A stretch of DNA of 64,000 nucleotides, taken from positions 62,001 through 126,000 of the forward strand of contig JAURHD010000002.1 in the NCBI GenBank assembly GCA_030833445.1, read 5' to 3'. Position 1 is the stretch's first letter; the number at the start of each line of letters is the position of its first letter. This DNA comes from Cephaloticoccus sp. (GTDB lineage Bacteria; Verrucomicrobiota; Verrucomicrobiia; Opitutales; Opitutaceae). The position numbers and the translations under genes were made by a program. The notes beneath the pieces are model-generated. The model did no database searches. It was given only the letters and a program-made list of their open reading frames with translations, and was not told where the DNA came from. Shown in pieces: positions 1 through 64,000 of the stretch.

Positions 1-1618
1 GGGCCTCGAAGTTACGATTGCCGGAGAGCACGGAAGCGGCCACGAGATCGTTCTTAACGACGGCATCCTCGATAGCGGGTTGGAGCGGACCGGAGTTACC
101 GATACAGGTCGTGCAACCATAGCCGACTGTCTGGAAACCGAGCTGGTCGAGATAAGGAGCGAGCCCCGTTTTGTTCAAATAGTCGGTGACCACGCGTGAG
201 CCGGGGGCGAGCGAGGACTTAACCAACGGATTGACCGTGAGCCCCTTCTCCACCGCCTTCTTGGCCAACAGGCCGGCGGCCAGCATGACGCTGGGGTTGG
301 ACGTGTTGGTGCAACTCGTAATGGCAGCGATCAAAACCGAACCGTGGCCGAGCTTTTCGCCATTTACCTCGGCAGAAACCGTCGAGAAATCAGCCGGGTT
401 CTTGCCAAAACCGCTTTCGGCAACCGGCTTTGCAAAGGTGGAGACAAACTCGTCCTTGAGTTTCGGCAGCTCAATCCGGTCCTGGGGACGCTTGGGACCG
501 GCCACGCTGGGCACCACCGAGCCGAGATCGAGCTCCAAGTCAGTCGAGTATTCGATCTCACCCTTCTGCGGGATACCCCAGAGATTCTGCGCCTTGTAGT
601 AGGCTTCGTAGAGCGCCACCTGTTCGTCGCTGCGGCCGGTCGCACGCAGGTAGTTTGTGCACTCACCGTCAATCGGGAAGAAGCCCATGGTTGCACCATA
701 TTCCGGTGCCATGTTGGCAATCGTCGCGCGGTCCACCACGGGCAGCGCCTTGGCACCCGGTCCATAAAATTCAACAAACTTACCCACGACCTTCGCCTTG
801 CGCAGCATCTGGGTAATCGTCAGCGCCAAATCTGTGGCGGTCACGCCTTCGCGCAGTGCCCCCGTCAAATGCACGCCCACCACATCGGGTGTAAGGAAAT
901 AAACCGGCTGACCGAGCATGCCGGCCTCTGCCTCAATGCCACCCACGCCCCAACCTACGATCCCCAGACCGTTGATCATGGTCGTGTGGGAATCAGTGCC
1001 GACCAAAGTGTCGGGATAGTAGACATTGAACCCATCACTCAGGACGCCTTTGGCCAGATATTCCAAGTTCACTTGGTGCACGATACCGATGCCCGGAGGC
1101 ACCACCTTGAAAGTCTCAAAGGCCTGCATACCCCACTTCAGAAACTCATAGCGCTCACGATTACGGGAGAACTCCAACTCAAGATTTTGCGCCAACGCCT
1201 CAGCGGAACCGGCAAAGTCCACTTGCACGGAGTGATCCACCACGAGGTCCACCGGCACCAAGGGCTCAATGATCTTCGGGTCCTTGCCCAAACGCGCAGC
1301 GGCGGCGCGCATGGCCGCCAGATCCACCAGCAAGGGCACACCGGTAAAATCCTGCAGAACAATCCGGGCCACCACGAAGGGGATTTCCTCGGTGCGGTCA
1401 CATTTAGCCTGCCACGTGGCCAAAGCCTTCACCGCCGGCTCACTCACCCGCTTGCCATCGCAATTGCGCAGCAACGATTCCAACACGAGGCGGATGGATA
1501 CCGGCAGCTTGCTGACGGCAAAACCAGCCGCTTCAAGTGCGGGCAGTGAGTAGAACTGATGGGACGCACCGTTGGCGGAAAACGTCTGCAGCGTGTTGAA
1601 CGGATTGGGCTGACTCAT
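1..1618 (-). CDS. acnA: Aconitate hydratase, C-terminal part cut by window edge
   Basis: TCA-cycle enzyme interconverting citrate and isocitrate through a 4Fe-4S cluster in the cytoplasm. About 539 residues are visible of a family length near 900; the rest lies beyond base 1. The protein begins [17 protein letters not shown]. The first cluster cysteine is in an SCTNTS motif near residue 436 and the other two are in [12 protein letters not shown] near residue 502, matching the spacing of the AcnA/IRP1 class rather than AcnB. The reading frame is uninterrupted throughout. It is transcribed towards the left edge and stands 42 bases from the peroxiredoxin gene, which is oriented the same way. Confidence 0.96.
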
Positions 1619-1660
1619 GGGTGATTGATGAAACGGAAACGGATTGGTTGAAAAATCGGT

Positions 1661-2131
1661 TCAGGCCAAGGCTGCCTTCACGGCGGCAAAATTGGGCAGG
1701 TCCTTCGGGGTGGCGGTTTGCTCGGCGTATTTGACGTTCCCATCCGTCCCGATCACGAAAGCGGCCCGGGCCGAGGTGTCACCGACCCCTGCGAGCATCG
1801 GGAAGAGCACATCATAGGCCTTGGTGACTTCCTTGTTCAGATCACTAACAATCGTCAGTTTGATCTTGTTGGCCTTCGCCCAAGCCTCTTGGGCGAAGGG
1901 ACTGTCGACACTAATGGCAATGACCGTGGCCCCGAGGGACTCATATTCGCCGAGCCCGGCGGTCATGTCGCACATCTCCTGGGTGCAAACCCCCGTGTAA
2001 GCGAGGGGGAAAAAAAGGAGCACGGTCTGCTTTTTGCCGAAATTATCGCTGAGCTTAAGATCGACCAGACCGGTTTCGGTCTTTGATTTGAGGGTGAAAT
2101 CCGGGGCTTTCGAGCCGACTGAGATAGGCAT
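1661..2131 (-). CDS. Peroxiredoxin, BCP/AhpE-like
   Basis: Thiol peroxidase of the AhpC/TSA fold that reduces peroxides. The start MPISVGSKAPDFTL was chosen because the thioredoxin-fold core begins there; the frame stays open 17 codons further upstream but adds no domain. The peroxidatic cysteine is C49 in the T-G-V-C motif (residues 46-49), and C54 lies five residues later, the spacing seen for the cysteine pair of bacterioferritin-comigratory proteins. At 156 residues the length is normal. The conserved Arg region near residue 120 (SARAAFVIGTDG) is present. The exact subfamily (BCP or AhpE) is not settled by sequence inspection alone. Confidence 0.9.
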   Translation of the reverse strand: MPISVGSKAPDFTLKSKTETGLVDLKLSDNFGKKQTVLLFFPLAYTGVCTQEMCDMTAGLGEYESLGATVIAISVDSPFAQEAWAKANKIKLTIVSDLNKEVTKAYDVLFPMLAGVGDTSARAAFVIGTDGNVKYAEQTATPKDLPNFAAVKAALA

Positions 2132-2323
2132 GATGTTATGAATGTAGGTTGTTTGGATGATGCGTTGCGCCGCGCTTCGCAATCGGGATGGAGAAAGTAG
2201 TGCCCGGGTGCGGTCAGTGACAAACCGAATTTCCCGAAAGAAGGCAGGATTCTATTTTCTCGCTGCCTCCCATAAGATTTGTTTGCGCGCCCCGCCGGAG
2301 CCCACGTTAACTGTTCCCCTGCT

Positions 2324-3604
2324 ATGAACCTGATCGAAGACCTGCAATGGCGCGGCCTCTACACCGACTGCACCGACCTCGAAGCGCTCACCAAGCGTAT
2401 GACTGAAGGGCCGGTCACGGTGTATTGCGGCTTCGATCCGACCGGAGACTCCCTGCATGTCGGTCACTTGGTGCCCCAGTTGCTGTTGCGCCGCTTTCAA
2501 TTGGCCGGCCATCTCGCCATTACCCTCGCCGGTGGTGCCACCGGCATGGTCGGCGATCCTTCCGGCAAGTCCGCCGAACGCAACCTGCTGACCCGTGAGC
2601 AACTCAACGCCAATGTCGCCAGCGTGAAGGGCCAGCTCGCCCGACTGCTCGACTTCGAGTGCGTCGGCAATCCGGCCCGTCTGATGGATAATGCCGACTG
2701 GACCGCCCCAATGAGCTTTCTCGATTTTCTGCGCGATATCGGAAAACACTTTTCCGTCAACACCATGCTCGCCAAGGATTCGGTGAAGTCGCGCATGGAA
2801 GGCGACAGTGGTATCAGCTACACTGAGTTCAGTTACCAACTGCTGCAGGCGAATGATTTCTATCACCTGCGCAAGGAGCACAATTGCGAGCTGCAGATCG
2901 GCGGTTCCGACCAGTGGGGCAATATCACCGCCGGCACGGACCTGATCCGCAAAAAAATCGGCGCAACTGCCTGGGGTTGGACCTTCCCGCTTATCACCAA
3001 GTCGGACGGCACAAAGTTCGGCAAAACCGAGGGTGGCGCGGTCTGGCTCGATCCGCAAAAGACCAGTCCCTACAAATTCTACCAGTTCTTCGTGAACACC
3101 GAGGACGTCAAGGTCGTCGAGTATCTGAAAAAATTCACCTTCCTGAGTCGCGCGGAGATCGAGGAACTTGAAGCGAAGCACACCGCCAATCCCGGTGCCC
3201 GTGAGGCCCACAAAGCCCTCGCCCGCGAAGTCACCCAGCTCATCCATGGCCAGGCCGCCCTCGATGCCGCCCTCAAGGCGAGTGATATTTTGTTCGGCGC
3301 AGAGATCGGGGACACGACCGAGGAAACCTTTCGCGATGTCGTCGGTGAAGTGCCGACCAAGGAAATCAACGCGACCCAACTCGCGGATGCCGGCGCCCCT
3401 TTGGTTGAATTGCTGGTGCATAGCGGCCTATGTCCCTCGAAGGGACAAGCTCGCAAGGATATCGACGGTGGTGGTATCTATGTGAACAACGTCAAATCGA
3501 CGGACAACGGCCGCGCCATCACTAACGCCGATTTGCTCTTCGGGAAATATCTCCTGCTCCGCAAGGGCAAGCGCAGCTACACCGTGCTGGCCGTCAGCGC
3601 GTAA
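2324..3604 (+). CDS. tyrS: Tyrosyl-tRNA synthetase
   Basis: Class I aminoacyl-tRNA synthetase charging tRNA-Tyr. The start MNLIEDLQWRGL gives 426 residues, the normal bacterial length; an upstream in-frame ATG at 2279 adds 15 residues unlike the family. The HIGH-type signature is HVGH (residues 45-48) and the KMSKS-type signature is KFGKT (231-235). The tyrosine-pocket region around SDQWGNITAG is intact. A C-terminal S4 RNA-binding domain covers roughly residues 360-426 (SKGQARKDIDGGGIYVN). The gene is divergent from the peroxiredoxin gene across about 190 bases, in which I see no obvious T-box or other riboswitch. Confidence 0.97.
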   Translation: MNLIEDLQWRGLYTDCTDLEALTKRMTEGPVTVYCGFDPTGDSLHVGHLVPQLLLRRFQLAGHLAITLAGGATGMVGDPSGKSAERNLLTREQLNANVASVKGQLARLLDFECVGNPARLMDNADWTAPMSFLDFLRDIGKHFSVNTMLAKDSVKSRMEGDSGISYTEFSYQLLQANDFYHLRKEHNCELQIGGSDQWGNITAGTDLIRKKIGATAWGWTFPLITKSDGTKFGKTEGGAVWLDPQKTSPYKFYQFFVNTEDVKVVEYLKKFTFLSRAEIEELEAKHTANPGAREAHKALAREVTQLIHGQAALDAALKASDILFGAEIGDTTEETFRDVVGEVPTKEINATQLADAGAPLVELLVHSGLCPSKGQARKDIDGGGIYVNNVKSTDNGRAITNADLLFGKYLLLRKGKRSYTVLAVSA

Positions 3605-3607
3605 TGG

Positions 3608-4006
3608 TTACATCCCCTTTGGCGGTTGCCAGAGCTCGATCCGGTTGCCTTCGCCATCCTTGATCCAGCCAAATTTCCCGAAGTCCGATTCCTCGGTCTT
3701 TGGGTCCACCCAAACGCCTTCGGCCTTCAACTGGGCAAGCAGTTTCTTCAGATCCTTGACGCGGTAGTTGATCATGTGCCCCTGCTTGCCGCGCCCGAAA
3801 TACTTGGTGTCTGCCGCAAACGGGCTCCACACCGTGCTCGCCGGTTTGTGCGGTGCCTTGCGTTCCGCCCATTCAAAACTGCAGCCGCCCCAAGTGGGAT
3901 CAACGGGCAAACCCAGATGTTTTTGATACCAGTCACCCAACTTGGCCGGATTTTTGGCCTTGAAGAAAACGCCGCCAATTCCCGTCACCCCTGTTTTGGT
4001 CTTCAT
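3608..4006 (-). CDS. VOC superfamily (glyoxalase/bleomycin-resistance fold) protein
   Basis: Small vicinal-oxygen-chelate fold protein of 132 residues, starting MKTKTGVTGIGGVFFKAKNP. The opening strand followed by AKLGDWYQKHLGLPV, and the closing IKDGEGNRIELWQPP with its metal-type glutamate, are typical of the fold. The frame is open 27 codons further upstream, but that stretch has no domain and the chosen Met sits directly before the first beta strand. The gene converges on tyrS with only three bases between stop codons. The substrate cannot be told from sequence; many such proteins are of unknown function. Confidence 0.85.
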   Translation of the reverse strand: MKTKTGVTGIGGVFFKAKNPAKLGDWYQKHLGLPVDPTWGGCSFEWAERKAPHKPASTVWSPFAADTKYFGRGKQGHMINYRVKDLKKLLAQLKAEGVWVDPKTEESDFGKFGWIKDGEGNRIELWQPPKGM

Positions 4007-4053
4007 GCGGCCAACGAGACAGAATTCATATACCATCGCGAATAAAATCTGGA

Positions 4054-5298
4054 TTGCGCACCCGCGGATCGAACGGTTCGGTGCCACGCGTGTCCACCCC
4101 GCTCCCGTTCAATACTCCCCAGCGACTCCTATCCGGAGAAACGCTGAAGGTGGCCTGCCTGGGCGACAGTATCACCGGCGTGTATTATCACAGTGGCGGG
4201 CGGCGGGCCTGGCCAGAGGTGCTGGGCATCTATCTCCAGCAGCTCTACCCGGAGTCACTGGTTGAAATCAACAACGCGGGGATCAGTGGAAACACCAGTG
4301 CCCAGGGCCTCGCACGATTGGAATCCGATGTGCTCGCGCACTCCCCTCACTTGCTGGTCGTGATGTTCGGCATGAACGATGTCGTGCATGCCACCATGGC
4401 GGACTATGAGGCCAACCTGCGCGCCATCATCACGCGTTCTATGGAGCAGCAAATTGAGGTCATCCTCATGACGCCCAATTACGTTTACGACGAGGACCCC
4501 GCCCGCCCGCTCGCCAAGCTGGCCTCCTACGCGGAGACCATGCGACGCGTCGGACTCGAACTCGGCGTTCCGGTAGCTGACGCTTTTAGCGCATTTCGGA
4601 CGGTGCACGATCAAGGCGCCCACCAATGGATGCGGCTGATGAGTGACCCGGTGCACCCCAATATGTGTGGACACCGGCTATTCGCTGCCCTGGCAGCGGA
4701 AACGATCACTGGTCGCAAAATTGATCCAACCGAACTGCCGCCGTTCAGCGAGAATTTGCCCCATTTGCAGCAACTTTCCCGCACTCGTAAATCCGTGAAG
4801 ATCGTGGCCATGACGCCATTTGATGAGCTCATAAAATCCGCCCTGTCACGATTGTTCCCGGATCTGTCCGTTACGGTCGTCCCCTGGAAAACAAAGGGTA
4901 AATCAATCACAGAACTGGAGCAGGAGGTGATGCAAATCGGTTGGACGATGTATCGTGAGAATCCGTCCTTGACCGAACCCGATTTATTTATCGTCACGGC
5001 CCCAGACAATTTTTTCGGGGTCAGTCCCGAACAATTCTACCGATCTTTCGCGATAATCTTAAATCGGGCGCAGAGTTTTGGAAAACCGCGTTGGGATTGC
5101 CTCGTGGCACTCCCCTCAGTGATCAATCCCGATCTGAGCGAAGATCAGCGCCAATTACAGCAACTCGCATTGAATGCCGCCCTCGACAAGGATCTGCCCA
5201 TCATGCAGCGCCCGCCCGGCGAAACCACCGCAACGCTAGATTTGCTGATAACAAAGCTGAAGGCTCTTCTGTCGCTGCACGATAGTTCCGGACGGTAG
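4054..5298 (+). CDS. SGNH/GDSL hydrolase with a second, degenerate SGNH-like half
   Basis: Esterase/lipase-type protein of 414 residues. The N-terminal half carries all SGNH blocks: GDSI with nucleophile S39, GISGN with N80, GMND with N108, and DPVHPN with D198 and H201. No signal peptide is visible, so it is probably cytoplasmic. From about residue 245 a second alpha/beta stretch begins (VKIVAMTPFDELIK...) whose strand pattern parallels the first: SVTVVPW, PDLFIVTAPDN, WDCLVALPSV, DLPIM. It lacks the GDS serine and the D-x-x-H motif, so it looks like a duplicated, catalytically dead domain. A GTG at 4081 is an alternative start. The natural substrate is unknown. Confidence 0.85.
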   Translation: MRTRGSNGSVPRVSTPLPFNTPQRLLSGETLKVACLGDSITGVYYHSGGRRAWPEVLGIYLQQLYPESLVEINNAGISGNTSAQGLARLESDVLAHSPHLLVVMFGMNDVVHATMADYEANLRAIITRSMEQQIEVILMTPNYVYDEDPARPLAKLASYAETMRRVGLELGVPVADAFSAFRTVHDQGAHQWMRLMSDPVHPNMCGHRLFAALAAETITGRKIDPTELPPFSENLPHLQQLSRTRKSVKIVAMTPFDELIKSALSRLFPDLSVTVVPWKTKGKSITELEQEVMQIGWTMYRENPSLTEPDLFIVTAPDNFFGVSPEQFYRSFAIILNRAQSFGKPRWDCLVALPSVINPDLSEDQRQLQQLALNAALDKDLPIMQRPPGETTATLDLLITKLKALLSLHDSSGR

Positions 5299-5351
5299 GG
5301 TCGGACCGCCGGGCCGATCGCGTAGATCTCACGGGTAAAAGCTCGATCGCA

Positions 5352-6338
5352 TCAGAAAAACATCGCTTCACTGAGCGCCATTTCGGGTGACAGCAGACTG
5401 ACCGAGGCCGGCAGGTTGGTCTCACCGCCGCCAAAATTGCACGCGAAGTGAGCGTGGCCCTTGCCGATGTTGCCTTTCCAGCGAAAGAATCGGGCCGAAT
5501 CCTGATAATGAAACTCGATGCCCAATTCTTGGGGCGCGCAATTTCCGGTCACAAATTCCACGCCCTTGGCTTGGCATGCCGTCAACCGCCGCTGCAACCA
5601 GCCGGTCAGCACCCGCCCTTCGGCGGCGAGCGACTCTGCCGCGTGACTCACGGTCACACGCTGCAATCCATCGGCCACGTGCTCAGGGGCATACCCGGCC
5701 AGAAATTGACCAACCGTTTGTCGCACCGGCAACAAGCGTGAATAGACCAGATCGCGCAGGCCGAGAGGATTCGGCCAAGGATAGGTCATCGCATCGGCCG
5801 GGGCGATCGCACTATCAATCAACACCCGCTTGGACCGGCTCAACAGGTATCGGTAATCGGCCAGCTTGGAACTCGCGGAAAACCGGTGCGCCCAATAATA
5901 AAGCGGCAGGTCGGTCGAAAGGCAGAGGGAGACTTGGTTCTCCAAATGACTGCGAGCCGCGCGGGAATAACTCAGCATCACAAATTCAACGCACCGTTTG
6001 TCACTCTTGGTTTTGCCCAAGTGACATTCGCCGTAAATTTTTGCCTTCATCTCCATCTGACCTTGGTCGTCTGCTTCAGCGATGGGGCAAAGCACCACGA
6101 TCCGACTGGGATAACGGCGCGAAAATTTCACCGCCGTGGCAAACTGCTTGGTCGCATCTTCGGGCGTCGTCTGAAAGCCCAAGTGCAGCACAAAATTAAC
6201 CTGGGTGGCCTTCGCATCATCGGAAGCAGGAGCCGGTCCGCCATCCGCGGCAGTGGCGGTCCACATGTCCGCGAGGCTTTTCGAGATTTCCCCCACGGGA
6301 ACTTCAAGGCCCGGCAGGGCTTTAAAGATCGAGGCCAT
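5352..6338 (-). CDS. opcA: OpcA family glucose-6-phosphate dehydrogenase assembly protein
   Basis: A 328-residue protein resembling OpcA, which in cyanobacteria and actinobacteria binds glucose-6-phosphate dehydrogenase and allosterically activates it in a redox-dependent way. The chief support is context plus the family-like features: the stretch SRIVVLCPIAEADDQG, the segment SHLENQVSLCLSTDLPLYYW, and placement three bases downstream of the zwf stop on the same strand. Cysteines that could be redox-active are present (CLSTDLP and TACQAKG segments) but their pairing cannot be judged here. Probably co-transcribed and acting with the zwf product. Confidence 0.87.
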   Translation of the reverse strand: MASIFKALPGLEVPVGEISKSLADMWTATAADGGPAPASDDAKATQVNFVLHLGFQTTPEDATKQFATAVKFSRRYPSRIVVLCPIAEADDQGQMEMKAKIYGECHLGKTKSDKRCVEFVMLSYSRAARSHLENQVSLCLSTDLPLYYWAHRFSASSKLADYRYLLSRSKRVLIDSAIAPADAMTYPWPNPLGLRDLVYSRLLPVRQTVGQFLAGYAPEHVADGLQRVTVSHAAESLAAEGRVLTGWLQRRLTACQAKGVEFVTGNCAPQELGIEFHYQDSARFFRWKGNIGKGHAHFACNFGGGETNLPASVSLLSPEMALSEAMFF

Positions 6339-6341
6339 GAC

Positions 6342-7880
6342 TCAGGGCTGACGCCAGAGTTGATTGTTTTTGGCGAGTAGTGCGTCGCTACCGGCCGGCC
6401 CCCATGAACCGGCGGGATAGCTTTCCATGACCTCGCGGCCGGCCTCGGACCACGCATCCAGAATGGGTGTGCAAAGTTTCCACGAGGTCTCGGCTTCGTC
6501 ACCCCGAATAAACAAAGTGCCGTCACCGATCATCGCATCGAGCACCAGTCGCTCATAGGCTTCCGGCGTATTCGAGCCAAAGGTGGTGGCATAACGGAAA
6601 TTCATCTTCACCGGCTGGGTGCGCGTCTCGAGCCCGGGAATCTTGGCATTGAGGATCATGCTCAGGCCTTCGTCGGGCTGGATCTGAAACGCGAGGGTGT
6701 TGTTCGCGAGGTTGAATTTCTCGCTGTCGGCGAAAAGCGTGCCCGGTGGTCGCTTGAAGTTGATCGCGATCTCGGAAACCCGGCGCGCCATCCGCTTGCC
6801 CGAGCGCAGATAAAACGGCACCCCCTGCCAGCGCCAGTTGTTGATAGACATGCGCAAGGCTGCATAGGTTTCAGTCTTCGAGTCGGCCGCAATTCCCTCT
6901 TCCTCTAAATAACCCCGGACCTCCTTGCCTCCGATCATGCCGGCACTGTATTGCGCCCGCGCCACGTCACCATTGGGTCCGATGTTGAGCGGTTGAATGG
7001 CTTTCAACAGCTTCACCTTTTCATCCCGGATCGATTCGGCATCCAACGAAACCGGTGGCTCCATCGCGGTCAGGGCCAGCAGCTGCATGGTGTGATTCTG
7101 GATCATGTCCCGCAGGGCGCCGCTTTGCTCATAGTAGCCGCCGCGACTGCCGACGCCCACTTCCTCCGACACCGTAATCTGCACGCTGTCGATAAAATTG
7201 CGGTTCCAAAGCGGTTCGAAAATCGCATTGGAAAAGCGCTGCACCAAAAGATCCTGCACGGTCTCTTTGCCCAGGTAGTGATCGATGCGGTAAACTTGAT
7301 GTTCCTCGAAGACCGAACGAATGGTGCCGTTCAGTTCCCGCGCCGACTCCAAGTTGCGGCCAAAGGGCTTTTCGATGATAACCTTCGCATGATGCGGTTT
7401 GCCCAGGTGCTTGCCGGCCAGGCCCGCCGCACCCAGATTTTTCAAGATCGGCGCAAATACCGAAGGCGGGGTTGAGATATAGAACAGGGACTGCACATCG
7501 CGACCGACCTGCTGCTCAATTTTATCAATATGACTGGCGAGGCGCTCGAAGGCCTGCAAATCATCGTAGCCCCCGGCCACGTAGGTCGTATTGGCCGAGA
7601 TGCGGCCCCATGATTCATCGTCCAGCTCACGTCGGGAAAATTCCTTGATGGCGTCCTTGGCGAGACCACGGAACTCGTCATCGGGTATCTCTTTGCGGCC
7701 ATAACCCACCAAATGAAAATCCGTCGGCAGCAGGTTATCGACCCCGAGATTATAGACCGCGGGTATCAGTTTGCGTGCGGTGAGATCGCCCGAAGCGCCG
7801 AAGATAACGACGACTGTCGGCGGCGCACCGCGATGTTTACTGAGCCCGTGGAGAAACGGATGACGCTGTGAATCGGCCAT
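6342..7880 (-). CDS. zwf: Glucose-6-phosphate 1-dehydrogenase
   Basis: First enzyme of the oxidative pentose phosphate pathway, converting glucose-6-phosphate to 6-phosphogluconolactone with NAD(P)+. The nucleotide-binding motif GASGDLTARK lies at residues 28-37 and the active-site signature RIDHYLGKE near 198-206. The C-terminal substrate domain contains the expected EEVGVGSRGGYYEQSGALRDM and PFYLRSGKRM segments. At 512 residues the protein is full length. opcA follows with a three-base gap, indicating one transcript and suggesting that enzyme activity is tuned by its partner. Confidence 0.97.
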   Translation of the reverse strand: MADSQRHPFLHGLSKHRGAPPTVVVIFGASGDLTARKLIPAVYNLGVDNLLPTDFHLVGYGRKEIPDDEFRGLAKDAIKEFSRRELDDESWGRISANTTYVAGGYDDLQAFERLASHIDKIEQQVGRDVQSLFYISTPPSVFAPILKNLGAAGLAGKHLGKPHHAKVIIEKPFGRNLESARELNGTIRSVFEEHQVYRIDHYLGKETVQDLLVQRFSNAIFEPLWNRNFIDSVQITVSEEVGVGSRGGYYEQSGALRDMIQNHTMQLLALTAMEPPVSLDAESIRDEKVKLLKAIQPLNIGPNGDVARAQYSAGMIGGKEVRGYLEEEGIAADSKTETYAALRMSINNWRWQGVPFYLRSGKRMARRVSEIAINFKRPPGTLFADSEKFNLANNTLAFQIQPDEGLSMILNAKIPGLETRTQPVKMNFRYATTFGSNTPEAYERLVLDAMIGDGTLFIRGDEAETSWKLCTPILDAWSEAGREVMESYPAGSWGPAGSDALLAKNNQLWRQP

Positions 7881-7964
7881 ACGCCGTCACCATCCGCAGA
7901 ATCCGCGCCACACGCAAGCAAGGGAATTGAATTACAGATCAATTTCCTGCGACGCCGTCCGATC

Positions 7965-8402
7965 TCAACTTCCCGGCCGATACGATTTAGGAAACAACGG
8001 AACATTGGCGAAATGATGCACCTCCGCATCGGCGTCGCCTCCCTCCCTTGGCAGGGCCACCTCTACAATATCAAAGCGCACGGTGAGTGGTTTCTGTGGC
8101 ATACCCCGAACATAGGCCTTGGCGGCACGCAGGACGACGCGCTTCTTGCGTGCATTGACCGCACGGTAGCCGGACACCAGGGCACCTATCGTTCTGGTCT
8201 TCACTTCGACAAATACCAGCACCGCCCCGTCAAGTGCCACCAGATCCAATTCATCGCGCCGATCGCGCGGGTTGCGCCAGTTGCGGGACAGGACTCGCAT
8301 GCCAACGACTGCGCCCAAGTGCTCCGCCGCCAGTTTTTCACCCCGGACACCCCGGCCTTCAGGTCGGAATATACTCAGTAAAGTTTTGATCCACGAGAAC
8401 AT
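7965..8402 (-). CDS. yraN: YraN/UPF0102 family protein (nuclease-like fold)
   Basis: Small conserved bacterial protein of 145 residues with a restriction-endonuclease-like fold; cellular role poorly defined. The family core is visible as the hydrophobic strand leading to DELDLVALDG and then VLVFVEVKTRT, giving the acidic/E-V-K catalytic-type motif. The helix RGEKLAAEHL near the N terminus is typical. The start MFSWIKTLLSIFRP is the first ATG. It lies upstream of zwf on the same strand with an 84-base gap and is divergent from the PilB/GspE ATPase gene. Confidence 0.85.
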   Translation of the reverse strand: MFSWIKTLLSIFRPEGRGVRGEKLAAEHLGAVVGMRVLSRNWRNPRDRRDELDLVALDGAVLVFVEVKTRTIGALVSGYRAVNARKKRVVLRAAKAYVRGMPQKPLTVRFDIVEVALPREGGDADAEVHHFANVPLFPKSYRPGS

Positions 8403-8492
8403 CTGTCCAACAATTGCGCACCTTTCTCATTGCGACCCCAACCCACTCCTGACAATCAAAGACTAATCCGAATAAGTTTTCGGCGCTAAATA

Positions 8493-10685
8493 ATGGCCAC
8501 TCCACACATTGCAAATGCCCTTCGCCGCGCGCTTCTAATCAAGGTCATCTCCAAACCCGCCCCCAGCCGGGAGGACTTGGATTCGGTGATTGAGCTGACC
8601 GCCTCGAAGGTGGTGGAGGCCCTGCAGGCCCAATCGATGACGTTCTACCTCGTCGAGGGCAATGACATCACCTTCAAGCATATCTATTACTCGCCCACGC
8701 TCTGGGGTAAGGACAAGGCGAAGGAAACCAAATTTCAGGAAACCAAGTCCAAGTTGCTGACCCTCAAGCTGCCCCTTGGCACCGGCAATGTCGGCAAGGT
8801 GATCAAGAGCGGCGACCCGCTTTTCTTCACCAATAACGGTCCTGAGGCAGAGAGCCTCATGTCCATGGCCAAGACCACCGGCTTCGAAGTCAGTTCAATG
8901 CTGACCGTTGCTCTCAAGACCAACATTGTCATCGGCGCCATTCAGGTCCTCAACAAGGAGCCCGCCGCCGGCACGGACGGCCAGTTCACGGACAAGGACC
9001 TCACCCTCTTGCAGGAAGTCGCCGAATACTCCTCCACGCTGATCCAGCGCATGGTGGATCCAAAATTCAAGCTCGGACCCGATGACACGGCGCGGTTCAT
9101 CGCCAAGCTCACCGACCTGCCACTTGTCACCACCATCGAGGAAATCGAGATCGACGAAAAACTCGTCGAGGTAACCGGCGACGCGATCATGCGCCGCGAA
9201 GGCATTTTCCCGCACAAACAGACCACGCCCAACTCAGTCTGTGTGTTGATGACCAACCCGCTTGATTACGCCAAACGGGAATCCTTCTCGCAGGCGACTG
9301 ACATGCACATCGACGAGGTGCATGTCATTTCCGCCACTCTTTTCGAATCCCTGCTCAAGAAATTCTTCAAGGAGACCAAGGCGGCCAGCGCCGGATCCGA
9401 CGATGTGGATATCAGCTCCGTCGCCGATGTAATCAGCTCGGCCTACGAGGACAGCGGCGGTGCCGGCGGTGACTTGAAAGCCGGTGATCTGGAGAGTGAG
9501 GACTCCGCGCCCATCATCCAATTGACCAACCGCATTATTGAGGATGCCTACGTCTGCGGAGCCTCCGATATACACATCGAACCGCAGGAAAAGGAGCTGA
9601 TGGTCCGTTACCGCATCGACGGTCTCTGTCAGGAAAAGCTCCGCCTGCCCAAGCAAGTCGCCAACGCACTGGTCACCCGCCTCAAGATCATGTGCAACCT
9701 CGACATCGCTGAGCGTCGGTTGCCGCAGGATGGTCGTATCGTTTTCAAGAAATACACGAAGAAGAACATGGACATCGACCTTCGCGTCGCCACCGGACCG
9801 ATGAAGGACGGCGAAAAGGTGGTCATGCGTATTCTCGACAAATCCAAGTCCACCCTGCCCCTGCCTGCGCTGGGATTCTCGGAGGAGAACCTCAAGAAAT
9901 ACCGCGAGTGCATCCAGCAACCCTACGGCATGATCCTGCACTGCGGGCCGACCGGCTCCGGCAAGTCCATGACGCTCTACTCGGCGCTCGGCGAAGTGAA
10001 CACCCCCGACGTCAACATCCAGACGGCGGAGGACCCCATCGAATACACCCTCACCGGCATCAACCAGATGCAGATGAGCCGCGCGATCGGCCTCACCTTC
10101 GCCCGCGCCCTGCGCTGCTATCTGCGTATGGACCCCGACATCATTCTCGTGGGTGAAATTCGTGACGAAGAAACCGCCCAGATCGCGGTCGAGGCCGCAC
10201 TTACCGGTCACTTGCTCGTCTCGACCCTCCACACCAATGACGCGCCTTCCACCGTCAACCGTATCGGCGAGATGGGCGTCGAGCCGTTCAACATTTCCGC
10301 CTCACTCGTCTGCGTGTGCGCCCAGCGTCTGCTGCGCCGCGTGTGCAAGAATTGCAAACAACCCTACAAGCCGGAGGGCCGTGAGGCCATGCTGCTGACC
10401 AAGGCGATCGAATGGGAGGGTGAAATTTTCAAGGCCAACCCGCAGGGCTGCCCGATGTGCAACGGCACCGGTTACAAGGGTCGCGTCGGCATCCACGAAT
10501 TGATGACGAATTCCGAGGAATTGACCGAAGGCATCAATAAGGAGGTCGAGGTCGCCCAGTTGAAGCGCATCGCGATGAAGAACGGCATGAAGACCCTTCA
10601 CCAAGACTCGATGCTCAAGGTCAAGATGGGCCTGACCACGATCGAGGAAGCCCTCGCGAACGTCCCGCCGGATTTGATCCTCTAA
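8493..10685 (+). CDS. GAF-domain PilB/GspE family secretion/pilus ATPase
   Basis: Assembly ATPase of the type IV pilus / type II secretion superfamily, 730 residues. Domains in order: a GAF-like domain (about 20-190, from [13 protein letters not shown] to [12 protein letters not shown]), a T2SSE_N/MshEN-like linker domain (about 200-290), a low-complexity linker (300-335), and the ATPase core. Walker A is GPTGSGKS near 485-492, and Walker B with the Asp/His boxes is [12 protein letters not shown] near 551. Paired CxxC zinc motifs are VCKNC (~617) and CPMC (~653). The GAF domain at the N terminus suggests ligand control. No pilin, PilC or secretin gene neighbours it, so pilus versus secretion cannot be separated. 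Confidence 0.92.
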
Positions 10686-10692
10686 GAGCAAA

Positions 10693-10731
10693 CCGCCGGC
10701 ATGCCCGATCGGCTTGGCATTTGCCCGGCGG
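10693..10731. terminator. Hairpin between convergent genes
   Basis: Arms CCGCCGG (10693-10699) and CCGGCGG (10725-10731) with an inner TGCC/GGCA pairing (10702-10705 with 10716-10719). It sits between the stop codons of the PilB/GspE ATPase gene and the convergent TPR gene, so it may terminate both. There is no adjacent T-run, so the call is tentative. Confidence 0.4.
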
Positions 10732-10790
10732 CTGATCATGCCGGCGATGCCCGAATAATTGCATCAGCTGGATGCGCCGACACTGACGGC

Positions 10791-12740
10791 CTACTTGGCG
10801 GCCGGGGTTGCCCCGGCATCCACCGTTTCGGGTTTGCTGGTCCAGTCTTCCAGATAACGGCGAGCCAGCGCGTGGGATGGCATCTTGCGCGTTACTTCGC
10901 GCAGTAAGAGCACAGCCACTTCCGTATCCCCCTTGTTGTGCAACTCCACCGCATAATCGACCACGATCTGCGAGCGCGCCAGTGAGCCATCCAACAGCAA
11001 CCGAGCAGCCAAATTCATTTCCAACAATGCCTGGGCACCGCGTGCCGCGCGCATCTGCCGGCTAAGCACTTCCGTCTCGCGCGACTTCAACCACGATGGA
11101 CGGGCTTGTTGCACATCCCGGATCATACTGGCGACCTGGACCCATTGCCCATCGGCCATCGCCGCATCAACCCGGTCAAAAAACGACTGCTCCACAAAAA
11201 CCGGAGAAACGGTCTTCATCTCCGGGGTGTTTTGGGCTGCGGCTCTCTCGGCTAATACCTTTGCGGCCTTCGTCTTGTCAGCTGCCAGGCTCTGGTTACG
11301 TGGATAACGTCGCTCGGCTTGTGTGATAACTTCCAACGCAACCTCATAGCGTTCGGCGCGCATCAGGGTATCCACGATCATGCGATAGTTTTGAAATACA
11401 TAAAAACGGGATTCGAGATGCTTGAGCAGGGCCACCTGGGGACCATCCGATGCATCAGTTGCAATGTTGGCCAATAATCCGGCAAGTTCCGCCGCATCCA
11501 AATCCTTGGGATTGCGACCCATGGTGCTCATATTGCCCAGCCGACGCGCGGTTTGCAGGGCTCCTTCCCACTCACCCTGTTTCAACTGGGCTTGAGCCAA
11601 GAGCAGAAGATAGGGACGCAGATCATAGCCTTGTTCAGTCGCACGCTGCAAACAGGTCTGCAACATGTCGACCGCGCCGATCTCGGCCAAGGGTTGGGCC
11701 ACCAAAAGCGTGTTGGCAGCATAGCCCCCGAAGCGGAAAAAATAGTCCTCCAAACTCTCACGGGCGGCCTGATCGGCACCGATCAACTTTCGCTGGATGA
11801 CCGCATAGGCATAGGTGCGGGCGTCGGCCGGACTCAGCTCACGCAATTCCTCCAACACGGCGTTCATCTCGTCGACTTGCTTCAGTTCACGATACGCGCG
11901 AACTTGTAACCGAAGAATCTGGGGAGTCGCCCCCGTCTTGGCCCGCCAGTCTTTCAGGTAGGCCATCGCGTCTTTGGCACGATTCAATTCCAGCATCACC
12001 AACACCCGCTGCTCATTAAAAACCACGTTATCCGGGGTCATTTCCAACAAGCTCAGGGCTTCCGCCACCCGTCCTTCCTTGATCAAGGCATTGAGCTTTT
12101 GCTGAAAGAGCCAGTCCCGCTCCTTCTCGGGTAAATCCGCCGGGGGATGATCGAGATAGCGCGCCGTGGCATCGAGCACGCTGGGGTAGTTTTCCGCTTG
12201 GAGGGCGATCGTGAAATAATTGGTGAGGTAGCGTCGGCCGGGATAGCCCGGGGTCACATCCATGCCGTCTTCCAACACCTTGAGGGCCCGGGTGTGTTGC
12301 TGCGCATAATAGTAGAATTCCGCCAAGGCCTATCGTGCCGTCATGGCCTGCGGATACTTGCTCAGGCCGATGCGCAACTTCATTTCCCCATCGGACCAAC
12401 GCTGCGTTTTCAGACTGGCGATGCCCTCATCCAAGTAGCCCAGTCCGCGCTTTTCCTGAATTTCATCCCAGCGCACCGGCAATAAGAGGACGTCGGTATA
12501 GGTCACATAATTATGTTCCTTGCGATCGAGCCAGAGGTAGATGGTCGTGGCCCCGGCCATATACGCCGTGACGGATACCAATAAGCCCAAGAGCAGCACC
12601 CCACGCACGCTGACCGCCAAGCCGGAATCCGGATGACCGGCCTTGCGTTCGTAGAATCCCCACAAGCCAAACCGCCACCGGGCCATCACGACCTTTGAGG
12701 CCCCCCAGATGAATTTTATGCGAGTCGCACGCAGGAACAT
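10791..12740 (-). pseudogene. Membrane-anchored TPR protein interrupted by one in-frame amber codon
   Basis: Two open stretches in the same frame, 12740-12333 and 12329-10791, are separated only by a TAG at 12332-12330. Read through, they give one protein of about 649 residues: a transmembrane segment near residues 44-66 (GVLLLGLLVSVTAYMAG), then continuous TPR-type helical repeats. The repeat unit spans the stop (LSKYPQAMTAR, stop, ALAEFYYYAQQHT), which argues for one original gene. The distal part could only start independently at a TTG two codons after the stop, which is not convincing. A single base change from CAG, AAG or GAG would explain it. It may be a recent nonsense mutation, readthrough, or a base-call error. 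Function unknown; TPRs suggest protein-protein interaction at the membrane. Confidence 0.8.
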
Positions 12741-12746
12741 TGGAAA

Positions 12747-15700
12747 TTATGACTGCGTGGCCGTAACCGCTTCGGCGATGTTCCGCGTGGGAATTTCCGC
12801 CGTGTCCCCTTCGGTGTGGTTGAAGCGCATCGACACCGTCTTGGAAACCCCGCGCTCTTCCATCGTCACCCCATAAATCGCACTGGCGGCGGCCACGGTG
12901 CGCTTGTTGTGGGTGATAATGATGAATTGGGACTCCGAAACGAACTGTTTCAACAAATTGGTGAAACGGCCGATATTGGATTCGTCGAGCGGCGCATCCA
13001 ATTCGTCCAGCAAGCAGAACGGCGACGGCTTCACCATGTAGAGTGCAAAGAGCAGCGCGACCGCCGTCAGCGTCTTCTGTCCACCGGACAATAGCGTAAT
13101 ACTCTTCAACTTGGTCCCGGGTGGTTGCGCCACGATTTCAATTCCGCTTTCGAGGATGTCCTCAGCGGCAATCAGTTCGAGGGCCGCCTTGCCGCCGCCA
13201 AAGAGCGTCTGGAAGGTGTAGGCAAAGTTCTTCTGGATCTGCTCAAAGGTCACTTGGAACTGCTGCTGCGACGTCTGGTTGATTTCATCGATCGCCTTGA
13301 GCAAGTCCGTGCGGGCATTGGTAAGATCATCACACTGGGTCTTGAGGAAGTCATGACGCTGTTTGAGTTCGGCGTATTCCTCGATCGCGACCAAATTGAC
13401 GGCACCCATGCTGTTGAGGCGTTGCCGCAGTGCATCCACCTCGCCCTTGACCTGAGCCCAATCGGTCGCATCCAAAGCGGCCAGATCCGCATCGGTCGGC
13501 TCACCGCGGGCTTCCTTCTGTTTGCGACGGCGCTTGGTCGGTGCTGCCGGCGTATCCGCGGCTACGCCTTCCGATATTTCGCCAGACTCAGCACCCTCGG
13601 ACGGCTGATCACTGACCGCTGATTGCTGGCCGCTGCTCTCAGCCTCATCCTCATCCAGATCGAGTGCCTGGATGCCTTCAGGTTCGTCCTCGGAGCGCCA
13701 CAACAACTGCTTCCAATCGATCTCGGCGATTGGAGTGGAAAATTCCCGTTGCACTTCTTCGGTCAGGAAAGTCATCCGCTGGCGGCTCTCGGCCAAGCGG
13801 ACCTCATGTCGCTGCAATTCGTTTTGCGCGGCTTCGGTGCGCTGACGCAAAGCACTTTGAGTGCCCTCGATCTCGGTGATCTTGCGTTCCAATTCCACCA
13901 GTTCCGCCCGGGCGGCCGCCACATGTTGCTGGGCGACCACCAAGGTCTCGGCGATCTCCCCGGCCTTCGCCTGTTGGGATGAGGATTCAGATGCCAGCTG
14001 ATCAATCTGATCGCTCCAGACCTCGATCTCTTGTTGGCGCTGCACCAACAACTGACCGACTTGCTCCTGGCGCCGTTGCATCTCATCAAGACCGCGATCC
14101 AGCACTTCAACCTTCTGGCGATGTTCGGCCAGTTCGAGGCGGGCCTGCGCAAGGGTCTCGCGCTTCACATCCCGCTCGGTGCGAATTTCGCCGAGTCGCG
14201 ACTCCAACCGCTGGATGGTTTCGCGTTGGGTGTTGGCCGACGCTTCAGCCTGTTGTAGTCCGGTTTGCGCCTTCTCCCAGCGTTCATGCGCCTCATTGCG
14301 CACCCGTTCCAGTGAAACCAATTCAGTTTCCATGCGCGCCACCCGCTGCGTAATTTCTTCCACCGAACGCTGAGCATTCTTCTGCTCGGCCTGCACCCCG
14401 GCGACACTTTGCGTAATAGTTAAGACCGCGGCGCGCTTCTCTTCCAAGGTGGCTTCCGCCGTTGTCAACCGGGTGTTGATACCCTCGATGACTAATCGTT
14501 GGTCGTCGTGCGCCTTTTGTTCATCCGCCAAAGCCCGGGCCGTTTCACGGAGGTCAATCTCGCGCTGCACGATACTGTTGGCCGATTTCTTACTGCTGTG
14601 ATGGCCACCGTAGACCAGCCCGCGCCGATCCACCAAGTCGCCCTTGCGGGTCGCCACGGCGAGGAAGCTGAAGGTCGGGTTGGCTTTCCAAAATTCCAAG
14701 AAGGCACCGAGGTCATCCGTTACATAACAGGCGGCCAGGATACTTTCAGCTGGATGCGACCCATCCGCTCCGCGCAACGCCACGGAGGCTGAACGCAAAA
14801 ACATCGGTAATTCGATGTTGGCGTTATCCCCTTTGGCGACATCGCCCACATGCAACACCACGGAGCCAATTTCTTCGGCTTCCAACTGGGAAAGGATACG
14901 CTGTGCCGTGGCCAAATCACTCACACTGATGGCCTCGGCGGCCGATCCGAGGATCGCCTCAACCGCCCGGGCATAATCGGGCGCTACCTCAATCCCTTGC
15001 GTGATCGGTGAGGCCTTCGCACCGGCCAGTGCGCCATCGAGCCGGCCCTGCAAAATCGCTTTCGCGCCTTCGCCAAAGCCCTCCCACTTTTCCTGCAATT
15101 GTTGCAGCAACCGCAACCGCGCCGTGCGCTGGGCCAGCCCGCGGTCGATATCCTGCTGCTTGCGCTGGGCCTCGCGGAATTCCGAGGTCAGGTCGGCAAT
15201 CGCCTGCTGGGCGGCGGTCGCTTCGTTGTGCGCACGCGATTTCTCCGCCAAGGCCTCCTCGGCCCTGGTGGTCAACTCGGCCGATAGTTGCTCGGCACTG
15301 GTCTGCTGTTCCCGCACCTGGGCCAATTCCTGCGCGAGGGTCTCGTGCCGGTGCACGCTGGTCTTTTGATCGACCTCATAACCGGAACAATCAGTGCGGA
15401 GTCGTGCCACCGTGCTGTCAAATTGTAGCAACTGAAACTTGGTTTGCTGGAGCTCCTGCTCAATCTTGCTGAGCTCACCCTCGACAATCGCGAGTTCACG
15501 ATTGCGCTGCTGATAGGTGGCATCGCTGCTGCCGAGCAACCCAAGCTGCATTTGCTTGTCCTGCGCGCCGGTATCCGCCTTCGCCGACACTTCGCGCAAC
15601 TGCATTTCCAGTTCACCGAGATTGGTGCGGGAAGATTCCAGCCGGTCTTCCAAACCGGTGCGTTTGATCTTAGCGAGATTGGCTTGGTTTTCGGCGGCTT

Positions 15701-16592
15701 CCTTCTGCGAGCGCAAATCGTAAACCCCTTGCTGGGCATCCTGCACCCGCTGATTGTGTTGGCTGCGCTGCGCCTTCATCTCGTCGACGGAGGTCTGTTG
15801 CGCGTTGAGATCGGTGCGGTGCGCTTCCGCTTCGGTGCGATAAGTCGCCACCTTGGCATCGAGTTCATCCAGCGTCGCCGCAAGCTGGGCGTGTTGATAT
15901 CCGCTCCACGCCAGTGCGAGATGCCGCAGCCGGTGGTTGAGTCGCTTGTAACGCAACGCCTTCGAGGCCTGCCGACGGAGACTGCCGATTTGCCGGCCGA
16001 CTTCACCGATCACATCCGCCACCCGCGCCAGATTCTGCTCGGTCAATGCCAGCTTGTTCATCGCCTCGCGGCGCTGGCTCTTGTATTTCGTGATGCCCGC
16101 AGCTTCTTCGAACACCGCGCGGCGCTCCTCGGGCTTCGAGGAAAGGATCTGGTCGATCTGACCTTGCGCCATGATCGAATAACTCGTCCGGCCCACCCCG
16201 GTATCCATGAATAGCTTGTGGATGTCCTTCAGGCGGCAGGCCTGGCCATTGAAGAAATACTCACTGGCACCGTCCCGATGCACGCGCCGCATGATTTCAA
16301 TCTCATGGAATTCACTGCCGAGCTGTTTCTCGCAATCGGTCAACAGCAGCGACACTTCGCAGATCTGCGAAGGCTTGCGCGTGTCGGCACCCTCAAAGAT
16401 GACGTCCTGCATCTTGCCGCCGCGCAGGGCCTTGGCGCTTTGTTCGCCGAGCACCCAGCGGATGCCGTCAGCGATATTGGACTTGCCGCAGCCATTGGGA
16501 CCAACCACCGCGGTGACACCGGGTTCGAATCGTAGGGTCGTGGAATCTGCGAAGGACTTAAAACCGTGGAGCTTGAGCGCCTTAAGATACAT
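12747..16592 (-). CDS. smc: Chromosome segregation protein SMC
   Basis: Condensin ATPase of 1281 residues that organises and segregates the chromosome. The start MYLKALKLHGFKSFAD is the family start; the frame stays open 18 codons upstream without homology. Walker A is GPNGCGKS (31-38). A long coiled coil follows, then the hinge (about 500-680) and the returning coiled coil. The ABC signature is LLSGGQK near 1169, and Walker B/D-loop is LLDELDAPLDE near 1197. An acidic then basic low-complexity insert at about 965-1050 is unusual and includes a Q-S-A-V-S-D-Q stretch encoded by a heptanucleotide repeat. ScpA/ScpB are not in the window. It is divergent from the MFS exporter gene. Confidence 0.97.
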   Translation of the reverse strand: MYLKALKLHGFKSFADSTTLRFEPGVTAVVGPNGCGKSNIADGIRWVLGEQSAKALRGGKMQDVIFEGADTRKPSQICEVSLLLTDCEKQLGSEFHEIEIMRRVHRDGASEYFFNGQACRLKDIHKLFMDTGVGRTSYSIMAQGQIDQILSSKPEERRAVFEEAAGITKYKSQRREAMNKLALTEQNLARVADVIGEVGRQIGSLRRQASKALRYKRLNHRLRHLALAWSGYQHAQLAATLDELDAKVATYRTEAEAHRTDLNAQQTSVDEMKAQRSQHNQRVQDAQQGVYDLRSQKEAAENQANLAKIKRTGLEDRLESSRTNLGELEMQLREVSAKADTGAQDKQMQLGLLGSSDATYQQRNRELAIVEGELSKIEQELQQTKFQLLQFDSTVARLRTDCSGYEVDQKTSVHRHETLAQELAQVREQQTSAEQLSAELTTRAEEALAEKSRAHNEATAAQQAIADLTSEFREAQRKQQDIDRGLAQRTARLRLLQQLQEKWEGFGEGAKAILQGRLDGALAGAKASPITQGIEVAPDYARAVEAILGSAAEAISVSDLATAQRILSQLEAEEIGSVVLHVGDVAKGDNANIELPMFLRSASVALRGADGSHPAESILAACYVTDDLGAFLEFWKANPTFSFLAVATRKGDLVDRRGLVYGGHHSSKKSANSIVQREIDLRETARALADEQKAHDDQRLVIEGINTRLTTAEATLEEKRAAVLTITQSVAGVQAEQKNAQRSVEEITQRVARMETELVSLERVRNEAHERWEKAQTGLQQAEASANTQRETIQRLESRLGEIRTERDVKRETLAQARLELAEHRQKVEVLDRGLDEMQRRQEQVGQLLVQRQQEIEVWSDQIDQLASESSSQQAKAGEIAETLVVAQQHVAAARAELVELERKITEIEGTQSALRQRTEAAQNELQRHEVRLAESRQRMTFLTEEVQREFSTPIAEIDWKQLLWRSEDEPEGIQALDLDEDEAESSGQQSAVSDQPSEGAESGEISEGVAADTPAAPTKRRRKQKEARGEPTDADLAALDATDWAQVKGEVDALRQRLNSMGAVNLVAIEEYAELKQRHDFLKTQCDDLTNARTDLLKAIDEINQTSQQQFQVTFEQIQKNFAYTFQTLFGGGKAALELIAAEDILESGIEIVAQPPGTKLKSITLLSGGQKTLTAVALLFALYMVKPSPFCLLDELDAPLDESNIGRFTNLLKQFVSESQFIIITHNKRTVAAASAIYGVTMEERGVSKTVSMRFNHTEGDTAEIPTRNIAEAVTATQS
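13601..13628 (-). repeat. Four tandem CAGNNNT heptamers inside smc
   Basis: On the coding strand the units are CAGCAAT, CAGCGGT, CAGTGAT and CAGCCGT, end to end. They encode Q-Q-S-A-V-S-D-Q-P in the low-complexity insert of SMC. Heptanucleotide repeats of this look are common as intergenic repeats in some bacteria; here they lie in a reading frame. The length is four units exactly, with the third position of the block degenerate. Confidence 0.75.
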
Positions 16593-16771
16593 GAAAGTGG
16601 AAAGTGTGGGGGAACCCGTGGAATCCGGGCAAACGCAAAAAATCACGGTTCGGTTTCATGGCGTAAAGGTCCAATTTGAATTCACCCTCAGTTCTTGCCC
16701 GTCCCGATGCGGTCGCGGACCAATTTAGCCCTAAAGTTGATTCCCAGACTTTTCCCCATAGTCATTTCCCC

Positions 16772-18208
16772 GTGTCCGAGACGCCTTCCGCCCAAACTCA
16801 ACGCTTCCTGCCGTGGCTCGTGGCCATCGCGTTGTTTATGGAGAATCTGGACGCGACGGTGCTCAACACCGCCGTCCCGGTCATGGCCACCGATCTCGGC
16901 GTGGCCCCCCTCGCCCTCAAGGCCGTCCTGACCAGCTATACCCTCGCCCTCGCGGTGTTCATCCCGATCAGCGGTTGGATGGCCGACCGGTTCGGCACCC
17001 AGCGCATCTTCATCCAGGCCATCTCGGTCTTCGCCTTGGGTTCGCTGCTGTGCGGCCTGTCGGTCAATGTGCCCATGTTGGTGGTTTCCCGGATCATCCA
17101 AGGCATCGGCGGCGCCATGATGACGCCCATCGCCCGCATCGCCCTCGTGCGCACCTTTCCCCGGTCGGAGCTGCTGCGCACCATGAACTACGTGATCATC
17201 CCGGCCCTGATCGGCCCGATGATCGGCCCTTTTCTCGGCGGTGTGATCGTGCACTGGATGAGCTGGCGGATGATTTTCTTCATCAACCTGCCCATCGCCC
17301 TGCTCGGGTTTGTGATGGGCCGCCGCTTCATGCCGGATTATCAGGACAAGCAGGTCCACCCGATGGACTATACCGGCTTCATGCTCTTCGGCAGCGGCAT
17401 CGCCCTGCTCTCGTATGCGCTGGAGGTCTTCGGCGAGCACACGATGGCGACCGCCAATGTCAGTCTGATCATCGCTCTCTCGCTCGCCGCCCTCGCCGCC
17501 TACGGCTGGCACTCCCGGCGCGTGGAGGCCCCCGTGCTGGCCCTGTCGCTTTTCCAGCTGCGCACCTTCCGCCTGTCCGTGATCGGCGGCTTTCTGACCC
17601 GCATGGGCGTCGGCGGCATGCCTTTTCTACTGCCTCTGCTTTATCAGATCGGGCTCGGCTACCAACCGTGGCAGGCCGGTTTGCTCACCATGCCGACGGC
17701 CGGGGCCGCCATGCTCATGAAAATCAGCAGCCGGCCGCTGCTCCGGATGTTCGGGCATCGCACCATTCTGATCGCCAACACGCTGATGATCGGCGTGGTC
17801 ATCATGCTCTTCACTCTAATCAGACCCGGTTCGCCCATCAGCCTCATCGTCGCACTCGGATTCGCGCAGGGGTTTTTCATGTCGCTGCAATTCACGAGCA
17901 TGAATTCGCTCGTCTACGCCGACATCGACAACCGCGACACCAGCAAGGCCAGCAGCATCGCCAGCACCTCGCAGCAACTCTCGCTGAGTTTCGCCGTCGC
18001 CTTCGCGTCGCTGATCGCAGGCTGGTTCCTGCGCGGTCTGGACCAGACCAACCCGGCCGAAGTCGTGCCCGCCCTGCATCACGCCTTCATCACCATGGGG
18101 ATAATCACGTTGGCCTCCTCCAGCCTCTACTGGTGGCTGCACCTCGACGACGGCAACAACGTCAGCAACCGCAAGTCCCCCACCGTGCCGACAACGGGAA
18201 TACGCTAG
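16772..18208 (+). CDS. MFS exporter, DHA2 (EmrB/QacA-like) family
   Basis: Inner-membrane drug:proton antiporter type protein. The family motif LDATVLNTAVPVMA lies in TM1. TM2 is followed by the loop DRFGTQR, and a motif-C-like stretch IIPALIGPMIGPFLGG lies in TM5, diagnostic of antiporters. About 14 hydrophobic segments fit DHA2. The GTG at 16772 gives 478 residues and places TM1 at residues 12-32; a TTG at 16676 would add 32 polar residues and is less likely. No adaptor (EmrA) or regulator is adjacent, so it probably acts as a single-component exporter. Substrate unknown. Confidence 0.88.
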   Translation: MSETPSAQTQRFLPWLVAIALFMENLDATVLNTAVPVMATDLGVAPLALKAVLTSYTLALAVFIPISGWMADRFGTQRIFIQAISVFALGSLLCGLSVNVPMLVVSRIIQGIGGAMMTPIARIALVRTFPRSELLRTMNYVIIPALIGPMIGPFLGGVIVHWMSWRMIFFINLPIALLGFVMGRRFMPDYQDKQVHPMDYTGFMLFGSGIALLSYALEVFGEHTMATANVSLIIALSLAALAAYGWHSRRVEAPVLALSLFQLRTFRLSVIGGFLTRMGVGGMPFLLPLLYQIGLGYQPWQAGLLTMPTAGAAMLMKISSRPLLRMFGHRTILIANTLMIGVVIMLFTLIRPGSPISLIVALGFAQGFFMSLQFTSMNSLVYADIDNRDTSKASSIASTSQQLSLSFAVAFASLIAGWFLRGLDQTNPAEVVPALHHAFITMGIITLASSSLYWWLHLDDGNNVSNRKSPTVPTTGIR

Positions 18209-18229
18209 GTAGCCACCGACGTGTAAATC

Positions 18230-18271
18230 GTAGGCAATTGTCCGTCTTGTCAGCAATGGACAATTGGCTAC
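18230..18271. repeat. 14-bp imperfect inverted repeat
   Basis: Arms GTAGGCAATTGTCC (18230-18243) and GGACAATTGGCTAC (18258-18271) pair at 13 of 14 positions around a 14-base loop. It lies just after the MFS exporter gene. It lacks a T-run, so it could be a weak terminator, an mRNA end-stabilising hairpin, or a REP-like repeat with a GTAG end. Confidence 0.6.
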
Positions 18272-18381
18272 GTTCCCGTGATAGATGTTGCAGGTAAACG
18301 AACTATCCCTCCGCTTTCGGCTAGCCAGCCGCCCTGACGGTTGGCTTTACGCGTAGGCTGAATAACACTGTTCGCCGAACA

Positions 18382-18849
18382 ATGCCCCGATGGCACATTA
18401 TCCCCTTAGTGATTGCCGCGCTTTTGCTAGGCGGGTGCGACCGGCTGTTCCCGCCCAACCTACATCTTTCACGCCAAGTGTCGTCCCAAGAGATTGTCGG
18501 GACTTGGCTGCTTGCCTCGCACACGATGGAGCTGGCGAAGAATGACGGATATGCCCCTCCCGTTGGTCGCACGCACGAGATTGTCTTTCGCGCGGACGGG
18601 ACCTGCCAATTTAGCTCTATCACTGAATTCGGACACAAAGTAGATTTCCTAGACGCGGCGGGCACGTGGAAGCTCGAACACGACACCGGCATACCGAGCC
18701 AAAAGAAAAGGAAGAATGAAGTGAGCATCCGGATCAAAGATCGTGGCATCAGCCTATACCTCATCGAAGAAAGGGGGCACCTGCTGCTTTGGGATTTCTG
18801 GGGCGACCCGGACGAATGGACGCTCCTCCGCTATGAAAAGAAAGGCTAA
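18382..18849 (+). CDS. Small predicted lipoprotein of unknown function
   Basis: A 155-residue protein starting MPRWHIIPLVIAALLLGGCD, a clear lipoprotein signal with lipobox LGGC and the modified cysteine at residue 19. The mature part has a beta-rich pattern: VGTWLLASHTMEL, HEIVFRADGTCQF, AGTWKLEHDTG and a W-rich end GHLLLWDFWGDPDEWTLLRYE. This resembles lipocalin-like or META/NlpE-like small lipoproteins built from repeated G-T-W strands, but no specific family is recognised. It stands alone between hairpin-bearing spacers, so it is probably a separate transcription unit. Confidence 0.78.
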   Translation: MPRWHIIPLVIAALLLGGCDRLFPPNLHLSRQVSSQEIVGTWLLASHTMELAKNDGYAPPVGRTHEIVFRADGTCQFSSITEFGHKVDFLDAAGTWKLEHDTGIPSQKKRKNEVSIRIKDRGISLYLIEERGHLLLWDFWGDPDEWTLLRYEKKG

Positions 18850-18859
18850 CCAACCGCCA

Positions 18860-18897
18860 CAGACAACTCCGGGGAGCTGCGCTCCCCTGCGTGTCTG
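18860..18897 (+). terminator. Nested hairpin after lipoprotein gene
   Basis: An inner stem GGGGAGC (18871-18877) and GCTCCCC (18881-18887) around a TGC loop is enclosed by CAGACA (18860-18865) pairing with TGTCTG (18892-18897). It lies ten bases after the lipoprotein stop. There is no T-run, so Rho-independent termination is uncertain. Confidence 0.5.
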
Positions 18898-19085
18898 AGC
18901 TCAAACGCTAGCCTGCTGAGGGCGCCAAGCGGCGAAGTGTGCGCGAAGCCATTTCAGATCTAATTCCGACCGCTGTCCGGTATTCGTCAAATTCAGAACC
19001 GATGTCAGATGCCCCGGTTGCAGCGGAACCTAGTCATGGACATGGGGACACAAGGGGTGTTTTGTCTTCCATGTCCTCCTTCGCC

Positions 19086-20972
19086 ATGAAAAACACCCTT
19101 TTCTCTCACCTGCGCCCCCGTTCCATGTGGTCGGTGCTCCTGCTGGCCTTTGCGCCAATTTTTGTCTCCACCGCATCGTCCGCCGAAGACAAGGGAGTGA
19201 TCGTCTCCGACACGCCCATGCAAATCGAAGCCGACGGCGAGACCGGTGCGCATGGCCAGCTCGAGGTGGCCCCGGAGATTCTCAGCGCGGAGATGGGCAA
19301 CAATCTCGTCTACACCATCACCAAAGAGCCGGTCCATGGCCAGGTCGGCATGGCCGGCGGTAACAGCAGCCCGGACATATTCCAGACCAAAACCTCCAAT
19401 TTCGGCTATTTTGCTTACCGGCCCAACGAGGACTTTGAGGGCACGGACTCCTTCGAATACACGGTGCGCAACGAGACCTCGGGTTTGGTCTTCAAGAACC
19501 AGGTCGTGATTACAGTCTCCCCGCCGCCCCCGGTCGTGCTCGACAAGATCGAGGTCGCGGCCGACCAACTGCATCTCATGAACGTCCGCGGGGTCGACCT
19601 GACCACCCGGCCCAACACCCCGGTCACGCAAAAGGTGCCCAGCCACGAGGATTTCATGCGCCCGGGCGACCGCATCGGCCTCGCCAAATCGCAGGTTTCC
19701 TACGTGCTCGACGACCAGAAGAAGCCGCAGCACGGCTCGGCCAAGCTCGACCGCGCCACCGGCCGGCTGACCTATGCGCCGGACCCGGGTTTCATCGGTG
19801 TGGACCGTTTCAACTATTACACGGTCGACGAAAACAACCCGCAGCTCGGCGTGGAGAACACCGTCGCGGTCAATGTCGAGCCGATCCGCCACGTGAAGCA
19901 TGTCAGCGTCGATCGTTCGAAGAGCCGGCAGGTCGACCTCGTGTTCGTGATCAACAACTCGCCCTCGATGGCCGCACACCAGCAGCGGATCGCGGAGAAC
20001 CTGAGCCGGTTCCGCCAGTTGTTTCACACCCGTGACCTCGATTACCGCATTGGCGTGCTGACGACGGACTTTGTCAACCGCGAGCCGGGGGTGCCGGACG
20101 ACGAGCAACCATTCTTCAAGAAGGTCCGCTCCACCGAACTTGACAAGAACGGCAAGCCGGTGCTCGTCCGTCGCGGCGAGCCGAAACAGATCACCAAGCG
20201 GGTAGCCAGCAACGGCAACCTCGTGACCCTGCCCGTCATGGATCACCCTTGGGTCACGCCGCAAACCCCCGACCCCATCTTCGCGGAACTCGTGCAGGTC
20301 GGCACCAACGGCGACAGCAACCGCACCGCCTTCACCGCCGTGTATAACTTCGTCGCCGGCTACTACAACAAGCAGCACGCGTTCCTGCGGCCCAACGCCA
20401 ACACCATCGTGGTTTTCTTCATGGATGAGGAAGAGACCCGCATGGCCGTGTGGAAGGATCACAAGGACGGCTCCCGCACTGCCGAGTGGGTTGAGAACGG
20501 CACGCTCCCCGAGCTGATCGACGACTACAACCGGGATCACCCGCGCACTCCGCAGACGCTCGACGGCTACATCAACTACTGGGTGCTGCGTCCCTTCATC
20601 ATCGCGAAGGGCAACAAGCGCGGAAAACTCGAGATCGACTCCGTGGTGTCACCCGGCAACCTCTCGCATCGCCGCGCCGCGGAGCACACCGGCGGCACCG
20701 TGCTGAACATCGAAAGCGATTTCTCCGCGCCGCTGGCCGCGCTCGGCGACCGTATCGCCGATACCGTGGCGGTGGCGCTCGATCCGGTCGATCCCGGGGC
20801 AACCTTCTACGCCAAGAGTCTGCGGGTGCTGGTCGACGGTCAGCCGGTGGAACAAGATCCGCAAAACGGCTGGGTCTACGACGAGCTTACGCACAGCATC
20901 CGCTTCCAGGGTGAGGTCAAGAAGCAGGCCTTCACCGCCAAAATCGACATCACCTACGAAGAGCATCTGTAG
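19086..20972 (+). CDS. Secreted protein with cadherin-like repeats and a degenerate von Willebrand A domain
   Basis: Exported protein of 628 residues, starting MKNTLFSHLRPRSMWSVLLL with a signal peptide probably cleaved after ASSA. Two tandem Ig/cadherin-like units follow, each with an H-G pair and a Y-x-P-x-x-x-F-x-G-x-D strand (YFAYRPNEDFEGTDSFEYTV and LTYAPDPGFIGVDRFNYYTV). A vWA domain starts near 283 (VDLVFVINNSPSM) with DYRIGVLTTDF as a following strand. The metal-site motif D-x-S-x-S reads N290-N-S292-P-S294, so the usual first Asp is Asn. A C-terminal beta domain follows. The in-frame extension upstream to 18939 lacks secretion features. Role unknown; likely extracellular binding. Confidence 0.82.
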   Translation: MKNTLFSHLRPRSMWSVLLLAFAPIFVSTASSAEDKGVIVSDTPMQIEADGETGAHGQLEVAPEILSAEMGNNLVYTITKEPVHGQVGMAGGNSSPDIFQTKTSNFGYFAYRPNEDFEGTDSFEYTVRNETSGLVFKNQVVITVSPPPPVVLDKIEVAADQLHLMNVRGVDLTTRPNTPVTQKVPSHEDFMRPGDRIGLAKSQVSYVLDDQKKPQHGSAKLDRATGRLTYAPDPGFIGVDRFNYYTVDENNPQLGVENTVAVNVEPIRHVKHVSVDRSKSRQVDLVFVINNSPSMAAHQQRIAENLSRFRQLFHTRDLDYRIGVLTTDFVNREPGVPDDEQPFFKKVRSTELDKNGKPVLVRRGEPKQITKRVASNGNLVTLPVMDHPWVTPQTPDPIFAELVQVGTNGDSNRTAFTAVYNFVAGYYNKQHAFLRPNANTIVVFFMDEEETRMAVWKDHKDGSRTAEWVENGTLPELIDDYNRDHPRTPQTLDGYINYWVLRPFIIAKGNKRGKLEIDSVVSPGNLSHRRAAEHTGGTVLNIESDFSAPLAALGDRIADTVAVALDPVDPGATFYAKSLRVLVDGQPVEQDPQNGWVYDELTHSIRFQGEVKKQAFTAKIDITYEEHL

Positions 20973-21048
20973 GCAGACCGACAGATTGTCGCCACAGAGA
21001 CGCGGAGCTTGCCGAGACCTACATAAAGCAAGTGACGTCCGGGTAAAA

Positions 21049-21104
21049 GGTGGAACGCGTTGTCCCCAACGCGTTAGAGCGGATTGAGGCCAATCCGCTC
21101 CACC
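21049..21104. repeat. REP-like paired hairpins, GGTG heads
   Basis: Head GGTGG, then stem AACGCGTTG (21054-21062), loop TCCC and CAACGCGTT (21067-21075). This is followed by the reverse-oriented unit GAGCGGATTG (21077-21086), loop AGGC, CAATCCGCTC (21091-21100) and CACC. Read on the other strand the second unit is GGTG, a 10-bp stem and a GCCT loop, the same plan as the element at 30470-30544. It lies between convergent genes and could also act as a transcription barrier. Confidence 0.7.
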
Positions 21105-21201
21105 CTCCTGACACAGGATCAAAATTCAGAAACCAAGAAAGAGGGCTTCTTGGCTTCCGTATTTCTCTCTGCGTCTCTGCGTGAGACACTCCGGTATTCC
21201 C

Positions 21202-22653
21202 TCACTTGTGATCCCACGGCAGGTGGATATCCATTCGAGGCTGCTTCCAGACTTCGAAAAGTGTGAACATCTTGCCGGGATTGAGAATGCCGTTGGGGTC
21301 CAACGCCTTCTTCACCGCCTGCATGGCTGACACTTGCGCGGGGTTGTGCTGAATGCGCAGGAAGGGCGTCTTGGCCAGGCCGATGCCGTGCTCGCCCGAG
21401 ATCGCCCCGCCCATGGCCACGACAGTTCTCATGACCAGCGCGACTGTTTCCTCCGCCGTCTTGGACTCGGCCGGATCCTCGCGGTGATACATGATGTTCA
21501 CGTGCAGGTTGCCGTCAGCCAGATGCCCGAAGGTGGGGATCGCCAGCTTGGTCGCCTTTTTGAGCTTCATCAGGAACGCGATGAACTTCGCGTAGCTGCT
21601 CATCGGGATCACGATGTCCTCGTTGAGCTTGGCGTCACCGAGCTCGAACATCGCCCCGGAGCACTTTCTACGCACTTCCCAGAGTTGCTCGGCCTCGGCC
21701 CGGGTGCGCGCCGCCCGATAAGCCAGCGCATGCTGCTTCGCCCACGCCAACAGGACTTTTGATTGCTCCTTCACCTCGCTGGCCGTCCCGGCCAGTTCGA
21801 GCAGGATGACTGCGCGATCCTTCTGTCCGGCAAAGACCGGACGCTTGGTCGCACTCTCGGCGCAGTGGACGCTCTCGCGATCGAGAAATTCGCAGATGGC
21901 CGGTTGCACCCGCAGCCGGAAAAGCGCCCGGGCCGCATTGACCGCCTGCGTCTCGGTCTTGAACGCCGTCAGCAAGGTCCAGCGCGCGGCAGGTTGCGGC
22001 ACGAGTTTGAGCACGGCACCGGTCACGACCCCCAGCATGCCTTCGCTGCCGATCCACAAGTCGCGCAGGTTGAACCCGGCGGAAAACTTCTTGGTCGCCG
22101 TGCCCCATTGCACGGCCTCCCCGGTCGGCAGGTAGCCGCGCAGGCAGATGACAAAGTCCCGCGTCACTCCATATTTGCCGCCGTGCATGCCGCCGGCGTT
22201 GCAGGCAATGTTGCCGCCGATGGTGCAGTATTCCTTGGAGGACGGGTCCGGTGGATAAAACCAGCCCTTGGCTTCGGCCGCACGTTGCACATCGCCATTC
22301 TTCGCCCCGGCCTGCACGTGGGCCATGCCCGCCTCGGCATCGATCTTGATCGAATCTAGCTTGAGCATGTCGATCACCCAGCCGCCCGCGACGGGTGCGG
22401 CCGAGCCCATCAGGGTCGTGCCGCGACCCCGGACGGTCACCGGCACCTTGTGACGGTTCGCCAGGGTTAGCACCTCGCCGATCTCGGCTTCTTTACGCGG
22501 CGTGATCACCGCCTCGGGCAGAAACGAGATTTTGCTGCTGTCGAACGAGGCCGCCCAGCAGCCTTCCTTCGACGTGTCCACGCTGCGACCGAGTCGTCGC
22601 TTCAGGGCACGGGTGGCTGTGGCATGGTTTCGCACCCCGCACACTTCGCACAA
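21202..22653 (-). CDS. FAD-linked oxidase, GlcD-like (glycolate/D-lactate oxidase)
   Basis: Flavoprotein of the vanillyl-alcohol-oxidase/PCMH type that oxidises a 2-hydroxy acid such as glycolate or D-lactate. The FAD domain contains VRGRGTTLMGSAAP (PP-loop region), GNIACNAGG followed by KYG, and IGSEGMLGVVT. The C-terminal cap has GHLADGNLH and SGEHGIG. No GlcE or GlcF (Fe-S subunit) gene is adjacent, so it may be a single-subunit enzyme or have remote partners. The start is uncertain: TTG at 22653 or GTGs at 22644 and 22635; the family-like sequence begins about RNHATATRALKRRLG. It is divergent from the sugar kinase gene over about 113 bases. Confidence 0.88.
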   Translation of the reverse strand: MCEVCGVRNHATATRALKRRLGRSVDTSKEGCWAASFDSSKISFLPEAVITPRKEAEIGEVLTLANRHKVPVTVRGRGTTLMGSAAPVAGGWVIDMLKLDSIKIDAEAGMAHVQAGAKNGDVQRAAEAKGWFYPPDPSSKEYCTIGGNIACNAGGMHGGKYGVTRDFVICLRGYLPTGEAVQWGTATKKFSAGFNLRDLWIGSEGMLGVVTGAVLKLVPQPAARWTLLTAFKTETQAVNAARALFRLRVQPAICEFLDRESVHCAESATKRPVFAGQKDRAVILLELAGTASEVKEQSKVLLAWAKQHALAYRAARTRAEAEQLWEVRRKCSGAMFELGDAKLNEDIVIPMSSYAKFIAFLMKLKKATKLAIPTFGHLADGNLHVNIMYHREDPAESKTAEETVALVMRTVVAMGGAISGEHGIGLAKTPFLRIQHNPAQVSAMQAVKKALDPNGILNPGKMFTLFEVWKQPRMDIHLPWDHK

Positions 22654-22766
22654 TCCGTCGCCTCACGCCAACCCAGAATCCGCTCATGACAAAATCAGTG
22701 AGGTTGACCGCATCGCGCCGGGTCGCTTTGAATTTCCAACCTCCTCGTTCAACCCCTTTCCATTTC

Positions 22767-23864
22767 ATGAGCCTGAAGATCAAATCCGCCTCCGAATGCC
22801 AATTTGACCAGCTGTCGCTGGGTGAAGTCATGCTGCGCCTCGACCCCGGCGAGGGTCGCATCCGCACCGCCCGCCACTTCCAAGTCTGGGAAGGCGGCGG
22901 CGAATACAACACCTCGCGAGGCCTGCGGAAGTGCTTCGGCAAAAAGACCGCGGTCGTCACCGCCTTCGTCGACAACGAGGTCGGCCATCTCGTCGAGGAC
23001 TTCATCATGCAGGGCGGCGTCGCCACCGACTTCATCCAATGGCGCGAGGACGACGGCATCGGCCGGAAGGTCCGCAACGGGCTCAACTTCACCGAACGTG
23101 GCTTCGGCGTGCGCGGGGCGGTCGGCAATCCCGACCGTGGCAACACCGCTGCGTCACAACTGAAACCGGGCGACGTGGACTGGGAGCATATTTTCGGCAA
23201 GCTCGGCGTGCGCTGGTTTCACACGGGCGGCATCTTCGCCGCGCTCTCCGAAAGCACCGCCGCCGTTACTATCGAGGCGGTCAAGGCCGCGAACAAGCAC
23301 GGCACGGTCGTCAGCTACGATCTCAACTATCGCCCTTCCCTCTGGAAGACCATCGGCGGCTTGAAGAAGGCTCAAGAGGTCAACCGCGAGATCGCCAAGT
23401 ATGTCGACGTCATGATCGGTAACGAAGAAGACTTCACCGCCTCACTCGGCTTTGAGGTCAAGGGCGTGGATCACAACATTTCCAACATCGAGCTCGATGC
23501 CTTCAAGGCGATGATCGAGACCGCAGTGAGTGAATTCCCCAACTTCAAGGTCGCTGCGACCACCCTGCGCGGCGTGAAGACCGCCACGGTCAACGACTGG
23601 TCTGCCATTCTCTGGCACGACGGCAAATTCTACGAATCCCGCAAATACGACAACCTCGAGATCCTCGATCGCGTCGGTGGCGGCGATTCCTTCGCCTCCG
23701 GCGTGCAGTTCGGCTTCATGGAATTCAATGATCCGCAAAAGGCGGTTGATTACGGCGCGGCCCACGGGGCGCTGGCCTCGACGACGCCCGGCGACACGTC
23801 CATGGCCACCCGCAAGGAGGTCGAGAAACAGATCCAAGGCGGCGGCGCGCGCGTCGTGCGCTAA
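22767..23864 (+). CDS. PfkB family sugar kinase (2-keto-3-deoxygluconate kinase-like)
   Basis: Ribokinase-fold carbohydrate kinase of 365 residues, starting MSLKIKSASECQFDQLSLGE. The N-terminal G-G-x-x-N type motif appears as WEGGGEYNTSRGL. The C-terminal PfkB signature is DRVGGGDSFASG with catalytic base Asp near 307. The segment VVSYDLNYRPSLW is the substrate-side motif seen in KDG kinases. Its neighbours, a 2-hydroxy-acid oxidase and two glycan-type proteins, fit a sugar-acid catabolic locus. An upstream in-frame ATG at 22686 adds 27 residues without homology. The substrate is inferred only by resemblance; fructokinase-like activity is an alternative. Confidence 0.88.
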   Translation: MSLKIKSASECQFDQLSLGEVMLRLDPGEGRIRTARHFQVWEGGGEYNTSRGLRKCFGKKTAVVTAFVDNEVGHLVEDFIMQGGVATDFIQWREDDGIGRKVRNGLNFTERGFGVRGAVGNPDRGNTAASQLKPGDVDWEHIFGKLGVRWFHTGGIFAALSESTAAVTIEAVKAANKHGTVVSYDLNYRPSLWKTIGGLKKAQEVNREIAKYVDVMIGNEEDFTASLGFEVKGVDHNISNIELDAFKAMIETAVSEFPNFKVAATTLRGVKTATVNDWSAILWHDGKFYESRKYDNLEILDRVGGGDSFASGVQFGFMEFNDPQKAVDYGAAHGALASTTPGDTSMATRKEVEKQIQGGGARVVR

Positions 23865-23882
23865 ACCCGCCGGCAAGGTTCC

Positions 23883-25388
23883 ATGGCTGCCGCCACCGAC
23901 ATCGGATCACGGCGCGAGCTGTTTGTTGACGGTGCCTTGGTGGCGCAACTGACCGGCGGGGCTCTCCGCCGGATGCACGCGCCTCAGCCGCGCGAGATCG
24001 CCCTGCATCACGATGCCCCATGGGAAGGCACCGGCACGGGTTATCACAGCATCTTCCACGACGGGGAGCGCTACCGGATGTATTACAAGGGTTTCGCCAT
24101 CCACGTGAGTCCCGGCAAGATTGTCAGTGAAGACATTGACCATCGTTTCACCTGCTATGCGGAAAGCACCGATGGCATCCACTGGAGCAAACCGGAACTC
24201 GGCCTCCACGACTTCAACGGCTCTAAGGCGAACAACATCGTCGTAACCAGCAAACCAATGGGCGGCCTGAAAATCGATGCCGCCCACTCGGCCATCTTTG
24301 CCGATTCCCGATCCGGAGTCACCGCCGAGGCACGCTATAAGGGCGTGTTCCGCGTTTCGGAACCGCGCAGCCTGGCGGTATTGCAATCCGGCGATGGCAT
24401 CCATTGGTCACCCCTGACAGATCGCCCGGTGATCACCGACGGGGCCTTCGATTCCCAGAATCTCGCGTTTTGGGATGGAGTGCACGGCGTCTACCGCGCC
24501 TATTGGCGCAGCTTCGAAAAGCCCAACCGGCCGATGACCACAAATCATCCCGACGGCGTGCGCTGCATCCGCACCGCCACCTCGCCGGATTTGATCAACT
24601 GGGCTCCGGCCCGGAATCTCACCTATGCGGGAGATCCCCCCTCCGAGGAGCTCTACGTCAACCAGATCAAGCCCTACCACCGTGCCCCGCATATTTTGAT
24701 CGGTTTCCCCGCCCGCTATATTGAGCGGGAAGCAGGTTCCTCAATGCGCGCCCTGCCCGACGCGGCCCATCGCGAACTCCGCGCCAGCGCCCAGCCGCGC
24801 TACGGCTCCGCCATCAGCGAATCACTGCTCATGAGCAGCCGCGACGGCGTGCACTTCGAACGCTGGCCCGAGGGGTTTTTGCGGCCGGGGCCGGAGCGCA
24901 CGGGCACCTGGAATTACGGCCATCAATACATGGCATGGCATGTGGTCGAAACGGCCTCCAGCCTGGCCCCCGATGCCCCCAACGAGTTGTCGCTCTACGC
25001 CGTCGAAAACTACTGGACCGGACACGCCGGCGGCAGTTCGCTACGGCGCTACACGTTGAGACTCGACGGGTTTGTCTCCGTAAATGCACCGATGAGCGGC
25101 GGCGAAATGGTCACCCAGCCAATCCTCTTCACGGGCGAAGAATTGCGTTTGAACTTCGCCACGTCCGCCGCCGGCGACATCCGCGTCGAACTGCAGGACG
25201 AGCACGGCACCACCCTGCCTGGATTCGCCCTGGATGATTGCGAGCTGCTTTTCGGTGATGCCATCGATCGCGTGGTTACATGGCGGCACCAGCCCGATCT
25301 GGCTCCGCACGCAGGCAAACCCGTCCGTTTGCGGTTTGCGCTGCGTGACGCGGACCTCTTCGCGTATCGCTTCGCGGCAGGCGAATAA
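23883..25388 (+). CDS. GH32/GH43-like five-bladed beta-propeller protein
   Basis: A 501-residue protein of the glycoside hydrolase 32/43/68-type propeller superfamily common in Planctomycetota and Verrucomicrobiota. Repeated blades show the W-x-x-D/S motif pattern: FVDGALVAQ, SIFHDGERYRMYYKG, AESTDGIHWSKPE, LQSGDGIHWSPL, SSRDGVHFERWPEG. A C-terminal jelly-roll-like stretch (about 395-500) begins LFTGEELRLNFATS. There is no signal peptide, so it is probably cytoplasmic and acts on transported glycans or glycosides. It starts 18 bases after the kinase stop, implying an operon. The catalytic acids cannot be assigned with confidence, so activity is inference. Confidence 0.75.
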   Translation: MAAATDIGSRRELFVDGALVAQLTGGALRRMHAPQPREIALHHDAPWEGTGTGYHSIFHDGERYRMYYKGFAIHVSPGKIVSEDIDHRFTCYAESTDGIHWSKPELGLHDFNGSKANNIVVTSKPMGGLKIDAAHSAIFADSRSGVTAEARYKGVFRVSEPRSLAVLQSGDGIHWSPLTDRPVITDGAFDSQNLAFWDGVHGVYRAYWRSFEKPNRPMTTNHPDGVRCIRTATSPDLINWAPARNLTYAGDPPSEELYVNQIKPYHRAPHILIGFPARYIEREAGSSMRALPDAAHRELRASAQPRYGSAISESLLMSSRDGVHFERWPEGFLRPGPERTGTWNYGHQYMAWHVVETASSLAPDAPNELSLYAVENYWTGHAGGSSLRRYTLRLDGFVSVNAPMSGGEMVTQPILFTGEELRLNFATSAAGDIRVELQDEHGTTLPGFALDDCELLFGDAIDRVVTWRHQPDLAPHAGKPVRLRFALRDADLFAYRFAAGE

Positions 25389-25389
25389 G

Positions 25390-26241
25390 TCAGCCGCGTG
25401 ACGGCTCTGCCATGCTCTCGCGGGCCTTGCGTGAGAGTTCGGCGATGTGGCCGTCATTAGCCATGACCTGCTCAAGATGGCGCCGCCGGCTCGGGCCGGC
25501 CGTGTTCATCATGATATCACCGTAGGCACGCTCCACCCAGAAGCGCGATACTCCGTTGAGGTAGTCGCGCAATTCCTGCACCCGCGTCTCCGGATAACGC
25601 TGGCAGAGATTCATCGTGAACATGCGGCGCCAGCCACTGCCGCCAAACGCCGCGTGCTTGGTGTTGTGATTAAAAACGAGGATGTCACCTGGTTGAGTCT
25701 CCAGCGCAATCGCCGGCACGTCGCGACCATCAACGCCCCAGAGTTTTTCGGAACGCCCGATCTGGGCCTGCAGGTCGTCGGCAAACTTTTCCCCGATGCG
25801 GTGGCTGCCCGGGATGACGCGGAGGCACCCCGTGTCGCGTGTGAGCGGGTCGAGATAGAACGCGATCTTGATGTGCGTGATATCCCGCTGCCAGCCATCG
25901 GAATGCCAGCCGGTGTCGCCGGAATAAAAATTCCCGTCGCTCGGCATGTAGTTAAAATCGTCACCGAGCAGGGATTCGGCGATCCCGGCAATTCGCGGAT
26001 CATCGAGCAGCGTGCAGAGCACCTCACTTTGATCGAGGAACGGCACGATGCAGGAGCGCTTGCGACCATCGTGCGGACGACCGTCATGCCCGCCGCCCTT
26101 GCGTTGAAAGATGGTGAGGAATTCGCGGGTGATCTCCTCGATGCGGTCCCCGAGCAGACCGGGAAATGCCAGGAAACCGAAGGTCTTAAAGAAAGCGACT
26201 TGTTGCTCGCTGAGAGGCCGGGGTGCGTTGAGATTGAGCAT
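25390..26241 (-). CDS. Phytanoyl-CoA dioxygenase (PhyH) family Fe(II)/2-oxoglutarate oxygenase
   Basis: Non-haem iron oxygenase of 283 residues starting MLNLNAPRPLSEQQVAFFKT. The metal facial triad is visible as H113-S-D115 in GWHSDGW and a distal His in FNHNTKHAAFGG (H192 or H196). The 2-oxoglutarate-binding Arg is likely one of RR205-206. The frame is open ten codons further upstream, but the helix typical of the family begins at the chosen Met. Two bases separate its end from the convergent propeller gene. It lies downstream of the sialidase-like gene with a 37-base gap and may be co-transcribed. Substrate unknown. Confidence 0.88.
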   Translation of the reverse strand: MLNLNAPRPLSEQQVAFFKTFGFLAFPGLLGDRIEEITREFLTIFQRKGGGHDGRPHDGRKRSCIVPFLDQSEVLCTLLDDPRIAGIAESLLGDDFNYMPSDGNFYSGDTGWHSDGWQRDITHIKIAFYLDPLTRDTGCLRVIPGSHRIGEKFADDLQAQIGRSEKLWGVDGRDVPAIALETQPGDILVFNHNTKHAAFGGSGWRRMFTMNLCQRYPETRVQELRDYLNGVSRFWVERAYGDIMMNTAGPSRRRHLEQVMANDGHIAELSRKARESMAEPSRG

Positions 26242-26278
26242 ACAGCTGCTCTTTCCCAAGGAAATCCGCACGCGTCAA

Positions 26279-27463
26279 TCAAAGCGTGATCTGCACCCGC
26301 CGCACTTGGATGGCCTTGCGGGTTTGTCCGTCACCGGTGGGTTTTTGAAACCAGGAGTAAGCGACGAGAAACGAGTCGTCATCCAGCGCGAGCAGCGAAG
26401 TGTAACCGCAGGAATCGTGTTGATTGTAATCCGAGATAATCGGCACCAAAGGATACGGCTCACTCCATTGTTCACCACGGCCATCCTTCGAAAAAAGTAA
26501 CTCCGCTCCAGGACGGCCCGTGCTCAGAACCACCATGCCGTTTCCTAAGCGCAAGAGTCGAGGCATGACCCCGTTGGGCCGGATCACGCGCGGCGGAGTC
26601 CACGTTTCACCCAAATCATTTGAACGACTTAGATAGAGCGGCCCGTCACCATTCCCGTCCGTCGTGCGGAGCACGGCCAGGATTTCACCACTGGATAAAA
26701 TCAAACTGGCAGGCTCGGAAAATCCGTCGCGTTTCGCCGCCGCGGCATCGGCGGAAAGATCCGGGCGATAAAGCAAGCGTCCCCGCACCTGCCAAGAGCG
26801 GCCTCCGTCCACCGAGCGGTAACAGGCACAATGCCAATGGCCGAACTCCGCCCCTTCGAGTCGCGCGGGATACACCACTGCGATCAGCGAACCATCGGGC
26901 GCCAAATTGACATCCCCCCACCACACCACGGGAAAGACCCCTTCTGTTGATGACCGCAGCAATTCCGGATCATCTAGCCGGGCGCGCTCCACCTGCCAGG
27001 ATGGGGCCGACTCCGACCAGCGCGTCATGGGCACGCCCTGTAAATCCTTGGGCAATTCGTTGTGCCGATAGCAACCATAAGGTTGCTGGCCATAACTGCC
27101 GATCGCGGTGCCCCGCTTAGGCGGCAACGAGCAATCGGAGATCGGGACCGGGCGTGGAGTGACATCCGCCGTGCCAACCCTTAGACGCTCACCATTAGGC
27201 AAACGGATCCCCGCCACGGGGTCACTTGGGAAAACCCGCTGCCAAGTCTGCCCGCCGTCTGCACTGACCCCGCGATTCGGCTCCTCCGTCGCCTTGCCGT
27301 AGGCCTTGGCGCTGTCCGCATTGATGTGAAAGGTCACTGCTATGCGACCGTCCATCAACCGATCAAGAGCGGGAAATTGATAGAGTCCCCAGCGATCAAT
27401 CGCCGGTTCATTTACAAATGGGGATTCGGCGATCAACATCGGTTCCGATAGAATCACATTCAT
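26279..27463 (-). CDS. Sialidase-like BNR/Asp-box protein
   Basis: A 394-residue six-bladed propeller candidate of the exo-alpha-sialidase superfamily. Asp-boxes (S-x-D-x-G-x-x-W) are visible as SADGGQTW, SVDGGRSW and SNDLGETW, one per blade. SEPASLILSSGEILAVLRT is the typical strand of sialidase-like enzymes. No signal peptide is seen. Catalytic sialidase residues (Arg triad, Tyr/Glu pair) cannot be checked without alignment, so it may bind or cleave a non-sialic glycan. It is transcribed with the PhyH gene downstream and ends five bases from the acyltransferase/synthetase gene start region on the same strand. Confidence 0.82.
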   Translation of the reverse strand: MNVILSEPMLIAESPFVNEPAIDRWGLYQFPALDRLMDGRIAVTFHINADSAKAYGKATEEPNRGVSADGGQTWQRVFPSDPVAGIRLPNGERLRVGTADVTPRPVPISDCSLPPKRGTAIGSYGQQPYGCYRHNELPKDLQGVPMTRWSESAPSWQVERARLDDPELLRSSTEGVFPVVWWGDVNLAPDGSLIAVVYPARLEGAEFGHWHCACYRSVDGGRSWQVRGRLLYRPDLSADAAAAKRDGFSEPASLILSSGEILAVLRTTDGNGDGPLYLSRSNDLGETWTPPRVIRPNGVMPRLLRLGNGMVVLSTGRPGAELLFSKDGRGEQWSEPYPLVPIISDYNQHDSCGYTSLLALDDDSFLVAYSWFQKPTGDGQTRKAIQVRRVQITL

Positions 27464-27467
27464 TCGT

Positions 27468-29702
27468 TCAACAACCGGTCGTTTCCATGGCGGCTTCCCG
27501 GCAGGCCTTGAGATCGAGCTTGCCCGTGCCGAGCACTGGAATCTTGTCCACCCGCCGGATTACCTTGGGCACCCATAAACTTGGCAACCCGGCCCCGAGT
27601 AATTTCTCCCGCAATTGGTCCGCCGTGATATCGGTCGTCGTTAACAACACGAGCGCCTCGCCTTTGGTTTCGTCCGGCACGCCCATCACCACGGCGCTAT
27701 AACCATCCTCGTCGTAGAGTTCAAACAGCTCCCCAATCCGTTGTTCAATCGTCCCGTGCGGCACCATCTCCCCACCAATCTTGGAAAAGCGGGATAGCCG
27801 GCCTTCGATGAACAAAAACCCTTCTTCATCCAGACGGCCCAAGTCACCGGTGACAAACCAACCGTCCTGAAAAGCCGCCTGGGTTTTTTCCGCATCGCCG
27901 AGGTAACCGCTGAATACGTTGGCGCCGCGGAACCACACAATCCCCGCCTCGCCCGCGGGCACTTCCTCGCCGGTTTCCGGATGCACGATCCGCGCCGTCA
28001 TGCCGGGCAGCAACCGGCCGACCGAACCGGCTTTCTTCCCCACCTGGGGTTCCGCCGTAAACGTCGTGATCGGTGGATGCGGCTGGTTGATGTTGCTGGC
28101 CGGGGTCGTTTCCGTGAGCCCGTAGCCCTGCATGATCTCCAGGTGGAACTGCTTCATGAAAGCCTCGTAGAGATCGTCCGGCAGTTTTTCCGCCCCGGTC
28201 ACGACGAGTTCCAGGGAGCGCAATTCACCCGGCTTCGCCTTGCGGAGGATCGGCCGCACAAAGGTCGGCGCGCCGATCAACACCGTGGCCGACTCCTCGT
28301 GGATGGCATCAATAATCTTCCGGGTATCGAGCGGACTCGGCACCGTGACCACCCGGCAACCGCGGATCAGCGGATACCACAGCGTGATGGTAAAACCGAA
28401 GGAGTGAAACACCGGCAGGCAACCCAACAAGGAACACCGCTCGGGCAGAATCGAAAGCGATGAAACCTGCGCACAATTCGCGAGAATATTGCGGTGTGAT
28501 AGCGCGACACCTTTCGGTTCTCCCGAACTGCCACTGGTGAACAGAAGTCCGGCCTCGCTGCGATCCCCAACGGTCGGCAGGCCGAGCATGGCGGGAATCA
28601 ATTGATTCGGCAGCACCCACGCGGCGATCAGCCAGGGCAAAATCGCCTTTTTGCCACCCATGGCTTCAATCTCCTTCCGCAGGTCCAAGGTGCGTTCCGG
28701 CCAAGGGAAGTTGGGCACCTTGGTTTTCATGATGTCGGCGCTGATCACGGTTTTCACCCCGCCGATCCGCATACTGACCTCGAGTGCCGATCGACCGGTG
28801 GTGAAATTGAGATTCACTGGAACCTTGCCCGCGCAGGCCACCGCCAGATTCGCAATAAAGGCTCCCGCTCCCGGTGGCAGCACAATCCCTACCCGGTGCT
28901 CCGGCACCGTTCGTTTAATGTGCCGCGATAGTGCGGCGGCGGCGGCCAACAGTTGACCGGCCTTGACTGGTTTTCGATCCGCGGTGCGATCGATAACTTG
29001 CAACCGAGCCGGCTGCTTGGCGAGGGACCGCACACACTCCCGAGCCAGATGCCGGCGCAAAACGGGTCGCTGTTCAAAGGCATCTGCACCGAGGTCCAAC
29101 ATCAGCTTGCGGGCGTGAGCGGGTTCAGCCTCCTCGGGGGTCATCGGCTTTCCAAATGCCACAAATATCGGCGTGGGCATCAGTCGCGGTGATTTCCACA
29201 AGTAAGTATTGCCGGCGAACGAAAAGACCGAGCCCCAGATGCCATCAATGAATGCCGGCACCACGGGCACGTTGGCTTTGCGAGCCAAGACCTCGAAACC
29301 GCGTTTGATGACCATCAGTTGACCGGTGCGCGATATCTGCCCCTCAGGAAACACCGCCACCACTTCGCCGGCCGCCAAGGCCCGGATGGCCTGACGCATG
29401 CCGTCGGAGGCGCTTTTACTCGAAATCCCGATCGCGCCACTCCAGCGGAAAACCAGGTCAAAAAACCAATGGGTCCGCAGCGCCTTGTGCCCCATGAAGC
29501 GAATCGGGCGCGGACAGGCCAGTTGCAACAGGACCGGGTCCACGTATGAAAGATGATTGGCAATGATCAGCACCCCGCCTTGCGCCGGTATATCCAAAGA
29601 ACCTGAGGAACGCACCCGATACAACAGCCGGGCAATCGTTGCCGCGATCAACTCTAGCGGACGAGGCAGATAGGAACGCTTGGGGTTTAGCGGGGAAAGC
29701 AT
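27468..29702 (-). CDS. Fused acyltransferase / acyl-CoA (acyl-ACP) synthetase, Aas-like
   Basis: A 744-residue two-domain lipid enzyme. The N-terminal PlsC-type acyltransferase (about 20-230) has the HX4D motif in NHLSYVDPVLL, plus FPEGQISR and VPVVPAFIDG. The C-terminal AMP-forming ligase (about 235-744) has the P-loop LLFTSGSSGEPKGVALSHRN, the GYGLTETTP motif and the hinge segment FVTGDLGRLDEEGF. This matches the Aas class that re-acylates lysophospholipids, but the multi-spanning transporter domain seen in some family members is absent. Four bases separate it from the sialidase-like gene. Activity on fatty acids is inferred from both domains; cytoplasmic face of the inner membrane expected. 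Confidence 0.88.
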   Translation of the reverse strand: MLSPLNPKRSYLPRPLELIAATIARLLYRVRSSGSLDIPAQGGVLIIANHLSYVDPVLLQLACPRPIRFMGHKALRTHWFFDLVFRWSGAIGISSKSASDGMRQAIRALAAGEVVAVFPEGQISRTGQLMVIKRGFEVLARKANVPVVPAFIDGIWGSVFSFAGNTYLWKSPRLMPTPIFVAFGKPMTPEEAEPAHARKLMLDLGADAFEQRPVLRRHLARECVRSLAKQPARLQVIDRTADRKPVKAGQLLAAAAALSRHIKRTVPEHRVGIVLPPGAGAFIANLAVACAGKVPVNLNFTTGRSALEVSMRIGGVKTVISADIMKTKVPNFPWPERTLDLRKEIEAMGGKKAILPWLIAAWVLPNQLIPAMLGLPTVGDRSEAGLLFTSGSSGEPKGVALSHRNILANCAQVSSLSILPERCSLLGCLPVFHSFGFTITLWYPLIRGCRVVTVPSPLDTRKIIDAIHEESATVLIGAPTFVRPILRKAKPGELRSLELVVTGAEKLPDDLYEAFMKQFHLEIMQGYGLTETTPASNINQPHPPITTFTAEPQVGKKAGSVGRLLPGMTARIVHPETGEEVPAGEAGIVWFRGANVFSGYLGDAEKTQAAFQDGWFVTGDLGRLDEEGFLFIEGRLSRFSKIGGEMVPHGTIEQRIGELFELYDEDGYSAVVMGVPDETKGEALVLLTTTDITADQLREKLLGAGLPSLWVPKVIRRVDKIPVLGTGKLDLKACREAAMETTGC

Positions 29703-29763
29703 GAGCCTGACCCTATGCCGACAGTGCCGGGGAATTTTTCAAAGCTTTTCGATCCGCTATTTC

Positions 29764-30432
29764 CTAATCACGTGTAGGCTTCGGTCTAGCCTGAGACTGT
29801 TTCTGCCATTGCCGGAGGTCATGGGCCAAAGCCCCAAACCCACCGGGAAAATCCGCTTCCAACCTTCGTGCATCACCCCGATGACGCTGGACTTCGCGCA
29901 AGGCGCAATCGATCTCCCACTGCAACGAGGGACGCGTGGTGCCGTAGACCCGCTGCTTTAAATCCTTGCGTGAATACGGAGCCCGCCCGGCTTCCTGTCC
30001 CCGGGTCCATGCCTCCTCCGTTACGCTTTCATCCCGCCCGCACAAATACCATGCCTCAATTGCCGGCACGGCCAGCCCGACGCAGCGCATCACCCGGTCA
30101 CGACCGCGGGCCGGCGGGAGTCGTTTGGTCGCCCGGCGAAAAACCGCCCGCAATTGGCACAAGCGGCACTGCGGATGAAAATAATCCTCCGCCTCATGGG
30201 CCGGGGTGTGCACGACCGAGTCATCCGAGTCGACCACCACGATCAGCCCGTCCGCATCGGTTTTGAAATGCAGGTGCCGGACGATCGCTGGCAGCACTTG
30301 GGCAACATTGGGCCAGCCCCGCGCCCGCAAATGCGGATGCACCCGCTGGACCTCGGTTTGCAGAACGGCCTCGGCCAAGACCAGCACCCCGACTTCGTCC
30401 GCCGGTGATTCGCTCAGGAGTGCGAGTTTCAT
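29764..30432 (-). CDS. Uncharacterised TOPRIM-like acidic-motif protein, partner of ATPase
   Basis: A 222-residue protein of no named family I can confirm. It has a pattern like TOPRIM/DUF4276-type nucleases: an early acidic cluster (S7-E8-S-P-A-D12-E13), a strand ending in acidic residues (IVVVDSDD, with D68, D70, D71), and AVPAIEAWYLCGRD with E126, a segment typical of such proteins. C89 and C92 form a CxxC (PQCRLC) that may bind metal. The gene follows the AAA ATPase gene on the same strand, about 175 bases downstream, with a REP-like element between. I infer a nuclease-like partner, possibly in an antiphage pair; nothing in the sequence proves cleavage activity. Confidence 0.7.
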   Translation of the reverse strand: MKLALLSESPADEVGVLVLAEAVLQTEVQRVHPHLRARGWPNVAQVLPAIVRHLHFKTDADGLIVVVDSDDSVVHTPAHEAEDYFHPQCRLCQLRAVFRRATKRLPPARGRDRVMRCVGLAVPAIEAWYLCGRDESVTEEAWTRGQEAGRAPYSRKDLKQRVYGTTRPSLQWEIDCALREVQRHRGDARRLEADFPGGFGALAHDLRQWQKQSQARPKPTRD

Positions 30433-30469
30433 GCCGCGCTCCTCTGCCTGGGTTGGGCACCAATTTGTT

Positions 30470-30544
30470 GTAGGGCGGGGTCGCCTGACCCCGCCAACAA
30501 AAGCAAATCAATGCACAAGGCGGGATCAGGCGATCCCGCCCTAC
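30470..30544. repeat. REP-like paired hairpins, GTAG heads
   Basis: Left unit: GTAG head (30470-30473), stem GGCGGGGTC (30474-30482), loop GCCT, GACCCCGCC (30487-30495). After a 23-base spacer the mirrored right unit follows: GGCGGGATC (30519-30527), loop AGGC, GATCCCGCC (30532-30540), CTAC (30541-30544). Both units have a 4-base head and a 4-base GCCT loop when read outward-in, the layout of REP sequences mobilised by RAYT (REP-associated tyrosine transposase) proteins. No RAYT gene is in the window. It separates the ATPase and TOPRIM-like genes. Confidence 0.85.
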
Positions 30545-30607
30545 ATTTCTGCGACAAATACCCGCACGTCACCTGCCTCGCTGTCGGAATATTAATAAAT
30601 TCCTTCA

Positions 30608-31600
30608 TCATTCTTCGGGCACCCCACCCAAAATGCCGCTGAACCACAGGTCGCCCAACGACCCCTCGGCCAGGAGTTCCGGCAGGTCCTCGCGATCCGA
30701 CAATCGTTCGAAATGCGCCGCGTTGCCCACCTTGTGCGAGATGACGATTTCCTCGGGATGATCCCGGAACAGATCCAGCAGGTAGGGCGAATGCGTGGTC
30801 GCGATCACCTGCACCGGCGGACGCTTCAGTCCCGCGGTCTCGGGATAACTCAACCGGTAAAGCAGGTCGCGCACTTCGCGCAGCATCCGCGGATGGATGC
30901 CGCGGTCGATCTCCTCGATGCACACCACCGACGGCGGCTGCGGATGAAAGGCCAGCACCATCATGCCGAGGACGTAGAGCGTGCCTTGGGAAAGGTTGTC
31001 CGCCGTCACCTCGCCCGGTTCATCGCGCAGCTTCAAGGCGAGCTGCACGGATCCCTTCGCCGTGCGCGCAAAATTCATGCGACTGAATTCCGGCATGATC
31101 CGGAGCAACTCCTGCTCCAGCGCGGCAAAGGTCTCCGGATGTTGCGCGGCCAAGGTCGAGAGCACCACGGAGAGATTCGCGCCGTTGCTCACCAGCTCCA
31201 GGGTCGGCTTGTCCTCGCAGACCTCCGCCATGGCATAATGGTCAAACAGGTAGGCGCGAATGCCCCCGATGGCTTGCTCCACCGCCGCCCGACCGGACTC
31301 GCCGGCGGGACTGAACTCGATCCGGTCGCAAACGAGATCCGAGACACAAGACAGGCGCACGGTCACCTGCTCGTGTGGCGCGGCCAGTTGGAATTCGATA
31401 CGGGCGCCTTCGGATTGCGCTTCCCCTGGCGTCGCGTTCTTTCCGGTCTGGAGTCGCGCGAGCGTGCGCAGCCGCAGCAACGCTTGGATCAGGCTCGTCT
31501 TGCCGCTGCCATTGGGCCCCAACACGAGATTAAACGGCAGCAACGCAATCTGCGCATCCCGCAGGGCCTTGAAATTATGGAAGGTGACCGACGCAATCAC
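30608..31600 (-). CDS. AAA-type ABC/OLD-like ATPase (AAA_21 type)
   Basis: A 330-residue ATPase taken from the GTG at 31600 (VIASVTFHNFKALRDAQ), the usual first strand of AAA_21/RecF-like ATPases; the frame is open 18 codons further from a TTG. Walker A is GPNGSGKTS (28-36). The ABC signature is NLSQGTL (202-208), Walker B is VVCIEEID (225-232) with two acidic residues, and the H-loop is ATTHSPY (267-273). There is no long coiled coil, so it is closer to the short OLD/AAA15-21 ATPases than to SMC or RecN. A TOPRIM-like gene lies downstream on the same strand. Such ATPase/TOPRIM pairs are known in antiphage systems; here the link is inferred. Confidence 0.88.
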   Translation of the reverse strand: MIASVTFHNFKALRDAQIALLPFNLVLGPNGSGKTSLIQALLRLRTLARLQTGKNATPGEAQSEGARIEFQLAAPHEQVTVRLSCVSDLVCDRIEFSPAGESGRAAVEQAIGGIRAYLFDHYAMAEVCEDKPTLELVSNGANLSVVLSTLAAQHPETFAALEQELLRIMPEFSRMNFARTAKGSVQLALKLRDEPGEVTADNLSQGTLYVLGMMVLAFHPQPPSVVCIEEIDRGIHPRMLREVRDLLYRLSYPETAGLKRPPVQVIATTHSPYLLDLFRDHPEEIVISHKVGNAAHFERLSDREDLPELLAEGSLGDLWFSGILGGVPEE

Positions 31601-31684
31601 GCCCCGAGCATGCACGCCTCCACACGAACGACAAGGCCATCCGCCTGTTCTCAACCGGATACACTCAACGCTCCCTCAACAAAG

Positions 31685-31939
31685 CTATCTCCACAATACA
31701 AGTATGATAAATCCAAGGAGAGGGACGGTCCATAGTTCATAAACAAACCCCCTTAACCGTAGCCCTCTTTCAGTAAGCAACTCCTTTGGCGGCAATTCAA
31801 TTCGCTTAATGAACCTCTTGGTGTTTTCGGGATCTCTGAGTTTCTCTGGGTCGCCATGGTATCTTAGTCTATACTTCACAAGCATACCGGAAACGAATGT
31901 CACAAAAATAAACCACATTAACGCCTGTTTGGGACTCAT
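31685..31939 (-). CDS. Small two-TM hypothetical membrane protein
   Basis: An 84-residue protein with an N-terminal membrane segment (about 6-22, ALMWFIFVTFVSGMLV), a charged middle (PEKLRDPENTKRFIKRIEL) and a C-terminal segment (about 66-83, YELWTVPLLGFIILVLW). The charge distribution and two terminal TMs make it a believable gene rather than chance. The surrounding DNA is clearly richer in A+T than its neighbours, suggesting recent arrival. It lies upstream of the ATPase gene on the same strand with an 84-base gap; membership in that operon is possible but not shown. No family is recognised. Confidence 0.58.
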   Translation of the reverse strand: MSPKQALMWFIFVTFVSGMLVKYRLRYHGDPEKLRDPENTKRFIKRIELPPKELLTERGLRLRGFVYELWTVPLLGFIILVLWR

Positions 31940-32078
31940 AGGACTAATCGTGAGGGAAATATATTATCGACATGATTTTCATAACAACGTGTTCGCACAT
32001 CCACTGCTAAATACTTATACGAAACTTACTGTTATAACGCAGATCTGGGTGCCTTCGGAATATCCGTCATCTGCGGTA

Positions 32079-35000
32079 TCACTTCCCCAGCAACCGATTG
32101 AGCAAGTCGCTCGCGCCGCCACTCTCCATCGCGACTTTTACGAGGGCATTCTTGAGTTCCGAAGTATCGGGCTTCAGCAGCGTGCCGGTGACCCGCAGTG
32201 GCAGCGTGCAGACGGCGTAACCCAAATCATCCTTCTCGGTGGCAAGCAGGTTCAAATAGCGCAATACATCCGCGGTGCGTCCCCGGGCCTTCATTTCCAA
32301 GGCCAGGTTCAGTGGTTGGTTCATAAAGTCCAAGTCGTCCTGATAGCGCAACTGCCCGTCTCCGCTCAGTCGCATCTCAGGTGCGATCAGCGCGAATTCC
32401 CGCAAATTCGTGTTGAGGTCCGCATCCCGGTTCACCGCGACATTCAATTGGTCATACTTGATTGCGGTCAGGAGTTGCGACAGCTCTGCCACCGCCTGTG
32501 CTTTGCTGGCGAGCCCGGTAACATCCTTGTTGATGCCGAGGGCGCCGACCACGTTGCCTAAGAATGCCCCTACTGCGGCCACCTTGCCCACATGCTCCAC
32601 CTGATTCGAAACATTGGCGGAGAGTAACCGGAACACTCCGGCGGTGCTGGTCAGTTTCACATCCCCGCCGATATTGGCGGCGAGTTTTTCCAGATCGCGG
32701 CCTTGGGAAGTCAGGGTGGAGTTTAAATTAAAACGGCCGTCAATCTGCGCCGGATTACGGGCATTATAGGCCTTGAAGAAAGGGGCCGAATCAAACTCCC
32801 GGGCAGCCAGTTCGGTCCGCAAAGCATAGGGCGTTTTCATTTCCGGCACATAGGTTAGCGCCCCATCCAATTTCATTGCGCCCTGATTACCGATGCCGGC
32901 ATGCACGTTATCTAAAGTCAGCGCGCCTTCGTTGATCCGCACCGCGCCGGCCACATCTTTGAGTTCAAAATACTCATCGTAATGCAACTGGGTAATCGCG
33001 AGGTCGATCACCCCACTGAGACCTGCCCAGAAAGGGGCATCTACCTCCGGAGCCGCCGCTTCCTTGAGCGTAGTGGGCACCGCGGCCAGCCCGGCCAACA
33101 ACTGCATATCGGACAGATAGATCTTCTTGCCGTTCAACTGACCGGCAAGGTGATAACCCGCAGCTTGAGGAGTCAGTGTCCCCTTGATTCCGGGATCGGA
33201 TACCCGTGGGCCCATGGTCATCTGTAAAGGCAGGTTGAAGGCGATCTCCCCATTCGCGCCCAAACCCGCCTGAATCGAACCCGCAATGTTCGGCAGGACC
33301 GTGCCAGCCACATCCGCCAGCTCACTCAAGCTGAATTCACCCTGCACTTCGCTGGCCTCACTCAAAGTCAGCAGGATGTCCGCCGCGAATTTACCTTTCG
33401 ATACGGCAACCTCGTCGCGCAGTATCGGTTGCCGCAAGAGTGGAACCAATCCGACCTGAAGCGAAACTGAGGCTTTGATCGGCTGATCTGAACCGATCAA
33501 TTGACCGGCCTTCAGTTTCAGGGTCGCGATGTTCGCACCGGCACTGTCCACTTTCAGATTGTCCAGTGCCACTTGCCAGCCACTAGGGCCATATTCGGCC
33601 AGCAGACACAGCGTAAGATCCAGTGCTTCAGCCAGCGCCTGCCCCTCGTGGGATACGGAGAGATTGCCGATGCGCAGACCCTCAACCGTGTGCACCTCTA
33701 CCCCGCCATCCCGCGCACTGGCGACGAGTCGACCATTGATCCGCCCTTGCTGGAGGGCCACCGGATCCACCAAAGGCCCCACCCACTCAACCGGCAGGTC
33801 TTGAACCTCCACGGCGAGCAAATCCGCCGTCGGATCTGCCACCTTCATTTCGCCACTCGCCAGATTGAATTCGAAAGCTTGCAGCGCGGCGATCCCGAGC
33901 ACCGGCTGCGGGTGGTTGATATCAATTTTCAATTTATCCACCCGGCTGACTGCATCCATCTGGGTCAGATCAAACTCACTGAAAAGCGTCACCGCCCCGA
34001 CTTCGGCCAAGGAAGGAATAACCACTTCCAAGCGATCCAAAGTCGTCTTGATCCGGCCGGCCGTGTGAATTTCCGCAAACAGCGTGTCCGTTTCAAACAT
34101 CCCTGCGCCGACCGCTTCAAAGGTGGGCAAAGACCGGCCCAAGACAAACGGAGCCACATCCGTGTCGCGCATATCCACCCGCCAAACCCCGCCAAAGCGG
34201 GAGGCGTTCTCCGGCAGATTGGCCTGCACATCCAGCAGTCGCTTCCCGACAGTCTGCAGGGTCAGCGCATAATCTTCGCCGCCATTGATTTTGGCGGCCG
34301 ATAGTTCGGCACTCAGCTGCACCCCTTGCGGGAATGCCCCTCCCACCGCCTGCGAATTCAAATCGGCGGAAAATTTGGCGAAAGTCCGGGGCGAATCCAT
34401 CAGGGCACTTACGGTTCCACCGACTTTCAAACGGTCCACCGGACCGCCCATACCGGTCAGATCAGTCTGAGCATCGATATTGAAGACGCCATTATGACCG
34501 GCCTGAAGTCCACCCCCAAGCAGACTTACCCGCAGCGTGACTGGTTTGTTGCCCGGTCCAGCCGGAACGATGACCTCACCTTCAAGAATGGCCCCATCAA
34601 GCGAAAGATCGACCGGCAACTCAAGTTGGGCAAACACGCCGGCAAATGCATCACTAAGGGACGGGACGGGAACGGCGGCAGCATGTGCGGTGGAGATAAG
34701 GGAAAAATCCGCACGGTGAGCCGCATTGGCTGCGGTTTTGGTCACCTTCGGAGTATAGCGTGTAAGATCAAGGGTCCACCCCCGGGCCACCAGTTTAGTG
34801 ATCGCAACTTCGTGTTTCCAGGCAGCGGCGACCACGGGAAAGTCGGCCTGGAGTTGCGGCAAAGTCAGCACGGCGCCCGACAGTTCAAATTTGCCCTGCT
34901 CAAGATTCAGCTGGTGCCAGCCAACCCTCACCTGCCCGATCTCGGCGCCGAGTTCAGGTTGATTGGCTAAAATCTTGCGGGCCACCCATGTCTGCACCGG

Positions 35001-35087
35001 CGAGGTCATCGCCAGAACCAACAGGATGAGCAGGGCCGAGCAGAGTCCGCCCAGCACCCAAACCAGTTTTTTTAGCCCGGCTTTCAT
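32079..35087 (-). CDS. AsmA-like/DUF748-type envelope protein
   Basis: A 1002-residue protein starting MKAGLKKLVWVLGGLCSALLIL (an ATG three codons upstream is also possible). One N-terminal TM anchors it in the inner membrane, with the rest in the periplasm. The repeating beta-rich pattern fits AsmA-like and DUF748-type proteins, thought to bridge lipids between membranes. The C-terminal region resembles AsmA C-terminal domains: LEKLAANIGGDVKLTSTAGVF, ALIAPEMRLSGDGQLRYQDD and VCTLPLRVTGTLLKPD. It lies 77 bases downstream of the TolC-like gene, probably in or near that transcript. A lipid-transport role is inferred from family only. Confidence 0.82.
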   Translation of the reverse strand: MKAGLKKLVWVLGGLCSALLILLVLAMTSPVQTWVARKILANQPELGAEIGQVRVGWHQLNLEQGKFELSGAVLTLPQLQADFPVVAAAWKHEVAITKLVARGWTLDLTRYTPKVTKTAANAAHRADFSLISTAHAAAVPVPSLSDAFAGVFAQLELPVDLSLDGAILEGEVIVPAGPGNKPVTLRVSLLGGGLQAGHNGVFNIDAQTDLTGMGGPVDRLKVGGTVSALMDSPRTFAKFSADLNSQAVGGAFPQGVQLSAELSAAKINGGEDYALTLQTVGKRLLDVQANLPENASRFGGVWRVDMRDTDVAPFVLGRSLPTFEAVGAGMFETDTLFAEIHTAGRIKTTLDRLEVVIPSLAEVGAVTLFSEFDLTQMDAVSRVDKLKIDINHPQPVLGIAALQAFEFNLASGEMKVADPTADLLAVEVQDLPVEWVGPLVDPVALQQGRINGRLVASARDGGVEVHTVEGLRIGNLSVSHEGQALAEALDLTLCLLAEYGPSGWQVALDNLKVDSAGANIATLKLKAGQLIGSDQPIKASVSLQVGLVPLLRQPILRDEVAVSKGKFAADILLTLSEASEVQGEFSLSELADVAGTVLPNIAGSIQAGLGANGEIAFNLPLQMTMGPRVSDPGIKGTLTPQAAGYHLAGQLNGKKIYLSDMQLLAGLAAVPTTLKEAAAPEVDAPFWAGLSGVIDLAITQLHYDEYFELKDVAGAVRINEGALTLDNVHAGIGNQGAMKLDGALTYVPEMKTPYALRTELAAREFDSAPFFKAYNARNPAQIDGRFNLNSTLTSQGRDLEKLAANIGGDVKLTSTAGVFRLLSANVSNQVEHVGKVAAVGAFLGNVVGALGINKDVTGLASKAQAVAELSQLLTAIKYDQLNVAVNRDADLNTNLREFALIAPEMRLSGDGQLRYQDDLDFMNQPLNLALEMKARGRTADVLRYLNLLATEKDDLGYAVCTLPLRVTGTLLKPDTSELKNALVKVAMESGGASDLLNRLLGK

Positions 35088-35164
35088 GTTTGGCAAAAAG
35101 ACACCGCGAAACTCCGTGAGTTGCGGTATCCGGCATTTTATTCCTATGACGCCGGTTCGGGACT

Positions 35165-36529
35165 TTAGTTGGACAGATACGAATCAGCGTCACCCATGGC
35201 TTTGTGCAGGGATGCCAAGGCGACGTTGTAGCGGTAAAATGCCTGCAATTGATTCAAACGCGCCCGGGTCAATTCGACTTGGCTGGTCAATACATCCAGT
35301 TGGGTGGCCGTGCCCGCGGAATAACGCACCTTTGCGAGGCGCAAGGCTTCATCGGCCTGACCAACCACTTTACCGGATGCATCGACCAATTCCCAAGCTT
35401 CGGTCAGCGAGGAATGGGCGCGACGCACCTCGACATCGATGGCGAGGACGCTTTCTTCCACCGCCAACTTGGTTTGGATCAGACGGGACTTCGCCTGCGC
35501 AGTGCGACCGGCCGTAGCCCGGCCGTCAAAAATATTCCATTGAGCCTGCAGGCCGGCCGTCCAGCCATCACGACGATTAGCCCAACCACTGCCTGGACCA
35601 CCCCGCACCCAGTCATATCGCCCAAAGGCGGCCACTTGAGGCAGGGCCGATGAATGGGAAGCCGTGATCAGCTCCTCACCTGCATCTTCCAACTTGGACA
35701 GACGCTGTAATTCGGGACGATTGCTGCGGGCACGCACCAAGGCATCGTGCAGATCAAAGGTTTCATGATCAGTGACCTCAAGCGAACCGACAAAGGTCGG
35801 AACTTTGGCCAGATTCTCCCCGGATACATTGCTGAAGCCAAGCACCTGCCGGACCTCCTCGATGGCCAGGCGGTAGTCATTGCGGGCAGAAATCAGATCG
35901 GGCTGACCATTGGCCAATGCCACCCGGGCTCGCAGCACCTCGAAGTTAGAAATCGAACCCGCTTCAAATCGATTCTGAGCGTCCTTCAATTGCTCTTCCA
36001 GCAACCGCACGTTCTGCTCCTGCACGGTGACCATTTGCTGGGCCAGCAGCACAGTGTAGAACCGGGTGCGCACCGCGAGCAGCTGCTCGTTAATGATCCC
36101 CTGCAACTCCAACTCCGCAGCCTGGCGGGACAGTGAGGCACTCCGCGTAGAGGCCCGCACCCCACCACCGGCATAGATCACCTGGGTTGCCTGCACGGCA
36201 ATACCCCAGTCGCGGCGTTGGGCCGGAATGGTGTTGGAAACTTCCGGATCATTACCCGTGGCACTGCCGCTTACGGCAACCGTGGGCAATTGCTGGGAAC
36301 TCACTTCGAGCACAATTCCCTCTTGCTCCTTGATGCGCTCCCGCGCCTGACGGATTGCGTGATTGTTATCGAGCGCAAACGCCAGTGCGTATCGGAGGTT
36401 CAGTTCTTCAGGAACCGCATAATTGGGGTCCGGCTGGCCATCACGTTGGAACGGTTCAGGCTGCGCAGGGAGCTGCCCTGCCAAACCGCAGAGGGCCGCG
36501 AACACGGTAATTGATCGAGATATATTCAT
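35165..36529 (-). CDS. TolC family outer-membrane channel
   Basis: A 454-residue outer-membrane efflux channel with a signal peptide (MNISRSITVFAALCGLAGQLPAQ). Long alternating helices typical of TolC repeats carry segments such as LRYALAFALDNNHAIRQARE, FEAGSISNFEVLRARVALA and YSAGTATQLDVLTSQVELTRA, the last two being the internally repeated A-G-x-x-x-x-x-D/E-V-L motif. It is the last gene of the marR-adaptor-RND-channel operon, 17 bases after the RND gene. Together they form a tripartite pump from cytoplasmic membrane to outside. Substrates unknown. Confidence 0.93.
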   Translation of the reverse strand: MNISRSITVFAALCGLAGQLPAQPEPFQRDGQPDPNYAVPEELNLRYALAFALDNNHAIRQARERIKEQEGIVLEVSSQQLPTVAVSGSATGNDPEVSNTIPAQRRDWGIAVQATQVIYAGGGVRASTRSASLSRQAAELELQGIINEQLLAVRTRFYTVLLAQQMVTVQEQNVRLLEEQLKDAQNRFEAGSISNFEVLRARVALANGQPDLISARNDYRLAIEEVRQVLGFSNVSGENLAKVPTFVGSLEVTDHETFDLHDALVRARSNRPELQRLSKLEDAGEELITASHSSALPQVAAFGRYDWVRGGPGSGWANRRDGWTAGLQAQWNIFDGRATAGRTAQAKSRLIQTKLAVEESVLAIDVEVRRAHSSLTEAWELVDASGKVVGQADEALRLAKVRYSAGTATQLDVLTSQVELTRARLNQLQAFYRYNVALASLHKAMGDADSYLSN

Positions 36530-36546
36530 GGGACGAAACCAGATGA

Positions 36547-39500
36547 TTAGTGAGAGGGAGCTGGAACAACGGTCGAGGTTGAGTCCGTTGGTTGATCAAG
36601 GGAATGATCACGCGCCAAGAGGACATAAAAAGCCGGCACGACAAACAAGGTGCAGACTGAACCAATCGCCATACCGACAACCAGCACCCAGCCAATGCTA
36701 TTACGGGCGGCTGCGCCGGGACCTGTGACAAAGATCAGCATCATGTGACCAAATACGGTGGCAGCGGAGGTCATCAATACCGGACGCAGACGGGTAACCG
36801 CTGCCTGCCGGATGGCCACGAGTTTGGCGATGCCCTGCTCTTGGAGGGAGTTGGCAAACTCCACAATCAGGATGCCGTTCTTGGCGATCAATCCAACCAA
36901 GGTGATCAGACCAATTTGGGAATAGATATTCAGCGAAGTTTTCCAGAGAAAGATCGGCAACAAGGCGCCAAAGAATGCCAGCGGCACTGATCCGAATAGA
37001 ATGATGAACGGATCACGGAAGCTGTTAAATTGGGCCGCGAGGACCAGGAAGATCAGCACCAAGGCCAGGCCGAGGGCGGGCAGCAAGCGGTCGCCTTCAT
37101 TGCGCAATTGGCGCGACTGACCGCCGTAATCAATCGAGTAACCGGGAGGCAGAATTTCCGCCGCCTTCGCCTCCAGTTTCTTGAGCGCACCATCAATACT
37201 CGGACCCACGCCCGTAATCTTGATGGAATTGAGCTGTTGAAACCGGTTCAGTGAGCGCGGCTGCACGGTGTGCTTCAGGGTGGCAATCGTGGACAACGAA
37301 ATCAGCTGACCTTGCGGTCCGCGAATATGGTAATCGAGCAATTGATCGGCATTGAGCCGTTCCCCGCGTTCCACTTGCGGAATCACGCGATAACTGCGGC
37401 CGTCGTTGATGAAGCGGTTGACGTAACCGCCACCGAGCATTGAGCCGAGGTCGCGGGCCACATCACTGAGGCTGAGCCCCATTGAGGCCACCTTGTCCTT
37501 GTCGATCTCGATCTCGACCTGCGGGAGGTCGAACTTCAGGTCGCTGTCGGCAAAATAGAAGGTCGGCGCACCACCACCGGCATTGGCCTCGGTGTTGGCG
37601 TAGAGCACGAGTTGGTTGGCGTATTCGACCATCTCCTTGTGGTCATCGGTGGAGCGGAGCACGAACTCGATCGGCAACGAGCCGCCTGATGGCAGCGGGT
37701 CGGGCGTCGTGACGATCGCGTTGATCCCGGCCACGGCACTGGCTGGCCCTTGCAAGGATTGCTCGATCTGCAGTGCAGTGCGGGTGCGCTCCGACCATGG
37801 CTTGAGAATGATACCGGAAAATCCGAAATTGGCCGCGGTGATTTGAAAGGAATTTTCATACTCCGGCACTTTCATGAACATGTCCTGCACTTGGGCACTG
37901 TAGATCACGTTCTGATCGATCGTCGCGGTGGGCGACGGCAACAGAATGCTGAAGACGACGCCTTGGTCTTCCTTCGGTGCGAGTTCCTTCTGCGCAAAGG
38001 TAAAGAAGGGCAGCACCAATAGCGTGAGCAGAACCGCGGAAACGGTTGCAACGGGGGCCCAGCGGGGACGAGCACCCTTTACCCGGTCCCACACATAAAA
38101 CAGCCAGTAGATCGGGGTGAGCACAAAACCCAACAGAACGGCACCCCACCAGGACACCCCGCGGGTTTCCAAAACGCCGCCCAGTGCGTGATCATAACGG
38201 GTGCGCAACCGGTCAAACAAATGGTTGATCGCGCCGGTGAGCCCCTTCTCTTCCGCTTCCGCTCCCTTGAGCAAATAGGCACTCATCATCGGCGACAAGG
38301 TCAGCGCAACGAAACCGGATACGGTAACGGCACCGGCCAAGGTGAAGGCGAATTCCCGGAAAAGGGCACCGGTCAAACCACCTTGGAAACCAATCGGCGC
38401 ATAGACGGCCGCGAGGGTGATGGTCATCGAAATAACCGGGCCCACGAGTTCGCGGGCACCGAGAATGGCGGCATCAAACGGCGTTTTGCCTTCGCGAATA
38501 TGTCGCTCGATATTTTCCACCACGACGATCGCATCGTCCACGACGATACCCACCGCGAGCACGATGGCCAAAAGCGTGAGCAAGTTGATGGTGAATCCCA
38601 TGACCAGCATGACAAACAAGGCACCGATCAGGGACAGCGGCATGGCGATCAAGGGAATGATCACCGATCGCACGGATCCGAGGAATAGGAAAATGACGAC
38701 CGCCACGATCATGAGCGTCTCGGTGAGAGTCTTCACGATTTCGCTCAACGCGTCGTCGATATACTTGGAAGCATCATAGGCGATCTTGCCTTTAAGGCCG
38801 GCCGGCAAAGCGACCTGAATGCCAGGCATCGCTTCGCGCACCCGTTGAATCACTTCCACCGTGCTCTCGGTCGGCAGGACCCATATGCCCATGAAAGTCG
38901 CGGTCTGGCCACCAAATCGCACTTCTTCATCGTAGCTTTCGGCCCCAAGCACGACATTAGCCACGTCGGACAAACGGATTATGGTGCCGTTCTTCTCCGC
39001 CACCACGAGCTGTCGGAATTCATCGACATTCTGCAAATCCGTATCGGCCACGAGGCTCACACTGATCATCGAGCCCTTGGTCGCACCGACCGCCGCCAGG
39101 GCATTGTTGGAAGCCAGCGCCCCACGGACCTCCGATGGACTCACCCCATGAGCCGCCATCTGGTCAGGATTGAGCCAGATGCGCATCGCAAAAACCCGAC
39201 CACCGAGAATATCCGCCCGCTGCACGCCTTTGATGGCGGACAGCTGAGGCTGAACCATGCGATTCAGATAATCGGTAATCTCGTTTTGATCGAGTTCATC
39301 CGAATAGAAACTCAGATACATTGAGGCGAATTGGTTATCGCTCGTCTCAACATTGATGGTCGGCGCCTCGGACTCGGGCGGTAGTTCGTTGCGGACCTGA
39401 TCTATCTTGGAACTGATCTGGGTCAGCGCGGCATTGGTATCATAATTAAGCCGGAGATAGGCCTTAATGGAACTGAAACCGGCGCGACTCTCGGACTCGA

Positions 39501-39747
39501 TATAGTCAATGCCATCGGCACTCGCGATCACCCGCTCAAGCTGGGTCGTAATGTAACCACGAACCGTATCGGCGCTCGCTCCAAAGTAGATGGTGTTGAC
39601 GTTGACTACGGCGCTATCACTGCGCGGGTATTGCCGGGTATTCAGCTGGAAGTAAGCAACGACGCCCACGACCAGAATCACCGTATTGACCACCAGTGCG
39701 ATGACCGGCTTACGGATGAATAAATCTGTGAAGCTTTTGGAAAGCAT
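36547..39747 (-). CDS. RND (AcrB/HAE1-like) efflux permease
   Basis: Inner-membrane proton-driven permease of 1066 residues, start MLSKSFTDLFIRKPVIALVVN. Twelve TMs with the internal duplication are evident: TM1 near residue 12-30, the TM2-6 block about 335-490 with VVDDAIVVVENIERH carrying the proton-relay acids (V-D-D), and a second block about 870-1040. The large periplasmic loops include FSSIKAYLRLNYDTNAAL. It lies 23 bases after the adaptor gene. The hydrophobic, drug-type HAE1 class is more likely than a heavy-metal pump; it lacks the metal-type Met clusters, but substrate is not determined. Confidence 0.94.
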   Translation of the reverse strand: MLSKSFTDLFIRKPVIALVVNTVILVVGVVAYFQLNTRQYPRSDSAVVNVNTIYFGASADTVRGYITTQLERVIASADGIDYIESESRAGFSSIKAYLRLNYDTNAALTQISSKIDQVRNELPPESEAPTINVETSDNQFASMYLSFYSDELDQNEITDYLNRMVQPQLSAIKGVQRADILGGRVFAMRIWLNPDQMAAHGVSPSEVRGALASNNALAAVGATKGSMISVSLVADTDLQNVDEFRQLVVAEKNGTIIRLSDVANVVLGAESYDEEVRFGGQTATFMGIWVLPTESTVEVIQRVREAMPGIQVALPAGLKGKIAYDASKYIDDALSEIVKTLTETLMIVAVVIFLFLGSVRSVIIPLIAMPLSLIGALFVMLVMGFTINLLTLLAIVLAVGIVVDDAIVVVENIERHIREGKTPFDAAILGARELVGPVISMTITLAAVYAPIGFQGGLTGALFREFAFTLAGAVTVSGFVALTLSPMMSAYLLKGAEAEEKGLTGAINHLFDRLRTRYDHALGGVLETRGVSWWGAVLLGFVLTPIYWLFYVWDRVKGARPRWAPVATVSAVLLTLLVLPFFTFAQKELAPKEDQGVVFSILLPSPTATIDQNVIYSAQVQDMFMKVPEYENSFQITAANFGFSGIILKPWSERTRTALQIEQSLQGPASAVAGINAIVTTPDPLPSGGSLPIEFVLRSTDDHKEMVEYANQLVLYANTEANAGGGAPTFYFADSDLKFDLPQVEIEIDKDKVASMGLSLSDVARDLGSMLGGGYVNRFINDGRSYRVIPQVERGERLNADQLLDYHIRGPQGQLISLSTIATLKHTVQPRSLNRFQQLNSIKITGVGPSIDGALKKLEAKAAEILPPGYSIDYGGQSRQLRNEGDRLLPALGLALVLIFLVLAAQFNSFRDPFIILFGSVPLAFFGALLPIFLWKTSLNIYSQIGLITLVGLIAKNGILIVEFANSLQEQGIAKLVAIRQAAVTRLRPVLMTSAATVFGHMMLIFVTGPGAAARNSIGWVLVVGMAIGSVCTLFVVPAFYVLLARDHSLDQPTDSTSTVVPAPSH

Positions 39748-39770
39748 GGGAGATAAGTGACGGAGGTTGC

Positions 39771-40892
39771 TCAGGTGTTATCCGGCGTCGGATTTGCGCT
39801 GCTCGACGGCATGGCCGAGTTGTTGATTTGCACGTGGGCGCCGTTTCGAAGTTTGAACACTCCGCCCGTAACCACTTCCTCACCGGACTTGACGCCCTCG
39901 GCGATGACCACGAGGTCCCCGCGGGTCGCACCCAGTTTAACAAACTGCTGACGGGCACCGAGGTATTCGGCGCCATCTTCACCCTTCATCTTTTCCACGA
40001 TGTAGACAGAATTGCCATACGAAGCATAGGCGATCGCCGTGGCAGGCACCGCGATCTGCATGCCATTGGCCGGCAATGCCACTTCGACGCGGACAAACAT
40101 ACCGGAGCGCAACACTTCGCCGGGATTATCCATGGTGGCCTGGACCGAAATATTGCGGGTGGCCATATCGACCTGCGTATTGATCGCGGTGACTTTCGCC
40201 GCGAATTGCTTGTCCGGGAAGGCATCCACCGCAATCTGCACGTCTTGCCCGACCTTGAGGACCTGCATTTCGCGCTGCGGCACATTGAAATTCACGAATA
40301 CGGTATCCAATTTCTGCAACGGCATCAGGGGAGCGCCGCGGGCGACAAACTGCCCGACGTTGATCTGGCGAATTCCCACGCGGCCGGAAAAGGGTGCCCG
40401 CACTTCCTTCTTGGCGATCTGGGCCTTTAGCGCGGCAACGTCGGCGAGAGCTTGATCCAATTGAGCGTTGGTTGAATCGGCTTCGGCCTGACTGATGGTG
40501 TTCTTGGCGAGCAAGTCAGTCGAGCGGTCACTCTGCAAACGGGCCAAAGTCGCCCGGGCTTCCGCCGCCTTCAATTGTGCCAGCTCCACGCCCGTATCAA
40601 ATTTGACCAACAAATCACCGGCCTGCACGGCCGTGCCGCTATCCGCGGCAATCTTCACGATCGTGCCGTCGGCATCCGCACTGAGCATGATACCCTGCAC
40701 CGGCGCCAAAGTGCCGATGGCGTTGATGGATGGATTCCACGTGACTTCCTTGGCCACAAACGTGCTCACCGACGACGCCGGTTGCACGTGAGGAGCGGAT
40801 GTCATTTCCTTGATCTGCGCGACCTTGGTGGCGCCGAGAGCGATGACGACGAGGATGAATCCTCCGATGGCAATGAGTAGCTTCTTTAGCAT
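39771..40892 (-). CDS. RND efflux periplasmic adaptor subunit
   Basis: Membrane-fusion protein of 373 residues with an N-terminal anchor (MLKKLLIAIGGFILVVIALGA). Domain order is membrane-anchored start, lipoyl-type half (GTLAPVQGIMLSADADGTIVK), helical hairpin (LARLQSDRSTDLLAKNTISQ), second lipoyl half (VRAPFSGRVGIRQINVGQFV) and a beta-barrel region with SATMDNPGEVLRSGMFVRVE. It couples the RND permease to the TolC-like channel. The gene follows marR with a 26-base gap and precedes the permease by 23 bases, a tight operon. Confidence 0.93.
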   Translation of the reverse strand: MLKKLLIAIGGFILVVIALGATKVAQIKEMTSAPHVQPASSVSTFVAKEVTWNPSINAIGTLAPVQGIMLSADADGTIVKIAADSGTAVQAGDLLVKFDTGVELAQLKAAEARATLARLQSDRSTDLLAKNTISQAEADSTNAQLDQALADVAALKAQIAKKEVRAPFSGRVGIRQINVGQFVARGAPLMPLQKLDTVFVNFNVPQREMQVLKVGQDVQIAVDAFPDKQFAAKVTAINTQVDMATRNISVQATMDNPGEVLRSGMFVRVEVALPANGMQIAVPATAIAYASYGNSVYIVEKMKGEDGAEYLGARQQFVKLGATRGDLVVIAEGVKSGEEVVTGGVFKLRNGAHVQINNSAMPSSSANPTPDNT

Positions 40893-40918
40893 GGTATGGT
40901 TAGGTTGAATTCTGGAAA

Positions 40919-41497
40919 TCAGTTAGAGAGCGTGGACGAGGCCGGAGTTTGGCCGCAGTTGGGGGCGTGCCGGAGAATCTTGTTCAACAATCCGACGAGC
41001 GTTTTGCGTTCATCTTCGGTCAGAGGTTCCATGAGTTCGGCCATGAGGCGGAAATGACCGGGTAACATTTGCTTGATGAAAGTTACTCCTTCGGGGGTGA
41101 GTTCGACAGACATCATCCGACGGTCGTTGGGGTCCGGTTCCCGACGCACGAGACCGTCACGCTCCAAGGTATCCACCAATCCGGTCATCGTTGCGCGAGT
41201 GACTCCAGCGGCATCCGCCAGTTCCGCGGGTGTGCGGGGACCTTGATTTTCCGCGGTCTGCTCCCCGCCTCCACAACGCATTTGAGAGGTCCGCCAGAGC
41301 AGCATCAGGACACTGAATCGGCCTTGGGAGATATGGTGCTCACTCAAATAACGTTCGATCACGCCATAAACCTCATCCCCCGTGCGCAAGAGATTCAGGT
41401 AGGCCACGCAGGCGGACGGGTCGAGTTCCGGAAACTCTTTGGCCCCCTCCAAGAGGCATTCATAACGCGGTAAATCTTTGAGTAGGAGAAAAGGCAT
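40919..41497 (-). CDS. MarR family transcriptional regulator
   Basis: A 192-residue winged-helix regulator at the head of the efflux operon. The DNA-binding region is about 90-145: PAELADAAGVTRATMTGLVDT is the helix-turn-helix and LVRREPDPNDRRMMSVELT is the wing. An unusual extra linker TSQMRCGGGEQTAENQGPRT precedes it and includes a cysteine that could sense oxidants, though that is speculative. It probably represses its own operon through the palindrome at 41533-41546 and releases on ligand binding. The start ATG at 41497 is the first in frame after the promoter. Confidence 0.9.
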   Translation of the reverse strand: MPFLLLKDLPRYECLLEGAKEFPELDPSACVAYLNLLRTGDEVYGVIERYLSEHHISQGRFSVLMLLWRTSQMRCGGGEQTAENQGPRTPAELADAAGVTRATMTGLVDTLERDGLVRREPDPNDRRMMSVELTPEGVTFIKQMLPGHFRLMAELMEPLTEDERKTLVGLLNKILRHAPNCGQTPASSTLSN

Positions 41498-41529
41498 TCT
41501 GTTAGCGAAACGTAATTATCAGGGGGCTG

Positions 41530-41557
41530 ATAGTTAGGTAGCTAACCATAATTGCAA
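41530..41557 (-). promoter_or_regulatory. Likely promoter with MarR operator
   Basis: On the minus strand a -35 like TTGCAA (41557-41552) is followed by a 16-base spacer and a -10 like AACTAT (41535-41530). The spacer overlaps the palindrome GTTAG-N4-CTAAC (41533-41546), which would place a dimeric MarR protein on the promoter. Spacing from the marR start codon (about 33 bases) fits. The match is by eye. Confidence 0.5.
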
Positions 41558-41634
41558 GCCGGGATGTGTGAATTTTTGCTAATTTCACCTACCCGTCACT
41601 GAAAGTCCTCGGAAAATAGAACCAACCGCAAGTC

Positions 41635-43626
41635 TCAGAGCGACTGGGCAGCGGCCACTACGGCTTCCGTGGTAATACCCAAGGCCTCGAAAACCTGTTC
41701 TGCCGGTGCACTCAAACCGAAGCGATCAATTGCCACGATCTTACCTGCAGGACCAACGAATTGATGCCAGAGCGCACTGACACCGGCTTCCACGGCCACC
41801 CGTTTCTCGCAACTGGCAGGTAGAACACTTTGACGATAGTCACTTGATTGACGGTTAAAGCGCTCGATACATGGGACAGACACCACGCGCACTCCGGCAC
41901 CGAGTTGCTTGGCGGCGGCGATCGCCAGTTGGAGCTCACTACCTGTGGCCATGAGGATATGGGTCAGAGGTCCGGTTTCCTGCACCGCGACATAGGCACC
42001 CTTCAACACGCCTTCCCGACGGGTCGTGGCCGGAATCTCATTCATCAAGGGCAACGCCTGTCGACTCAGGGCAATCAAGGTCGGTCCATCCTGGCGCTCC
42101 AACGCCCCCGCAAAGGCACCCGCCACTTCCTCGGCATCGGCTGGACGGATCACATCAAAATTGGGGATCAGTCGCAGAGATGAAACTGTCTCGACTGGTT
42201 GGTGAGTGGGACCGTCCTCACCGACACCCACGGAATCGTGGGTATAAATGTAGATCACGGGCAGTTTGGCCAAAGCCGCGATCCGCATCGAAGGCCGGGA
42301 GTAATCGGCGAAAACCAGGAAGGTCGCGATACTTGGACGATACAGCCCGTCGTAGGCCATGCCATTGGCGATGGCTGCCATGCCGTGCTCACGAATGCCG
42401 AACCGGATATTGCGGCCGCCGGGATTGCCGGCTTCGAAATCCTTCGAGGAGGCAATATAGTTCTTGGTCGAACCGTAGAGATCCGCACTGCCACCGATCA
42501 GGAACGGCAATTCAGCCGCCAGGGGTTGGAGCACATCGGTGCCGGCCGCACGGGTGCCGCCATGTTTAACGTCCGCGGCAAACAAGGGTATTTTTGCCAG
42601 CAGTTCAGAAGCAGTTGGAGACAACGCAGCTGAATCGAGCAAGGCCGCCTTGTCGGGATTCGCGTTGCGCCACGCCTTGTAGAGCTTCTTCCATTTGTTG
42701 GCTCCACGGACGAGGCGCTTTTTGTGCGCCGCGAAATAGGTGAGCACATCGTCACTGACGTAGAAATGTTCATCCGCCGGCAAGCCGAGACCCGCCCGGG
42801 CGCTTTCGGCAAACTTCGCCCCACCCTCGCCGTGACCCTTGGCCGTGCCGGCCACTTCGGGAATGCCGCGGGCAATTTCTGTGCGGGCAATGATGAGTTG
42901 CGGCTTACCCGACTTGGACTTCTTGGCTTTCTTGAAGGTCTTAAGGAAAGCAGCCATGTCATGGCCATCCACGGTCAGCACATCCCATCCGATGGCCTTG
43001 AACCGGGCCGCGGTATTTTCGCTCTGGGTCTTATCTGCCATCGCGTCGAGGGTGACGTCGTTGGAATCATAAATCAGGATCAGGTTGCCGAGTTGCTGGT
43101 GACCCGCAAATTCCACCGCCTCCATCGCCACGCCTTCCTGCATGCATCCGTCACCGGCTAGGCAAACCACACTGTAGTTGATGATTTCGTGTTCGGCCGT
43201 GTTCAGTCGCTCTGCCGCCATCTTGCGCGTCACCGCCATGCCAACGGCATTGCCAATCCCCTGACCCAGCGGTCCGGTCGTGCATTCCACCCCCGGGGTT
43301 TCATGAAATTCCGGATGACCCGGAGTCCGCGAATGCAACTGCCGAAAGGCCTTAAGGTCGTCCCGGCTGAGGTCATAGCCGCTGAGATGCAACCAGCTGT
43401 AGAGAAACATGGACCCGTGTCCGGCCGAAAGGATGAAACGGTCGCGATTGAGCCAACGCGGCTCGTCGGGATTGTGCTCCAAGACATTGCCATAAAGCAC
43501 CGCACCGATTTCCGCACAACCCAAAGGGAGACCCAAGTGACCGATCCCGGCTTTGTGCACCGCATCGATGGCGAGTCCACGGGCTTGGTTGGCGGCTTGG
43601 GCGAGAAGATCGGTTTGTAATGTCAT
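41635..43626 (-). CDS. tkt: Transketolase
   Basis: Thiamine-diphosphate enzyme of the non-oxidative pentose phosphate pathway moving two-carbon units between sugar phosphates. Length 663 residues. Seen motifs: substrate/TPP segment [19 protein letters not shown]-binding [13 protein letters not shown] with the downstream N in DSNDVTLD, and the pyrimidine-domain catalytic Glu region [35 protein letters not shown] is the conserved central loop. The C-terminal domain begins near [14 protein letters not shown]. It stands alone between the marR operon and the ribosomal cluster. A single-chain enzyme, not the split form. Confidence 0.96.
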
Positions 43627-43680
43627 GAGATAGATTCAACAGGGTTAATCACGCATCCGGACCCGGGGAAGCAGAAATTT

Positions 43681-43713
43681 AAAACAAAAAAGGCGAACCC
43701 GGTTGGGTTCGCC
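43681..43713 (-). terminator. Rho-independent terminator after rplS
   Basis: On the minus strand GGCGAACCC (43713-43705), loop AACC, GGGTTCGCC (43700-43692) is followed by a T-rich run (TTTTTTGTTTT, 43691-43681). It lies 28 bases after the rplS stop and before tkt, ending the ribosomal transcript. Confidence 0.85.
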
Positions 43714-43740
43714 TTGGAAGTTGGCTCAGAAATGAGTTGA

Positions 43741-44109
43741 TCAGCGGGCGGTGCGCTTTTCGGCGCGGAGCTCCTTGATCGCCATAGCGGCCTTACCCTT
43801 GCGGCTGCGCAGATAGTAAAGACGGGCGCGCATCGGCTCGGACTGGCGGTCGACCTCGATCTTCTCGACGTTGGGGGACTGCACTGGGAAAACCTTTTCC
43901 ACACCTTCGCCGTAGCTGATACGACGAACCGTAAAAGTCTCCTGCATCCCGGCACCCTTGCGGGCGATCACGATGCCGGCAAAAATCTGCACGCGCTCTT
44001 TGTCGCCTTCACGCACCTTGGTGTGGACTTTGACACCGTCGCCCACGCGGAACGCAGGAACGTCCTGCTTGATTAATGCAGCGGTGATTTCTTTGATGAT
44101 CGGGTTCAT
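43741..44109 (-). CDS. rplS: 50S ribosomal protein L19
   Basis: Ribosomal protein at the 30S-50S interface, 122 residues. Conserved features are FRVGDGVKVHTKVREGDKER, QIFAGIVIARKGAG, TFTVRRISYGEGVEKVFP and the end LYYLRSRKGKAA, all typical of L19. It starts 10 bases after the trmD stop, so both are on one transcript. In E. coli the order is rpsP-rimM-trmD-rplS; here rimM is absent from the block. Confidence 0.97.
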   Translation of the reverse strand: MNPIIKEITAALIKQDVPAFRVGDGVKVHTKVREGDKERVQIFAGIVIARKGAGMQETFTVRRISYGEGVEKVFPVQSPNVEKIEVDRQSEPMRARLYYLRSRKGKAAMAIKELRAEKRTAR

Positions 44110-44119
44110 GGCTATGAGT

Positions 44120-44788
44120 TTATTTGAGTAAATCTGGTCGGACTTGGCGGGTTTTCTCCTCCTGTTGCGCGGTTCGCCACTTGTCGATCTCGGTATGATT
44201 GCCGGAAAGCAGGACCTCCGGAACTGACATACCTCGATATTCCGCGGGACGCGTGTATTGAGGAAAGTCGAGCAACTTGCTGGTGAAACTTTCGTGCGTC
44301 AATGACTTTTCCTCACCAAGCACACCGGGAATAAACCGGGCCAGCGCATCGATCAAAACCGCCGCCGCGAGGGTGCCGTTGGTCAGGACGTAATCGCCGA
44401 TACTGATCTCCTCATCGATCACGGTGTCGCGGATCCGTTGGTCAATCCCTTCATAATGGCCGCTCAACAGGACAAGGTGTTGCTGTTTGGAGAGTTCCTC
44501 CGCCTTGGCCGAGGTAAAAGGCACGCCGTCCGGTGTCAGATAGATGCGACGACAGCCGGGGGTTTGAACCGCTTCGATGGCCGCCACCACGGGCTCGCAC
44601 TTCATGACCATCCCCGCCCCGCCACCAAACGGCCGATCATCCGTGGTCCGGTGCTTGTCCGTGGCCCAATCGCGCACATTACGCACAGTGATCTCAAGGA
44701 GCTTTGCTTCGCAGGCCCGCCCCAGCATGCTCTCGGAAAGGAATCCGTCGAGCATCCGGGGGAATAGCGTGAGGACGTCGATGCGCAT
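44120..44788 (-). CDS. trmD: tRNA (guanine-37-N1)-methyltransferase
   Basis: SPOUT-family methyltransferase placing m1G at position 37 of tRNAs, which prevents frameshifting. Length 222 residues. The AdoMet-binding trefoil-knot segments are LLSGHYEGIDQRIRD and ISIGDYVLTNGTLAAAVLID, with ARFIPGVLGEEKSLTHESF following. The start MRIDVLTLFPRMLDGFL is the family start. A consensus-like -10 box ends six bases before this ATG (see 44795-44822), so the transcript from it would be leaderless or nearly so. It is followed by rplS. Confidence 0.96.
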   Translation of the reverse strand: MRIDVLTLFPRMLDGFLSESMLGRACEAKLLEITVRNVRDWATDKHRTTDDRPFGGGAGMVMKCEPVVAAIEAVQTPGCRRIYLTPDGVPFTSAKAEELSKQQHLVLLSGHYEGIDQRIRDTVIDEEISIGDYVLTNGTLAAAVLIDALARFIPGVLGEEKSLTHESFTSKLLDFPQYTRPAEYRGMSVPEVLLSGNHTEIDKWRTAQQEEKTRQVRPDLLK

Positions 44789-44794
44789 GAAGGG

Positions 44795-44822
44795 ATTATA
44801 TGGAGCCGGTGGAACTGGCCAA
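44795..44822 (-). promoter_or_regulatory. Likely sigma-70 promoter of trmD-rplS, giving a near-leaderless mRNA
   Basis: On the minus strand a perfect TATAAT (44800-44795) lies 16 bases after TTGGCC (44822-44817), a weak -35. Six bases separate the -10 from the trmD ATG, so transcription would start at about the ATG itself. The -10 matches consensus fully; the -35 matches in three positions. Confidence 0.55.
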
Positions 44823-44831
44823 GGACTGAAA

Positions 44832-44860
44832 CGAAAAAGCCCCGGAAAGTCCGGGGCTTA
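44832..44860 (-). terminator. Terminator after rpsP
   Basis: On the minus strand AAGCCCCGGA (44859-44850) pairs with TCCGGGGCTT (44846-44837) around a 3-base loop, with a short T-run continuing to 44834. It lies about 40 bases after the rpsP stop and before the trmD promoter, separating two transcripts or attenuating one. Confidence 0.8.
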
Positions 44861-44899
44861 AATGATTGGAAAGCGGTATGCTTTCAGTAAAAACCGCCC

Positions 44900-45157
44900 T
44901 TAGGCGGTCGCTGCCGGGGCCTTGCGGGCCTTCTTGATCATCGCGTTCAGCGTGTCGGTGGGCTTGGCACCCTTGCTGATCCAGTAGTCAACCCGGGCCA
45001 GATCGATCTTAACCTGATCGCTTTTGTTGCGGGGTGAATAGGTGCCGATTTGTTCAACGGCCGCGCCATCACGGCGGGAACGAGCCTCGGCTACCACGAC
45101 CCGATAATGAGGGTTGTGGATCGCGCCAACGCGGGTGAGACGAATTTTGAGTGCCAT
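44900..45157 (-). CDS. rpsP: 30S ribosomal protein S16
   Basis: Small-subunit protein of 85 residues starting MALKIRLTRVGAIHNPHYRVVV, with the conserved RSRRDGAAVEQIGTYSP and VKIDLARVDYWISKGAKPTDTL. Together with trmD and rplS it marks the usual ribosomal cluster. RimM, normally encoded directly after it, is missing; instead a terminator-like hairpin occupies the gap to trmD. It is divergent from ychF across about 104 bases. Confidence 0.97.
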   Translation of the reverse strand: MALKIRLTRVGAIHNPHYRVVVAEARSRRDGAAVEQIGTYSPRNKSDQVKIDLARVDYWISKGAKPTDTLNAMIKKARKAPAATA

Positions 45158-45261
45158 AGCAGATGTTTAAACGAAGCTTACTTGATTGGAAAAGCCGGAA
45201 AGCACACCGCTCGATAAATGGCTTGTCAAGCCCCGACTCCCCGGGCTCCCTCTGACTCCTT

Positions 45262-46362
45262 ATGAAAGCCGGAATCGTCGGATTGCCCAATGTCGGTAAG
45301 TCCACCCTCTTTAACGCCCTCACCCGCTCACGCAAGGCCGAGGCCGCCAATTATCCCTTTTGCACCATCGATCCCAATGTCGGGGTGGTGATCGTGCCCG
45401 ACGAGCGGCTCTACGTCCTGCAAAAGATCGCCAAAACCAGTGTGGTCATCCCTGCCGCCATCGAATTTGTCGATATCGCGGGCCTCGTGGCCGGCGCCAG
45501 CAAGGGCGAAGGTCTCGGCAATCAGTTCCTCGCCAACATCCGCGAAGTGGACGCCATTCTGCAGGTGGTGCGGTGCTTTGAGGATTCTGATGTCATTCAC
45601 ACCATGGGCACGGTTGATCCCGTGCGGGACATCGAGGTGATCACCACCGAACTCGTCCTTTCAGATCTCGAAGCGGTTGCCAAACGAATCGACAAGACCC
45701 AGAAGAAGGCCAAGAGCGGGGACAAGGAGGCCCAGGCCGAGCTCGCGTTGCTGGAAAAACTCTCCCCTCACCTCAACGAAGGCAAAACCGCGAACACCCT
45801 CGACGTTACGCCGGAGGAAAAAGCGTTGATGCGTAATTTCCAACTCCTCACCGCCAAACCGGTCTTGTTCGGTTGCAATGTCGCCGAAAGCGATCTCGCC
45901 AACGCCGAGGCCAATCCATTCGTGCAGAAGGTCGCCGACTACGTGCGCACCCACCATGACGCCGCCTACGTGCCAATCAGCGCGAAGATCGAATCCGAGC
46001 TGATCGATCTCAGCCCCGAAGAAGCCAAGGAATTCTTGCAGGACCTCGGCGTTTCCGACTCGGGCGTTTCCAGTTTGATTCGGGCGAGCTACGCCCTGCT
46101 AGGTCTCCAGACCTATTTTACCGCCGGTGAAAAGGAAGTGCGGGCCTGGACCATCGGCAAGGGATGGAAAGCACCGCAAGCGGCCGGTGTCATTCATACC
46201 GATTTCGAAAAGGGCTTCATCAAGGCCGAGGTCGTCTCCTATCAAGACCTCTCCACTTTGGGCAGTGTCGCGGCAGCGCGCGATGCCGGTAAATACCGAC
46301 TCGAAGGCAAGGACTACGTCTTCCACGATGGCGACGTCGCGGTGTTCAGATTCAACAAATAG
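45262..46362 (+). CDS. ychF: Redox-regulated ATPase YchF (Obg family)
   Basis: A 366-residue Obg-family protein that prefers ATP to GTP and associates with ribosomes. Walker A is GLPNVGKST (7-15), switch/G3 is VDIAGLVAGASKGEGLGNQF, and the C-terminal TGS domain begins LGLQTYFTAGEKEVRAWT. The nucleotide-specificity motif is not the usual NKxD; FGCNVAES fits the YchF exception that permits ATP. The adjacent end GKYRLEGKDYVFHDGDVAVFRFN is the family C terminus. Probably its own transcription unit, divergent from rpsP. Confidence 0.96.
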   Translation: MKAGIVGLPNVGKSTLFNALTRSRKAEAANYPFCTIDPNVGVVIVPDERLYVLQKIAKTSVVIPAAIEFVDIAGLVAGASKGEGLGNQFLANIREVDAILQVVRCFEDSDVIHTMGTVDPVRDIEVITTELVLSDLEAVAKRIDKTQKKAKSGDKEAQAELALLEKLSPHLNEGKTANTLDVTPEEKALMRNFQLLTAKPVLFGCNVAESDLANAEANPFVQKVADYVRTHHDAAYVPISAKIESELIDLSPEEAKEFLQDLGVSDSGVSSLIRASYALLGLQTYFTAGEKEVRAWTIGKGWKAPQAAGVIHTDFEKGFIKAEVVSYQDLSTLGSVAAARDAGKYRLEGKDYVFHDGDVAVFRFNK

Positions 46363-46400
46363 AGAGCCGGAAAATCAGCCCAGTCGAGACCGGGGTTAAA

Positions 46401-46442
46401 TCACTAGATAGTGACGGGGGAATGAACCTTACATACATTCCC
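46401..46442 (+). promoter_or_regulatory. Two palindromes upstream of peptidase gene
   Basis: TCACTA-GA-TAGTGA (46401-46414) is a perfect 6-bp-arm palindrome. A hairpin GGGAATG (46418-46424) with CATTCCC (46436-46442) follows. Both lie in the 114-base spacer between ychF and the peptidase-like gene. They could be a ychF terminator, an operator, or both; no T-run follows. Confidence 0.4.
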
Positions 46443-46476
46443 TTGCCCGAATAATTACGTAAATCATGGTCAGGGC

Positions 46477-46959
46477 GTGGTTAATCACCGACGCCGAATC
46501 ATCACACTGGTTGCTACCATCGTTAGTTCATTCGTCGTCACCCAATCCTCCGCCGCAGAAACCTATATTGCCGGTAATTATGTGGCCGGTTCGCCCAGTG
46601 CGGAACTTCGCCCTTTGGGGGAGGCCAGACAACAAGCCGATCGAGTGGTCGCAACTACGCCGGGAAGTTTTATCGTGCGTGGCACCGGTAATTCCATGCT
46701 CCCGCTGTATAGCAGCGGCACCCTCTTGGTCGTAAAACCCGTCGCCTTTGAAAAACTAACTCGCGGCATGTCGGTCGTCTTCCGCAAAGATAACCGCAAC
46801 ATTGCCCACGTCCTCGTGGCCAAGACCAAAGACGGTTGGCGCACGACCGGACTGAATAACCGTCGGAACGATTATATTTCGGTCAATGCGGACAATATTC
46901 GCGGCGTGGTAGTAGCCGCCTATACACCAATTTCCGGAACGACCGTGGTCATGCGCTGA
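46477..46959 (+). CDS. Secreted S24/S26-type peptidase-like protein
   Basis: A 160-residue protein from a GTG start with an apparent signal peptide (ITLVATIVSSFVVTQSSAAE) instead of the usual signal-peptidase membrane anchor. The core shows the S26/S24 fold: GNSMLPLYSSGTLLVVKP carries the candidate nucleophile Ser in G-N-S-M. RGMSVVFRKDNRNIAHVLVA has a His in the position used by SipW-type (Ser-His) signal peptidases. TTGLNNRRNDYISV parallels the T-K-G-D-x-N-x-x-x-D box. Whether it is an active protease is unknown. An alternative is a LexA-like or inactive binding domain. It stands alone between ychF and the pcp gene. Confidence 0.72.
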   Translation: MVNHRRRIITLVATIVSSFVVTQSSAAETYIAGNYVAGSPSAELRPLGEARQQADRVVATTPGSFIVRGTGNSMLPLYSSGTLLVVKPVAFEKLTRGMSVVFRKDNRNIAHVLVAKTKDGWRTTGLNNRRNDYISVNADNIRGVVVAAYTPISGTTVVMR

Positions 46960-46980
46960 ATCGACCGCCTGACACCGGCA

Positions 46981-47610
46981 TTAGTGCAAATGCCCGCCGG
47001 AAATTTTCCGGTCCCGGGCACAGGTGGCAGATACTTCAATGGCCAAGCGAATACCCCGGACCATCGACTTCAACGACAGGTTGGGTCGTCCCTGAGTAGG
47101 CAGCCAAGGCACATGAATAAATCCACCGCGAATAGCGGTTAGTCCGTGGATCGCATGCATCAATCCATAGAAAACATGATTGCATACAAAGGTGCCGGCG
47201 GTCTGCGACACCACCGCGCGGATGCGATGCTCCTGCAATTTTTCCACGATCATCTTGATGGGCAGCGTGGACCAATACGCCGTCGGCCCACCCTGCACCA
47301 CCGGTCGATCGATCGGACGGTTACCGGCGTTATCAGCGATGCGGGCATCATCCATATTGATAGCCACGCGTTCCGGGGTGATACCGTCCCGGCCACCGGC
47401 CTGACCAAGACATATCACCAATGATGGAGATATGCGTTTGATATGCCGCTTCAGTTCACGGATTGAACGACGAAATTCACACGGGAGCACCTCTCCGGAT
47501 ATTTCATAATCTGCGATGATATTACCGTGCAGCTCGCGGGTAATTTGCTCGGATGGGTTTACCGTCGCACCATCGAAGGGTTCGAAGCCGGTCAACAGGA
47601 TGCGCTTCAT
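46981..47610 (-). CDS. pcp: Pyrrolidone-carboxylate (pyroglutamyl) peptidase I
   Basis: C15 cysteine peptidase removing N-terminal pyroglutamate from peptides, 209 residues starting MKRILLTGFEPFDGATVNPS. The triad is E80 (GGRDGITPERVAIN), C143 (SQTAGTFVCNHVFYGL) and H166 (RGGFIHVPWLP), matching family spacing. Its ATG overlaps the pxpA stop in an ATGA, so translation is coupled. The frame is open upstream into pxpA but that is not coding in this frame. It would supply free 5-oxoproline to the PxpABC enzyme encoded upstream in the operon. Confidence 0.95.
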   Translation of the reverse strand: MKRILLTGFEPFDGATVNPSEQITRELHGNIIADYEISGEVLPCEFRRSIRELKRHIKRISPSLVICLGQAGGRDGITPERVAINMDDARIADNAGNRPIDRPVVQGGPTAYWSTLPIKMIVEKLQEHRIRAVVSQTAGTFVCNHVFYGLMHAIHGLTAIRGGFIHVPWLPTQGRPNLSLKSMVRGIRLAIEVSATCARDRKISGGHLH

Positions 47611-48368
47611 CGGGCCGAAGTGGGTCTCGCTAAATTGCGCAAAGTAATCCCACCGGTGGTCAAGACTCGACGAACTTCCCGCGCCATGGTTACCGCCTGC
47701 AGTCCGTCGCCGTGCAAACAAAGCGTATCCATGACGATTGCCCGCCGACTTCCGTCCATGGTTTCGACTTCCTGATCCTGGCACATTTGCAAGGCTCGTC
47801 TGGCTGCCATAGTAGAGTCCTCGATCAAACCTCCGGCCATGGTGCGGGGAGCCAGCGATCCATCGGCCAGATAATTGCGATCCGCAAAAGCCTCCTGTGC
47901 CACCCGTAAGCCCTGTTTACGACCAGCTGTGATTAGCGAACTGCCGGATAAACCTATCAGAATCAAATTTCCATCAAGTGCACCAACCGCCGATGCAATC
48001 GCAGCTGCCACTGCGGGATCACGGGCCGCCTGATTATAGAGTGCACCATGTGGTTTTACGTGGGTGACCTCCGTCCCACATTCGTGGGCTATGGTAATCA
48101 AGCGGGCAGTCTGATCTCGCACCAATTGTTCGATTTGCCGTGTAGTGAGACCCAGTTCCCGCCGGCCAAAATGCTCCCGGTCAGCATAGCCCGGGTGAGC
48201 GCCGATGGAAACGCGATGCGCCTGGGCCAGCTTCACGGTGGCGCGCATGGTCGCCGCATCGCCGGCATGTCCCCCGCAGGCAATATTGGCCGAGGTGATC
48301 AAAGCCATCAATTCGACATCGTGCGCTCCACCTTCCCCCAAGTCGCAGTTGAGGTCCACCGTGTTCAT
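47607..48368 (-). CDS. pxpA: 5-oxoprolinase subunit PxpA (LamB/YcsF family)
   Basis: Part of the ATP-dependent 5-oxoprolinase PxpABC that opens 5-oxoproline to glutamate. Length 253 residues. Family features are NTVDLNCDLGEG at the start, ANIACGGHAGD, the metal-type GAHPGYAD, and VKPHGALYN. The end overlaps pcp and the start overlaps the pxpC stop, each by four bases (ATGA). The operon order is pxpB, pxpC, pxpA, pcp. Confidence 0.95.
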   Translation of the reverse strand: MNTVDLNCDLGEGGAHDVELMALITSANIACGGHAGDAATMRATVKLAQAHRVSIGAHPGYADREHFGRRELGLTTRQIEQLVRDQTARLITIAHECGTEVTHVKPHGALYNQAARDPAVAAAIASAVGALDGNLILIGLSGSSLITAGRKQGLRVAQEAFADRNYLADGSLAPRTMAGGLIEDSTMAARRALQMCQDQEVETMDGSRRAIVMDTLCLHGDGLQAVTMAREVRRVLTTGGITLRNLARPTSAR

Positions 48369-49288
48369 TGAAATTTCATGTGCAAGCCTTGCGCCAAAAG
48401 GCCGAAATTACGTTCCCGTTCTCGCCATACCTGATGCGCTGCAGCAATCTTAACATTGGTGAAGCGCACCTTGTCGCCGGGTTTCAGTTGGGCCAGCAAT
48501 GGCAGGTCTGCCGAAATGACGTGAGCGATGCGTGGATAACCACCAATCGTCTGGGCATCGGCCATCAATACAATCGGTTCTCCATCCGGTGGGACTTGAA
48601 TGGTTCCCGGGTTCACCGCCGATGATATCAACTGACGTGATCCATTCCGCGCAAATTTGGCTCCATCCAAACGGATGCCCATGCGATCCGATTTTGCGCT
48701 GACCGTAAATTCCGGACGACTGATACCGCCGCTGAATTCGGCCGCTTCCGCCCCCACGACCACCCGGATCACGGGCGATGCAGAGTAATTGGGAAACATG
48801 CTTTGATCCGCAAACCAAACGCCGGTGAAATCACGCTTCACATCGTGGACCTCCAACACATCCCCGGCCAATAAGGCGCGGCCTGCATGCCCACCGAACT
48901 TCGAACGCAGATCCGTTCCGCATCCACCCAGCAACGATTTGATCTGGAAGCCACCGGCAACGGCCAGATAGGTCCGGCAGCCCTGTTTGGCGGGCCCAAA
49001 TTTCACCCGCTCACCAGCTTTAACCCGGTGGGGTCTGCGTGACTCCAATCCACCCATGTCTGCACCTGCCACCGCCACCAAGGTATCGGCCCCGAATTCA
49101 AATTCCGCCCCGGCGAGGGTCATTTCCAAACCGGCTGTATTTCCATCATTACCCACCAAAAGATTCGCCATGCGCAGGGCAAATGGATCCATCGCTCCAC
49201 CCGGCGAGACCCCGAGAGCCCGATGCCCGCAACGACCGAGATCCTGCACGGTCGTCAGCATACCCGGACGAATGACGGTTATTTCCAT
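48365..49288 (-). CDS. pxpC: 5-oxoprolinase subunit PxpC (biotin-dependent carboxyltransferase-like)
   Basis: A 307-residue protein of the allophanate hydrolase subunit 2/KipA-like family, partner of PxpB and PxpA. Conserved segments are VIRPGMLTTVQDLGRCGHRALGV at the N terminus and GGAMDPFALRMANLLVGN. SDRMGIRLDG and IQVPPDGEPIVLMADAQTIGGYPRIA are the core signatures. The stop overlaps pxpA and its start overlaps the end of pxpB by about ten bases. Ligand-binding details are not visible from sequence. Confidence 0.93.
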   Translation of the reverse strand: MEITVIRPGMLTTVQDLGRCGHRALGVSPGGAMDPFALRMANLLVGNDGNTAGLEMTLAGAEFEFGADTLVAVAGADMGGLESRRPHRVKAGERVKFGPAKQGCRTYLAVAGGFQIKSLLGGCGTDLRSKFGGHAGRALLAGDVLEVHDVKRDFTGVWFADQSMFPNYSASPVIRVVVGAEAAEFSGGISRPEFTVSAKSDRMGIRLDGAKFARNGSRQLISSAVNPGTIQVPPDGEPIVLMADAQTIGGYPRIAHVISADLPLLAQLKPGDKVRFTNVKIAAAHQVWRERERNFGLLAQGLHMKFQ

Positions 49289-49950
49289 TTCTCAAATTCC
49301 TCCATTGTGATGGCCTTGAACATTACCCGATCCCCAACGGAAAACAGGGAGGGTTCGACTTCCTCCGCTTGAAACAATTTAAACGGCGTGCGGCCGATCA
49401 GATTCCAACCACCGGGTGACTCGAACGGATAGATACCGGTTTGCGATCCGCCAATACCCACACTTCCTGCTGCCACAATCACCCGGGGTTGGTCCAATCG
49501 CGGGGTATGTAGTTTTGGATTCAGACCACCCAAATAAGGAAACCCCGGCATGAATCCCACCGCGTGGACGGTATATACTGGTTTGGTGTGCAAGACCACG
49601 ACCGCTTTTTCGGTGAGTTTGGCTTGGGTTGCCACCACGGAAAGTTCCGGTCCGAATTCCCCTCCGTAGCAAACCGGCACAATAATCGCGCGGGGTTTCT
49701 TTACCTTGGCCAGTTTGGCCTTGTTCGCAAAAATCTCCAATTCAGCACAGAAGTCTTTAAATCCTGTGATCCGGCATGGATCATAAAATACCGTTACGGT
49801 CGTCGCAGCGGGCACAATTTCAACGGTGCCGCGCGGCGGATCTTTGCGCAATTTGAGGGTCAAGGCCCCTACCTTTGCCAATACCGCGGTGGTAACGACT
49901 TCGCCAACTTCGATGGCCACTGCGGTATCTCCCAAAGCCGTAAATTGCAC
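49279..49950 (-). CDS. pxpB: 5-oxoprolinase subunit PxpB (KipI-like)
   Basis: First gene of the pyroglutamate operon, 223 residues, allophanate hydrolase subunit 1 fold. Conserved segments are VPVCYGGEFGPEL, VHAVGFMPGFPYLGGLNPKL, VAAGSVGIGGSQTGIYP and PGGWNLIGRTP. The protein starts MQFTALGDTAVAIEVG, a family-like opening. The annotation of the group as PxpABC is strengthened by the four-gene order including pcp. It is divergent from the lipoprotein-resB-ccsA operon across about 130 bases. Confidence 0.94.
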   Translation of the reverse strand: MQFTALGDTAVAIEVGEVVTTAVLAKVGALTLKLRKDPPRGTVEIVPAATTVTVFYDPCRITGFKDFCAELEIFANKAKLAKVKKPRAIIVPVCYGGEFGPELSVVATQAKLTEKAVVVLHTKPVYTVHAVGFMPGFPYLGGLNPKLHTPRLDQPRVIVAAGSVGIGGSQTGIYPFESPGGWNLIGRTPFKLFQAEEVEPSLFSVGDRVMFKAITMEEFEKWK

Positions 49951-50080
49951 TCAGCTACTTTCCCAGCCGGACTGGGCAAGGCAAGATCGTAGCTCCGTCC
50001 TAATCCCGGGCAAGAACCCAGCTGATAGTTTTTCGGATTGGGTTGCGATTTACCGCCTGGATCGGATTCAATTGTCCTCC

Positions 50081-50674
50081 ATGCGTCTTCGCCACGCCAG
50101 TTTAACAGCGCTATTTGGGTGCCTCCTGATCACGGGCTGCCGGAAGGCTGAGGTCACGAGTTACCGCGTGCCCAAGGAAGCTCCCCCGGCCATGCCCGGA
50201 ATGGGATCAACCGATATGGCATCGACCGCGGTGACCACGGCCCAAGGACATGATCTGGAGTGGCAGGCACCGAGTAACTGGGTTGCCCAGCCCGCCTCCG
50301 CCATGCGCCGGGGCAGCTACCGTATCACTTCCAACGACGGCCATAGTGCGGAACTGTCCATCACCGCATTTCCCGGCGATGTCGGCGGCGATCTGGCCAA
50401 TATCAATCGTTGGCGCGATCAACTGCAGCTCACGCCGTTAAGCCCGGCTGAACTGCCCGGCGCCTACACGGTGACCCAAACGGGTGAGTTCGACTTCAAG
50501 CTGGTCGATTTGACCAATCCGGATGCGACCGAACCCCAGCAGACGCTGGCCGCTTTCATCACGTTCGAAGGCAATACGTGGTTCTTTAAACTTACCGGGG
50601 CTGTCGGTGTGGTCACCGCGGAGAAGCCTGCTTTTCTGGAATTCCTTAAAACCGTCAAAGGCCACGTCCATTGA
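50081..50674 (+). CDS. Predicted lipoprotein upstream of resB/ccsA
   Basis: A 197-residue protein starting MRLRHASLTALFGCLLITGC with lipobox LITGC (Cys20), hence lipid-anchored, probably periplasmic-facing. The mature part has a segment SAELSITAFPGDVGGDLANINRWR and ends with GVVTAEKPAFLEFLKTVKGH, a plausible soluble domain of unknown family. It ends three bases before the resB-like gene and forms an operon with it and ccsA, so a role in cytochrome c maturation or electron transport is a context guess. An upstream in-frame extension to 49826 overlaps pxpB antisense and lacks a lipoprotein signal. Confidence 0.85.
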   Translation: MRLRHASLTALFGCLLITGCRKAEVTSYRVPKEAPPAMPGMGSTDMASTAVTTAQGHDLEWQAPSNWVAQPASAMRRGSYRITSNDGHSAELSITAFPGDVGGDLANINRWRDQLQLTPLSPAELPGAYTVTQTGEFDFKLVDLTNPDATEPQQTLAAFITFEGNTWFFKLTGAVGVVTAEKPAFLEFLKTVKGHVH

Positions 50675-50677
50675 GCC

Positions 50678-51838
50678 ATGCGTGAATACTGGAAAGCCTT
50701 CGTCGATTTTTTTGTATCGCTGCGCCTCACCGTCGCATTACTCGCCCTGTCGATTGTGCTGATTTTCTGGGCGACCCTCGCTCAGGTCCAACTCGGGGTA
50801 TGGGGGGTGCAGGCCAAGTTCTTCCAAACCTTCTTCGTGCTGGCAAAAATCCCAGGCACCCAAATCCCGGTCCCGGTTTTCCCCGGTGGCTATTTCATCG
50901 GCGGCCTCCTGCTCATCAATCTAGTCGCTGCCCACATCAATCGCTTCAAGTTCACCTGGCGCAAGGCGGGTATCCAGCTTACGCACATTGGACTGATCAT
51001 CCTGTTGATTGGCGAACTGCTGACTGGACTGTGGCAGGAAGAATATCAGATGCGACTCGATGAAGGGGAAACGAAGAACTATTCCGAGAGCTACCGCGAC
51101 AACGAGCTGGCGATCATCGATACTACCAAAGCCAATTACGATGACGTGGTGGCGATTCCAGATTCACGCCTGGATCGTGGAGCAGAAATCCAATACCCCA
51201 AGTTGCCGTTTCGCGTGGTCGTTCGGGACTACTATCCCAATGCCGCCCTGCAGATGCGCAGCCAAGTGCCCAATGCTCCGGAGTCGCTCGCAACCGCCGG
51301 AATCGGCCCGCGCATCGCCACCACTCCCCTGCCCCTCACCTACAAACAAAACGAGCGCAATCTCGCGGCCGCTTATGTGGAACTGATCGGACCGGAAGGC
51401 ACCCTCGGCACCTGGCTCGTCTCCACCCAATTGCTCATGCCGCAGTCTTTCGAATATGCCGGACGCACATGGGCACTGAGTCTGCGTTTCGCCCGTAATT
51501 ACAAACCCTTTTCGCTCAAGCTGATCGACTTCTCGCATGACGTCTATGCCGGCACGGATATACCGAAAAACTTTTCGAGTCGCATCAAGCTGACCACGGT
51601 CGATGGGCAGGATGATCGCGAGGTATTGATCTACATGAACAATCCCTTGCGCTACGCCGGGCTCACCTTCTATCAGGCCGGCTTCGACAATGACGACCGC
51701 ACCACCGTATTGCAGGTCGTCCACAATCCCAGTTGGGTGCTCCCTTATATTTCCTGCGGCCTGATGTCCATCGGGTTGCTGCTCCAGTTCGGTCTGTCCT
51801 TGGTTGGTTTCAACCGCAAACATCGCGCTGCCGCATGA
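50678..51838 (+). CDS. resB: ResB-like cytochrome c biogenesis protein
   Basis: System II cytochrome c maturation component, 386 residues. The opening LRLTVALLALSIVLIFWATLAQVQ is TM1, further TMs appear near 70-85 and 98-117, and a C-terminal TM near 355-377 closes it. Between them lies a periplasmic domain with RLDEGETKNYSE. Conserved end segments are INNPLR-like IYMNNPLRYAGLTFYQAGFD. ResB and CcsA together deliver haem to apocytochrome c. The stop codon overlaps the ccsA start (ATGA). Confidence 0.88.
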   Translation: MREYWKAFVDFFVSLRLTVALLALSIVLIFWATLAQVQLGVWGVQAKFFQTFFVLAKIPGTQIPVPVFPGGYFIGGLLLINLVAAHINRFKFTWRKAGIQLTHIGLIILLIGELLTGLWQEEYQMRLDEGETKNYSESYRDNELAIIDTTKANYDDVVAIPDSRLDRGAEIQYPKLPFRVVVRDYYPNAALQMRSQVPNAPESLATAGIGPRIATTPLPLTYKQNERNLAAAYVELIGPEGTLGTWLVSTQLLMPQSFEYAGRTWALSLRFARNYKPFSLKLIDFSHDVYAGTDIPKNFSSRIKLTTVDGQDDREVLIYMNNPLRYAGLTFYQAGFDNDDRTTVLQVVHNPSWVLPYISCGLMSIGLLLQFGLSLVGFNRKHRAAA

Positions 51839-53688
51839 AAAAACACATTCCACTCATAGTCCTGTTGGTGGGTGGGGCATGGCTGGTCAGCACCCTCTTT
51901 CCGCGCAAGCAAGTAAGTGAATTTGACCTTGCTGGATTTGGCCGAATACCGGTGCTGGTGAACGGGCGGATCAAGCCCATGGACACCGTGGCGCGCGGCA
52001 CCCTGCTGCAACTACAGGGTCGGCAAAGGGTCACCCTCCCGGACAAAGGCCAACTCTCACCCATCGCCTGGCTCGCAACGGTTTATTTCGAATCCGGTCT
52101 GAGCGATGACTATCGCACCTTGGAGATCAGCCATCCCGATGTACTCGCCCTGTTCAATCTGAAGCCAACGGACGGCGACGGCAAAAAACGTTTTTCTTTT
52201 AATCAACTAAAAGCGGAATTGCCTGAACTGCAACGCCAGTCGACCCTCGCCCAGCAGATTGAAACCCAGCAGCGTTCCCCGTTTCAGCGTGCCGTCGTGC
52301 AACTGCACTTGAATGTCGCCCGTTATCAGGAGCTAAAGCATTCCTTGGTGATGCCGGACACCGAGGATTTTCTCGGCGAATTGCTGCGTTTCCAGGCAAT
52401 CGTTCCCATGGGCATCGAAGCACTCCGCGCCAAACAACGCGGCGAGGACTATGCCGAGGATGTGTTTGGTGCCATGATCGCCATGGGGCAGCGTTATGAC
52501 GCGATGGCCACAGGCAGCACCCTGCGTCCGATTCCACCCGTTGGAGAAAACGGCGATCCAAATTCATGGCTGACAACTGGCCAGGCCCTATTGGAAACGT
52601 TCTCCAATGGCTCGATCAACACCACCGCACTGGCCTATGCCGGCCTGGCTCATGCCTGGCGGAATAATCAACCAGAACAGTTCAACAAGATCATCGATCT
52701 CTATCGGGCGGAACTCCACAAACGCTATGCGGACATCCTGAAGAAGACGGATACGGAAGTGCGCTTCAACGCCGCTCAACCTTTTTACACCAGCATGGAG
52801 CTTTACGTGGTGGCCTTCCTACTCGCCATCTTCTCATGGCTGAAGTGGCCGCATGTGCTGGGACGTTCTGCCTTCTGGCTGATCGTCTTGGCCTTCGTCG
52901 CGACCACGGCCGGAATCGTCACCCGGATGTGGCTCGAGGGCCGACCACCCGTCACCAATTTGTATTCGTCCGCTCTATTTGTTGGCTGGGGAGCCGTGCT
53001 GCTCTGCCTGATCCTGGAATCCATCTACAAGAACGGCATCGGCAGTGTCGCGGCCGGCGCTGTCGGATTCTGCACCCTGCTGATCGCGCACCACCTCTCT
53101 CTCAGTGGTGATACCCTTGAAATGATGCGCGCGGTGCTCGATTCGAATTTTTGGCTCGCGACCCATGTGGTCGTTGTGGCCACAGGCTACGCGGCCACCT
53201 TCCTGGCTGGCTTCCTCGCCCTGATCTATATCGGACGCGGATTGTTCACGACCACCCTGGACAAAGCCACGGCCGATTCCCTCGCCCGCATGGTCTACGG
53301 CATCGTCTGCTTCGCCACGTTGTTCAGTCTTGTAGGCACGGTCCTTGGCGGCATTTGGGCCGACCAGTCTTGGGGCCGGTTCTGGGGCTGGGATCCCAAG
53401 GAAAACGGCGCCCTCATCATCGTGCTCTGGAACGCGATCATCCTGCATGCCCGTTGGGGCGGTCTGGTGAAGCAACGCGGTCTGATGTGCCTCGCCGTCT
53501 TTGGTAACATTGTCACAAGTTGGAGCTGGTTCGGCACGAACATGCTTGGCGTCGGTCTACACAGTTACGGCTTCATGGAGGCTGCCTTCTGGTGGTTGCT
53601 CGCTTTTGTCATCTCCCAGCTGGCAATCATTGCCGTCGCCAACCTGCCGCTGGAAAAATGGCGGAGTTTCCGGACCGTGGGTAACTGA
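51835..53688 (+). CDS. ccsA: Cytochrome c biogenesis protein CcsA with N-terminal extension
   Basis: A 617-residue haem-handling membrane protein. An N-terminal TM (about 4-21) and a roughly 300-residue periplasmic segment with TPR-like helices precede a CcsA/CcmF-type domain. The tryptophan-rich WWD motif is GGIWADQSWGRFWGWDPKENGAL; its Trp/Asp pattern binds haem. Histidines suited to haem ligation occur in GFCTLLIAHHLSLSG and WLATHVVVVATGY. The gene begins four bases inside the resB stop, which confirms the pair. An in-frame extension 34 codons upstream lies within resB and is rejected. Confidence 0.9.
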   Translation: MKKHIPLIVLLVGGAWLVSTLFPRKQVSEFDLAGFGRIPVLVNGRIKPMDTVARGTLLQLQGRQRVTLPDKGQLSPIAWLATVYFESGLSDDYRTLEISHPDVLALFNLKPTDGDGKKRFSFNQLKAELPELQRQSTLAQQIETQQRSPFQRAVVQLHLNVARYQELKHSLVMPDTEDFLGELLRFQAIVPMGIEALRAKQRGEDYAEDVFGAMIAMGQRYDAMATGSTLRPIPPVGENGDPNSWLTTGQALLETFSNGSINTTALAYAGLAHAWRNNQPEQFNKIIDLYRAELHKRYADILKKTDTEVRFNAAQPFYTSMELYVVAFLLAIFSWLKWPHVLGRSAFWLIVLAFVATTAGIVTRMWLEGRPPVTNLYSSALFVGWGAVLLCLILESIYKNGIGSVAAGAVGFCTLLIAHHLSLSGDTLEMMRAVLDSNFWLATHVVVVATGYAATFLAGFLALIYIGRGLFTTTLDKATADSLARMVYGIVCFATLFSLVGTVLGGIWADQSWGRFWGWDPKENGALIIVLWNAIILHARWGGLVKQRGLMCLAVFGNIVTSWSWFGTNMLGVGLHSYGFMEAAFWWLLAFVISQLAIIAVANLPLEKWRSFRTVGN

Positions 53689-53689
53689 G

Positions 53690-55351
53690 TCAGTCTCCCA
53701 ACAGTTCAGCCGCGTGAGCCAAAGCGCTCTTCGCATTACGATCGCCCAGCATGCGCGCGAGTTCACTGAGACGTGATTTCCGATTCATCTGGATCGGTGC
53801 AATCGTAACAACCGCCCGGTCTTTCGTCTGGTCTTTTTCGACCACCAAATGACAGGTGGCCTGGGCCGCGACTTGCGGTAAGTGGGTTACACAGAGCACT
53901 TGATGGTTTTGGGCGATCTCGGCCATTTTTTGGCCCACGACACTGCCGATCTCTCCTCCGACGTTGGCATCGACTTCATCGAAAACCAGCAGAGGGACCC
54001 CATCCAAGTCCGCCAAGACCGTCTTGAGCGCGAGCATCACCCGTGCCAGTTCACCACTGGATGCGATGCGACTCAGTGGCAGGGCCGCCTCACCGACATT
54101 CGGGGAGAACATAAACTCAACCCCGCAATCACCCGTGGGTCCAAGCTCTGCCAACGGCACAATCCCGATCTGAAACTCCGATTTGGCGAAGCCCAACTGG
54201 GCAATCATTTTGGCGGCCAGCTTAGCCAAGGTTTTGGCCGCCTTCTCGCGGTGCTCGCGTAAAATCGCAGCCTGCTTCCGGGCCAATTTAAGCGCCTCAG
54301 ACATTTGTTTCTCAAGTCGCAGCAGCGCACCTTCAATATCGCCCTGCACCTCCAACTGACGACGCATGGCATCGCGCGCCGCAATCACGGCCGCCAAATC
54401 TTTGCCGTGCTTCCGCTGCAGATCCAACCATGTGTTCATGCTCTCCTGCAACTGCTCGGCTTGCTCCGGATCAAACTGCAATTGCTCCACCAAGGTGGTG
54501 ACTTCCGCTGCGATATCATTGAGTTCGACCGACAGACCCGTGAGTCGCTCGACGAGTGATCCACTAGCCGGATCCAAATCCTGCAACTGGCGTGCCTCAC
54601 GCAGCGTCGCCGCAATTTTGCTTTCGGCCCCGTCTTCCCCGCTCAACCCCTCCGCCAATCGGCCGGCCAATTCGATCAGGCCCTGCGACTGACTCATTCG
54701 TTTAAAATCTACTTCCAGTTTGTCGATCGACTCTGCGGTGAGCTCGAGCGCATCCATTCGCGCCAACTGATTCTGTAAAAACTCCAGTTGAGCCGGAGAC
54801 AGTTTTGTCTCTCCGCTAATCCGATCATGTTCCGCCACGAGATCCATCCATCGGCGATACGACTCGGCATAGGTCGCAAGCTGGCCTTCGCAACGTCCGT
54901 AAAGATCCAACAATTCCAACTGGCAACTGTCTTTCAACAAGCGACGGGGTTCACTCGGACCGTGAAAATCGATCCACCGCTCACCGATTTGTTGCAGGGA
55001 GGATAAGGTCGCCAATCCCCCGTTGACGGTGATCTTGGGCGCCTTGTCGCGCATCAGACTCCGTTTGATCAACAGCAGTCCCTCTTCACACCGGGGTAGA
55101 TCCAATGTCTCCAGCAAGGCATCCATCTTGGCCGAATCCGTAAAATAGAGACTGGCCTCGACCTCACATCCTTCGGCTCCTTGTCGAATGATGGATTTGT
55201 CTGCCCGTTCACCGGCCAGCAAGCTGAGTGCTCCCAGCAGGATGCTCTTACCCGCACCGGTCTCACCGGTAACGGCCGTGAATCCCGCTTCAAAATCGAG
55301 CGCGACCTCCTCCAATAGGGCGAGATTGCGGATGCGAAGCGATTGCAGCAT
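53690..55351 (-). CDS. recN: DNA repair protein RecN
   Basis: SMC-like double-strand-break repair ATPase of 553 residues, starting MLQSLRIRNLALLEEVALDFEAG. Walker A is GETGAGKS (29-36). A central coiled coil (about 150-370) has the helices around LLRLEKQMSEALKLARKQAA. The C-terminal ABC half has the signature IASSGELARVMLALK and Walker B VPLLVFDEVDANVGGE, with the H-loop region VLCVTHLPQVAA. The frame is open 43 codons upstream but the family starts at the chosen Met. It is convergent with ccsA, with one base between the stops. Confidence 0.96.
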   Translation of the reverse strand: MLQSLRIRNLALLEEVALDFEAGFTAVTGETGAGKSILLGALSLLAGERADKSIIRQGAEGCEVEASLYFTDSAKMDALLETLDLPRCEEGLLLIKRSLMRDKAPKITVNGGLATLSSLQQIGERWIDFHGPSEPRRLLKDSCQLELLDLYGRCEGQLATYAESYRRWMDLVAEHDRISGETKLSPAQLEFLQNQLARMDALELTAESIDKLEVDFKRMSQSQGLIELAGRLAEGLSGEDGAESKIAATLREARQLQDLDPASGSLVERLTGLSVELNDIAAEVTTLVEQLQFDPEQAEQLQESMNTWLDLQRKHGKDLAAVIAARDAMRRQLEVQGDIEGALLRLEKQMSEALKLARKQAAILREHREKAAKTLAKLAAKMIAQLGFAKSEFQIGIVPLAELGPTGDCGVEFMFSPNVGEAALPLSRIASSGELARVMLALKTVLADLDGVPLLVFDEVDANVGGEIGSVVGQKMAEIAQNHQVLCVTHLPQVAAQATCHLVVEKDQTKDRAVVTIAPIQMNRKSRLSELARMLGDRNAKSALAHAAELLGD

Positions 55352-55491
55352 GGGAGCATACGGGACAAAAACCGCCCGTGTTTCAAGCGATGTATGTGTG
55401 ATTTCGACGTTCGTCGGTCTCTCCCACCCCAAAGAGAATTTTACTTGCACATCGCCTCCGCTCTCGTGCTTACTCACCAACTCATTTTTTG

Positions 55492-55568
55492 GGACCCTTA
55501 GCTCAGTTGGTTAGAGCGTTTCGTTGACATCGAAGAGGTCACTGGTTCGAGCCCAGTAGGGTCCACCA
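55492..55568 (+). tRNA. tRNA-Val (GAC)
   Basis: Acceptor arm GGACCCT pairs with AGGGTCC. The D-arm reads GCTC...GAGC, the anticodon stem TTTCG/CGAAG encloses loop TTGACAT with anticodon GAC at 55526-55528, and the T-arm is ACTGG/CCAGT. The 3' CCA is encoded. It decodes GUC and GUU. A TTGCAC at 55445-55450 could be its -35. It is followed directly by a strong terminator. Confidence 0.97.
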
Positions 55569-55572
55569 TCTT

Positions 55573-55605
55573 GCCGTTCAACTTGTTGGTTGAACGGCTT
55601 TTTTA
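55573..55605 (+). terminator. Rho-independent terminator of tRNA-Val
   Basis: GCCGTTCAAC (55573-55582), loop TTGTTG, GTTGAACGGC (55589-55598), then TTTTTT (55599-55604). It lies five bases after the tRNA CCA end. Confidence 0.93.
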
Positions 55606-55608
55606 TAA

Positions 55609-56553
55609 TTATGCTCCGGCCAGAATTGAGGCTGCAGTGACGCGGTCCCGGGCAATTTGCTTCTCCAATTCGATCACCCCGGAGAACTGCTGCTCCCCGC
55701 GTAGAAATGCATGAAATTCAACCGTGAGTTCTTCGCCGGGACCATACGGACAGTCGGTCAGGAGATGAACTTCCAACCGAGGCTCCGTGGTGTCCTCTAC
55801 CGTAGGTCGCAGCCCATAATTCGCCACCCCAGGCAATGAAGGACTGCCATCTTCTTTTCGCACTTTCACCGCATAAACCCCAAACCGGGGCCGCAGATCC
55901 GGAACCCAGTTCAGGTTCAAGGTAGGAAACCCAATTTTCCGACCCAAACCTTTACCCGGCACCACCGTGCCATCCGCGAAATACTCATAGCCCAGCATCT
56001 GATTTGCCCGTTCAATCTCTCCCTTTTCAAGTAACGAGCGGATGGCTGTGCTACTGATCGCTTCGTCCTCATTCCGCACCCGCGGCACGCTGACGACATT
56101 CAGGCCCGAACCTTTCGCAGACTGTTTCAACAGGCCAACGTCACCCATCCTTCCGCGACCAAAACGCCAGTTCTCGCCCACATAAACTACCTTCAAGCGT
56201 GGCAGATTGTGCTGCAGCATCGGCAGAAATTTTTCGGCGGGCAACGCGGCAAATTCCGGCGTAAACGGCTCCGTAATCAATGCTGAGACTCCAAGTCGGT
56301 TCAATACGTGCGCCTTTACGGCCGGAGTCATGATTATGCGGGTGACATCCTGTGGACGGAACAGCACACTGGGATGCGGCCAAAATGTGAGCACCGCTAC
56401 GACGCCATTCTCCTCTTTTGCGGCATCCACCGCCTGTTGGATAACCGCCTGATGTCCTCGATGTAGTCCGTCAAACATCCCCACGGCCAGATGCAATGGC
56501 CGGTCTGGCAACTGGGAGGCAGCAAGGCCGCTAAATTGGAGAATTGCACTCAC
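55609..56553 (-). CDS. ribF: Bifunctional riboflavin kinase / FAD synthetase
   Basis: Makes FMN and FAD from riboflavin, 314 residues. The N-terminal FAD synthetase half shows [18 protein letters not shown] with the H-x-G-H nucleotidyltransferase motif, and the middle shows [16 protein letters not shown] and [13 protein letters not shown]. The C-terminal flavokinase half has [19 protein letters not shown] and [21 protein letters not shown]. Its ATG overlaps the truB stop by four bases. It is the last gene of the nusA-infB-rbfA-nrnA-truB operon. Confidence 0.96.
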
Positions 56554-57275
56554 AGAGCCACACTCGGGGCGGCCTCATGGATGGGAATCAGCCGCTTTTC
56601 AATATCAGGCAATGACAGGCTCTGTATCTCATCCAGGGTAAGTGCCTGCGAAATATTAAACCGATCGGTCGCGGTCCGGCGCAAGGCCGAGAGGTGGGCA
56701 CCACAACCGAGCTTCTGTCCCAAATCGTGGGCCAGAGTCCGCACATAGGTGCCTTTGCTGCACCGCAGTCGGAAATCCAAATGCGGGAGGGCGAAACGCG
56801 TAAGCTCATAGGCGGAAACGCGGATAAACCGGGGTTCACGCACCACCTCTTCACCTTTGCGTGCTTTTTTGTAGAGTGGCACCCCGTCGATCTTGATCGC
56901 GGAATACATGGGAGGCATCTGATACTGATCACCCATGAAGGATTGGATGGCCGCTTCGATCTCCTTCTGGGTGTAGGCGGGAACCGGTCGCGTTTCCATC
57001 ACTTGGCCCTCGGCATCCTGCGAGTCCGTGATTTTGCCGAGTTCAATCGTCCCGGTGTATTCCTTGTCGAGGCTGATCAGATATTGGGAAATCCGCGTGG
57101 CCTTGCCCACCAAGATGATCAACAACCCCGTGGCCATGGGATCGAGCGTGCCGGCGTGACCGATCTTGCGGGTCTTCAATTTTCCGCGCAAACGGGCCAC
57201 CACGTCGTGCGAGGTATGATCAGTGGGTTTGTCCACCAGCAACACCCCGCACATTTCGTTTGGAGGCGACATCAT
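56550..57275 (-). CDS. truB: tRNA pseudouridine-55 synthase
   Basis: Pseudouridine synthase acting on U55 of tRNA, 241 residues. The catalytic Asp is D45 in [14 protein letters not shown], the family hallmark. Other segments are [39 protein letters not shown] and [21 protein letters not shown]. The start [10 protein letters not shown] is used because it overlaps the nrnA stop in ATGA; the Met eight codons in is an alternative. Placement between nrnA and ribF is the standard order of this operon. Confidence 0.96.
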
Positions 57276-58291
57276 GTTACGGCTGCTCCGGCTTCATCGA
57301 CTTGTTTGATTTGCACGGCAATGGCCTCAACCAAACGCCGGTAAAATTCCGTGGTATCTATTTTCAAACTCAACCCGGCAGCGGCGGCGTGTCCCCCACC
57401 TTGGAATTGCGCGGCAATACGATCCAGGCGGTAGGCCGTATCCGTCGCACGCAAACTGGCTTTCAAGGTGCCATCCTCCCGCTCTTCGATCAACACGCCC
57501 ACATCCACTCCTTCAATGGAGCGCGCATAATCGACCAATCCCTCGGTATCCTCAGAATTTGAACCCGTGGCCTCAAAGATTCCGCGCGGTAAAATGCCGA
57601 TGCATACCCGGTCATCGCACTCCATTTTGAGTGATTTGAGAAAAGCCTCCAGTAAGCGCAATTTCCCCATGGATTCGCGTTCGTATAATTCAAAGCCGAC
57701 AATATTCGGTTGCGCGCCATAGACCAGAAGCTCGGCCGACAACACGAATGAACGGTGAGTGGTGGAAGGAAAGCGGAATTGTCCGGTATCGGTCAGGATT
57801 CCGGTGTAAAGCCCTTGGGCCGCGACGGCATCGACCGCGTAACCGAGGTCGATAAAAATGCCGGCCAAAATTTCAGCCGTGGCTGCCGAACCGGTATGAA
57901 TGAAGTCATACTCCGCATATCCAACATTGGAAATGTGGTGATCCACCATCGCAATCGGCCGCGGAAATGCGGCCTGCAATCGGCTCCCGGCCCGAAAGCC
58001 ATCCGCACAATCGACAAAGATCGCGGTGTATTCATCGGCAACCGCGAGAATTTCATCGGTGCGCAGAAACGGCACCTCGGTGACAAGAAATTTGAGCCGC
58101 CGTGGAACGACATCCGCATTGACGCATACGACATCCAATCCGCGCTGGGCCAGCACCCGGGCAAGTCCCACTTGCGAACCAATGCAGTCTCCATCCGGCC
58201 GGGCATGTCCAATCACGGCAATTTTCTTTCCCGCCAATTGCGAAACCATGGCGGCGAAGCGTGCAGACAGCTCCGGATAAAACTTATCCAT
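57272..58291 (-). CDS. nrnA: DHH phosphoesterase, NrnA-like (oligoribonuclease / pAp phosphatase)
   Basis: DHH-DHHA1 family enzyme of 339 residues degrading short RNA oligomers and possibly pAp. Metal-binding residues show in [14 protein letters not shown] (H29, D33, D35), [11 protein letters not shown] and [16 protein letters not shown] (the DHH motif itself). The C-terminal DHHA1 region has [14 protein letters not shown]. The start ATG shares its first base with the rbfA stop (TAATG), and its end overlaps truB. Substrate preference cannot be set by sequence alone. Confidence 0.92.
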
Positions 58292-58644
58292 TACGCTTTC
58301 TCTCCGCTTTCCCGATCCACCTCATCCAGCAACTGCACGATCCGCGTCCCGCGCTCAGCAGCGTGATCGAGCACATATTCGAGTTTGGGCAGAAACTTGA
58401 GCACAATCCGCTTGCTCAATTCGCGGCGGATCAAAGGAGCCTGTTTGCGCAACCACTTCAGTTTTTCATCCACTACCTCGTCGTCGCCCACGATGGATAC
58501 AAAAACCCGGCCGTCTCGAAGATCAGGGGACACGCGCACCTCGGTGATCGTAATCGTCACGGCTTCAGCTTGGTGCTGTTGACGCAAGACATCACTGATT
58601 TCGCGCTGAATCAGCACATTGACACGCAGGGTGCGGTTGCTCAT
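58291..58644 (-). CDS. rbfA: Ribosome-binding factor A
   Basis: Small-subunit maturation factor of 117 residues with the KH-like fold, binding 16S rRNA helix 1. It begins MSNRTLRVNVLIQREISDVL. The family segment VTITEVRVSPDLRDGRVFVSIVG is followed by FLPKLEYVLDHAAERGTRIVQLL. It lies 68 bases after the infB stop and shares one base with nrnA. The position infB-rbfA is standard. Confidence 0.95.
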   Translation of the reverse strand: MSNRTLRVNVLIQREISDVLRQQHQAEAVTITITEVRVSPDLRDGRVFVSIVGDDEVVDEKLKWLRKQAPLIRRELSKRIVLKFLPKLEYVLDHAAERGTRIVQLLDEVDRESGEKA

Positions 58645-58712
58645 GGCGCAGGTGTGATTGGGTTGTCAGATAGTGGGGACAACCGATCCTCCATGATCCG
58701 TTGTCCGTTAGG

Positions 58713-61067
58713 TCAGAGTGAGGCGCGCACCTTTTGCACCTCGTAGCACTCGATAATATCGCCGGCTTCATAGCCGTTGAAATCATCCAGTTTGATACCG
58801 CACTCGAGACCGGCGCGCACTTCATTCGCGTCGTCCTTGAAGCGCTTGAGCGTGCTCACCTTGCCCTCGTGAATGATATCCTTCTTGCGCCGCAGCCGGG
58901 CGAGCGAATTGCGGGTGATCTTGCCTTCAGTGACCAGACAGCCGGCGACAAACCCTTTGGCGAGCGGGAATACCTGACGCACTTCGGCTCCACCCAGCTT
59001 GATCTCTTTCAGATCCGGCTCGAGCATGTCGGCCATCGTCTCGCGCACTTTGTCGCCGAGTTCGTAAATGATGTCGAAAGACTCAATGCGCACCCCATGG
59101 TGCTTCGCCAGCGGGGTCACTCCGTTTTCCAACTTGGTGTGGAAAGCGATGATCATGGCGTCAGAAGCACTGGCCATCAGGACGTCATTCTTGGTCACCA
59201 AGCCGACATCACCGGCGATGATTTCCATTGAAACCTTGGTGCTTTGAATTCCTTCGAGAATGTTGCGCACAGCCTCAGCCGAACCAAAAACGTCCGTCTT
59301 GAGGATCACCTTGAGGACCTTGGCTTGGGACGCGGCAATATTGGCAAAGAGCTTCTCAACTGAAACCTCCTTGGGCGCAGCTGCCGCGCGGGTGGTCAAC
59401 TGCTTGAGGCGTAGTTGCTCTTCCTCGGCCAAATCCTCGGCCATGCGTGCGTTCTTGACCGCCTTGAAAGCGGCACCGCTTTCAGGTGCACCGGACCAGC
59501 CGATCACGCGGACTGGGGTGGACGGCGGGGCAACTTTAACATTCTTGCCCTCGTCATCGAACATCGCGCGAACTTTTGCATAATAGGATCCGCAGACAAT
59601 CGAATCGCCGACGCGCAACGTGCCGCGTTGAACAATAACCGTGGCCAAGGGACCACGGCCAAAATCAATTTCCGATTCCACCACGATGCCGCTGGCCTCG
59701 GCCTTCGGGTTGGCCTTGAGCTCGAGCAGGTCCGTTTGGAGAAGGATCATTTCCAGCAGGGTGTCGACCCCCTCGCCCTTGATGGCGGATACCGGCACCG
59801 TAATCGTTTCACCGCCCCAATCTTCCGGCGCGATGTTACGTTGCTGCATCTGGGTCTTCACCTGGTCCAGATTGGCACCTTTTACGTCCATCTTGTTGAC
59901 GGCCACGATCAGCGCGACCCCGGCATCCTTGGCGTGTTTGAGCGCTTCATCCGTCTGCGGCATGAAGCCGTCATCGGCGGCCACCACGAGCACGGCAATG
60001 TCGGTCACATCCGCACCGCGGGCGCGCATTTTGGTGAAAGCAGCGTGACCCGGAGTATCCAAAAAGGTGATTTTGCGACCATCGCGCTCAATCTGGTAAG
60101 CACCGATGTGCTGGGTGATGCCACCGGCTTCTCCCGCCACGACCTTGGTCTTGCGAATCGAATCAAGCAGTGAGGTTTTGCCGTGGTCGACGTGGCCGAG
60201 AATACAAACCACCGGGGGCCGCGTCTCGAGATTCTCGAGCTCTTCGACTTCAGGATCAACGACCTGCTTTTCCTCTGCGGCGGCCTGTTGGGCGGCTCCT
60301 TCGCCGCGGTGTTTGATCTCCAGGATAAATCCGTGTTTCTCTGCAACGGAGATGGCCACCGCTTCCTCGATTGTAGAATTCATCGAGGCAAAACCACCCG
60401 CTTGGTTGAGCTCGGAAATGAGCTTAAACGGCTTCATGCCGAGTTCGACCGCAAAGTCTCGGACGATAATAGGGGGCTTGATCTGGATGACTTTTACCTC
60501 CCCGGTGTTCATCACCGCTTTTTCGGCCGCGGGAGCAATGGTCGGAGTCGGTTTGGGCCCGGACAAATCTGCCGTTGGAATCGGGGGGACCGCCGGGGCA
60601 GCAGCTGGAGGACGCGAAACCGGTGGCGGAACCGAAGCCGGAGCTTTTACCCCGGGAGTCGCCGGTAAAGGCGCTGGCTGTGAGACCGGTGTGGCGGGTG
60701 CTTTGGGAGGGGCGGGTGTCGCTGGGCGAACCGGCATCGCGGGAGCCTTCGGGGCTTCACCGGCTTTCTCCGCTTTTTCACGCGCAATATCACCGGCTGA
60801 TTTCACAAATGCCCCCATGGGCACGTTAACTTTCGGGGGAGCATTTTTCGAAACCGCAGGCGTCGGACTTGCCACAGGTTCGGCCACGGCGGCTTCCTTG
60901 GTTTCCGGCTCAGGTTGTTTCAACTCCTGCACCAAGGCCTCGGCCGAGATATTGTCGATCGTGCTGGAAACGCTCTTCACATCGAAGTTGCGCTCCTTGA
61001 GCAGGGTCAACAGCTCCTTGTTGTCCATGCCGATCTTCTTGGCGAGTTCGTGAATGCGGATACTCAT
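58713..61067 (-). CDS. infB: Translation initiation factor IF-2
   Basis: GTPase of 784 residues that places initiator tRNA on the ribosome. It opens with an IF2_N helix (MSIRIHELAKKIGMDNKELL), then a proline/alanine-rich linker (about 60-190) and a second IF2_N motif. The G domain has G1 GHVDHGKTS, G3 DTPGHAAF and G4 NKMD. EF-Tu-like domain II and the C-terminal fMet-tRNA-binding region (ending GYEAGDIIECYEVQ) follow. The linker contains about 130 residues rich in P/A. The gene is 43 bases after nusA. Confidence 0.97.
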   Translation of the reverse strand: MSIRIHELAKKIGMDNKELLTLLKERNFDVKSVSSTIDNISAEALVQELKQPEPETKEAAVAEPVASPTPAVSKNAPPKVNVPMGAFVKSAGDIAREKAEKAGEAPKAPAMPVRPATPAPPKAPATPVSQPAPLPATPGVKAPASVPPPVSRPPAAAPAVPPIPTADLSGPKPTPTIAPAAEKAVMNTGEVKVIQIKPPIIVRDFAVELGMKPFKLISELNQAGGFASMNSTIEEAVAISVAEKHGFILEIKHRGEGAAQQAAAEEKQVVDPEVEELENLETRPPVVCILGHVDHGKTSLLDSIRKTKVVAGEAGGITQHIGAYQIERDGRKITFLDTPGHAAFTKMRARGADVTDIAVLVVAADDGFMPQTDEALKHAKDAGVALIVAVNKMDVKGANLDQVKTQMQQRNIAPEDWGGETITVPVSAIKGEGVDTLLEMILLQTDLLELKANPKAEASGIVVESEIDFGRGPLATVIVQRGTLRVGDSIVCGSYYAKVRAMFDDEGKNVKVAPPSTPVRVIGWSGAPESGAAFKAVKNARMAEDLAEEEQLRLKQLTTRAAAAPKEVSVEKLFANIAASQAKVLKVILKTDVFGSAEAVRNILEGIQSTKVSMEIIAGDVGLVTKNDVLMASASDAMIIAFHTKLENGVTPLAKHHGVRIESFDIIYELGDKVRETMADMLEPDLKEIKLGGAEVRQVFPLAKGFVAGCLVTEGKITRNSLARLRRKKDIIHEGKVSTLKRFKDDANEVRAGLECGIKLDDFNGYEAGDIIECYEVQKVRASL

Positions 61068-61110
61068 CAGTAATTTGTCGTGATAAAACGGGTCTGCTTA
61101 TGCGTTATGG

Positions 61111-62343
61111 TTATTCTTGTTGGGCGGCGACGCGTTCGATAATCGCAGCGGCTTCTTCAGCGGTGAACCCGGCATCCACCAAGTCATCGGCTTCAACACC
61201 TTCGAAGGCGCCGGGTGAATTGATGCCCATCTCAACAAGGCGGCCGGCAATTCCTTTGTCCAAAGCAAAGGTCGTGACCAAAAGCTCAATGGCGGTCTGA
61301 ACCGGATCGTCACTCACGGCCTTGAATTCCTCAATATCAAGGCGCCAACCGATCAGGCGGGAAGTAAGACGGGCATTCTGCCCCTTGCGTCCGATGGCAA
61401 TCGCGAGATCTTCCGTGGCAACCTTGAGCAGGATACGATGACTGTGCTCGTCGATGATGATGTCACGCGGCACGGCCGGCTTTAACGCCTCCAGGATCAT
61501 TTCACGCGGATCACTGAAGTAACGGATGATATCGATCTTCTCACCACCGAGTTCACGCACGATGGTTTTGACGCGGGCACCACGGGCACCGACGCAAGCG
61601 CCGACGGGGTCGACTTTGCTGTCGGCACTCGTCACGGCAATCTTCGTGCGATAGCCGGGCTCACGGGCAAACGCCTCGATCTTGACCGTGCCATCAGCGA
61701 TCTCGGTCACTTCGAGTTCGAAGAGACGTCGCACGAACTTCGGGCTGGCGCGGCTGAGAATGATTTCAGGTCCGCGTGGGGAAGAATCAATGGATAGGAG
61801 CAGGCAGCGAATACGTTCGCCGGGTTGATATTCTTCACCCGGAACCTGCTCGCGCGAGGTCATCACGGCCTCGGCCTTGCCCAAATCGATATAGAGATCA
61901 CTGCGCTCGCGACGACGCACCGTGCCGGTTACGACATTGCCAACCTGATCCTTGAAATCGTCATAAATACGATCCTTCTCAAACTGACGCAGTCGTTGCA
62001 TCACCGCCTGACGGGCGGTTTGAGCGGCGATACGTCCCAGCGTGGAGGGGTCGATTTCCTTCTCGATCATCTCACCCAGCTGCGCACCCGGCTTGATCAC
62101 TTGGGCGCGTTCGACGTGGATCTCAGTGCGTGGATCACTAACGGAATCAACGACTTTCAACAAAGCCCAGGCGTGCATCTGCCCGTTTTTCTCGTTGATC
62201 TCAATCTTAAGCTCTTGACCGGAGTTAACCCCTTTTTGAGCAGCCGTCTTCAAGGCATTGGTAATCGTGGCGATCATGTCGGCACGGCCAATCCCCTTTT
62301 CCTTCTCCATGTATTCTAGAACGGATAGTATTTCGCTGCTCAT
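61111..62343 (-). CDS. nusA: Transcription termination/antitermination factor NusA
   Basis: A 410-residue transcription elongation factor. Domains in order are the N-terminal RNA-polymerase-binding domain (1-125), the S1 domain (about 135-200, [21 protein letters not shown]) and KH1/KH2 ([19 protein letters not shown] and [17 protein letters not shown]). A short C-terminal helix-hairpin-helix ([20 protein letters not shown]) closes it. The length is typical for a bacterium with one short C-terminal repeat. RimP, normally encoded just upstream, is absent. A hairpin with a 9-base T-run ends 17 bases before its start codon. Confidence 0.97.
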
Positions 62344-62360
62344 ATGCTTGTTTAAATGGG

Positions 62361-62385
62361 AAAAAAAAAGCGGGCCGGAAGGCCC
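62361..62385 (-). terminator. Hairpin/T-run abutting nusA, possible attenuator
   Basis: On the minus strand GGGCC (62385-62381), loop TTCC, GGCCC (62376-62372) is followed by C, G and nine T-run-like bases reaching 62361. The nusA ATG is at 62343, so a promoter cannot easily fit between. The structure must either end the upstream DUF2851 transcript or sit in the nusA leader. A second small hairpin (CACTTT/AAAGTG, 62385-62400) overlaps its base. Confidence 0.65.
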
Positions 62386-62568
62386 ACTTTCATAAAAGTG
62401 AGTGTGAGTAAGAAGGGAAAAACTATTTCTACTTCAATCCATGTCAAGAGCCCACGGAGCGGCCTGTAGCCTCTCTCGCAAGTAACCAACCAATGAGACC
62501 TTGCACAACTCCATGACAAAATGTCGCTCGTTCCGAGCCGGAACAATCAGTTTGCCTCAAGACCAAAT

Positions 62569-63669
62569 TCAGACTCTGCGGCATATCCCCCGGATACCAA
62601 TGATACCAAAATCCCTGCAAATCCGCTCCAATTTGGGCCGATAATAGAGGCAAAATCCATCACAGATCATCGTATCCAGCCGGGTCCCACCAACGGACTC
62701 TGCACATAATTGGGCCCCAAAACGCATTCGCCATCCCCGCAGACCCAAATCACGCCGCACTTGTCTGGTCGATCCTGCGGATGAAGCCACCGGGATGTCG
62801 GTTCCCAAGTTCAAAAGTCTTTGGGGCCAATCCGGCACGTTGGACACCCAATCCAAGTATTGTTGCAGACGTCGCTTTGGCGCGTTGGCCGGTCGGACCC
62901 CAGATCGTGCCCAATGACCACCTTCCTCCCGCATCAATCCATCGGCAGTGAGTCGCCCGTCTGCTCGCCACTCTTTCAACGAATGACGGCCCGCCAGATT
63001 CAACATCGGAACTCGATTATAACGGTAGCCCAGTATCTCCATTGCCGTCTGGTGACATGCCTCGACCCAACCCAATTTGCCGATCCGAATTTCAGCAAAG
63101 CGTCTCTTTTGATGCCAGCGATGAACTGCCGCGGCCAACCATTGCCCGCTCAACTCCTCGGGATCAGTGCCCTGCACCAATTCCAACAGACGTATCTCGG
63201 AATAATTCGCCAAATTCGCCACCGCTTCATCAGCCGCGTATTCCTCCAAATCATGGCGCAGATATGGCAACAACGCCAGAATCGGGATGGGTTGTCCATT
63301 ACTGCCGATCGTAACCGTGCCTGGTTTCGGCGGAAACAATACGACATGCAGTTTTACTCCGTCGTAAGTGCGATCATTCACATGTCCATGGGCATGCCAG
63401 TCTTCCGCCCGCAAATGCAGTTCCACATCGCCGGTCACCACTGGGCCATCGCCCCATCGCCAGCGGGCGTGTCGAAAATCCGGTCCAGCCAGCAGATTCC
63501 ATTTTCCGGGACTGAGTAATTCTATCCTGCCACCCGATTCCGTCCGGATCGCAGCTTGATCAAAGCCACCCAGGGCCCAGATTTTCTGCAGTAATTTTTC
63601 CGAAAAGGTGAATGGCCCATACAACCCTTGAATTTCCGCAACAGCCGGATTGGGTTCAGGCGCACTCAT
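62569..63669 (-). CDS. DUF2851 family protein
   Basis: A 366-residue conserved protein of unknown function seen in Bacteroidota and Verrucomicrobiota. Family signatures are GDVELHLRAEDWHAHGHVN directly followed by D-R-T-Y-D-G-V-K-L-H-V-V, and RPANAPKRRLQQYL, alongside ELVQGTDPEELSGQWLAAAV. No TM or signal peptide is visible, so cytoplasmic. The predicted fold has nuclease-like acid/His residues (D-V-E-x-H) but no activity is known to me. It lies upstream of nusA on the same strand with about 225 bases between, containing the hairpin described; I see nothing else there. Confidence 0.85.
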   Translation of the reverse strand: MSAPEPNPAVAEIQGLYGPFTFSEKLLQKIWALGGFDQAAIRTESGGRIELLSPGKWNLLAGPDFRHARWRWGDGPVVTGDVELHLRAEDWHAHGHVNDRTYDGVKLHVVLFPPKPGTVTIGSNGQPIPILALLPYLRHDLEEYAADEAVANLANYSEIRLLELVQGTDPEELSGQWLAAAVHRWHQKRRFAEIRIGKLGWVEACHQTAMEILGYRYNRVPMLNLAGRHSLKEWRADGRLTADGLMREEGGHWARSGVRPANAPKRRLQQYLDWVSNVPDWPQRLLNLGTDIPVASSAGSTRQVRRDLGLRGWRMRFGAQLCAESVGGTRLDTMICDGFCLYYRPKLERICRDFGIIGIRGICRRV

Positions 63670-63741
63670 GCTGGGAGCATGGAGCGACTAAGAAAGCTGG
63701 ACAAGTGCGGGTTTTCGCAAAACTTCTCCCTCTACGAGAAC

Positions 63742-63829
63742 GGAGAGGTGGCAGAGTGGTCTATCGCGATGGTCTTGAAAACCATTGAGCCGCAAGGTTC
63801 CGGGGGTTCGAATCCCTCCCTCTCCGCCA
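63742..63829 (+). tRNA. tRNA-Ser (UGA anticodon)
   Basis: Class II tRNA with acceptor GGAGAGG/CCTCTCC, anticodon stem ATGGT/ACCAT around CTTGAAA and anticodon TGA at 63776-63778. It has the long variable arm typical of serine tRNAs (GAGCCGCAAGGTTC) and an encoded 3' CCA. It decodes UCA and related codons. The symporter gene starts 31 bases downstream on the same strand. Confidence 0.96.
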
Positions 63830-63859
63830 CTTACCCCAACCCCAGAACCCCACTCCCCC

Positions 63860-64000
63860 ATGACTGGACTAGATTGGCTGATCATTGCCGGCTATTTCGC
63901 CTTGCTCGTTGTCATTGTCTGGTGGTCTTCCCGCAAGACCGACACCACGGCGGATTATTTTCTCGCCGGTCGCAACCTGAGCTGGTTCGTCGTCGGCTGT
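63860..64000 (+). CDS. Sodium/solute symporter (SSS family), N-terminal fragment
   Basis: The first 47 residues (MTGLDWLIIAGYFALLVVIV then WWSSRKTDTTADYFLAGRNL...) show the first TM and the typical T-x-x-D-Y-F-L-A-G-R segment of SLC5/SSS transporters. The gene runs off the right edge, so substrate and length are unknown. It is close behind the tRNA-Ser gene; read-through transcription from the tRNA promoter is possible. Confidence 0.88.
   Translation, partial: MTGLDWLIIAGYFALLVVIVWWSSRKTDTTADYFLAGRNLSWFVVGC

Follow-up and report, generated by a model that had tools for sequence, protein, structure and literature searches.

Does the two-gene locus at 29764-31600 of a Cephaloticoccus genome (Verrucomicrobiota; Opitutaceae) encode a mobile antiphage system, or has an ATPase and nuclease pair become a resident part of the chromosome? 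A pair with defence-type anatomy, yet with a vertical and locus-fixed pattern of inheritance, offers a natural case in which to ask how modules of this kind settle in a chromosome, and whether once settled they keep a defence role or take a cellular one; genomes with an empty site are the matched natural controls. We studied this pair in a window of 64,000 nucleotides (GCA_030833445.1, contig JAURHD010000002.1, positions 62,001 to 126,000), the source genome being 2.9 Mb in 72 contigs. A sequence-only reading had proposed a candidate ATPase plus TOPRIM-like system at this place. Translation confirmed that both open reading frames lie there on the same (minus) strand, and that the end coordinate 31600 is exact, as the GTG at this position, which was picked as the start from the alignment with relatives, gives an ATPase of 330 aa. 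The features are as follows.

27468..29702, minus strand: downstream neighbour and conserved locus marker, acyltransferase plus AMP-binding ligase
29764..30432, minus strand: gene B, RloB/HEC-01B-like putative Toprim nuclease, 222 aa
30433..30607, no strand: A-B intergenic gap of 175 bp, holding an inverted repeat of 27 nt (arms 30469-30495, 30519-30545)
30608..31600, minus strand: gene A, OLD/PARIS-type ABC ATPase, 330 aa, GTG start at 31600
32079..35096, minus strand: upstream neighbour and conserved locus marker, 1005-aa protein after TolC/RND efflux genes, no Pfam match

The ATPase and its pairing with gene B

Gene A carries each of the motifs originally described for it, namely a Walker A (GPNGSGKT), an LSQGT signature, a Walker B with EE and an H-loop, and it also has a D-loop. 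The ATPase motifs were kept across 43 aligned sequences, with H271 (numbered in an alignment that begins one codon upstream of the GTG) in at least 90% of them. Gene A matched Pfam AAA_21 at 4.6e-28, with 99.6 bits against a cut-off of 27, and its best PADLOC model was HEC-01A (3.2e-40), followed by PDC-M07A, AriA (6.7e-28), mad3 (4.7e-22) and AbiLi (1.6e-19). NCBIfam MAD3 was matched at 3.3e-24, yet its 85.8 bits fall far below the cut-off of 420. When the A family profile was compared with solved chains, Thermus OLD (6p74) was the best match at 6.7e-14, over residues 2-83 alone, and the Foldseek matches of the AlphaFold (AF2) model of A (pLDDT 91.5) were PtuA, Rad50 and SMC heads. On these motifs and profile matches, gene A is an OLD/PARIS-type ABC ATPase.

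Adjacency of the two genes in relatives had been set beforehand as a test of the pairing. We used 49 loci from a species-genome collection, with the search confined to places matching short peptide patterns, and found A directly upstream of B in 48 of them; the remaining locus, L048, is cut by a contig end. Four-base overlaps between A and B were observed in 36 of the 48 loci (ATGA, or GTGA in L045 and L049), and a single-base overlap in one. Because the four-base overlap is shared by all six copies from other phyla, translational coupling of A and B is probably ancestral.

A survey of 200 Opitutaceae genomes identified B in 127 and A in 130. Four genomes gave weak A matches without B (G077, G108, G155 and G178; E 2e-14 to 9e-22), and the remaining 126 genomes with A all carried B. 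Among the 127 B-positive genomes, 126 had a strong A match, and the lone B without A, in G047, is a fragment of 100 residues. Where both genes were present they were adjacent on one contig, as read by eye from the tables, save in G121, where A and B fall on separate contigs. A joint decay of A and B in G045 was considered and dropped, as the TGA reported there is the normal end of B by translation and the three pieces of A lie in a single open frame.

Gene B and the Toprim question

Taken alone, the window B protein had no match in Pfam, NCBIfam, PADLOC or PDB. Its acidic positions, to which attention had been drawn from the sequence, are conserved in an alignment of 49 sequences: E8, D12, E13, D68 and E126 in all 49, D70 in 47 (N in the other two) and D71 in 46. 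The CxxC was borne out as well, with C89 and C92 each kept in 48 of the 49 sequences. S9, H75, A124, W128 and K159 are likewise invariant, and H79 is kept in 46.

The B family was compared with known families by profile. At E<=1, 31 of the 49 members, the window member not among them, matched the HEC-01B profile PDLC04202 (best 9e-6), and four matched mad4 weakly (best 0.0065). The PDLC04202 match in L043, L046 and L050 spans residues 1 to about 130, the stretch of the catalytic motifs. One member of the 49, L046, matched RloB (PF13707) at 7.3e-7, with 30.0 bits just under the cut-off of 31.5; window B reached no Pfam family, RloB included. We also ran the B family HMM over 2030 ORFs and found that, after 11 true orthologues, DUF4276, RloB and HEC-01B genes were four of the five best distinct ORFs, at E-values (0.23 to 3.1) that are weak; the majority of the other Toprim-family ORFs in the set did not rise in the ranking. 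Alignment of the B family by hhalign with small DUF4276, RloB and HEC-01B alignments gave a probability of 2–6%, and its motif alignment is no more than suggestive. Membership of B in DUF4276 or RloB was dropped, since the window protein falls below the Pfam models, and a distant kinship was kept. PARIS was also dropped as a family name: the 10 PADLOC families matched by the 49 B sequences (E<=1; sequence profiles alone) include no AriB model, and the links of B run to HEC-01B, mad4 and, in Pfam, RloB, which leaves PARIS, a known module to which the locus had been compared, without support. We take the AriB partner to be DUF4435-type.

The AF2 model of B is confident (pLDDT 90.9, pTM 0.87). 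When this model was searched with Foldseek against solved structures, no chain reached E<=0.001, and lumazine synthase and other unrelated folds took the top rows. When the Foldseek candidates were examined again, the two best chains were PH0156 (2p62; Z 7.5) and the OLD Toprim of 6p74 (residues 371–525; Z 7.3, rmsd 3.9, 133 aligned). This is weak evidence, since many lumazine synthases stand just under OLD with Z up to 6.9, and Z 7.3-7.5 is a range also reached by models without a clear match. AriB and RNase M5 were absent among the 50 matches listed in the structure comparison, which excludes nothing. The best viral model was an RloB-like protein (E 4.2e-3, prob 0.99). Solved structures searched by sequence gave no match to B, and with the B profile an ARF1 row alone (E 1.4).

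The metal ligands of OLD, as published (PMC7049728), are E377/D381, D431/D433 and E480, together with the S478/T506 position. Residues of B match these in order and spacing, with E8/D12 (+4), D68/D70 (+2) and E126 against E377/D381 (+4), D431/D433 (+2) and E480. The S/T that stands before the metal-B glutamate in OLD (S478/T506 position, PMC7049728) is A124 in B, in 49 of 49 sequences. Around E126, the P-A-I-E-A-W of B resembles the P-x-F-E-x-W of 9 of the 11 RloB proteins compared.

Might B instead have a different alpha/beta fold, or regulate A without being catalytically active? The Foldseek search without a significant match, A124 in place of the S/T ligand and a D70 that is not invariant are in line with such a B. 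However, E8, D12, D68 and E126 are invariant in the 49 sequences, and the best family-HMM ORFs past the orthologues are mostly Toprim-family genes; we regard such a B as improbable. The evidence for a Toprim is cumulative, with no single item strong, and the reading that fits the B family best, with moderate confidence, is that of a divergent Toprim of RloB/HEC-01B type. RloB and HEC-01B are its distant relatives, and B itself lies outside every curated family tested. Taken together, the pairing in the proposed ATPase plus TOPRIM-like system stood in 48 of the 49 loci, and its Toprim part gained moderate support from the profile links, the residue spacing and the AF2 model.

Distribution, locus and inheritance

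The B-positive Opitutaceae genomes represent 37 of 49 genera and carry one copy each, the exception being G190, in which the gene is broken across contigs; in 73 of the 200 genomes the pair was not found. A phylum-wide draw of 387 genomes gave 27 positives, all of them among the 36 Opitutaceae genomes of the draw, and B was found in none of its 351 Verrucomicrobiota genomes outside the family (up to 7 candidates scored per genome). Six divergent copies, 38–47% identical, were found in Acidobacteriota, Planctomycetota and Armatimonadota. No relative of B was identified in 72,556 plasmid and 50,697 phage records, nor in viral contigs by a pattern-limited scan with the B alignment. The ordinary relatives are patchy in the phylum, HEC-01B being found in 5 of 145 genomes, DUF4276 in 10 of 115 and RloB in 18 of 115, and the listed Opitutaceae genomes of those draws included no positives (0/15, 0/11 and 0/11, respectively).

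In many Opitutaceae the pair lies between a block of MFP, RND, TolC and 1005-aa protein genes and the acyltransferase–AMP-ligase gene, and in several genera other genes intervene at this locus. We take the 1005-aa protein (32079-35096) to be AsmA-like, by impression. Twenty pair-less genomes were searched, 18 of them had a match to the downstream gene, and we examined the 12 in which this match reached 54% identity or more. In 11 of these 12 the AsmA-like gene stays near the downstream gene and both A and B are absent: seven have an empty site of less than 300 bp between the flanks (L120, L121, L123, L126, L128, L130 and L131), and in four the flanks are 0.6 to 4 kb apart with other DNA between them (L122, L124, L125 and L127). 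Synteny is lost in the twelfth, L129. Because the pair is repeatedly absent with its flanks intact, it is not essential but dispensable. On the tree of the downstream gene the presence of the pair changes 11 times, one change probably being due to a mislabelled L048, which leaves about ten; the pair-less genomes on this tree were hand-picked, and the count cannot tell gain from loss. Most simply, these changes would be losses rather than gains.

The 1005-aa protein is fast evolving, with a median identity of 34% in 23 loci, and is found at a conserved place by the efflux genes. In L133 and L134, which belong to one genus, several kb of extra genes lie between the 1005-aa homologue and A, and these include, by impression, an ABC transporter ATP-binding protein and a periplasmic binding protein.

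We compared the history of the pair with that of its neighbours. The trees of B and the downstream gene have 15 of 37 splits in common, against a maximum of 2 in 500 shuffles, and the same comparison gave 13 common splits for A and the downstream gene and 14 for A and B. In a set of 19 taxa, B agrees with two neighbours in 8 and 7 of 16 splits, and these neighbours agree mutually in 4. Compared with the window across 41 loci, B has a median identity of 67.5%, the downstream gene 66.9% and A 55.2%. In eight close pairs, dN/dS spans 0.04–0.16 both for B and for the neighbour, and 0.06–0.20 for A, and the dN of B is above that of the neighbour in seven pairs and below that of A in all eight; tree length is 14.4 for A versus 9.9 for B. 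No internal stop was found in any of the 127 B genes. By these sequence measures, B appears to be conserved nearly as well as the neighbouring metabolic gene. We favour the reading that the pair is a vertically inherited, often-lost, resident and non-mobile chromosomal ATPase–Toprim module in Opitutaceae.

The surrounding genes were examined for links to defence. Among 10 window neighbours, Pfam identified an acyltransferase–AMP ligase, BNR, PhyH, outer-membrane efflux, an AcrB-type pump, a MarR regulator and transketolase, with three unmatched, and the sole PADLOC match was the MarR regulator, which cross-matched a CARF model at 1.7e-6. Ten genes near four non-Opitutaceae copies were metabolic or envelope genes plus a beta-CASP metallo-hydrolase, and the sole PADLOC match there was a MoaA-type radical SAM enzyme cross-matching viperin (pVip). 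No defence neighbours were seen outside Opitutaceae among these 10 of the 31 listed ORFs, scanned around four of the six copies (L045 and L050 left out); the 31 are ORFs of at least 100 aa with A and B omitted, many of which are perhaps not genes. Over the 20 neighbours scanned in the window and near the other-phylum copies, no defence genes were identified. A defence-island role had been entertained for the pair, and it fits poorly with a locus that is fixed and vertical in Opitutaceae, with ordinary neighbours among those scanned and with plasmid or phage copies not found.

A proposed mechanism and possible roles

We lean towards reading the pair as a two-protein ATP-gated nuclease resident in Opitutaceae, formed by the ABC-type ATPase A and the divergent Toprim nuclease B. 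The pair is likened to an ATP-gated Toprim nuclease because AriA is described as holding AriB until triggered (PMC12409363) and AAA:TOPRIM_OLD/RloB pairs are reported as validated toxin–antitoxin pairs, likened to AbiL (PMC10440598). According to this model, A, which is OLD/PtuA/AriA-like, likely oligomerises and senses the nucleic-acid or nucleotide state. B would use a two-metal site made of E8/D12, D68/D70 and E126 for a predicted nuclease activity, with K159 perhaps as a basic residue, and H75/H79-C89/C92 would form a putative family-specific metal knuckle. A would keep B inactive and then release or license it to cut DNA or RNA. The Opitutaceae module would be a resident chromosomal asset at one locus, inherited vertically and lost many times.

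Several known systems resemble this arrangement. HEC-01, a PADLOC candidate two-gene system of HEC-01A and HEC-01B, likewise joins an ATPase to an RloB/DUF4276-like partner and gives the best PADLOC match both of A and of the B family members. However, window B misses the HEC-01B models, B carries the H/H-C/C stretch, whose CxxC is absent there in the five HEC-01B proteins compared, and HEC-01 is patchy whereas the Opitutaceae pair is vertical and locus-fixed. PARIS (AriA/AriB) likewise sets an ABC ATPase beside a separate Toprim protein, a putative one in our pair, and A matches the AriA profile, but no AriB model matches B and no prophage or satellite genes were found among the neighbours scanned. 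AbiL (AbiLi/AbiLii) and MADS mad3/mad4 are also pairs of an ATPase with an RloB/Toprim protein, with profile matches to AbiLi and mad3; unlike in MADS, no methylation genes were found among the neighbours scanned, and the mad4 matches to B are weak. The OLD-family nucleases (Thermus OLD, Gabija GajA and Cran1) have an ATPase that is alike by sequence (6p74) and a Toprim whose catalytic residues resemble those proposed for B in order and spacing; here the two parts are split into two proteins.

Cran1, an OLD-family protein of archaea, resisted deletion and has a tree in agreement with that of the species; the pair resembles it in vertical inheritance, but is bacterial and often absent. The Cran1 report (PMC12796447) states that the OLD-family enzymes characterised earlier were all tied to antiviral defence. 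A maintenance role has been proposed for Cran1, which shows that a vertically inherited ATPase-nuclease of the OLD family can have a function other than defence. Cran1 in archaea apart, we found no published description of such a resident pair among the matches listed in a literature that leaves aside most subscription papers and all bioRxiv preprints.

Two readings of the role, resident defence and domesticated maintenance, do not compete with the biochemical statement of an ATP-gated nuclease. It is quite possible, if short of probable, that the pair provides a chromosomally fixed defence of the abortive-infection or toxin–antitoxin type, in which A holds a toxic Toprim nuclease B that, on the pattern of PARIS and AbiL, is freed when a phage infects. 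The nearest profile relatives are candidate defence genes, and there are published precedents in the AAA:TOPRIM_OLD/RloB toxin–antitoxin pairs (PMC10440598) and in the hold-and-trigger behaviour of AriA/AriB (PMC12409363). The pair is also dispensable, as its absence from 73 of 200 genomes and the empty sites indicate, and A evolves faster than B, as a sensor might, both in tree length and in dN in all eight close pairs. Against resident defence are the lack of defence genes among the 20 neighbours scanned, the plasmid and phage copies that were looked for and not found, and a tree and constraint that resemble those of ordinary neighbours. Vertical inheritance at a shared locus in single copy and under strong purifying selection, together with 127 of 127 B genes free of internal stops, would suit a domesticated enzyme recruited into chromosome or RNA maintenance, for which Cran1 is a precedent outside defence (PMC12796447); we regard this second role as a tentative possibility. 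The recurrent absence of the pair, with about ten changes on the neighbour tree (hand-picked negatives), indicates a non-essential function, and the genes around it serve efflux and lipid functions instead of replication or repair. The original suggestion of a housekeeping pair was half right, the part that failed being contradicted by the 73 of 200 Opitutaceae genomes in which the pair was not found.

The gene architecture and profile similarity would also fit an ordinary mobile antiphage system of PARIS or HEC-01 type in a defence island. Such a system is very improbable here, as the pair occupies a shared locus, mobile copies were not found, and its distribution is unlike that of the patchy HEC-01B, DUF4276 and RloB relatives in the phylum. 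A more specific proposal strikes us as rather unlikely: the pair would be the bacterial equivalent of Cran1, an OLD/RloB-type ATPase-Toprim nuclease divided over two proteins and furnished with an added zinc knuckle, which passed from a defence ancestor to a vertically inherited chromosome- or RNA-maintenance role.

Finally, the window junction differs from that of most relatives in having a 175-bp gap with an inverted repeat where they have a four-base overlap. The repeat at 30469-30545 consists of two 27-nt arms that are 93% complementary and 23 nt apart. Its half-sites number 17 in the genome (up to 3 mismatches), against 0 for a reversed control pattern, and the repeat appears to be a member of a REP-like repeat family. 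A-B gaps of 90–266 nt were observed in 7 of 48 loci, and inverted repeats, of several different sequences, in six of these seven (L008, L010, L017, L023, L030 and L033; folded without a shuffle control). The A-B junction may be a place where palindromes have inserted repeatedly.
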